Program-made: the position numbers and the translations under genes
Origin: a virus
DNA length: 29,219 nt
Virus record (IMG/VR): IMGVR_UViG_3300025112_000126
Coordinates: 1-29,219 of that record
Strand: one strand, 5' to 3'
The notes under the pieces: generated by a model
What the model saw: only the letters and a program-made list of their open reading frames with translations
Told to the model about the DNA's origin: nothing
The model's database searches: none
Shown here: piece after piece, positions 1 through 29,219 of the stretch
How positions within the stretch are numbered: the first letter of the stretch is position 1
How the letters are laid out: each line of letters begins with the position of its first letter

Positions 1-588
1 TCTGAACAGTTTTCTGGATGGCAGAAAATTATCGTCTCTAGTGACAAAGACTTTTTACAACTCTGTGATGAAGAAACAGTTCTTTTCCGACCTATCCAAA
101 AGAAAGTTCACAACCGCAACAACGTGGTGGAAGAATATGGCATTCACCCTAAGAATTTCGCGGCAGCGCGCGCAATAGCTGGTGACAAATCTGACAACCT
201 GAAGGGGGTCGGCGGCGCGGGTTTACCAACCATTAAAAAGCGTCTTCCTTTTCTCGTAGAAAATAAAAATTTTTCTTTAAAAGAGATTGTTGAGTATTGT
301 CGAGAGTTTAGGTCCGATGACAAAAGAAGGCCGAAATTTTACGAGGTAATAACAGCAAACGAGGAGATAATTAGATTGAACTACCGGCTTATGCAATTAT
401 ACGATCCCACCATTTCTCTTCAAGTACAGAAAAAGATTAATTATGGATTTCAGAATTTTGCTTACGACTACAATCGGACCACTTTTATTAAAATGATGAA
501 TGAGGATGGGTTTGGTGTTTTTAATTGGACAGATCTTTATGCGATCATGAATCGTATTTCGATTGACAAACCGTTCCATAACAAGTAA
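1..588 (+). CDS. 5'-3' exonuclease / flap endonuclease (5' end missing)
   Basis: The reading frame is open from base 1, so the N-terminal part lies outside the window; an internal ATG-like start near 124 is not the real start. The visible part carries two hallmarks of the 5' nuclease family (T4 RNase H, T5 exonuclease, Pol I N-terminal domain). These are SSDKDFLQL, a metal-binding acidic motif encoded at about bases 40-66, and the helix-three-turn-helix signature GDKSDNLKGVGGAGLPT encoded at about 181-231. The likely role is removing RNA primers and flaps during phage DNA replication, which fits the helicase gene that follows after 18 bases. The C-terminal half is not recognisable by eye and resembles phage rather than Pol I versions. 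The family call is secure; the exact substrate is inferred. Confidence 0.88.
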   Translation, partial: SEQFSGWQKIIVSSDKDFLQLCDEETVLFRPIQKKVHNRNNVVEEYGIHPKNFAAARAIAGDKSDNLKGVGGAGLPTIKKRLPFLVENKNFSLKEIVEYCREFRSDDKRRPKFYEVITANEEIIRLNYRLMQLYDPTISLQVQKKINYGFQNFAYDYNRTTFIKMMNEDGFGVFNWTDLYAIMNRISIDKPFHNK

Positions 589-606
589 AGTATAGAAGAG
601 GTGAGA

Positions 607-2010
607 ATGGATTTTATCAAAGAGAATGCTGACTTTTCCCGATACGGAAAAGCCTTTCAAGAGCAGTTGTGCATAGTCATTTTAGATGATCGCCCTTTTG
701 CTGATCAAATTGAAGAAGTATTGGATATTAGTTTTTTAGAATTAAGATATTTGCGCCTCTTTCTTGATCAAATCTTTGGATATAGAAAAAAATATGGGGT
801 GCACCCAAGCCGCCAAATTATGGCAACCATTTTGCGCTCTGGGATAGACGACTCCAACCAGCTAACACAACAACAAGTCCGAGAATTTTATGCTCGTGTC
901 ATGAGCGAGAAACCACAGAACGCTGAATATATTAAAGACACTTCATTGGATTTTTGTCGAAAACAAAATCTCAAATCTGCCATGATTAAATCAATTGGAT
1001 TATTGCAATCTTCTTCTTTTGATGAAATCGCAAGAGTCATAAATGATTCTTTGAAGCTCGGAGCCGATAATAATGAGGGGTATGACTGGAAAAAAGATTT
1101 TGAAGAAAGATTTAAACCCAGGTTTCGTAATCCCTTATCTACTGGCTGGCAGATTATTGATGACATCGTTAAGGGAGGCCTGGGACAGAAAGAATTAGGT
1201 GTTGTGTTGGCGCCAACCGGAGTTGGGAAGTCGATGGCCCTGGTACATCTAGGGAGTCAGGCGTTGAAAGAGGGCAAAAATGTTGTTCACTATACGTTAG
1301 AGCTACAGGACACCGTAATAGGCTCTCGCTATGACAGCTGCATTACAAAAATTCCATTGGCAAATCTTTCTTCGTTTAAAGAAAAAATTTATGAAGACAT
1401 CCAGGACATCGGAGGGGGTTTAATTATTAAAGAATATCCAACAAAATCTGCTTCAACTCAGACCTTAAAAAATCATCTGGAAAAGCTTAAAATGAAAGAT
1501 ATTCGTGTTGACATGATTATTGTTGATTATGCTGACCTTTTAAAACCAGTGACCATACAACGAGAAAAGAGAAACGAGTTGGAGTCAATTTATGAGGAGT
1601 TACGAGGCCTCGCGCAGGAACATAAATGTCCCATATGGACAGCCTCTCAGACAAATCGTTCAGGTTTGAATGCGGAGGTGGTCACCATGGAGTCCATATC
1701 GGAGGCCTTTAATAAATGCTTCGTGGCAGATTTTATTTTTTCTATTTCTCGCACCCCTGAAGATAAATTGGGGAATACGGGAAGGATATTCATAGCAAAA
1801 AATAGAAATGGGCCTGATGGAATAGTGTATCCACTATTTATGGACACTTCAAATGTGTGCATCAAGGTTTTAGAGCCGACGCACGGCGACGAGGCACCCG
1901 CACTAACCACAAAGACACAACAACAAAAATTAGCGGAGAAGTATCAAAAATTCAAAAAAAATAGGCCGCCCCTAACTTTAATAAACACGAAGGAACAGAG
2001 GGATGTATAA
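607..2010 (+). CDS. DnaB/T4 gp41-type replicative DNA helicase
   Basis: This is a superfamily 4 (RecA-fold) helicase of 467 residues. Walker A is APTGVGKS near residue 205, Walker B is MIIVDYAD near residue 305, and SQTNRSG follows as the sensor-like motif. The first ~165 residues would correspond to the N-terminal domain that binds primase or packs the hexamer, but are too diverged to assign. A GTG at 601 is an alternative start. ATG 607 is preferred because GAGG at 598-601 sits 5 bases ahead of it. The stop overlaps the ribonucleotide reductase start by 8 bases. It is expected to unwind DNA at the fork with the DnaE-type polymerase encoded downstream. No primase gene is visible in the window. 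Confidence 0.9.
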   Translation: MDFIKENADFSRYGKAFQEQLCIVILDDRPFADQIEEVLDISFLELRYLRLFLDQIFGYRKKYGVHPSRQIMATILRSGIDDSNQLTQQQVREFYARVMSEKPQNAEYIKDTSLDFCRKQNLKSAMIKSIGLLQSSSFDEIARVINDSLKLGADNNEGYDWKKDFEERFKPRFRNPLSTGWQIIDDIVKGGLGQKELGVVLAPTGVGKSMALVHLGSQALKEGKNVVHYTLELQDTVIGSRYDSCITKIPLANLSSFKEKIYEDIQDIGGGLIIKEYPTKSASTQTLKNHLEKLKMKDIRVDMIIVDYADLLKPVTIQREKRNELESIYEELRGLAQEHKCPIWTASQTNRSGLNAEVVTMESISEAFNKCFVADFIFSISRTPEDKLGNTGRIFIAKNRNGPDGIVYPLFMDTSNVCIKVLEPTHGDEAPALTTKTQQQKLAEKYQKFKKNRPPLTLINTKEQRDV

Positions 2011-4411
2011 TACTGAAGAGGTAAAAGAGGCAACGCTAGAATATTTTAATGGTGATGAGCTGGCCATGAATGTTTTCATGACCAAGTATTGCCTACGAGA
2101 CAAAGAAGGAAACTTTATAGAAAAAACTCCAGATGATATGCATCGAAGGCTTGCAAAAGAATTTGTACGTATTGAAGAAAAATTTGAGGTGAATGCGCTT
2201 TCGGAAGATGAGATACATTCATACTTTAAAAATTTTAAATATATTGTCCCACAAGGCTCGCCTATGATGGGGATTGGAAATAACTATGTTAATGTATCTT
2301 TATCCAATTGTGTTGTTATTGATAATCCTCAAGATTGTATTTCGTCTATTGTGGATGCCGGCAAAGACCTCGCTAATCTATTTAAGCGCCGGTGTGGTGT
2401 CGGTCTGGACATATCAAAACTCCGACCCGAAGACGCGTTAGTAAATAACTCTGCACGTACCACCACTGGGGCATGGTCCTTCGCTGATTTCTATTCTTAT
2501 ATTTGTAGGATGATAGGACAGAACGGCCGCCGCGGCGCATTGATGATTTCCATGGATATCCGGCACCCCGATATCGAAAAGTTTATTACAATGAAGCAGG
2601 ATCTATCAAAGGTCACCGGTGCAAACGTTTCAGTAAAAATAAACGATTCTTTCATGAAGGCTGTCGAAAATAAAGAAACCTTTACTTTACAATTTCCAGT
2701 CGATAGCGAAACACCCACCATCAGCAAGAGAATCAATGCAAAAAAACTGTGGGATAAAATAGTTGAATCAGCAACAGCAACAGCCGAGCCCGGTCTTCTG
2801 ATGTGGGACAATATCATTAACAATCTTCCGGCAGAATGCTATAAAGATGAGGGATTTCAGACACTTACAACAAATCCCTGTGGCGAGATACCATTGTCGG
2901 CTTATGATAGTTGTAGGCTTATCTCGCTGAATCTTAAACACTTGGTGCGCAATCCGTTCAGCGAGAAGGCTGTGTTTGATTTTAATAAACTTAAAGAAAT
3001 AGCCTCTGTTGGAATGCGACTGTCTGACGACCTTGTGGAATTAGAACTAGAAAAATTAGAACGCATTAAAGAGGCATGCGATACAGAAAGCGAGCGAGAA
3101 CTCTGGAGCAAACTGTACGAGGTGTGTGTGAATGGTCGACGTACTGGCCTAGGCACGCATGGTCTTGCTGACTCTGTTGCGCGCTTGGGTCTGGCGTATG
3201 ATTCCGACGAGGCCATTGAAATCATTGAAAAGATTTATGAAACGATTCGAGATACCGCCTATCTAGAGAGCGTCTATCTGGCTCAAGAGCGCGGCGCATT
3301 CCCAGTATTTGACTGGCAAAAAGAGAAAAATAATTCATATATAAAAAGGCTCCCAAAAATTCTGTCTGAAAAAATTGAGACTTTTGGACGTCGTAATATT
3401 TCTATTCTTACTAATGCTCCGACTGGGTCTGTTTCTATTATGTCCCAGACCTCTTCCGGCCTTGAACCGGTATACAGAAATAGTTATGTGCGACGTCGCA
3501 AACTATCGCACAACGAGAAAAACATAGAACCGGATCTCGTTGATGATTTGGGAGACGGGTGGCTGGAATATAAAGTATTTCATCACAATGTTCGTGAGTG
3601 TTTAGAAATGTTTAATATTGACACCCCCCCCGATTTCTTTGTAGAATCAGGCGATATTGACTGGACTAAACGTGTTAAGGTTCAAGCAGCAATACAACAC
3701 AACATTGATCATTCTATTAGTTCTACGATTAATCTCCCCAAGGGTACCGACCCGAGTGTGGTGGGGGAAATATATATGATGGGCTGGAAGCTGGGTCTTA
3801 AGGGGATAACGGTTTATGTCGATGGCTCACGCTCTGGCGTGCTGGTGGGCAAGAAAAAGGGCAAATTCCTTCACCACAAGGCGCCTAAACGTCCTCTCAA
3901 ACTAGAATGTAATATCCACCATGCCACCATCCAGGGTGAAAAATGGGTTATCATGGTTGGACTATTAGAAGGTAAACCCTATGAGGTTATGGGTGGCCTT
4001 TCTAACCTTATTGAAATTCCAAGAAGCAAACCGCAAGGGGTCCTGATCAAACATCCGCGGAAGACGATGAATTCAGTTTACGATTTGCAAATCGGAACAA
4101 ATGGCGATTTGGTAACAGTAAAGGACTTGGTAAGAGTTTTTGACAATCCAAACCATAGCGCCTTCACGAGGATGATTTCGCTTGGGCTACGGCATGGGGC
4201 AAACATTCAGTACGTTGTGGAGCAACTTCAAAAGGACCGGGACAGCGACATGTTCAGTTTTGCTAAATGTGTCGCGAGAGTCTTGAAGGGTTATATTCCC
4301 GATGGACAGAAAGCAACCGAGAGGACATGTGAACAGTGCATGACCGAGGGCTTGGTTTATATTGAGGGCTGTGTGACTTGCAAGAATTGCGGTTTTGCAA
4401 AGTGTGGATAA
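2003..4411 (+). CDS. nrdJ: Class II (adenosylcobalamin-dependent) ribonucleotide reductase
   Basis: An 802-residue protein expected to reduce ribonucleotides to deoxyribonucleotides using coenzyme B12. Visible motifs are SLSNCVV (redox Cys103), NPCGE (Cys293), the phosphate loop NAPTGSVSI near 471, and the class II signature GLKGITVYVDGSRSGVL. A TSCPD-like segment follows (KPYEVMGGLSN), and the last 27 residues carry CEQC and CKNC pairs typical of the NrdJ C-terminal tail, which re-reduces the active site. A class II enzyme needs no oxygen and no radical-generating partner, so one gene suffices. It requires host cobalamin. An eight-C run at about 3624-3631 does not break the frame. IscU follows after 24 bases. 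Confidence 0.95.
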   Translation: MYNTEEVKEATLEYFNGDELAMNVFMTKYCLRDKEGNFIEKTPDDMHRRLAKEFVRIEEKFEVNALSEDEIHSYFKNFKYIVPQGSPMMGIGNNYVNVSLSNCVVIDNPQDCISSIVDAGKDLANLFKRRCGVGLDISKLRPEDALVNNSARTTTGAWSFADFYSYICRMIGQNGRRGALMISMDIRHPDIEKFITMKQDLSKVTGANVSVKINDSFMKAVENKETFTLQFPVDSETPTISKRINAKKLWDKIVESATATAEPGLLMWDNIINNLPAECYKDEGFQTLTTNPCGEIPLSAYDSCRLISLNLKHLVRNPFSEKAVFDFNKLKEIASVGMRLSDDLVELELEKLERIKEACDTESERELWSKLYEVCVNGRRTGLGTHGLADSVARLGLAYDSDEAIEIIEKIYETIRDTAYLESVYLAQERGAFPVFDWQKEKNNSYIKRLPKILSEKIETFGRRNISILTNAPTGSVSIMSQTSSGLEPVYRNSYVRRRKLSHNEKNIEPDLVDDLGDGWLEYKVFHHNVRECLEMFNIDTPPDFFVESGDIDWTKRVKVQAAIQHNIDHSISSTINLPKGTDPSVVGEIYMMGWKLGLKGITVYVDGSRSGVLVGKKKGKFLHHKAPKRPLKLECNIHHATIQGEKWVIMVGLLEGKPYEVMGGLSNLIEIPRSKPQGVLIKHPRKTMNSVYDLQIGTNGDLVTVKDLVRVFDNPNHSAFTRMISLGLRHGANIQYVVEQLQKDRDSDMFSFAKCVARVLKGYIPDGQKATERTCEQCMTEGLVYIEGCVTCKNCGFAKCG

Positions 4412-4435
4412 TTATATACGAGAAGGATAAAATTT

Positions 4436-4810
4436 ATGGCATATTCAAAAAAAGTTTTAGATCATTTTGAAAACCCGCGCAATATGGGTTCTATGGACAA
4501 GAAAGATCCGCGCGTTGGGACGGGCATAGTGGGCGCACCAGAATGTGGAGATGTGATGAAATTGCAAATTCAAGTTGACAGCAGCGGATGTATTGCAGAT
4601 GCAAAATTTAAAGCCTTTGGGTGTGGCTCGGCAATTGCCGCGGCATCACTGGCCACTGGGTGGTTGAGGGGGAAGACCCTTGACGCGGCCATGAAAATAA
4701 AAAATACCGATATCGTAGAAGAGCTTTCGTTGCCACCCGTTAAAATCCATTGTTCGGTGTTGGCAGAAGAAGCAATAAAAGTAGCAATTAAAGATTTGGA
4801 GGAAAAATGA
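4436..4810 (+). CDS. iscU: IscU-type iron-sulfur cluster scaffold protein
   Basis: A 124-residue protein that is nearly colinear with bacterial IscU. All functional positions fall at the same residue numbers as in E. coli IscU: Cys37 and Asp39 (APECGD), Cys63 (GCGSA), His105-Cys106 (IHCS), and LPPVK at 99-103, the segment HscA recognises. It is therefore predicted to be an active scaffold on which clusters are assembled from IscS sulfur. No iscS, hscA, hscB, fdx or iscA is present nearby, so it would have to use host partners. It sits directly behind nrdJ and overlaps the next gene by ATGA. It is much closer to host IscU than most phage genes are to their homologues, suggesting fairly recent capture. 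Confidence 0.95.
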   Translation: MAYSKKVLDHFENPRNMGSMDKKDPRVGTGIVGAPECGDVMKLQIQVDSSGCIADAKFKAFGCGSAIAAASLATGWLRGKTLDAAMKIKNTDIVEELSLPPVKIHCSVLAEEAIKVAIKDLEEK

Positions 4811-5118
4811 TTTTTAAACCGCTTGGAAGAAATATAGTAATAGAGTTTTTAGAAGACGAAAAAGACCAAGATACAATATTATTACCTTCTGATTATCGAC
4901 CCGCCGAACAACCTTATGAGATTGTTCGCGTCGCGTCCGGCTGGTGTGGAAATAAGTGTGAAAAAGAGTGGGAAGAGGGATATCATATAGTTGTAGAGGC
5001 CCACATGATACGTATATTTGATCATGCAGAAGAAACCTATTACATAATTTCAGAAAATCATGTTATTGGGTATTTTGATGAGAGCCTCGACAAAAATGTT
5101 TCAAACACCAATCCTTAA
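4807..5118 (+). CDS. Divergent GroES-like co-chaperonin
   Basis: A 103-residue protein with the strand order of the GroES/gp31 fold. KPLGRNIVIE at 4-13 corresponds to the RPL-RVIVK opening strand of GroES. TILLP at 23-27 matches the hydrophobic tip of the mobile loop that docks on GroEL. YEIVRVASG at 37-45 matches the GEVLAVGNG strand, and the end (YYIISENHVIGYF) matches the closing EVLIMSESDILAIV strand. A CGNKC pair at 47-51 is unusual. A full GroEL is encoded at 17495-19069, so this is a plausible partner encoded 12 kb away. It starts inside the iscU stop (ATGA). The fold call is by eye and moderately sure; pairing with the phage GroEL is inferred. Confidence 0.62.
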   Translation: MIFKPLGRNIVIEFLEDEKDQDTILLPSDYRPAEQPYEIVRVASGWCGNKCEKEWEEGYHIVVEAHMIRIFDHAEETYYIISENHVIGYFDESLDKNVSNTNP

Positions 5119-5839
5119 AACAGATAAGCTTGTAATTGGCTATAGCCTTTCGGCCCTTCAATATGCCAAAATAAATAATGCGATGCTCCTGGTCAACGGG
5201 ACATTGAAGCCCCATGCGCTCGATAGAATGGAGGACTTGCGTAGTTGGAACGCGCTATCGTTTGAATTGGGATTTGCGTGTCTTACACCAATCCCTTCAA
5301 AGATAGAAACTATTAAAATAGAAGAGAAGATAGCCAGTGTATTTACAGAATTCTATAAGAAGATTCAAATTTCGTTTAACGAATTATATATATTTGATTT
5401 AGAATGCGTAAGTGGGCTACCGCTCCGCGAAGAGGTAACCGAATATTTAGTCTATGACTGGTTTGATATTAAACGAGGGGCCAAACAAGCATCTTGCAAA
5501 ATTTTAAGTCCTCAAAAGTTTATTAACGAATTGGTTTTTTATCCTTCCTCCCGCCGGGACGGTAATTCTGGTGATATTAAAGATTGCTACACAAAATCAT
5601 ACATTCTGGCCGCCAAAATAAACTTGTTTGAAAATTCTCAGACGGCGGCGCGCCTGGGGGCCCTCTCTATGATTAAAAAAAATGGGCTTAAAGGCCCTCC
5701 GCGGAGCATTAATGAAAAAGTACGTTATTTAAATGTTGTGCTTCAACACGCCGATCGAGACATTTACAAACACAAAAAGAAATATATTCTAAGTGAAGAT
5801 ATACCAGAACATGTTTATTGTTGTAATGTCCATGTATAA
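5096..5839 (+). CDS. Conserved phage protein of unknown function
   Basis: About 247 residues with no enzyme motif that I can name. It opens with a segment of the form LVIGYSLSALQYA followed by a hydrophobic strand and NG, somewhat like the start of a nucleotide-binding alpha/beta fold, but the glycines do not fit a Rossmann motif. The start is uncertain: ATGs at 5060, 5078 and 5096 are in frame and none has a good ribosome-binding site. ATG 5096 gives the smallest overlap (23 bases) with the co-chaperonin gene and begins just ahead of the conserved-looking segment. The stop overlaps the next gene at TAATG, so the two are probably co-translated and may act together. Confidence 0.6.
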   Translation: MFQTPILKTDKLVIGYSLSALQYAKINNAMLLVNGTLKPHALDRMEDLRSWNALSFELGFACLTPIPSKIETIKIEEKIASVFTEFYKKIQISFNELYIFDLECVSGLPLREEVTEYLVYDWFDIKRGAKQASCKILSPQKFINELVFYPSSRRDGNSGDIKDCYTKSYILAAKINLFENSQTAARLGALSMIKKNGLKGPPRSINEKVRYLNVVLQHADRDIYKHKKKYILSEDIPEHVYCCNVHV

Positions 5840-6741
5840 TGATGCAAGAAGTTCAACAAAATTCTAATTCTTATCACTTAGCTGGGATTGTCCCGGTAGC
5901 GGGATCAGAAGCAGAGTTTGGTTTTGAGTGGCCTGACTGCTTTATACCCGTTGCTCCTAATTTTAACGCAGTTGAAGCAGCCGTTTTGGAGTGCGCTCAT
6001 CTTGGGTGTGAAACCATATGGATTGTTTGCAACGACGACGTTTCTCCCCTTATTAAATACCGACTTGGCGATCACGTTCATGATATAAACAGTCTGCAGC
6101 GCGGAAGTTTTATTAGATTTTCATCGGAAAAATATTTAAGCATTCCAATTTATTATGTGCCAATCCATCCCAAACACCGGGATAAAATTGATTGTTACGC
6201 GTGGTCCATACTGCACGGAGCGAACGTAGCATATTGGCTATGCCGGAGGTTGTCGCGCTGGATGATTCCAGATCGTTATTACGTAAGCTTCCCTTTTGGT
6301 ATTTATGATCCTCACCGCGTTCAGATGTCGCGATCGCGAATAAGAAAAGAAAAAGCATTTTATTTTTCGTTTAATGGAGATACCGTTCGCGACGGTTTGC
6401 CTCTCGGATTTACTTTTGATGCTTCTGAATGGCGACGCGCGCGCAATATTATAAAGTCAAATTCTAAAACTTATTATCCCCCACAGGCAGGAGAAAAGAT
6501 GCCTTCCCGACTGCTGCCAAAAGAAGAAAGAAACGTGTCTCGAAATTATAAATTGAAAAATGTTTTCGGTGGGGCTTCTACAGAAAATGCAACTTTAGAA
6601 GAATTAGAATGGTTTTATGACTTGACAACTTGGGATGGATATTGTAAACTATTAACATCTGATCATCGTAGACAGATAGAACGACCTTCAAAGTTAGTCT
6701 TCTCCGGTGGCAGTTTAAACAAATTAGGGGAAAAAGAATGA
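5839..6741 (+). CDS. Conserved phage protein, nucleotidyltransferase-like N-terminus
   Basis: A 300-residue protein. Its N-terminal ~70 residues follow the layout of sugar-phosphate nucleotidyltransferases (GT-A fold). AGIVPVAG comes first, then P..FIPV, then a helix with AAVLECAHLGCETIWIVCNDD, in the position where these enzymes place the substrate loop and the second strand. The usual GxGxRxxP signature is absent, so catalysis is not assured. The middle section (CYAWSILHGANVA and DRYYVSFPFGIYD) also recalls that fold. It is flanked by the unknown gene upstream (TAATG overlap) and dnaE downstream (ATGA overlap). A sugar- or base-modifying role is possible but unproven. Confidence 0.6.
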   Translation: MMQEVQQNSNSYHLAGIVPVAGSEAEFGFEWPDCFIPVAPNFNAVEAAVLECAHLGCETIWIVCNDDVSPLIKYRLGDHVHDINSLQRGSFIRFSSEKYLSIPIYYVPIHPKHRDKIDCYAWSILHGANVAYWLCRRLSRWMIPDRYYVSFPFGIYDPHRVQMSRSRIRKEKAFYFSFNGDTVRDGLPLGFTFDASEWRRARNIIKSNSKTYYPPQAGEKMPSRLLPKEERNVSRNYKLKNVFGGASTENATLEELEWFYDLTTWDGYCKLLTSDHRRQIERPSKLVFSGGSLNKLGEKE

Positions 6742-9700
6742 CAGACGTGAGAGATAAAAGGCGCACTTCGGAAATTCCGTTCGTTGGCCTGCATGCACAC
6801 AGCGTAGCTGGATCGATTTTTGATGCAATTGGATATCCGCCGGAACATATGAATTTTGCATATCAGAATGGTAGCAGTGCGTTAGCGCTCACGGACCATG
6901 GAAACATGAATGGATTTGGCTACCAGCTTCTTCACTGGAAAAAGATGCAAGCTGATGGAAAAGATTTTAAAGCTATTTTTGGAGTAGAAGCTTACTTCTT
7001 GCCAAGCTTGGAAGAGTGGAGAGAGGAATATGCAAAAGCAAAAGAAGACGCAAAGCTCGCCAAGAAGCTCGCGAAAGAGGAAACTTCAGGCGCGCCGGTG
7101 GAAGATGAAGGCGAAAGTAAAAAGGCACAGGACGTCCTCAAGAGGCGCCGCCATATTATTTTGTTGGCACAAAACCAGGCCGGCTTAAATAATATTTTTA
7201 AACTGATCTCGGAGAGCTACCGAGAAGAAAATTTTTATCGTTATCCTCGCGTTGATTTTGCTATGCTCAAAAAGTATGGCGAAGGGGTGATTGCCGCATC
7301 GGCATGCCTCGGCGGCGTATACGCTGGAAACTATTGGGAGAATCGAGACAGCGGCCCGGCAGCCGTGCTTGAAGCGATGAGAGACACTACACGCCGGATG
7401 GTTGAAATCTTTGGCGACCGCTGGCATGGCGAATTGCAGTGGAATAAGATTCCGGAACAACACGAGCTAAATCAATACATTGTTCAAATGCACGAGGAAT
7501 TTGGGATTCCTCTTATATCCACAGCAGATAGCCACTACCCCAATCCCGATGCGTGGAAAGATCGCGAACTATATACTCGACTGGGCTGGCTTGGAAAAGG
7601 CGGCCTCCCCGAATACATGGACGCTGAGCTGCCCATTGATGTAGAAGACATAGGATACGAAATCTATCCCAAAAATGGCGATCAAATGTGGGAGAGCTAT
7701 AAGAAATATTCAGAGGAAACCGGCAATTCTTATGATGACGATCTTATTTTTGACACCATTGTAAAGACTCATTATATTGCGCATGAATTGATTGAGGACT
7801 TTGAACCAAACGTCACAGTGAAGCTTCCAGATTTTGTGGTACCCGAAGGAGCAACAGCCACTGGCGTTCTCACACAGCTGGCAATCGATGGGCTACGTTC
7901 ACGCAATTTACACATCAATCAAGAATATACTGATCGTTTAAAGTTAGAGATTAAGGTTATCGACGATCGCGGCTTTAGTAAATACTTTCTAACTATGAAG
8001 GCTATCGTTGATAAGGCAAATGCAGTACAGTTGACTGGCCCGGGCCGCGGCTCTGCGGCCGGGTCCTTGGCGGCCTACGTTCTAGGAATAACTCAAATTG
8101 ACCCTATAAAGCATGGCCTTCTTTTTGAGAGATTTCTTCGCAGGGACGCCACTGACTATCCAGACATTGATTATGATGTCGCGGAGCCAATGGAATTAAA
8201 AGAAATGCTCGCCAAAGAGTGGGGGAAAAACACAGTTGTTCCAATATCTAATTGGAACACTCTGCAACTGCGCTCTTTGATTAAAGATATTTCAAAGTTT
8301 TATGGAATTCCATTTCCAGAGGTCAATAAAGTTACTAGTGTGATGATTAAAGAGGCCACGCCCGAAGCGAAGCGTCGGCATGGTATCAAAGCTGGTGTTT
8401 ATTCTCCAACATGGGAAGAAGTTATGGAATTAAGTCCATCGCTGCGCGGATTTTTGATAAAATATCCAGATATTAAAACGCATGCCGAGGCTTTGGTTGG
8501 GCAGGTAAGGTCTTGCTCGCGCCATGCGGGCGGAGTTCTCATTGCAGACGAACTAGATAAGCACATGCCCTTGATCAATTCAGGTGGCGTTCGACAGGCG
8601 CCATGGGCCGAGGGGCAGAATGTACGCCACCTGGAACCACTTGGGTTCATTAAATTTGATTTGTTGGGGCTTTCAACTTTGCGTATGATTGATGGCGCCA
8701 TTCGCCATATTCTTCGGAGACATAAAGAAATAGAGAAGCCAACTTTTCAACAGGTGAAAGATTTTTATAATGACAATCTGCATCCAGATGTAATAGATTT
8801 TGATAATCAGGAAGTTTATCAAAATATTTTTCATAAGGGCAGCTGGGCTGGGATCTTTCAATTTACCGAGGAGTCTGCGCAACAGTTTTGTAAGCGCGCC
8901 CAACCAGAAAGTTTAATTGATATATCTGCCATTACTTCTATTTTTAGGCCCGGGCCGCTTGCGGCTAATGTGCATGAACAGTATGTGGCCGCTAAAAGTA
9001 ATCCCGAGGATGTTTATTATCTCAACGATGTGGTGAAAGATGTTACCGAGGAGAGTTATGGTTTTTTGATTTTTCAAGAACAAATAGCCCTTCTAGCTCA
9101 TCGACTTGGGAAAAATTTATCTCTTGATGAAGGAAATCTTTTGCGCAAGGTGCTTACAAAAAAGGGCACCGGCAAAGGCGCGAAGACAAAAGAAAAACTG
9201 CACAAGAAGTTTATTGATGGGTGTGTAGATAAGGGAGTAAATAAATTTAAAGCCGAGGACCTGTGGGATACGTTTGAATATTTTTCGGGATATGGTTTTA
9301 ATAAATCACACGCCGTTTCTTATTCTACTATCTCGTTTCAATGTGCATGGCTTCTTAATTATTATTCCTCTGAATGGATGGCCGCGTTTCTTGATAAGGA
9401 GCCCGAGTCTCGTAAAGAGAAGGCGATTAATATTGCCAAGAGCTACGGATTTAAAATTCAGAAAGCAGATCTGAACAACTCAGGCGTTGTGTGGGAAATT
9501 AGTCCCGGCGACAATATGACCCTGGTTCAGCCTTTGAGTTCAATTAAGGGGCTGGGCGATAAGGCCATTGAACAGATTCTACTGCATCGCCCCTTTGCCA
9601 CGGTTGAAGAGTTAATCTTCAATGATGAAATAGTATATTCAAAATTAAACAAAAAAGCTTTGGATGTTTTGATTCGTTCTGGAGCAATGGACAGCCTAAT

Positions 9701-10190
9701 GGACGAGAGGTTTACAGGACGCCGACATTTTTGGTCGGCCGTCGCAGTCAATCGACCAATGAGCAAAAAGAAGTTAAAGGAACAGATAGAACTGTATCAA
9801 GACGAGGGGGATTTTACCGAGGAAGAGGAGATAGAAAATATTGTATCGCTAACGGGCGTATTTCCATTACACTTGGTGCTGGATAAGACAATTCGTGCGC
9901 GGTTAGAAGAATTATACATCCCTCCGATTTCTGAGTACGACCGCGATCTTGGGCTAGTGTGGTTTATCCCACGTGAAGTGATTACTAAGAAAACTAAAAA
10001 CGGAAAGACGTATTGGATTGTTTCTGTGATAGATGGCAATTCCAATATCACAAAATTCAAATGTTGGGGAGTGCGCCCAGAAAAGGACAGAATTCATATC
10101 AATAGACCGTATATGGCGCGCCTCGATTACGATGATCAGTGGGGCTTTTCAACAAGGTCCATCCGTAAAACAATGAAGCTATTAGGATAG
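6738..10190 (+). CDS. dnaE: DNA polymerase III alpha subunit (replicative polymerase)
   Basis: An 1150-residue C-family polymerase. The N-terminal PHP domain keeps its metal ligands (GLHAHS, LTDHGN, GVEAYF, RHIILL, STADSHYP), so a phosphoesterase or 3'-5' exonuclease activity is plausible. The palm has GPGRGSAAGS and the catalytic aspartates Asp476 and Asp478 (DYPDIDYD) and Asp641 (KFDLLGLSTL), matching E. coli Asp401, Asp403 and Asp555. HAGGVLI and the helix-hairpin-helix segment SIKGLGDKAIEQIL are also present, followed by an OB-like C-terminus. A charged insert (about residues 95-130, rich in AKKLAKEE) interrupts the PHP domain. It overlaps the preceding stop by ATGA and has a good AGGGGA ribosome site. 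It replaces the family A or B polymerase used by many phages. Confidence 0.96.
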   Translation: MTDVRDKRRTSEIPFVGLHAHSVAGSIFDAIGYPPEHMNFAYQNGSSALALTDHGNMNGFGYQLLHWKKMQADGKDFKAIFGVEAYFLPSLEEWREEYAKAKEDAKLAKKLAKEETSGAPVEDEGESKKAQDVLKRRRHIILLAQNQAGLNNIFKLISESYREENFYRYPRVDFAMLKKYGEGVIAASACLGGVYAGNYWENRDSGPAAVLEAMRDTTRRMVEIFGDRWHGELQWNKIPEQHELNQYIVQMHEEFGIPLISTADSHYPNPDAWKDRELYTRLGWLGKGGLPEYMDAELPIDVEDIGYEIYPKNGDQMWESYKKYSEETGNSYDDDLIFDTIVKTHYIAHELIEDFEPNVTVKLPDFVVPEGATATGVLTQLAIDGLRSRNLHINQEYTDRLKLEIKVIDDRGFSKYFLTMKAIVDKANAVQLTGPGRGSAAGSLAAYVLGITQIDPIKHGLLFERFLRRDATDYPDIDYDVAEPMELKEMLAKEWGKNTVVPISNWNTLQLRSLIKDISKFYGIPFPEVNKVTSVMIKEATPEAKRRHGIKAGVYSPTWEEVMELSPSLRGFLIKYPDIKTHAEALVGQVRSCSRHAGGVLIADELDKHMPLINSGGVRQAPWAEGQNVRHLEPLGFIKFDLLGLSTLRMIDGAIRHILRRHKEIEKPTFQQVKDFYNDNLHPDVIDFDNQEVYQNIFHKGSWAGIFQFTEESAQQFCKRAQPESLIDISAITSIFRPGPLAANVHEQYVAAKSNPEDVYYLNDVVKDVTEESYGFLIFQEQIALLAHRLGKNLSLDEGNLLRKVLTKKGTGKGAKTKEKLHKKFIDGCVDKGVNKFKAEDLWDTFEYFSGYGFNKSHAVSYSTISFQCAWLLNYYSSEWMAAFLDKEPESRKEKAINIAKSYGFKIQKADLNNSGVVWEISPGDNMTLVQPLSSIKGLGDKAIEQILLHRPFATVEELIFNDEIVYSKLNKKALDVLIRSGAMDSLMDERFTGRRHFWSAVAVNRPMSKKKLKEQIELYQDEGDFTEEEEIENIVSLTGVFPLHLVLDKTIRARLEELYIPPISEYDRDLGLVWFIPREVITKKTKNGKTYWIVSVIDGNSNITKFKCWGVRPEKDRIHINRPYMARLDYDDQWGFSTRSIRKTMKLLG

Positions 10191-10199
10191 GAGTATTAA

Positions 10200-10343
10200 A
10201 TGGCAAAAAAAGACAGCGAAAAAGAAAGAACACAGAAAAAGAAAACTTCAATCGGAAACAGTAAGTTTACCAAACGAGGAACGCCTGGGCCTTGTGGGGG
10301 AAATAAACGATATCGGAAGCGGTACAGGGGGCAAGGTAAATGA
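10200..10343 (+). CDS. Small basic conserved protein
   Basis: A 47-residue protein, extremely rich in Lys and Arg. The first 20 residues are charged (KKDSEKERTQKKK). They are followed by SIGNSKFTKRGTPGP and a tail KRYRKRYRGQGK. I recall similar SIG.SK...KKYRGQGK proteins in marine T4-like phages, function unknown; the charge suggests RNA or DNA binding. The gene is well supported: GGAG precedes the ATG by 8 bases and its TGA overlaps the next ATG as ATGA. Confidence 0.75.
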   Translation: MAKKDSEKERTQKKKTSIGNSKFTKRGTPGPCGGNKRYRKRYRGQGK

Positions 10344-10942
10344 AAACAACAATAACCTGCAGCCCTCTTCTCAAAGAACCGGAACTTCGAAAAGCTCCCG
10401 TAATTGTGAGAGTAAATGAATTTACTAATAAAGCCGCAAAAGATTTTGCAGATCAGATATCGGCCGCCCACAACACGGGGCAATCGATTATTCCAGTTAT
10501 CGTCGATTCATATGGGGGGCAGGTATACAGCTTAATGGCGATGATATCTTCCATTAGGCATGCCGAACTTCCCGTGGCCACAATTATTGAGGGCAAGGCG
10601 ATGTCCTGTGGTGCAATTTTATTTTCCTTCGGCGACGAAGGATTAAGATTTATGGACCCAGATGCAACTCTCATGATACATGATGTTTCCACATCTGTGT
10701 GGGGGAAAGTTGAGGAAATAAAAGCCGATGCCGCCGAAGCCGAGCGCCTAAATCAAGTTGTTTACAAAATGATGGCCAGGAACTGTGGCAAAAAGGACGA
10801 TTATTTTCTAGATTTGATTCATGAACGTAGTCATGCCGATTGGTTTTTGGACGCGGCTGAAGCAAAAAAGCACAATTTGGCTAATCAAATTCGCGTACCA
10901 AAATTCAACATTACGGTTAATGTTAATATAGATTTTGAATAG
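10340..10942 (+). CDS. clpP: ClpP-like serine protease (first copy)
   Basis: A 200-residue protein of the ClpP/crotonase fold with a complete catalytic triad: Ser89 in GKAMSCGA, His114 in MIHDVS and Asp167 in HADWFLDAAEA. VIVDSYGGQV at 53-62 matches the oxyanion and substrate strand of ClpP. The length is close to bacterial ClpP without a long propeptide. No Clp ATPase or adaptor gene is visible, so it would act alone, with a host unfoldase, or as a head-maturation protease as in other phages with ClpP-fold proteases. It sits between a small basic protein (ATGA overlap) and dUTPase. Confidence 0.88.
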   Translation: MKTTITCSPLLKEPELRKAPVIVRVNEFTNKAAKDFADQISAAHNTGQSIIPVIVDSYGGQVYSLMAMISSIRHAELPVATIIEGKAMSCGAILFSFGDEGLRFMDPDATLMIHDVSTSVWGKVEEIKADAAEAERLNQVVYKMMARNCGKKDDYFLDLIHERSHADWFLDAAEAKKHNLANQIRVPKFNITVNVNIDFE

Positions 10943-10950
10943 GAGAAATA

Positions 10951-11415
10951 ATGATTTTACAATATCACATGGTGAGGGAAAACGTCGTGCCCCCCGAAAG
11001 AGCACACCCCAGCGATGCTGGGCTAGATCTGAGGTATAATCCAGAGAAGGAAGAAAACAAGGTTACCACAATCAAACCTGGCGATAGCGCATTGCTTCAA
11101 ACAGGCTATCGATTTGCCATTCCACATGGATATATGTTAGAAATAAAAAGTCGATCTAGTTGGGCCGCCAAACGATCATTGCTAGTGGGCGCATGCGTCG
11201 TCGACTCTGGCTACGATGGAGAGGTGTTTGTTAACCTTCATAATGTTGGAAAAAAAGATCAAACAGTGGTTTACGGAGATAAAATTGCCCAAGCGGTTGT
11301 CGTTCCCGTCGTGCCAGTTCGATTTGTTCACTCAAAAGACCCCAATATTTATGATTGGAGTCCGATTACGATTTCAAACCGAGGCGACGGCGCGCTGGGA
11401 TCAACGGAGAAATGA
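10951..11415 (+). CDS. dut: dUTP diphosphatase (dUTPase)
   Basis: A 154-residue trimeric-type dUTPase, expected to hydrolyse dUTP to dUMP and diphosphate. This keeps uracil out of phage DNA and supplies dUMP. The five family motifs are present in order: SDAGLDL (21-27), SRSSWA (67-72), VVDSGYDGEV (83-92, with catalytic Asp85 and base-stacking Tyr88), GDKIAQ (109-114) and RGDGALGST (144-152). In the last motif the usual GGFGST is GALGST, so the aromatic residue that normally closes over the base is Leu. AGGAG sits just upstream of the ATG. It acts with the class II reductase in dNTP supply. Confidence 0.95.
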   Translation: MILQYHMVRENVVPPERAHPSDAGLDLRYNPEKEENKVTTIKPGDSALLQTGYRFAIPHGYMLEIKSRSSWAAKRSLLVGACVVDSGYDGEVFVNLHNVGKKDQTVVYGDKIAQAVVVPVVPVRFVHSKDPNIYDWSPITISNRGDGALGSTEK

Positions 11416-11933
11416 TGCAAATTGAACCAAAGGGGTTATGGAAACAGTCTGCGGGAGCCGTCGGATTCAGCTCCAAGAGCGCTGATTGGGACACGCCACA
11501 AGTGTTTTTTGATAAACTAAATAAGGGATTTGATTTTACTTTAGATCCCTGTGCTACTGAAGCTAGTGCTAAATGCAAAAAATACTTTACCGAAGAAGAC
11601 GATGGGTTGGTGCAAGAATGGGGAGGTCATCGTGTTTTTGTGAACCCCCCTTACGGACGTAAAATTGGTGCCTGGATTAAAAAGGGGTATGAAGAATCTA
11701 AAAAGCATAATACTATTGTTGTAATGCTTATTCCATCTAGAACCGACACGAAGTGGTGGCATGATTATATAATGAAAGCTAAAGAAATTCATTTCGTCCG
11801 CGGCCGCTTAAAATTTGGGGGGTCCGATAATGCTGCACCCTTTCCTTCGGCAGTCGTGGTATTCCATTCAGACACCATGTTAAAAAGTCCCACCATGTTG
11901 GCGCCCAATATGTATCCAATGGAGAGAGCATGA
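11412..11933 (+). CDS. Phage Dam-type DNA N6-adenine methyltransferase
   Basis: A 173-residue protein matching the phage DNA N-6-adenine-methyltransferase family. It has DWDTPQVFFDKL near residue 25, DPCATEASAKC (44-54), the catalytic NPPY (78-81) within FVNPPYGRKIGAWIKK, then IPSRTDTKWWHD and the RGRLKFGG segment. It would transfer methyl groups from S-adenosylmethionine to adenine, possibly protecting phage DNA from host restriction; the target sequence cannot be read from the gene. ATG 11412 overlaps the dut stop as ATGA; ATG 11415 is an equal alternative. The next gene also overlaps by ATGA. Confidence 0.92.
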   Translation: MMQIEPKGLWKQSAGAVGFSSKSADWDTPQVFFDKLNKGFDFTLDPCATEASAKCKKYFTEEDDGLVQEWGGHRVFVNPPYGRKIGAWIKKGYEESKKHNTIVVMLIPSRTDTKWWHDYIMKAKEIHFVRGRLKFGGSDNAAPFPSAVVVFHSDTMLKSPTMLAPNMYPMERA

Positions 11934-12205
11934 GTCGTCCCAAAATTAAAAAAGTTAACACCAATAAGAGGAAACACGCGCGTAAAGAAACACAGCAAAA
12001 GCTTGCTGAGCGCACCGGTTTTATGCTGGGGCTGCCGGAGGAATGCACGATGTGCAAAGCGTCTTTTGATAAAAAAAATAGAGAAATGGTGACAACCTGG
12101 AATGTGACAATTTATGAAGGTAAAAGAAAAATTTATCTTACATGTCCCTCCTGTTGGCGCCAAGTAGAACAACTTGCAAAGGAGAATGTTGAAAATGAGA
12201 ACTAA
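11930..12205 (+). CDS. Small zinc-ribbon-like protein, unknown function
   Basis: A 91-residue protein with a very basic N-terminus (KIKKVNTNKRKHARK) followed by two cysteine pairs, CTMC at 39-42 and CPSC at 72-75. The spacing suits a single zinc ribbon. The strand between the pairs (TTWNVTIYEGKRKIYLTCPSC) supports a small beta zinc domain. A nucleic-acid or protein-binding role is likely but nothing identifies the target. It overlaps the methyltransferase stop (ATGA) and the start of the purine enzyme gene. Confidence 0.7.
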   Translation: MSRPKIKKVNTNKRKHARKETQQKLAERTGFMLGLPEECTMCKASFDKKNREMVTTWNVTIYEGKRKIYLTCPSCWRQVEQLAKENVENEN

Positions 12206-13232
12206 AGAAAGTCTATCTTTTGATGATATATTATTGTCGCCCAAGTATTCAGACATAGAAAGCCGGGTAGAAATAAGTATTGATTCTTTTCTAGATGAAA
12301 ATTTAAAATTTGAATTGCCCATAATATCTAGCCCAATGGATACCGTAACCGAAGAAAGAATGGCCCTTCAAATGAATGCTATGGGTGCGGTTGGAATCAT
12401 TCATAGATATAACTCTGTTGAAAAACAGGCGAAAATGGTACGAGAAGTAACAAAACATGGACAACGCACCGGCGCGGCCATAGGAGTAACCGATAACTAT
12501 ATTAATCGAGCCGGCGCTCTCGCAGATGCTGGAGTTAGTTTTTTATGCTTAGACGTTGCACACGGTCACCATTCTCACGTAAGAGGCGCACTGAAAGAAT
12601 TGCGTTCGATATTTGGGGAAGAGCTTCATCTAATGGCGGGGAACGTTGCCACGTTTGAAGGGGTTAGTGATTTAGGAAGATGGGGCGCCAACAGCGTTCG
12701 CGTCGGCATCGGAGGCGGTTCGATATGCTCCACAAGAATTCAGACTGGTCACGGTAAGCCGACATTTAGTTCTGTGCTGGCAGCAGCAGCTGCTAAGGAA
12801 TCTTTGATGAAGGGGGATTGTGATATTACAATTATTGCGGACGGCGGTATTAGAAGCAGCGGCGACATGGTAAAGGCCTTTGCCGCCGGCGCCGATTTTG
12901 TAATGGTGGGATCTCTGCTAGCCGGAACTCGCGAGACTCCAGGCGATATTATAGATACCAAGAAAGGCAAGTTTAAGAGCTATCGAGGAATGGCTAGCAA
13001 AGACGCACAAATGGACTGGAGGGGGCGAACTTCCTCCCTGGAGGGGGTTGCGACAGTTGTTCCTTATAAAGGAAATGTTTCACAAGTCTTAAACGAGCTG
13101 GAAAGAGGAATTCGAAGTGGCCTTTCATATAGCGGCGCCCGAAGTATCAAGGAATTACGAGAAAATGCGTCCTTCCTGGTTCAAACGCTGGCGGGTCAAT
13201 ATGAGAGCTCTACACATATATTAAAACGATGA
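12195..13232 (+). CDS. CBS-less IMP dehydrogenase / GMP reductase family enzyme
   Basis: A 345-residue TIM-barrel enzyme. [11 protein letters not shown] and [10 protein letters not shown] (45-54) are IMP dehydrogenase-like. Asp120 in CLDVAHG and the catalytic loop [11 protein letters not shown] with Cys178 are intact, as is [11 protein letters not shown]. The regulatory CBS pair is absent (E. coli GuaB is 488 residues). The flap after RGMASKDAQ is short and lacks the DRYFQ Arg-Tyr dyad of IMP dehydrogenases; it reads [12 protein letters not shown], closer to GMP reductases. So either IMP to XMP oxidation or GMP to IMP reduction is possible. ATG 12195 is chosen because AAAGGAG lies 10 bases upstream; an ATG at 12186 is too close to it. 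Confidence 0.85.
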
Positions 13233-13549
13233 AAGATCTCAGCACAGTTACATTCTTTCTGGATCCGAAGTTACATGAGGATCTTAAAACAAGAATTCAC
13301 TACGATGGCTTTAGTAATTTGAGCCAGTTCTTTAGGGGCTGTGTGATTTCATATCTAGAAAAGGACGATCGATTCATGGATTTTCTTGATGCCTATAAAA
13401 TTAATGAAAAACTTCAGTCTAAGGCACAAGTTAATAAATCAATTAAATTACGCAACAGCGGTGCCGATCTAATGAAAAAATTAGGAATATCCGAAGATGA
13501 AATAGAAAATATATTTGACTTAATAGAAGAGGAGATACCAGAATTATGA
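13229..13549 (+). CDS. Ribbon-helix-helix-like protein
   Basis: A 106-residue protein. Its first 45 residues fit the ribbon-helix-helix pattern of small DNA-binding regulators: a polar/hydrophobic alternating strand (TVTFFLDPKLH), a helix (EDLKTRIHYDG), and a second helix after SNLSQFFRGCVISYL. The remainder is a charged helical extension ending in an acidic tail. It overlaps its neighbours at both ends by ATGA-type junctions. A DNA-binding regulatory or structural role is inferred from the fold only. Confidence 0.62.
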   Translation: MKDLSTVTFFLDPKLHEDLKTRIHYDGFSNLSQFFRGCVISYLEKDDRFMDFLDAYKINEKLQSKAQVNKSIKLRNSGADLMKKLGISEDEIENIFDLIEEEIPEL

Positions 13550-13785
13550 GGGAGTGCGCACAAAAATGTTATTTAGAAAAAATTTGTTGTGAAGAAAAAC
13601 AATGCAGAATATGGATAGATTTTGAAGAAGATAAAAATTGTACCCTAATCGCTGTCAAAAAACACGGGCCGATGACCTTGAAGCAAATAGCCGAGAGACA
13701 TCACATAAGTATAGTTCGCGCCAAGCAAATACTAGACGCTACTTTGGCCAAAATAAAAAACGTCATTACCACGGCGAGTTACTAA
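13546..13785 (+). CDS. Small Cys-rich protein with sigma region 4-like helix-turn-helix
   Basis: A 79-residue protein in two parts. Residues 1-32 contain six cysteines (4, 8, 14, 15, 20, 32), which could bind zinc. Residues 43-70 (MTLKQIAERHHISIVRAKQ and on to LAKIK) follow the helix-turn-helix of sigma-70 region 4 (TLEEIG..L.IS..RVRQIE..AL.KL). I recall similar Cys-rich/sigma-4 miniproteins from marine phages. It may bind the -35 DNA or RNA polymerase and redirect host polymerase, as T4 gp55 and gp33 do, but that is inference. GAGGAG lies upstream of the ATG, which overlaps the previous stop as ATGA. Confidence 0.68.
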   Translation: MRECAQKCYLEKICCEEKQCRIWIDFEEDKNCTLIAVKKHGPMTLKQIAERHHISIVRAKQILDATLAKIKNVITTASY

Positions 13786-13826
13786 TTAAAGATAACGATG
13801 TCTTTGAAGACAGGAGAGATTTAAAA

Positions 13827-14477
13827 ATGGCCAATGAGAAGAAATTACTGCTTAACGAGGCACAAATCACAAAATTTATGAAGTTAGCTAACCTGAGCGC
13901 TTTGACCCCGGGCTTTGTCGACGGCATTAAGCCCTCCGGAGGGGAGATTGAAGAGCGCCGACGATCGCGTTCTGGAAAATCTGATACCTCTCACGGTCGT
14001 GGGAAGGGTGAGCACGAAGACGGCAATCTGGATGAAGCGGGCCTAGGCGGCGCCGCAATGTATCGAGATGACGAAGACGAAGGCCTAGAGGGTCTAGAGG
14101 GCGAAGAGGCAGATCTGGACCTTCCCGTTCCTGGCGAGGAAGAAGTAGAAGAATTGGAGCCCGCACTCGACGTCGAGCCCGAGGCAGACGTTGCTGGGGG
14201 TCAAACAGTTAGTGTGGATGATTTCCTTTCAGCCCTGGAAACGGCCTTAGAGGATGTTATGGGCGACGAGGTAGAGATCTCTCAAGAGCCGGAAGATGAG
14301 CCTGAAGAAGAGGTCGCGCCCGAACTGCCTGAAGAAGAGGTAGAACTGGGAGACGTTGATCTTGAAGAAGAGGATGAAGACGTAATGGAGTCGGTCGATG
14401 TTGCTGCTCTCGTTGATAGAATCACTTCGCGCGTCGCGCAGAGACTGGTGGGCGAAAGTCTGGTGAATAAAAAATAA
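13827..14477 (+). CDS. Highly acidic scaffold-like protein
   Basis: A 216-residue protein, very rich in Glu and Asp from about residue 70 onward, with low complexity. It opens with KKLLLNEAQITKFMKLANL, and the last ~60 residues return to an amphipathic helical segment (VAALVDRITSRVAQRLVGES). A structured N-terminal helix, long acidic middle and C-terminal helix is common for phage prohead-core or internal scaffold proteins, and I recall relatives with the same opening in marine phages. LLNE-A near residue 11 resembles the L/I-x-E cleavage site of T4 prohead protease. An in-frame extension to 13638 is rejected: GGAGAG precedes ATG 13827 by about 8 bases. A terminator follows. Confidence 0.7.
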   Translation: MANEKKLLLNEAQITKFMKLANLSALTPGFVDGIKPSGGEIEERRRSRSGKSDTSHGRGKGEHEDGNLDEAGLGGAAMYRDDEDEGLEGLEGEEADLDLPVPGEEEVEELEPALDVEPEADVAGGQTVSVDDFLSALETALEDVMGDEVEISQEPEDEPEEEVAPELPEEEVELGDVDLEEEDEDVMESVDVAALVDRITSRVAQRLVGESLVNKK

Positions 14478-14481
14478 TTTG

Positions 14482-14510
14482 TTGACATTTTAAACAATTT
14501 CTGTTAGAAT
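14482..14510 (+). promoter_or_regulatory. Sigma-70-type promoter with extended -10
   Basis: TTGACA (14482-14487), 17 bases, then TAGAAT (14505-14510) preceded by TGT, a full extended -10. Transcription should start near 14517, which is inside the 5' arm of the terminator hairpin that follows. It would drive the membrane protein, ClpP and following genes. Confidence 0.8.
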
Positions 14511-14543
14511 AAAGCCATGGTTGCCTCCGTGGCTTTATTTTTT
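14511..14543 (+). terminator. Rho-independent terminator closing the upstream gene run
   Basis: A 10-base arm (14511-14520) AAAGCCATGG pairs with CCGTGGCTTT (14527-14536) through one G-T pair, with a 6-base loop TTGCCT and then ATTTTTT. It is 33 bases after the acidic protein gene. It should stop transcripts entering from upstream. A transcript begun at the overlapping promoter lacks most of the first arm and so cannot fold it. Confidence 0.8.
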
Positions 14544-14553
14544 GGAGACCGAT

Positions 14554-14952
14554 TTGGAACTCACACAAGAGAATTTTCTGTACGCAATAATTTTTGCTAG
14601 TTTTTTTATGGGAGCAATTTCCTGCAGAGTTGCAACCAGACTATTCGAAATATCACATGCAGCTAAAATAGTACATTCTACCATATATCGTTGTCTTCTA
14701 ATGTGCGCAAAAATTCATGAAGATATAGAATTTTTAATGGAAATTAAACGCAAGCACCTGACGGACGTTGGGATGGACACACATAAAATATCTAATTTTT
14801 GTGAAGTTGACAGGCAGACAATAACAAATTGGAAGGAATCTGTGGTTCAAAGGATGATTTTACATGCTCCCCCCGCTTTTTCATTTGTTATTAAATTTAG
14901 TAATTGGCGCGAGGCAATGCGGCAACTGGACGATATGCATGAAAAAAATTAA
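14554..14952 (+). CDS. Small membrane-anchored protein, unknown function
   Basis: About 132 residues. Residues 6-25 (NFLYAIIFASFFMGAISCRV) form a likely N-terminal membrane segment, followed by a long helical cytoplasmic part with a WKESVVQRM segment and, near the end, the conserved-looking FSNWREAMRQLDDM. I recall relatives of this layout in marine phages, without a known function. The start is TTG 14554, because GGAG at 14544-14547 sits 6 bases ahead of it; the earlier in-frame TTG at 14521 lies in the terminator loop. No holin motif is evident. Confidence 0.65.
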   Translation: MELTQENFLYAIIFASFFMGAISCRVATRLFEISHAAKIVHSTIYRCLLMCAKIHEDIEFLMEIKRKHLTDVGMDTHKISNFCEVDRQTITNWKESVVQRMILHAPPAFSFVIKFSNWREAMRQLDDMHEKN

Positions 14953-14959
14953 TATTAAC

Positions 14960-14988
14960 TAGAAATATTCACTCAAATTTGATATAAT
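14960..14988 (+). promoter_or_regulatory. Probable promoter for second clpP
   Basis: TATAAT (14983-14988) is preceded by TGA, giving an extended -10. A partial -35 TAGAAA (14960-14965) lies 17 bases upstream. It sits in the 69-base gap before the second ClpP gene. Confidence 0.5.
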
Positions 14989-15021
14989 ATATGAGAATTA
15001 GAAGACCCGGAGAACAACACT

Positions 15022-15600
15022 ATGTCCAACGAAGAAGACAATGAGGAAGAGATTGATTTTATTGCGGAGGAGCCCGACTTTCGAATAATAGGCCTATACG
15101 GGGATGTAAGCGAAGAGAATAGTAAAGAGACCATTGGAGCGCTTTTAACTTATCTCCACGAGGGAAGAAACGCACAAGGGCGCGCCGAGCCCATTGAGAT
15201 GGTGGTGTCAACTGGAGGGGGTAATGTCGCTGATATGTTTGCAGTTTATGATATTATGAGAATTACTCGTGAAGTATGCGACATTTCAACGTTGGGGGTT
15301 GGAAAAGTTATGTCTGCAGGCGTCCTTATTCTGGCAGCGGGCACAAAAGGACAACGACGAATCGGCAAGTACTGTCGGCTAATGCTTCATCACGTTATAA
15401 CGAGTGACCAGGGAAGTATAGTAAATGTGCGTGAAACTTGTCGAGAAGCGGAGATAATGGAAGATCTAATGTTCACGGCCCTTATTGCGGAAACGAACCT
15501 CACTAAAAGTAAAATACAAAAGATTATAAAAGGCAACATAGACACATTCTTTTCAGCCGAAGAGGCAGTCGAAATGGGGATTGCTGATATAATCGTCTAA
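15022..15600 (+). CDS. clpP: ClpP-like serine protease (second copy)
   Basis: A 192-residue ClpP-fold protein with an acidic 18-residue N-terminal extension. The triad is Ser98 in GKVMSAGV, His123 in MLHHV and Asp174 in NIDTFFSAEEA. VVSTGGGNVADMF at 61-73 is the oxyanion strand. It is only distantly similar to the first copy at 10340-10942, so the two are not a recent duplication. CGGAGA precedes the ATG. It lies directly upstream of a large conserved protein of possible virion function, so a role in processing phage proteins is as likely as general proteolysis. No unfoldase gene is visible. Confidence 0.88.
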   Translation: MSNEEDNEEEIDFIAEEPDFRIIGLYGDVSEENSKETIGALLTYLHEGRNAQGRAEPIEMVVSTGGGNVADMFAVYDIMRITREVCDISTLGVGKVMSAGVLILAAGTKGQRRIGKYCRLMLHHVITSDQGSIVNVRETCREAEIMEDLMFTALIAETNLTKSKIQKIIKGNIDTFFSAEEAVEMGIADIIV

Positions 15601-15620
15601 TTATATCAGGAGCTTATTCC

Positions 15621-17447
15621 ATGTCGTTTGACTTTGATAAAATAGTGGAGAACCACTTTAAAAAGGAGAGAGATACCCTTGGCTTTGAAAATATTATTAG
15701 GCTGATCGAGCAAGTACTTGAGACTAAGGAGAGTCTTGCTATCTTAATGGAGGATGTAATTCCTCCCAAAGCAATCTTTGAATGGTCCATGATTCCAGAT
15801 ATTCCGATCTCTGAGATTGGGTGGTCTGATGTATCAGTTGATGATGCTGGGTCTAGAGTTTTGGGCCCCCAGCGCGCTCTTTTGGAGAGATATCTGAAGA
15901 ATATTCAATCTGATGATGGGACGTTCGCCGGACAGATTAGAGCCCTTCAAAGATTTTACAGTTCCGCCGGACCAAAAGAGTTAATGGCCCAGTTCGAGAC
16001 CAACGCCGAACGGATTCAGGCGCTAATTTCTTATTTGGTATTTTACAAAACACTCACGAAGGTTGTAACAAATTTTAATGCATCATCCGCTGGTTTTAAT
16101 TTTGAAGCATTTTTAGCCGTATTGCTAAAAGGAAAGCAAATCCCCCCAGGCAATGAAACAATTGCTGACTTCCTAACTGGCGACGATATACCCATTTCTT
16201 TAAAGCTTTACACAAAACTTATAGTTGGTGGCAGCTGGGCTGATCTTGTAAGAGATATCATAAATCCCAAGTTTAGCCATCCTGCGAAAGGCAAAGGATG
16301 GGGGGGCAATGCCATGAGGTATGTGGCCGGGATTAAAAAACTAAGTGAAGCCGGCGATGTGGGAGAGCGACTGCGACAAGAAGGTGAAATACATTTATAC
16401 CAATTTGATATTACATTGGACAATATAGTTGATATCATGCTTCAATCAAGGCACCCGGGTGTTGTAGCTCTGCCAAAACCGTTGATCGAGCAGGGAACAG
16501 ACATAAGCGGCCAACTTCCGGCCCGAGATAAAATACCTTCAAACGAAGAGCTGGAGACTATTTTTATTGAGAGGATCAAAGAGCTAGTTAAACAAATGCC
16601 GGTGAGCCCAGAGCTTAAGGAAATTGATCCAAATTTTCCTGATTGGAAGTTTTTGGGGAGCGTACTACAAGATATCGGATACGGGAAATTGCTGCGCGCT
16701 GAGGATCCCGAGTCAACCATATTTAACACGTGGAAAGGGCTAGCCTTTACGACAATGCCGATGCGCCGCGGCTTTTCGGGACTAGTCCTCACTAGGGTGC
16801 TATATCCACAGTTTGTAAAGATGTACGAAAAATCGGAGGCCCTTCCCAGGTACCTCGGCGCCCCGCGGAAGAAGGTAATTCTAAATATGCTTAAGCCTCT
16901 TTCTGCTGTCATCGCGCAGGCTCATAATAGTATAGTTAATTCTATGGCAGCATCAGAAGTTGCAGCGCGCCGCGAAGAGATGTTAGGGGCATTTGAGTTT
17001 GAGTTTGATCCCACAGTTCTTAAGGAATATTATGATGGACTAGAAAGCCCGGAAGCAAAAAAGATAGCTTTGCAAAATACTTATGGGTATATTACTGAGA
17101 ACCAAAGACAGTGGGATCTCAACGAGTCTCAAGCCACCAACCCCGATTATCCCACTTTCACTTCTGATCTCGGAGGGATTAAGGTTGGTGGTCGCCACGT
17201 GGAGGAGATGCTTGGGTACGTCACGGACGCGCTTGATAACGAAATCTTTGCAGTGTTCTCTTCCTTGAAAACGTTGTCCGACAGTTTGAATGGCTATTTC
17301 GCTGGGGGACTAAGCGATGAGGATGATCCGCTAGCGTTCCTGGCCATTGAAAATGCTCAAGATATTGCAAAAAGAACGGCAGCTGCCCGCGGCGTGGGGG
17401 ACACTGAGCAATTGTCCCTACCCCTAGAAGAGAAAAAAACATCTTGA
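15621..17447 (+). CDS. Large conserved phage protein of unknown function
   Basis: A 608-residue protein, predicted soluble and mostly helical, with no enzyme motif that I can see. Notable stretches are RALQRFYSSAGPKELMAQFETN (near 105-125), ERIQALISYLVFYKTLTKVV, GFNFEAFLAVLLKGKQIPP, and a C-terminal helical part (ALDNEIFAVFSSLKTLSDSLNGYFAGGL). I recall closely similar proteins in large marine phages, always unannotated. Size and its place behind ClpP make a virion or assembly role a reasonable guess, but nothing proves it. AGGAG precedes the ATG, and its stop codon lies inside the -35 box of the groEL promoter. Confidence 0.72.
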   Translation: MSFDFDKIVENHFKKERDTLGFENIIRLIEQVLETKESLAILMEDVIPPKAIFEWSMIPDIPISEIGWSDVSVDDAGSRVLGPQRALLERYLKNIQSDDGTFAGQIRALQRFYSSAGPKELMAQFETNAERIQALISYLVFYKTLTKVVTNFNASSAGFNFEAFLAVLLKGKQIPPGNETIADFLTGDDIPISLKLYTKLIVGGSWADLVRDIINPKFSHPAKGKGWGGNAMRYVAGIKKLSEAGDVGERLRQEGEIHLYQFDITLDNIVDIMLQSRHPGVVALPKPLIEQGTDISGQLPARDKIPSNEELETIFIERIKELVKQMPVSPELKEIDPNFPDWKFLGSVLQDIGYGKLLRAEDPESTIFNTWKGLAFTTMPMRRGFSGLVLTRVLYPQFVKMYEKSEALPRYLGAPRKKVILNMLKPLSAVIAQAHNSIVNSMAASEVAARREEMLGAFEFEFDPTVLKEYYDGLESPEAKKIALQNTYGYITENQRQWDLNESQATNPDYPTFTSDLGGIKVGGRHVEEMLGYVTDALDNEIFAVFSSLKTLSDSLNGYFAGGLSDEDDPLAFLAIENAQDIAKRTAAARGVGDTEQLSLPLEEKKTS

Positions 17448-17471
17448 CATTAGCAAATTTTATGTTATTAT
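17444..17471 (+). promoter_or_regulatory. Sigma-70-type promoter for groEL
   Basis: TTGACA (17444-17449), 16 bases, then TATTAT (17466-17471) preceded by TGT (extended -10). The -35 overlaps the stop codon of the upstream gene. Transcription would begin near 17478, giving a short leader with TGGAGG before the groEL ATG at 17495. No CIRCE-type inverted repeat is visible. Confidence 0.75.
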
Positions 17472-17494
17472 ATAGGTAGACCATTGGAGGATTA

Positions 17495-19069
17495 ATGCCG
17501 AAGTGCAAGTTCGAAGACCGCAGATCTTTAAATGAAAAACTACTGCAGGGGGTGGCCAAGTTGTCAGATAACGTGGCTACCACTTTAGGCCCCCGAGGAA
17601 GGAATGTGATTCTTCAAGAAAAAAATAAAGATCCGTTTATCACAAAGGATGGCGTTACAGTAGCGGCGTTTGTACATCTGGAAGATGAATTTGAAAACGT
17701 GGCGGCACAAATACTTAAACAAGCCGCCTCTCAAACTAATACTTTAGCCGGCGATGGTACTACAACTGCAACGATTCTCGCTAGTGAGATTTTCTCTCAA
17801 GCACAGAGATATTTGATTGCAGGAGCATCTCCCATTGAACTTAAACGTGGCATTGACAAGGCTGTTGAGATCGTAGTTGAAGGACTGAAGGCCGCGGCAG
17901 TTCCCGTATCGAGTCTGCAGGATGTGGAAAACATCGCAACTGTTTCTGCAAACAACGATCCCGTCATTGGAAAGCTTGTAGCTACTGCAATTGATAAGGC
18001 TGGTATAGATGGGGCAATTATGGTCGAAGAGGCGCGCTCTCTTGACACGTCTTTAGACGTGCTTGAGGGGTTCCGCATGCCAGCTGGCTACGTAGCTAGC
18101 GCCTTCATTAATGATGAACGACGAGGGGCGGTCAGACACAGCAATCCATTACTTTTAGTGACCGATGAAAGGATTGATTCGGTCGACCAAATCTTACCGG
18201 CGCTAGAGATAATAGCACGCGACGGTCGATCGCTTGTTATTGTAGCCGAGGAGATCGAAGGTCAAGCGCTGGCCGCTCTTATAATGAATACTGCACGAGG
18301 CACCATGAAGATAGCAGCCGTTAAGGCGCCATTTTATGGGGAAGCCAGGAAAAACTTATTGGACGATCTGGCGATTTCTACAGGAGCGACATACTTTTCC
18401 CGGGGATCAAACAAAACAATACAGCAGGTCGAGCTTGGCGATTTTGGTCAGTGTAAAACAATTGATATAACAAAAACCTTAACTACTATAAGCGGCGGAG
18501 GGGCTGATTTTGAAGAGGTCGATAAAAGAATTAGTATCTTAAAAAGCGAGTTACAGCAAGTTGATGCCCCAGAACAATGCGAAACAATTCAGCAAAGAAT
18601 TAGAAAATTAGCTAGCGGGGTGGGCATTATCCGCGTCGGCGCGCCCACCGAGGTTGAAATGATTGAGAAAAAGCATCGAATAGAAGATGCCCTGGAGGCG
18701 GTAAAAGCAGCCCAAGAGGAAGGGATGCTTCCAGGAGGTGGCGTTGCATTGTTTCGCTTGGGTCAAAAATTAGATGAAACTAAAGACTTTACTGGCGATC
18801 AAATTCTTGGTGCAGAAATAGTTAAAAAATCTTTAGGCGCCCCCCTTCGTCACATGGCAATAAACGCTGGTGAGTCGCCCGATATAGTAGAGAGTCTTGT
18901 GGCGCCAGAAGATTTTAATTGCGGCTACGACTTTCGCACAGGGACTCTAGCAGATATGTATGTGGTTGGAATTATTGATCCTCTCAAGGTCACCCGCAGC
19001 GCGCTCCAAAACGCTGCTTCCGCTGCCGGCACATTAATCACAACTAGTCACGCTATTGTAGAAGTATGA
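17495..19069 (+). CDS. groEL: GroEL chaperonin (Hsp60)
   Basis: A 524-residue chaperonin in register with E. coli GroEL: GDGTTTAT falls at residues 86-93 and the ATPase aspartate (IEDALEA) at 398. LGPRGRNV and GMLPGGGVAL are also intact, so ATP hydrolysis should work. It lacks the GGM-repeat tail found on most bacterial GroELs, ending HAIVEV. The apical domain is diverged but full length. Phage proteins such as capsid subunits are likely clients, as for phages that use the host chaperonin. It has its own promoter. The nearest candidate partner is the GroES-like protein at 4807-5118. Confidence 0.96.
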   Translation: MPKCKFEDRRSLNEKLLQGVAKLSDNVATTLGPRGRNVILQEKNKDPFITKDGVTVAAFVHLEDEFENVAAQILKQAASQTNTLAGDGTTTATILASEIFSQAQRYLIAGASPIELKRGIDKAVEIVVEGLKAAAVPVSSLQDVENIATVSANNDPVIGKLVATAIDKAGIDGAIMVEEARSLDTSLDVLEGFRMPAGYVASAFINDERRGAVRHSNPLLLVTDERIDSVDQILPALEIIARDGRSLVIVAEEIEGQALAALIMNTARGTMKIAAVKAPFYGEARKNLLDDLAISTGATYFSRGSNKTIQQVELGDFGQCKTIDITKTLTTISGGGADFEEVDKRISILKSELQQVDAPEQCETIQQRIRKLASGVGIIRVGAPTEVEMIEKKHRIEDALEAVKAAQEEGMLPGGGVALFRLGQKLDETKDFTGDQILGAEIVKKSLGAPLRHMAINAGESPDIVESLVAPEDFNCGYDFRTGTLADMYVVGIIDPLKVTRSALQNAASAAGTLITTSHAIVEV

Positions 19070-19087
19070 CACTAGTTAGAGGTAGCC

Positions 19088-19381
19088 GTGGAGGATGAAT
19101 TGATGCCGGAAGATGAAAACCAACTAAGCGTGGCAATTGCAGAGCTTTCTAACAAAATAGAAATATTGCTTTCAAAACACATTGAGTTGGCAGACAATGT
19201 GACCAAAATTAAGGAAGCCGTATATAATCCAGATAGCGGACTATACGCGAGATTGAGAGAACTCGACACTAGAATTGATAATTTAGAAGCATGGAAAAAC
19301 AGCAACACAAGAATTTTATGGATTGTGGCAACTTCAATTATAGGGCTGACAGCAGCTACATTGTGGAGCGCGATATTTTAA
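19088..19381 (+). CDS. Coiled-coil protein with C-terminal membrane anchor (XhlA-like layout)
   Basis: 97 residues from GTG 19088, or 92 from ATG 19103; both starts have a ribosome site (AGAGG and GGAGG respectively). A helical, coiled-coil-like region (LSNKIEILLSKHIELADNVTKI and LRELDTRIDNLEAWKNS) is followed by one hydrophobic span at the very end (ILWIVATSIIGLTAATLWSAIF). This order is that of XhlA-type haemolysin/holin-accessory proteins and some spanins. A lysis role is possible but no endolysin is in view. Confidence 0.6.
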   Translation: MEDELMPEDENQLSVAIAELSNKIEILLSKHIELADNVTKIKEAVYNPDSGLYARLRELDTRIDNLEAWKNSNTRILWIVATSIIGLTAATLWSAIF

Positions 19382-19405
19382 AAATTTGGCTAGTTGGGAG
19401 AGAAT

Positions 19406-19846
19406 ATGAAGGTTAAATTAACCTACACATCAGACATCGAAGATGTTTTGCTAGAGGCGGCATCAATGCTGGCCAGTCGGGGCCCCATTTTGCGACAATG
19501 CATTGAGCAGTACGAAGAACTTGGAGATATATTAGGAAAGGAAGCAAGGCTCAATCTCCCACACTTCCACGAAAGAACAGAAGAGTTACGTACAGCGCTG
19601 GCAAAACTCGATTTGCGCTTGCAGGAAATTTCTGAGATAGTCGACGGCTACGAACAATATGAAAGGGCCGAACGATTAAGGCGGCAGGCCAGTGAAATTT
19701 TTGAAGATGCGTCGGAGGAGGCTGCCGAGGACACTCCACAGGAAAATACCAATATCGAGGAAGATGCAAAAAGCCCCGGCGTTTGGGTGCGCGAGAGCCT
19801 AGATACAATTTCGACAACTATAGAAGAGGATGATGCATCAAGCTAA
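19406..19846 (+). CDS. Conserved helical protein, unknown function
   Basis: 146 residues. The first ~95 are helical with a strand-like opening (MKVKLTYTSDIEDVLLEAASML) and a run of heptad-like leucines. The last 50 are acidic and probably disordered. I recall proteins opening MKVK-TYT-ELEDVL in marine phages, without known function. ATG 19406 is preferred over TTG 19394 because TGGGAGAG is placed just upstream. It overlaps the next gene. Confidence 0.62.
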   Translation: MKVKLTYTSDIEDVLLEAASMLASRGPILRQCIEQYEELGDILGKEARLNLPHFHERTEELRTALAKLDLRLQEISEIVDGYEQYERAERLRRQASEIFEDASEEAAEDTPQENTNIEEDAKSPGVWVRESLDTISTTIEEDDASS

Positions 19847-20084
19847 AGAGTTTTCAATTGGAGAGTTGGTGCACGTACCGGCTTCTGTGCGATTGACACA
19901 ATATCAAGGCGATACAAGCTCAGGCACACGTGTGGCCAAAAAGTATATGCTTAGTGATGCACCTGCTCTTGGGGTAGTGGTTTCTAATATAAATTTGCTC
20001 GACTTAGAAGTTTACTGCCATGGAGAAAGATGGTCAATACCAATACAGAGTATTTTTAAAATAGAGGGAAACACTAATGATTAA
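19833..20084 (+). CDS. Small SH3-like barrel protein
   Basis: About 83 residues (ATG at 19830 is an equal start). The pattern FSIGELVHVP ... LGVVVSNINLLDLEVYCHGERWSIPIQSIFKI is that of a small five-strand barrel in which a GD/GELV turn opens strand one. Three more small proteins in this window have the same opening (25131, 28819, 29045). Function unknown; such barrels often bind nucleic acid or form virion parts. Confidence 0.58.
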   Translation: MHQAKEFSIGELVHVPASVRLTQYQGDTSSGTRVAKKYMLSDAPALGVVVSNINLLDLEVYCHGERWSIPIQSIFKIEGNTND

Positions 20085-20388
20085 ATTTGTTGAAGTAAAG
20101 CAAATTAGAGACTTTAATGTTATGGAGCGTCGCACCTCCTCTCGTTTTGAGATGGACGAGGTATGGATTAATCCCACCTCCATACTTCAAATTCGACCAG
20201 ACTTGGTAATGAAAACCCATTTGCAAAAGGGATATCTTCCGGACGGTCTTGATGATCGACAAGAATTTTCAAAAATTAACTTTGGAAGCGGCAGCAGTGT
20301 AACCAGCGTCACGGTGGTAGGCGCGCCTGCGACTATTGCAGAAAAGATATATAGCACCGGAATACCAAATAAATTGCTGAAAGGCTGA
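20077..20388 (+). CDS. Small conserved beta-rich phage protein
   Basis: 103 residues, beginning at ATG 20077 inside the end of the previous gene. It has a strand-rich N-terminal half with VWINPTSILQIRPDL, resembling FlbD-like or LytTR-like small sheets, then a turn rich in Gly and Ser (NFGSGSSVTSVTVVGAPATIAEKIY). It ends with LLKG. I recall ITVVG.P..I..KL...KLLKG endings in small marine phage proteins, with no function assigned. The TGA overlaps the first base of an AT-rich inverted repeat. Confidence 0.6.
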   Translation: MIKFVEVKQIRDFNVMERRTSSRFEMDEVWINPTSILQIRPDLVMKTHLQKGYLPDGLDDRQEFSKINFGSGSSVTSVTVVGAPATIAEKIYSTGIPNKLLKG

Positions 20389-20415
20389 TATTTTTTGGCT
20401 TAAATCAAAAAATAT
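20388..20415 (+). repeat. AT-rich perfect inverted repeat at gene end
   Basis: Arms ATATTTTTTG (20388-20397) and CAAAAAATAT (20406-20415) are exact reverse complements around an 8-base loop. The stem has only one G-C pair per arm and no U-run directly after it, so it is a weak candidate terminator or a protein-binding dyad rather than a typical terminator. Confidence 0.55.
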
Positions 20416-20580
20416 TGAATAAAACACACTAAAAATATCGTCAAACAAGGTTTGCTTGATAGTTACTAGTAGGGTTATACTCCCAGGAAGGGCTAGTAGG
20501 TAGATCGCAGCTGCTGTATCCCGTTGTGGCACATGGTGAAAAAGAATAGGAAAGGGTAGCTAAATATAGGAGGGTTTTGA
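20416..20580 (+). promoter_or_regulatory. Leader region with probable promoter for the exported-protein pair
   Basis: The largest gene-free stretch in the window together with the preceding repeat (192 bases). TATACT at 20476-20481 with TTGCTT at 20452-20457 (18-base spacing) is the best promoter. An imperfect dyad at 20437-20460 (ATC...CAAAC AAG GTTTG...GAT) covers that -35 and could be an operator. CTAGTAGG occurs twice (about 20466 and 20493). GGAGGG precedes the ATG at 20581. No riboswitch or tRNA is recognised. Confidence 0.42.
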
Positions 20581-21399
20581 ATGCCTCGTTGGGTCCAAAT
20601 AATAATAATGCTGGCAGCGACGTTAACGTTTAGCTGCAGCGGGCCTAACAATATCTTTTCTGACCTGGCCAGCCCTTCCCCAGCCCCCCAAGAAACTTTT
20701 GACGTATCTTCTGTCGTCGGCGACGTACTCAGTACATTCGAGGCAGCGAATCTTTCCCTCCCCGAAAATCTAGCGCGCAATTCAGCAGTTAAAGTGTTGC
20801 GCCCATTTGAAGATGGTCACGGCTCGGGGACCTATATGAAGATGCACGGTCGCTTTGTTGTGATAACGGCGGCCCACGTGGTCGAGGGGTATACTACGAT
20901 GATCGTCGAAGGTCGCGACGAAGAGCGCCTTATTGGTCGGGTAATCTATACTGACGACAAGGCAGATTTAGCGATTATTTTGATTCCCCCCCTTGAAACA
21001 AGGATCGCATTCCCCTACCACCCGAAAAAAAATAAATCAAATTTAATTGGCGCCGGGGTGAGCTATACGGGATTTCCGGGGCGCCATGGCCTTTTGACGA
21101 TCCGCGGCACCGTCGCCAGCTTTGAGCACGACATGATCATAATAAACATGTTTGGATGGTTCGGGTCGTCTGGTTCGGGAGTGGTAGACAGGCACGGAAA
21201 ATTCCTAGGAGTGGTTTCAGCAATTGACGTTGGAGACTGGATGATTCCCCTGCCTTTAAATAGCATTGTTTGGGTTGCGCCTATATGGAAACTAAATGAA
21301 GAAGTGGTAGAGGTCAGGGTTAAGACAGCACCACCATTAGAAGTGTTTAAATCCTTTCCTGGCGCCGCTGCACCCAGGCGCGGGGGACTGCCGGATTAA
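20581..21399 (+). CDS. Exported trypsin-like serine protease
   Basis: A 272-residue protein with a signal peptide (hydrophobic residues 4-17, then TFSCSG). Cys19 could be lipidated, but the lipobox has Thr at -3, which is poor. The chymotrypsin-fold triad reads His99 in VITAAHVVEG, Asp129 in DDKADLAII and Ser197 in GSSGSGVV. There is no PDZ domain, unlike HtrA/DegP. It would act in the periplasm or at the envelope. It is paired with the VWA lipoprotein starting 5 bases downstream. The local base composition looks richer in G+C than that of neighbouring phage genes, suggesting host origin. GGAGGG supports the start. Confidence 0.85.
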   Translation: MPRWVQIIIMLAATLTFSCSGPNNIFSDLASPSPAPQETFDVSSVVGDVLSTFEAANLSLPENLARNSAVKVLRPFEDGHGSGTYMKMHGRFVVITAAHVVEGYTTMIVEGRDEERLIGRVIYTDDKADLAIILIPPLETRIAFPYHPKKNKSNLIGAGVSYTGFPGRHGLLTIRGTVASFEHDMIIINMFGWFGSSGSGVVDRHGKFLGVVSAIDVGDWMIPLPLNSIVWVAPIWKLNEEVVEVRVKTAPPLEVFKSFPGAAAPRRGGLPD

Positions 21400-21403
21400 T
21401 AAC

Positions 21404-22468
21404 ATGAGACGTTTAATTCCTCTGTGCGCCATTCTGCTGATAATGCTGTCGTCGTGTATTGAGGGGGACTACGCTCTTTATGGCCTACATGAACCAGAAC
21501 TTGTTGAGGTTGAAGTACCAGTAGAAGTTATTGTCGAAGTACCAGTAGAAGTTATTGTGGAGGTGCCCGTGGAGGTGCCGGGTGAGGGGGGGGAGGTTTG
21601 GATCGACTCATTTGAACAGCCGTATGTGATGAATGGGATTGATATTGTCTGGTTGATTGATAAGTCGGGATCGATGATGCAGCACGCCCAGGCCGTTGTT
21701 GATGGCATCGAGGCCATGATGAATGCGCTGCCCCCGTCGGGTTGGCGTCTAGGGATTACTACTACGTCGTGGACAAACACTCAGAATGCCCAACAGTTTC
21801 CTTTGGTGCCGGGGGATACGGTTCAGGATGCCTGGAACGCCTATAATAATACGGGGAATCATGGGTATGAGGCGGGCTTTGATGCGATTTATGCTTACAT
21901 CATGGACAATACTTATAACCAAACGTGGCTTCGACCCTATGCGGGGCTACTTGTGGTTTTTGTAAGTGATGAAGAAGAACAGAGCAGTCGCGACTTTGCT
22001 GCGACGAACGCCGGCCTGCAGGACTTTATTAATTGGTATGGCCATATACGCCCATCCGTTTTCTTGGCCAGCATCGTAAACGTGCCCGGGCTTGAATCAG
22101 TTTGCCCGCAGCCTCCCTCTAACTACTATGTGGGAGATCGATACATCGATGCGACCAATCATTTCGGCGGAGTCGTGGTAGACATTTGCTCCCCCGATTG
22201 GGCCCCGGGTGTGCAGGAAGCCGCCACTCAGGTGCAGCCCTATGAGGAATGGGAACTGACTCACGCTCCCCTCCCGGATACTATAATTGTTTTTATAGAT
22301 TTTGTTGAGTTTACGGACTGGACCTATAACAGCGCCGCGAATACGGTGGAATTTGACGTGCTCCCCCCCGAAGGAAGTTTGGTGGAGATCGGATACGTAA
22401 TAGATACTTTCCTCCCCAATGCAGGCGACGACGACGACTCTGCAGGCGACGACGACGATTCGGCTTGA
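21404..22468 (+). CDS. von Willebrand factor A-domain lipoprotein
   Basis: A 354-residue surface protein. A signal peptide ends in the lipobox LSSC (Cys18). A stalk of repeated VEVPVEVI units spans about residues 34-58. The VWA domain begins with DIVWLIDKSGSM, giving the metal-site DxSxS at 86-90, and continues with the LLVVFVSDEEEQ strand bearing the second acidic loop. The C-terminus ends in two AGDDDDS units. VWA domains bind proteins through a bound Mg ion, so an adhesion, exclusion or envelope role at the infected-cell surface is the natural guess. I recall related VWA lipoproteins with a similar stalk in marine phages. It forms a pair with the upstream protease. Confidence 0.88.
   Translation: MRRLIPLCAILLIMLSSCIEGDYALYGLHEPELVEVEVPVEVIVEVPVEVIVEVPVEVPGEGGEVWIDSFEQPYVMNGIDIVWLIDKSGSMMQHAQAVVDGIEAMMNALPPSGWRLGITTTSWTNTQNAQQFPLVPGDTVQDAWNAYNNTGNHGYEAGFDAIYAYIMDNTYNQTWLRPYAGLLVVFVSDEEEQSSRDFAATNAGLQDFINWYGHIRPSVFLASIVNVPGLESVCPQPPSNYYVGDRYIDATNHFGGVVVDICSPDWAPGVQEAATQVQPYEEWELTHAPLPDTIIVFIDFVEFTDWTYNSAANTVEFDVLPPEGSLVEIGYVIDTFLPNAGDDDDSAGDDDDSA
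21512..21559 (+). repeat. 24-base tandem repeat encoding the VEVPVEVI stalk
   Basis: Two adjacent 24-base copies (21512-21535 and 21536-21559) differ only at the last base. A diverged third partial unit follows with synonymous changes. A run of eight G lies at 21586-21593 just downstream. The repeat length is a multiple of three, so copy-number change would alter stalk length without a frameshift. Confidence 0.85.
22421..22462 (+). repeat. 21-base tandem repeat encoding AGDDDDS tail
   Basis: Two 21-base copies (22421-22441 and 22442-22462), differing at two third-codon positions, encode the acidic AGDDDDS tail of the VWA lipoprotein. Confidence 0.85.
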
Positions 22469-22501
22469 AGCTAACTACTTAATATGAAAGGAAGAAATCA
22501 A

Positions 22502-22768
22502 ATGAAGGACGACAAAGCGATCGTGCTAAAGGAAAGATGGCACCCGTCGGCGACGGATGCTCCCTCACCGCGCGCCCTTGAAATGGTTGAAGTTGCAGAA
22601 GACAACTACATACATAATCCCTTTCCGATTTCTCTTAATGCACAAAAACGTTTGCTAGAATTAATTTATAATCGAAAATCAGGTATAATTACCAGACAGG
22701 AGTTAATAAATGTCCTCTTTAATCCGGAAGATGTTCCAAAAGGTACTCTCATTAGATGCGTTATATAA
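22502..22768 (+). CDS. Small protein of unknown function
   Basis: 88 residues, beginning MKDDKAIVLKERWHP. No family is recognised. The second half is amphipathic helix (LNAQKRLLELIYNRKSGIITRQELINVLFN). ATG 22502 is chosen over in-frame ATG 22484 because AAAGGAAG lies about 9 bases upstream of it. The next gene starts within its last 59 bases in another frame. Confidence 0.5.
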   Translation: MKDDKAIVLKERWHPSATDAPSPRALEMVEVAEDNYIHNPFPISLNAQKRLLELIYNRKSGIITRQELINVLFNPEDVPKGTLIRCVI

Positions 22769-22946
22769 AAAGATTGAAAGCATCGAAAAAAAATTATCAG
22801 AACTAGAGAACATTTCAGATGAGCGCGAATCTCTATGGTTATTTATAGAGGAAATGCGCGCACAAGAGCAAGAAAGTTATCAGGTATTACAGGAAGAGCT
22901 AAGCAACGTGATTGCGCGCAGTATTAAGCCCCGCGGAGAGGCGTAG
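22710..22946 (+). CDS. Small coiled-coil protein
   Basis: 78 residues, almost entirely helical with a heptad pattern (LYKKIESIEKKLSELENI and VLQEELSNVIARSI). No membrane segment and no family recognised. CAGGAG sits 8-9 bases before the ATG, which supports translation despite the 59-base overlap with the previous gene. The TAG overlaps a possible GTG start of a micro-ORF. Confidence 0.5.
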   Translation: MSSLIRKMFQKVLSLDALYKKIESIEKKLSELENISDERESLWLFIEEMRAQEQESYQVLQEELSNVIARSIKPRGEA

Positions 22947-23014
22947 TGTGTATCTTATATTTATTAGACGTTGATAAAACCTTAGAACTATTTACTGACG
23001 AGGACAACATTTAA
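22946..23014 (+). CDS. Possible 22-residue micro-protein
   Basis: GTG 22946 overlaps the previous stop as TAGTG, and its TAA overlaps the next ATG as TAATG. GGAG lies 8 bases ahead of the GTG. The peptide reads MCILYLLDVDKTLELFTDED plus two more residues. The double overlap is the usual sign of translational coupling in this genome, but the peptide is very short and may only serve to carry ribosomes to the next gene. Confidence 0.35.
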   Translation: MCILYLLDVDKTLELFTDEDNI

Positions 23015-23535
23015 TGAAGAAGCTGTTCGAGGGATGGAAAAGATTTATTAACGAAGCTGATCCGTCTTATTTTCAAGAGACGTTCAACATATTCGTGCTT
23101 CTTTCCATTAGTAAAGATACGGGAGGGAATCGGGAGCAAACTAAAAATGATATTCGTGCGCTGCCCGAAGTCCTCACCGTTGCTCCCGTAGATCCCCCCC
23201 GAGGAATCCAGCGAGACGTTGGAGTAAGAATACTCACTACCCTTAAAATTCACTGTCGACAACCCTCGCGCGGCAACACCCCACGTGTTGTAGCAAAAGC
23301 TATTTTACAAAAAATTCAGGTACTGCGGGGAGTAAAAATTATAAAATACGACATCCCCAAGGTCACCGAACTAGAAGAAACAGAAATCACTCCCGGGACA
23401 TTGCCACAGTATGCTAAAGGCCATTCTAGAAAGAAAAGAAGGCTTATTGGGAAGGGGGGCCAAAAAAATACGCCCCCCTACGTGAGCAGACCTTCTTATA
23501 AACGATCTAAATCTGCACCTCCTATGGGAGAATAA
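23014..23535 (+). CDS. Conserved phage protein with N-terminal LFEGW tag
   Basis: 173 residues. The opening MKKLFEGWKRFINEADP matches the opening of the GNAT-like protein at 26367 and resembles a T4 capsid-targeting peptide, with FINE-A as a possible prohead-protease site. After the tag, residues ~22-110 look like a ferredoxin-like alternation (FNIFVLLSISKDTGG, ALPEVLTVAPVDPPRG, VGVRILTTLKIHCR, LQKIQVLRGVKIIKYD). The basic C-terminus (HSRKKRRLIGKGGQKN...SYKRSKSAPP) could bind DNA. I recall close relatives in marine phages, with no function given. Packaging inside the virion is a hypothesis. Confidence 0.65.
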   Translation: MKKLFEGWKRFINEADPSYFQETFNIFVLLSISKDTGGNREQTKNDIRALPEVLTVAPVDPPRGIQRDVGVRILTTLKIHCRQPSRGNTPRVVAKAILQKIQVLRGVKIIKYDIPKVTELEETEITPGTLPQYAKGHSRKKRRLIGKGGQKNTPPYVSRPSYKRSKSAPPMGE

Positions 23536-23539
23536 TATT

Positions 23540-24283
23540 TTGAAAATAACAATTCGTCCCAAAGTAGATACACTCTTTGCATTTGACGTACAGCCTGAAT
23601 TAAATCAAGACCTGTGGGTTGGAGATGTTGCACCACGCCCAGAGATTAAAGATCGTCTGATGTTAATAGTAGAAGATTTTATGAATAGGCTGGACATTGC
23701 CGGCGCTCAATTAAAAGATGTAATTATTACCGGCTCTTTGGCTAACTACAATTGGTCAAAATATTCCGATATTGATCTTCATCTCCTTATTAATTTTTCG
23801 GAAGTTGACGAAAATACTGAGCTCGTAAAAAAGTTTTTTGATGCAATTCGATCCAATTGGAACAAAGTGCACGATATTCGTATTAAGGGTTACGAAGTTG
23901 AACTTTATATCCAAGACGAACAAGAGTCCCACACTTCAACTGGAGTGTACTCGCTGATGAGAGACGAGTGGCTTGTAAGGCCTAGACGCAGAGAGCCAGA
24001 AGTGGATGAATTAAATGTTAGTAAAAAAGCTGGCGCCTTAATGAGAGAAATTGTAAAATTAAAAAATACGCACGACCGGGGAGACTACGCATCTGTTCAA
24101 AGACATGGCGCTAAATTAAAAAACAAACTAAAAAAAATGAGACGATCCGGTCTGGAAACGGGCGGAGTTTTTTCGGTTGAAAATTTAGCGTTTAAAGTTT
24201 TAAGAAGGAGTGGACATATGAAGATACTTTATGATATAATAAGAAAAGCGTATGATTCGAGTATGTCGGTGACGGAACAGTAA
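23540..24283 (+). CDS. Pol beta-type nucleotidyltransferase
   Basis: 247 residues. ITGSLANYNWSKYSDIDLHLLI carries the GS motif (65-66) and the paired aspartates Asp77 and Asp79; VELY supplies a third acidic residue near 121. This is the core of the MNT/Pol beta nucleotidyltransferase fold, which transfers a nucleotide to protein, RNA or a small molecule. The substrate cannot be inferred. A helical basic C-terminal region (KLKNKLKKMRRSG) could contact nucleic acid. The start is TTG 23540 with GGGAG 9 bases upstream. A Nudix gene begins one base after its stop. Confidence 0.78.
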   Translation: MKITIRPKVDTLFAFDVQPELNQDLWVGDVAPRPEIKDRLMLIVEDFMNRLDIAGAQLKDVIITGSLANYNWSKYSDIDLHLLINFSEVDENTELVKKFFDAIRSNWNKVHDIRIKGYEVELYIQDEQESHTSTGVYSLMRDEWLVRPRRREPEVDELNVSKKAGALMREIVKLKNTHDRGDYASVQRHGAKLKNKLKKMRRSGLETGGVFSVENLAFKVLRRSGHMKILYDIIRKAYDSSMSVTEQ

Positions 24284-24284
24284 A

Positions 24285-24674
24285 ATGAAAAAAGAAGTAA
24301 TGCCGAAGGGAGCGGGAGTGATGCTCTTTGATAAAAATAGGCGCCTCTTGCTTCTAAAGAGGGCTGCTGTAAGCGTGTGGATGCCAGAAAAATGGGGCCT
24401 CCCGGGCGGCAAAATAGAAAAAGATGAGCTTCCTTCTTCCGCCGCTATTCGTGAAACGCAGGAAGAGACAGGCCTTATGGTTGAAAAGCTTCGATTGTTA
24501 TCGGTAGATGAAAAAGTAGCAATATATTTTTCCAATACGTATTCGGGTGAATTAAAAATTGATTGGGAGCATACGGACTGGAAATGGGTACATGGCGAGG
24601 AACTATCTATTTATGATGTGGTTCCCGGGATAAGAGAAATTTATGAATTGGCGGTTACATATGCAACAGAGTGA
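24285..24674 (+). CDS. Nudix hydrolase
   Basis: 129 residues. The Nudix box spans residues 42-64 (Gx5Ex7REUxEExGU): Gly42, Glu48, Arg56-Glu57, Glu60-Glu61, Gly63. The position after RE is Thr rather than the usual hydrophobic residue, a small deviation. The enzyme would hydrolyse a nucleoside diphosphate linked to another group, such as an oxidised or non-canonical NTP or a sugar nucleotide; the sequence does not say which. It immediately follows the nucleotidyltransferase gene, so the two may share a substrate. Confidence 0.9.
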   Translation: MKKEVMPKGAGVMLFDKNRRLLLLKRAAVSVWMPEKWGLPGGKIEKDELPSSAAIRETQEETGLMVEKLRLLSVDEKVAIYFSNTYSGELKIDWEHTDWKWVHGEELSIYDVVPGIREIYELAVTYATE

Positions 24675-25023
24675 AAAAAGTATCGAAGGGAAAAATCCGG
24701 ACGAGGTACAGGATGCCGCCACTGAAGCCGATTTGAAGCCCAAACCGCTTCCTAAATTGGCTCCTCAAGGGATTCGTACTTTCACGGTGGCGAGGCGCCA
24801 TGATGAAACGGGCGTATCCGGCGAGGGAGTTGTAATTGAAGGAGTCACACTTGCCACAGGGCAATGTATGGTGCATTGGCTATATCCTCCTCCCCGAGGC
24901 GGCATAGCTATTTTTGATTCAATGTCAGATTTTGTAAAAGTCCATATTGATCCTCACCCCTCGAATCTCACGATTATAACATATGACGACGGCGATCAAG
25001 AAAAGTTCGGAGAAAATGAATAA
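24661..25023 (+). CDS. Small beta-rich phage protein
   Basis: 120 residues. A disordered, charged N-terminal third precedes a beta-rich domain: FTVARRHDETGVSGEGVVIEGV, then GQCMVHWLYPPPRGGIAIFDSM and DFVKVHIDPHPSNLTIITYDDG. The TGVSGxGVVxEGV and W-containing strand recur in small marine phage proteins that I recall, always of unknown function. The in-frame ATG at 24643 is a possible longer start; 24661 gives a 14-base overlap with the Nudix gene. Confidence 0.58.
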   Translation: MQQSEKSIEGKNPDEVQDAATEADLKPKPLPKLAPQGIRTFTVARRHDETGVSGEGVVIEGVTLATGQCMVHWLYPPPRGGIAIFDSMSDFVKVHIDPHPSNLTIITYDDGDQEKFGENE

Positions 25024-25027
25024 TTGC

Positions 25028-25056
25028 TTGACCTTTCGAAAAAAAACATGTATTAT
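25028..25056 (+). promoter_or_regulatory. Sigma-70-type promoter
   Basis: TTGACC (25028-25033), 17 bases, TATTAT (25051-25056). It lies in the 107-base gap before the small barrel protein at 25131. The leader contains short frames (for example TTG 25069 to TGA 25134) that lack properly spaced ribosome sites. Confidence 0.68.
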
Positions 25057-25130
25057 AAGAGTGTGGAGTTGAACAGAGAATATGATAAATTTCGTAGATC
25101 GACGCCACAAAATAAATTGAGTGAACAAGC

Positions 25131-25337
25131 TTGAGTAACGAACTTAAGATCGGCGATTTGGTGGAATACGAAATTCGCACAGAAGAGGGCCCAAATTTTA
25201 GAGCAGGGCTCCTCATTTCGATGATATCTGCCATAGAGGCGGATGTTTGGAATGTGCTTGGGCTTGATGGTGAAGACTACCGCATTCACTCCGATTACTT
25301 AAAAACATTTGAACAGGGGAACAAAAATGAAACATAG
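25131..25337 (+). CDS. Small SH3-like barrel protein
   Basis: 68 residues from a TTG start. KIGDLVEYEIRTEEGPNFRAGLLISMISAIEADVWNVLGLDGEDYRIHSDYLKTF fits a compact barrel opened by a GDLV turn, like the proteins at 19833, 28819 and 29045. The ribosome site is weak (GAGTGA). The next gene overlaps its last 11 bases. Function unknown. Confidence 0.52.
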   Translation: MSNELKIGDLVEYEIRTEEGPNFRAGLLISMISAIEADVWNVLGLDGEDYRIHSDYLKTFEQGNKNET

Positions 25338-25524
25338 GATAAGCAACGGGATCATTCAATTAAATCCAGAAGTTCTAAGCTACACTTCCAGGCGTATTAA
25401 AGAGATGGCTGCTGGCACATCGACTAATTACTATAATGAGCAACAACCTATCCATCCATACATTCAGAGGCGCCTTCAAGAAATCAAGGAAGAAGCTGAA
25501 AAGAACTCTTCTGAAGATTCTTGA
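25327..25524 (+). CDS. Small protein of unknown function
   Basis: 65 residues, hydrophilic, helical at the C-terminus (IQRRLQEIKEEAEKNSSEDS). No family recognised. AGGGGAAC is well placed before ATG 25327; the in-frame ATG 25309 lacks such a site. Confidence 0.5.
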   Translation: MKHRISNGIIQLNPEVLSYTSRRIKEMAAGTSTNYYNEQQPIHPYIQRRLQEIKEEAEKNSSEDS

Positions 25525-25534
25525 AAAAATTTTG

Positions 25535-25672
25535 ATGAAGTGCCCCGGGTCAGAGCTGCGCAGGTGTCGAAACATTAGCAACAAAAACACTGATTGCATT
25601 CATCACTTGAACCACCTAGGGAAGTGTGAGGATGCGTGGCGTTACCGATGGAAAAAACGAGAAAGTCTATAA
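25535..25672 (+). CDS. Small zinc-binding-like protein
   Basis: About 45 residues. Cysteines at 3, 11, 21 and 31 with histidines at 23, 24 and 27, then AWRYRW. The order C-x7-C-x9-C...HLG-x-C...W recalls tiny phage zinc proteins with CxxxxHxGxH...W. The start (ATG 25535 or TTG 25532) is uncertain because no clear ribosome site precedes it; the frame is open far upstream in antiphase to the previous gene. Confidence 0.42.
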   Translation: MKCPGSELRRCRNISNKNTDCIHHLNHLGKCEDAWRYRWKKRESL

Positions 25673-25685
25673 TCAGAGATTTAAT

Positions 25686-25713
25686 TTGACTCTTTTAGAA
25701 AGATGATTATATT
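25686..25713 (+). promoter_or_regulatory. Sigma-70-type promoter for hsp20
   Basis: TTGACT (25686-25691), 16 bases, TATATT (25708-25713). Expected start near 25720, giving a leader of about 60 bases to the Hsp20 ATG. AAGGAG lies in the leader. No heat-shock sigma-32 pattern (CTTGAA/CCCCAT) is seen. Confidence 0.6.
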
Positions 25714-25782
25714 TATAGTATAGGCAGATCTATGTGACTGTCTGTAACTTTGTACTAACATTAGATGAAGGAGAAAAAGAAA

Positions 25783-26268
25783 ATGACAAGTATAATTCGT
25801 AGAAGTGCGTTCCCCGCACGCACAATTTCTAAGCGGGAACTCTTTAGCCCATTTGATGAACTAATCAATTCTATGTGGGGGGATTTTTTCCCCGATATCC
25901 ACAAAGAATTTGGACAGGACTTCTTTTTACAGGGCACTTATCCCAAAGTGAATGTTCTTACATTCGATGATCGTCTAGAGATTGAAGCAGCAATCCCCGG
26001 CTTGACCAAAGAGAATGTGGACGTTGAAGTAACCGACGGAGTGTTAACAATTCGAGGCGAAAGTAATCAGCGGACCGACGTTGAAGATTCGCAGTATGCC
26101 AGACGCGAAGTGAAGCGTTCTGCTTTTGCGCGTTCCTTCCAACTTGGTGAAAATCTTGACGAAAGTGCAATTACGGCTGCATATGAAAATGGCGTTCTAA
26201 CTCTAGCGATTCCAAAATTGCAGCCAACACAGACCGAGACACTAATTAGAAAGATTGAAATCAAATAA
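25783..26268 (+). CDS. Small heat-shock protein (Hsp20 / alpha-crystallin)
   Basis: 161 residues. The alpha-crystallin domain runs from about residue 55 (YPKVNVLTFDDRLEIEAAIPGL) through SAFARSFQLGENLD to the family signature AAYENGVLTLAIPK. The C-terminus has the I-x-I anchor (KIEIK) used for oligomer assembly. It is an ATP-independent holdase, likely keeping unfolded proteins ready for GroEL. ATG 25783 is chosen over 25765 because AAGGAG sits between them. It has its own promoter and stands between small unknown genes. Cyanophages also carry hsp20. Confidence 0.94.
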   Translation: MTSIIRRSAFPARTISKRELFSPFDELINSMWGDFFPDIHKEFGQDFFLQGTYPKVNVLTFDDRLEIEAAIPGLTKENVDVEVTDGVLTIRGESNQRTDVEDSQYARREVKRSAFARSFQLGENLDESAITAAYENGVLTLAIPKLQPTQTETLIRKIEIK

Positions 26269-26278
26269 AAGAAGGAAA

Positions 26279-26359
26279 ATGAAGTTACCCCGCAGGCGCG
26301 GGTGGATTGATAGGTTGGTTGGGCCCTATCACCTTTCTCTTTACCCGGGTGCATACTAA
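26279..26359 (+). CDS. Possible 26-residue leader peptide
   Basis: ATG 26279 to TAA 26357-26359, reading MKLPRRRGWIDRLVGPYHLS and on to YPGAY. AAGGA is present but only two bases from the ATG, so translation is uncertain. Its stop lies inside the inverted repeat that contains the next gene's start codon, which is the geometry of a translational-coupling leader. Confidence 0.22.
   Translation: MKLPRRRGWIDRLVGPYHLSLYPGAY
26308..26331 (+). terminator. Possible terminator after hsp20
   Basis: TGATAGG (26308-26314) pairs with CCTATCA (26325-26331) across a 10-base loop, followed by CCTTTCTCTTT. The tract is pyrimidine-rich rather than pure T, so termination would be partial. A smaller CCCGC/GCGGG hairpin precedes it at about 26289-26302. 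Confidence 0.4.
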
Positions 26360-26372
26360 TTATAGTATGCAC
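26349..26372 (+). repeat. Perfect inverted repeat containing a start codon
   Basis: Arms GTGCATACTA (26349-26358) and TAGTATGCAC (26363-26372) are exact reverse complements around ATTA. The right arm includes ATG 26367, the start of the GNAT-like gene. TATAGT at 26361-26366 within it could also be a -10 box, but the -35 is weak. As RNA it would hide the start codon; as DNA it is a plausible operator. Confidence 0.75.
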
Positions 26373-27101
26373 AAACTTTTTGAGGGCTGGCGCTCTTATC
26401 TCACAGAATCAGAAGCGGAAATAAGCAACGAGTTAACTGAAATTGCTATCAATTCGATGCTAGCTCTTTCTGTTTTTCAAGATGAAGAAAATTTAAACGA
26501 AGAGATCGCCGCCGGATTAAATTATATCGTCAGCTTGGCGGAAAACCCAAATGCCGAAGTGGTCGAAAGATTTGCTGAGTCGCTGTATAAAGGCAAGCGT
26601 TCTGGCTTTTTAACTTATTATTCTATTGATGAACTGGGCCGAATGGATCTTTATTTATTAGAAGATCAAAGCGCAGGCTTCGCAATTAAAGATGGAGATG
26701 ACATAGTAAGTGTTCATAATAATTCCGATTTGCGAGGTCTTGGTAATGAATTCATGCGAAAGGCAAAAGAAGTTGGAGGTGGTCGCTTGGACCACTTTGA
26801 TGGTTTTTTGAGTGGCCTGTACAGAAAACATGGGTTTATCGACGTATATGAAATTTATCAGTGGAGCGAACAATATAAACCTGCAACATGGAATTATGAA
26901 CCAGTAAATGTTTTGAATTCCGAAACCAGTGTTTATGCCGAAGCGCTCGATGAAATGATACATGACGATCCCAACGATCTTCCAAACGAGGAAGTGAAAG
27001 TACAGGCGGAAGATAATTTTTCATTAGAAATAAATCCCAACTTAAAATATAACAGTTATCGCTATGGCCGGCCTGATGTAATTATGAGGCGTCTGGGATA
27101 A
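26367..27101 (+). CDS. GNAT-like protein with N-terminal LFEGW tag
   Basis: 244 residues. It opens MHKLFEGWRSYLTESE, the same tag as the protein at 23014, with YLTE-S as a possible prohead-protease site. Residues ~75-160 resemble a GNAT acetyltransferase core: a strand with GFAIKDGDDIVSVHNNS, then DLRGLGNEFMRKAKEVGGG in the acetyl-CoA loop position (R-x-x-G-x-G/N), LDHFDGFLSGLYRKHGFIDVYEIYQW closing the fold. The acceptor is unknown. The C-terminal ~70 residues are acidic and unassigned, ending DVIMRRLG. Upstream in-frame starts (TTG 26307, GTG 26349) are rejected because the tag begins at ATG 26367. No ribosome site is visible ahead of it. Confidence 0.66.
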   Translation: MHKLFEGWRSYLTESEAEISNELTEIAINSMLALSVFQDEENLNEEIAAGLNYIVSLAENPNAEVVERFAESLYKGKRSGFLTYYSIDELGRMDLYLLEDQSAGFAIKDGDDIVSVHNNSDLRGLGNEFMRKAKEVGGGRLDHFDGFLSGLYRKHGFIDVYEIYQWSEQYKPATWNYEPVNVLNSETSVYAEALDEMIHDDPNDLPNEEVKVQAEDNFSLEINPNLKYNSYRYGRPDVIMRRLG

Positions 27102-27105
27102 AGCT

Positions 27106-28737
27106 ATGGTAAGCAAAATCACAATAAAACTTTCTCACCAGGTCGTTGAAGTGAAACAACTTTTAAACGAAGTCTCTCTGGAGAAAGCAAAAGAAAGCCT
27201 TGACTCCAAAAAACTGCGCAAAGCTATTAAGCAATACGCCATAAATTATGCACAGTCAAACCCATGGGAGTGGAAAGATATTTTTGACGACGAGGGATAT
27301 AATATACTCCCCGACAAACTAGACCTCATGGTGTCCACCATGCACGACAGCCTCAAAGGCTGGATTTGGGATATGATCCCCGAGGACATTGAGACAGACC
27401 GCACTCGTCGCGACAAATCTAATCAGGCCCTGGCGCTCTTGTGGTTGCTACGTTTAATGCGAACGCAGCCGCGCATGATGAAAAAGGTTGTGCACGACTA
27501 CGCCGAAGATGATGAGTCGATTATGGAAGATCTTCATATGTATTTTAATTACAAGCACCTTATGGAGAAGCCAGACCTTAATCAGATTGGAGGCATCGGT
27601 GAACTGGCTCAAGTGGTTCTCGACGCTCGCGATGACATTCGCGATTATCAAGAAAAGCAGAGCTATGCTAATGTCGAGGAAGGCACCGAGGTCTTCCGAG
27701 ACGACGAGGATTGGTTTATTGCTGCGCTCCACAACAAGGGAGCAGCATGCGAATTGGGGAAGGGCACCGACTGGTGCACGGCAGCGCCTGGGTTAGATTA
27801 CTTCGCTGAGTACTACGAAGAAGACGATCCGCTGTTTTACTTTGAGCAAAGAGAAGAAATCCCGGATGCCCCTCTCGGCTTTCGCTATCAGCAGCGCATG
27901 CAATTTCATTATGGATCTGGTCAGTTCATGGACGACAATGATCGCCCGCTGCCGCACCGGATCGCTTCCCGCCTTCATAATATGCTCATGCGGACAGAAG
28001 CACCCGAGAAGTATTCAATTCTGCGTAAGCATGATAGAAAATTTAAAATAAAAGATCCTTCAACCCATCCCGAGGTTTTAGATGAACTACTCGATAGCGA
28101 GGAAATGGAGTACGGAGACTACATGAAGATAGCGGACCACCCAAACGCTTCCGAGGAAACATTAAGAAAGTTGATGCATCTAGATATTTCCGCGAAAGAT
28201 TACCTAGGCGGTGTGCAAGGGCTAAATAGCTATGCTGTTAGCCTTAAAGGCGTCCTCGCCAAACGCGAAGTATCTCCGGAATTCGCGCAAGAATTGTGGG
28301 AAAAGACATGGGGGAATTATCAGGAAGCCCACGAAAATTGGGACCGATCCCTTCGCGGTTCAGAGCACAATAAAGGAGACTCCGACTGGTATGCAAACGT
28401 CTCGCCGCGTCAGTTTCACCGCCTCAAAGAATTCTTCCTGCCCGTGTGGAAAAAGATTGCCTGGAATCCTACGGTTGCCACCTCTACGCTAGAAGAAATA
28501 CTAGAAAAGACAGACCCCGATGATTACGTGAAAGAAATGATAAAACAAAAGATTATGGCGCGTGAGGCTGGGGAAGAAGAACTTGACTTTCACGAATTGA
28601 GACGAAGAGTCGTGGCACTGAAGAAAGAAGACCCCGAGTTCGCATCGCCCCGCATTACTAGGTCGAGGCTGCCGAGAAATCCCGAGGATCTCCAGGAGTC
28701 AAAAGTTTTTTCCCGATGGCAAAAAATTATAAATTAG
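27106..28737 (+). CDS. Large phage protein with GTxWC motif and C-terminal tag
   Basis: 543 residues. The centre (about 195-250) has the arrangement ALHNKGAACELGKGTDWCTAA ... FAEYYEEDDPLFYF. The G-x-GT-x-WCTA box followed by a Y/F-rich strand recurs in uncharacterised phage proteins I recall. Around it are helical repeats: STHPEVLDELLDSEEMEYGDYMKIADHPNASEETLRKL looks like a leucine-rich-variant or HEAT-like unit. The last residues, KVFSRWQKIIN, match the LFEGWKRFIN tag of two nearby proteins but at the C-terminus. QLLNE-V near residue 20 may be a protease site. Function unknown; internal virion protein is a hypothesis. It starts 5 bases after the previous stop with a weak ribosome site. Confidence 0.68.
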   Translation: MVSKITIKLSHQVVEVKQLLNEVSLEKAKESLDSKKLRKAIKQYAINYAQSNPWEWKDIFDDEGYNILPDKLDLMVSTMHDSLKGWIWDMIPEDIETDRTRRDKSNQALALLWLLRLMRTQPRMMKKVVHDYAEDDESIMEDLHMYFNYKHLMEKPDLNQIGGIGELAQVVLDARDDIRDYQEKQSYANVEEGTEVFRDDEDWFIAALHNKGAACELGKGTDWCTAAPGLDYFAEYYEEDDPLFYFEQREEIPDAPLGFRYQQRMQFHYGSGQFMDDNDRPLPHRIASRLHNMLMRTEAPEKYSILRKHDRKFKIKDPSTHPEVLDELLDSEEMEYGDYMKIADHPNASEETLRKLMHLDISAKDYLGGVQGLNSYAVSLKGVLAKREVSPEFAQELWEKTWGNYQEAHENWDRSLRGSEHNKGDSDWYANVSPRQFHRLKEFFLPVWKKIAWNPTVATSTLEEILEKTDPDDYVKEMIKQKIMAREAGEEELDFHELRRRVVALKKEDPEFASPRITRSRLPRNPEDLQESKVFSRWQKIIN

Positions 28738-28739
28738 TG

Positions 28740-28768
28740 TTGACGTTCTGCGGGTTTCTTGCTATACT
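28740..28768 (+). promoter_or_regulatory. Sigma-70-type promoter with extended -10
   Basis: TTGACG (28740-28745), 17 bases, TATACT (28763-28768) preceded by TGC. It starts just after the preceding stop codon. The short leader contains a GGCGA/TCGTC stem (about 28783-28797) and GGAGG ahead of the GTG start at 28819. Confidence 0.78.
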
Positions 28769-28818
28769 AATGGTATGAAGATTGGCGAGCGGCTCGTCAG
28801 TTCAGCGGAGGAAACAAA

Positions 28819-29058
28819 GTGAACGAGCAATACTTGAAGGGTTATTCAGTCACCGCACATGAGCTACTTCGGCAGGGTCAAACCGTCCGGTTTCGCATGG
28901 GATACCATGAAGAACGACAGGGGCAATTTGGCACGATTCTTGGGGTAGATAATTTCAATTTTAGTCAGTCGCGAGAGTATAGAATTCTTTTGCTTGCGAG
29001 CGGGGAAGTCCTTAATTTTGTTGATGAATCAGAAATTGTGTCCTATGAAAATCGGTGA
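28819..29058 (+). CDS. Small SH3-like barrel protein
   Basis: 79 residues from GTG, with GGAGG 8 bases upstream. LLRQGQTVRFRMGYHEERQGQFGTILGVDNFNFSQSREYRILLLASGEVLNFVDESEIVSY gives the strand order of a small barrel, related in pattern to 19833, 25131 and 29045. Function unknown. The next gene starts within its last 14 bases. Confidence 0.58.
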   Translation: MNEQYLKGYSVTAHELLRQGQTVRFRMGYHEERQGQFGTILGVDNFNFSQSREYRILLLASGEVLNFVDESEIVSYENR

Positions 29059-29219
29059 CTTGGTAAGATACTGCGCCGACTGCAACGACCGCAGACTTGG
29101 AATTGTTATGTCCGAAGTGTTCGATATGCGGCCGGATTGGGAAGACACCCACCTCGCCGTGCAGGTTCTGACGCGACATCAACATACCGGCGAAGAAGGT
29201 ACGTGGACTTGGCAGCTTG
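29045..29219 (+). CDS. SH3-like barrel protein (cut by window end)
   Basis: 58 residues visible. MKIGDLVRYCADCNDRRLGIVMSEV ... THLAVQVLTRHQHTGEEGTWTWQL has the same GDLV opening as the barrel proteins upstream, plus a CADC pair. The end is outside the window. The ATG overlaps the previous gene by 14 bases and has no strong ribosome site. Confidence 0.55.
   Translation, partial: MKIGDLVRYCADCNDRRLGIVMSEVFDMRPDWEDTHLAVQVLTRHQHTGEEGTWTWQL

Follow-up and report, generated by a model that had tools for sequence, protein, structure and literature searches.

Results

A tagged gene behind hsp20 and the position of its start codon

We analyzed a 29,219-nucleotide stretch of viral DNA, called here the window, in which a gene for a tagged protein follows an hsp20 gene and begins inside an inverted repeat. 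The promoter, frames and repeat at this locus are as follows:

25686-25713, + strand, sigma-70-like promoter TTGACT-16-TATATT before hsp20 (10 of 12 consensus matches), of putative function
25765-26268, + strand, hsp20 gene (PF00011, E 2.7e-22), a possible source of read-through RNA
26279-26359, + strand, leader frame of 26 codons with a Shine-Dalgarno sequence at 26271-26276; its stop codon is the TAA of the late box described below
26349-26358, + strand, left arm of the inverted repeat
26363-26372, + strand, right arm of the inverted repeat, with ATG 26367-26369 inside; RNA fold -13.9 kcal/mol
26367-27101, + strand, GNAT-like gene of 244 amino acids with the N-terminal tag MHKLFEGWRSYLTE; 14 relatives at 48-69% identity

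Sigma-70-like sites as good as the one before hsp20 numbered 37 in the region, as against 25.6 in shuffled sequences. The frame of the GNAT-like gene is open upstream to a TTG at 26307, with a GTG in frame at 26349, and gene calling by the longest frame sets the start 60 bases too early here. In 10 of the 14 relatives the alignment begins at the residue encoded by ATG 26367. In L003 it begins at residue 4, and a GTG occupies the position of this ATG; as to the others, L013 is cut and lacks the gene start, and L014 and L015 have different N-termini. From these alignments and the GTG of L003, ATG 26367, rather than the upstream opening of the frame, is very likely the correct start, despite the 60 open bases before it.

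The description of the product as GNAT-like, made in the original prediction, received weak support. In a tblastn search the product matched 32 phage records at 27-37% identity, none covering 80% of it, and putative acetyltransferases as well as minor capsid proteins were among the records listed; Pfam returned no family for the product, and PHROGs a single family of unknown function.

In nine relatives the gene adjoins a GroES-like gene and lies downstream of it, as judged by tblastn to window positions 4807-5118 (L004-L008, L010 and L015) or by eye (L012 and L014); the GroES-like copy in the window itself matches Cpn10 weakly (E 0.002, below the curated cut-off). The next genes in L004-L007 and L010 match window positions 5060-5839 and onward. 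Given this GroES-side context, the gene appears to have been relocated in the window to its site behind hsp20. The following gene, 27106-28737, was tried as a bridge to closer relatives, and none was found. The 29-kb window also encodes GroEL in addition to Hsp20, and two of its genes (10340-10942 and 15022-15600) match PHROG families of proteases, either ATP-dependent or for head maturation.

An exact dyad over the start codon

Positions 26349-26372 read GTGCATACTA-ATTA-TAGTATGCAC, with arms complementary at 10 of 10 positions and a loop of 4 bases. As originally predicted, the exact 10+10 repeat holds ATG 26367 in its right arm, and no ribosome site precedes this ATG, a purine-rich stretch being absent. 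The RNA of 26340-26385 folds at -13.9 kcal/mol (z -3.9), and the hairpin is also predicted in longer RNA. Since the window holds four perfect 10-bp repeats with loops of 3-10 bases, whereas 200 shuffles gave a mean of 0.27, the dyad is beyond chance, yet it is not unique in the window. Perfect repeats of this length also lie at 15584-15609 and 20388-20415, both at gene ends, the former just before a Shine-Dalgarno site. The exact 24-base dyad had no matches in viral_contigs, and a search of 25700-27300 against Rfam gave no match.

Absence of the repeat from homologous loci of related phages had been named as a refuting result, and those loci do lack it: among the 13 relatives with a readable start (L013 was left out; L005, L006 and L007, which resemble one another near the gene start, were included), none has the dyad, and the longest stem over the start codon is 1-3 bp.

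The leader frame translates as MKLPRRRGWIDRLVGPYHLSLYPGAY followed by a stop codon, and GAAGGA at 26271-26276 is, by eye, a good Shine-Dalgarno sequence for it. The frame had been said to end inside the repeat, 8 bases before the ATG; its stop codon (26357-26359) does fall at the left arm, which ends at 26358, but the gap is 7 bases. A tblastn search of phages found no relative of the leader peptide, and a loose search of the relatives' loci gave only weak scattered matches, none convincing. A degenerate DNA pattern had one match, in L017, where the peptide lies inside a long unlike frame, and we judged it to be chance. We also considered the leader as the eroded end of the relatives' GroES-like gene and rejected this, DNA alignment having given only short matches.

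A one-way motif marks starts in related contigs

The stop codon of the leader falls where it does because its TAA belongs to an 8-base motif that recurs before genes in this phage group and that we take to be a late promoter box:

22474-22481, + strand, possible third late box ACTACTTA, -10 from ATG 22484, the start of this ORF being uncertain
22987-22994, + strand, second late box ACTATTTA (motif match), -27 from ATG 23014 of a tagged gene (MKKLFEGWKRFINE)
26355-26362, + strand, late promoter box ACTAATTA, found by upstream motif enrichment, its first base at -12 from the ATG
26367, + strand, predicted transcription start at the A of the start codon, within 1-2 bases, from T4 geometry and the -13 peak described below

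We counted the motif in 124 metagenomic phage contigs (1.16 Mb after duplicate removal, 1,132 ORFs). The contigs used for the motif, distance and Shine-Dalgarno counts were fetched by tag pattern, in a scan that gave at least 120 stretches, or by GNAT or Hsp20 similarity, and each ORF of at least 100 amino acids was taken to start at its first ATG or GTG. In the 30 bases before these starts, ACTA[AT]TTA occurred 82 times and its reverse complement once, and its density was 2.4 per kb upstream of starts versus 0.13 per kb in ORF bodies. Among 8-mers enriched before starts, ACTATTTA ranked first and ACTAATTA second, both above Shine-Dalgarno words. The distance from box to start was bimodal, with peaks at -27/-26 and at -11 to -16 (peak -13); the close class comprised 43 boxes at -11 to -16, with none at -17 to -19, and many further boxes lay 20-60 bases upstream of starts. 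Shine-Dalgarno words accompanied 6 of the 43 ORFs with a box at -10 to -16, as compared with 78 of 97 with a box at -21 to -45 and 528 of 967 without a box in those ranges. Alignment of 133 boxes revealed no conserved -35 element, the strongest of the 25 upstream bases being a T (59%) 15 bases before the box.

Enrichment on one strand fits a promoter or an RNA signal. A promoter is favored because far boxes mostly come with a Shine-Dalgarno sequence and close boxes mostly without one, and because -13, the peak of the close class, is also the distance from the RNA start at which the T4 late box begins. Since T4 late boxes span -13 to -6, according to excerpts of PMC1524935, the close class should give leaderless mRNA. 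Comparison shows the box and its geometry, and it gives good support to a predicted promoter and leaderless class. A search of literature text for the two box words together with late promoter and phage returned nothing related by title, although a consensus given as a single word or a logo would escape it.

ACTANTTA has 8 matches in the window, all of them on the coding strand. Three stand before starts (22474, 22987 and 26355), four lie inside ORFs, and the match at 19071 is -17 from a doubtful GTG start, so that 4 or 5 of the 8 either fall within an ORF or lack a clear start downstream. From the ORF-body rate of 0.13 per kb, the chance that any one start has a box at -16 to -10 is about 1/1,000. 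The 15-mer ACTAATTATAGTATG recurs before another gene (L160:4393), with the same box and spacing, and a spacer of 4 bases between box and ATG occurs in 18 of 104 tagged promoters, the window included; at this distance +1 would fall, by strict T4 geometry, on the U of AUG 26367. In a pattern scan, the spacer TAGT was found at three promoters of tagged genes, and CAT did not precede the box at any of them. The six start-codon promoters of record G001 all have ACTAATTA.

Among the relatives of the GNAT-like gene, a late box precedes the start in L002 (-15), L009 (-15) and L011 (-13), and is absent before the gene in 10 of the 13. The three that have it lie outside the GroES context and share ACTATTTA or ACTAATTA with the window just before the start; L011 has 12 consecutive bases in common with the window there.

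An operator over a TATAGT -10 box with a leaderless message had been offered as one reading of the site. The kind of element was rightly seen, in that a one-way motif is present, but the box is ACTAATTA at 26355-26362 and not TATAGT. The latter (26361-26366) abuts the ATG, and as a -10 element it would place the RNA start within the gene; a promoter scan listed no sigma-70-like pair at this place, and with it no -35 partner. Two further candidates were set aside. A copy of ACTAATTA before 25436 was not counted, the ATG there lying, by eye, inside another frame, and TAATTATA alone occurs 4 times in the window against 1.67 times in shuffles, a count of 4 being reached by 14 shuffles in 100.

Candidate late-transcription genes and motifs in related records and isolates

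We searched 20 records, our own choice from many more, for phrog_234, the family of the T4 late sigma gp55, and found it in 12, including all 11 of those above 100 kb. These matches are weak (E 3e-9 to 7e-4), with none in 14 control genomes, and two of the ORFs, when scanned back, matched phrog_234 alone. G001 (118 kb), which holds relative L006, has such a match. A T4-type head protease and major head protein were found in 10 of the 11 records above 100 kb, neither of them in G001. The 29-kb window fragment has no late sigma gene. The gp45 clamp family phrog_223 was found in the T4 control and in none of the 11 records, Microcystis phage Mel-JY01 or Flavobacterium phage immuto, this being a family search that a different clamp could escape.

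For both the window helicase and the major head protein of G003, the two best-listed named records were an uncultured 484-kb phage and Mel-JY01, with immuto close behind. Immuto has a marginal phrog_234 match (E 0.008) and Mel-JY01 has none. Within 50 kb of immuto, the main coding strand carries 13 copies of ACTANTTA and the opposite strand 2. A looser form, nnTAnTTAT, lies before 18 of 53 starts in this phage; the terminase, portal, sheath, tube and tape measure genes have it, and the major capsid gene does not. In Mel-JY01 (50 kb), ACTANTTA is unenriched (3 versus 4 by strand), and a related word, ATATTTAT, is enriched.

The N-terminal tag and other observations

The tag M-K-L-L-[LFM]-E-N-W-R-x-[YF]-L-x-E is encoded at 23014-23055 and 26367-26408 of the window. 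Among the loci collected, it heads 400 proteins that differ in their first 40 residues, and a single locus may have as many as 8 of them. The tag is similar to the capsid-targeting sequence of T4, which includes a head-protease site, [LI]xE in T4. Residues 10-18 contain [LI]xE in 341 of the 400 tagged proteins versus 37 and 39 in control stretches, where E6 and W8 of the tag were fixed by the search and residue 12 partly by the tag scan pattern; outside that pattern, [LI]xE is present in 201 of 254 tagged proteins. Four tag strings occurred in no paper of the literature searched. Two neighboring genes of L003 (4751 and 4992) are identical over the 27 bases that run from the start codon through the tag, as would be expected had the tag been copied as a DNA module.

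Several layouts were seen in passing. In the region 6111-6476 of L163, a phage-encoded tmRNA gene ends at 6462, directly before the late box of the next tagged gene, and in the region 1178-1529 of L251 another ends at 1489, shortly before such a box. L016 (5300-5410) has hsp20, then a terminator-like hairpin at 5333, the late box ACTATTTA at 5371 and a gene at 5400 (MKSNFTNDWRKFINR, a tag-like start), a layout behind hsp20 that resembles that of the window. At 14482-14543 of the window, a strong sigma-70-like promoter (TTGACA-17-TAGAAT) runs into a hairpin (14510-14537) followed by TTTTTT; this hairpin is terminator-like by eye and was not reported by the terminator scan, and a very short RNA or an attenuator is possible.

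Stems over the start codon at other predicted leaderless promoters

Among 104 tagged leaderless promoters, a set drawn partly from a pattern scan that allowed spacers of 3-6 only, three have stems of at least 8 bp over the ATG (window, 10; L175, 11; L251, 8), where 0.18 are expected. Another set, of 139 leaderless ORFs, includes contigs fetched by the leaderless pattern and excludes the window and L251 (their ORFs started upstream). A single ORF of this set has such a stem, a number reached by 14.5% of shuffle sets, and 26 of the 139 have an AUG pairing above 0.9, versus 14.5% of shuffles. A dyad with the same center as that of the window extends to at most 5 bp at 43 other leaderless boxes, and we rejected the dyad as a general part of the promoter on this ground.

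Discussion

In our judgment, the site at 26355-26367 is probably a T4-like late phage promoter, of a class from which transcription begins at the start codon, giving the gene a leaderless start. We infer the role of gp55 and the RNA start at the AUG as follows. A gp55-type late sigma, of the kind matched in relatives, would direct RNA polymerase to ACTAATTA at 26355-26362, and late RNA would start at or beside A26367; with that start the late mRNA would be leaderless and need no Shine-Dalgarno sequence. Read-through RNA from hsp20 would carry both arms of the repeat and have its AUG paired away, while late RNA, made without the left arm, would leave the AUG free. Translation of the tagged, probably virion, protein would thereby be delayed to late infection.

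That the hairpin masks the AUG in read-through RNA is a suggestion to which we give somewhat less than even weight. Masking is a plausible local device and not a rule, because the 139-ORF set shows no clear excess of stems. The fuller picture, a T4-type late system with many promoters at the start codon and a few genes, this one included, with a hairpin that hides the AUG, we put forward only tentatively. The leader frame, if translated, would open the hairpin and so work against masking.

Not far short of an even chance, the dyad may be an accidental extension of ACTA-ATTA-TAGT, itself a 4-bp dyad, by six more pairs, so that only the promoter matters. Leaderless promoters show no clear enrichment of long stems, and the three box-bearing relatives have 0-5 bp around the box center, as this account would have it; however, stems of at least 10 bp arise in 0.04% of shuffled upstream regions, and the three stems of at least 8 bp among the tagged promoters, that of the window included, exceed the 0.18 expected.

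The translational switch of the original prediction, in which a ribosome that reaches the end of the 26-codon frame would melt the hairpin and reinitiate at ATG 26367, now seems unlikely. Its attractions are the good Shine-Dalgarno sequence, a stop 7 bases before the ATG, the persistence of the hairpin in longer RNA, and an upstream frame in L175 that also stops inside the left arm, there of an 11-bp hairpin. They are outweighed by the dyad's absence from all 13 relatives, by a leader that has no relative in phages and only weak scattered matches elsewhere, and by a stop codon that belongs to the promoter box.

A role for the dyad as a DNA operator that covers the late promoter is equally improbable. 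The perfect 10+10 dyad is centered on the box, and excerpts of PMC2988022 provide a precedent in I-TevI, which has such an operator over its own late promoter; but the half-site GTGCATAC appears nowhere else in the window, and the dyads of no more than 5 bp at the other leaderless boxes do not fit an operator. Least probable of all is an intrinsic terminator for hsp20 RNA formed by the hairpin and T26377-26381, which the terminator scan did detect and which has a counterpart in the terminator-like hairpin between hsp20 and the late box of L016, but whose T run begins 5 bases past a stem with A-T at 6 of 10 pairs, in a region with 12 terminator-like sites versus 14.2 in shuffles.

A late promoter at the start codon can be compared with T4 late promoters (gp55, TATAAATA). 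Both have an 8-base box, and the close class here begins 13 bases before the start codon; the aligned flanks lack a -35, a gp55-like sigma is found in related records, and a related motif precedes terminase, portal and tail genes of the isolate immuto. They differ in that the box here is ACTA[AT]TTA, the gp45 clamp was not found by family search, and a large class of boxes is so near the ATG that the RNA would have no leader. In the excerpts of PMC1524935, the late box variant of Aeh1, CTAAATA, begins at -12, and it is close to the motif described here. Leaderless mRNAs are likewise similar in that the distance from promoter to ATG leaves no 5' UTR and there is no Shine-Dalgarno sequence; here, by contrast, they are predicted from geometry and would be driven by a gp55-type promoter.

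For masking, the parallels are T4 e, soc, 49, I-TevI and segB, and mobE of Aeh1, in which a hairpin masks the start on a longer RNA and the late promoter escapes it. Excerpts of PMC3014915 and PMC2988022 place the hairpin of e, soc, 49 and I-TevI on a longer early RNA and the late promoter close upstream or in the 5' strand of the hairpin. As in control of the gene e type, the start codon here is in the 3' arm, the late box lies within the hairpin and a co-directional gene lies upstream; the window differs in having no Shine-Dalgarno sequence, in that late RNA would begin at the AUG, and in that masking is our proposal.

From these results, a sequence rule can be drawn for the late promoters of T4-like phages that form a widespread group, represented mainly by metagenomic sequences, and many late mRNAs of this group are predicted to be leaderless. 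The rule explains start codons without ribosome sites, which simple gene calling misplaces. Since the boxes precede tagged genes and the tag is capsid-targeting-like, late timing and packaging may be readable together from sequence. If the proposed mechanism is true, where the promoter lies would by itself shift expression from early to late, at the levels of transcription and of translation.
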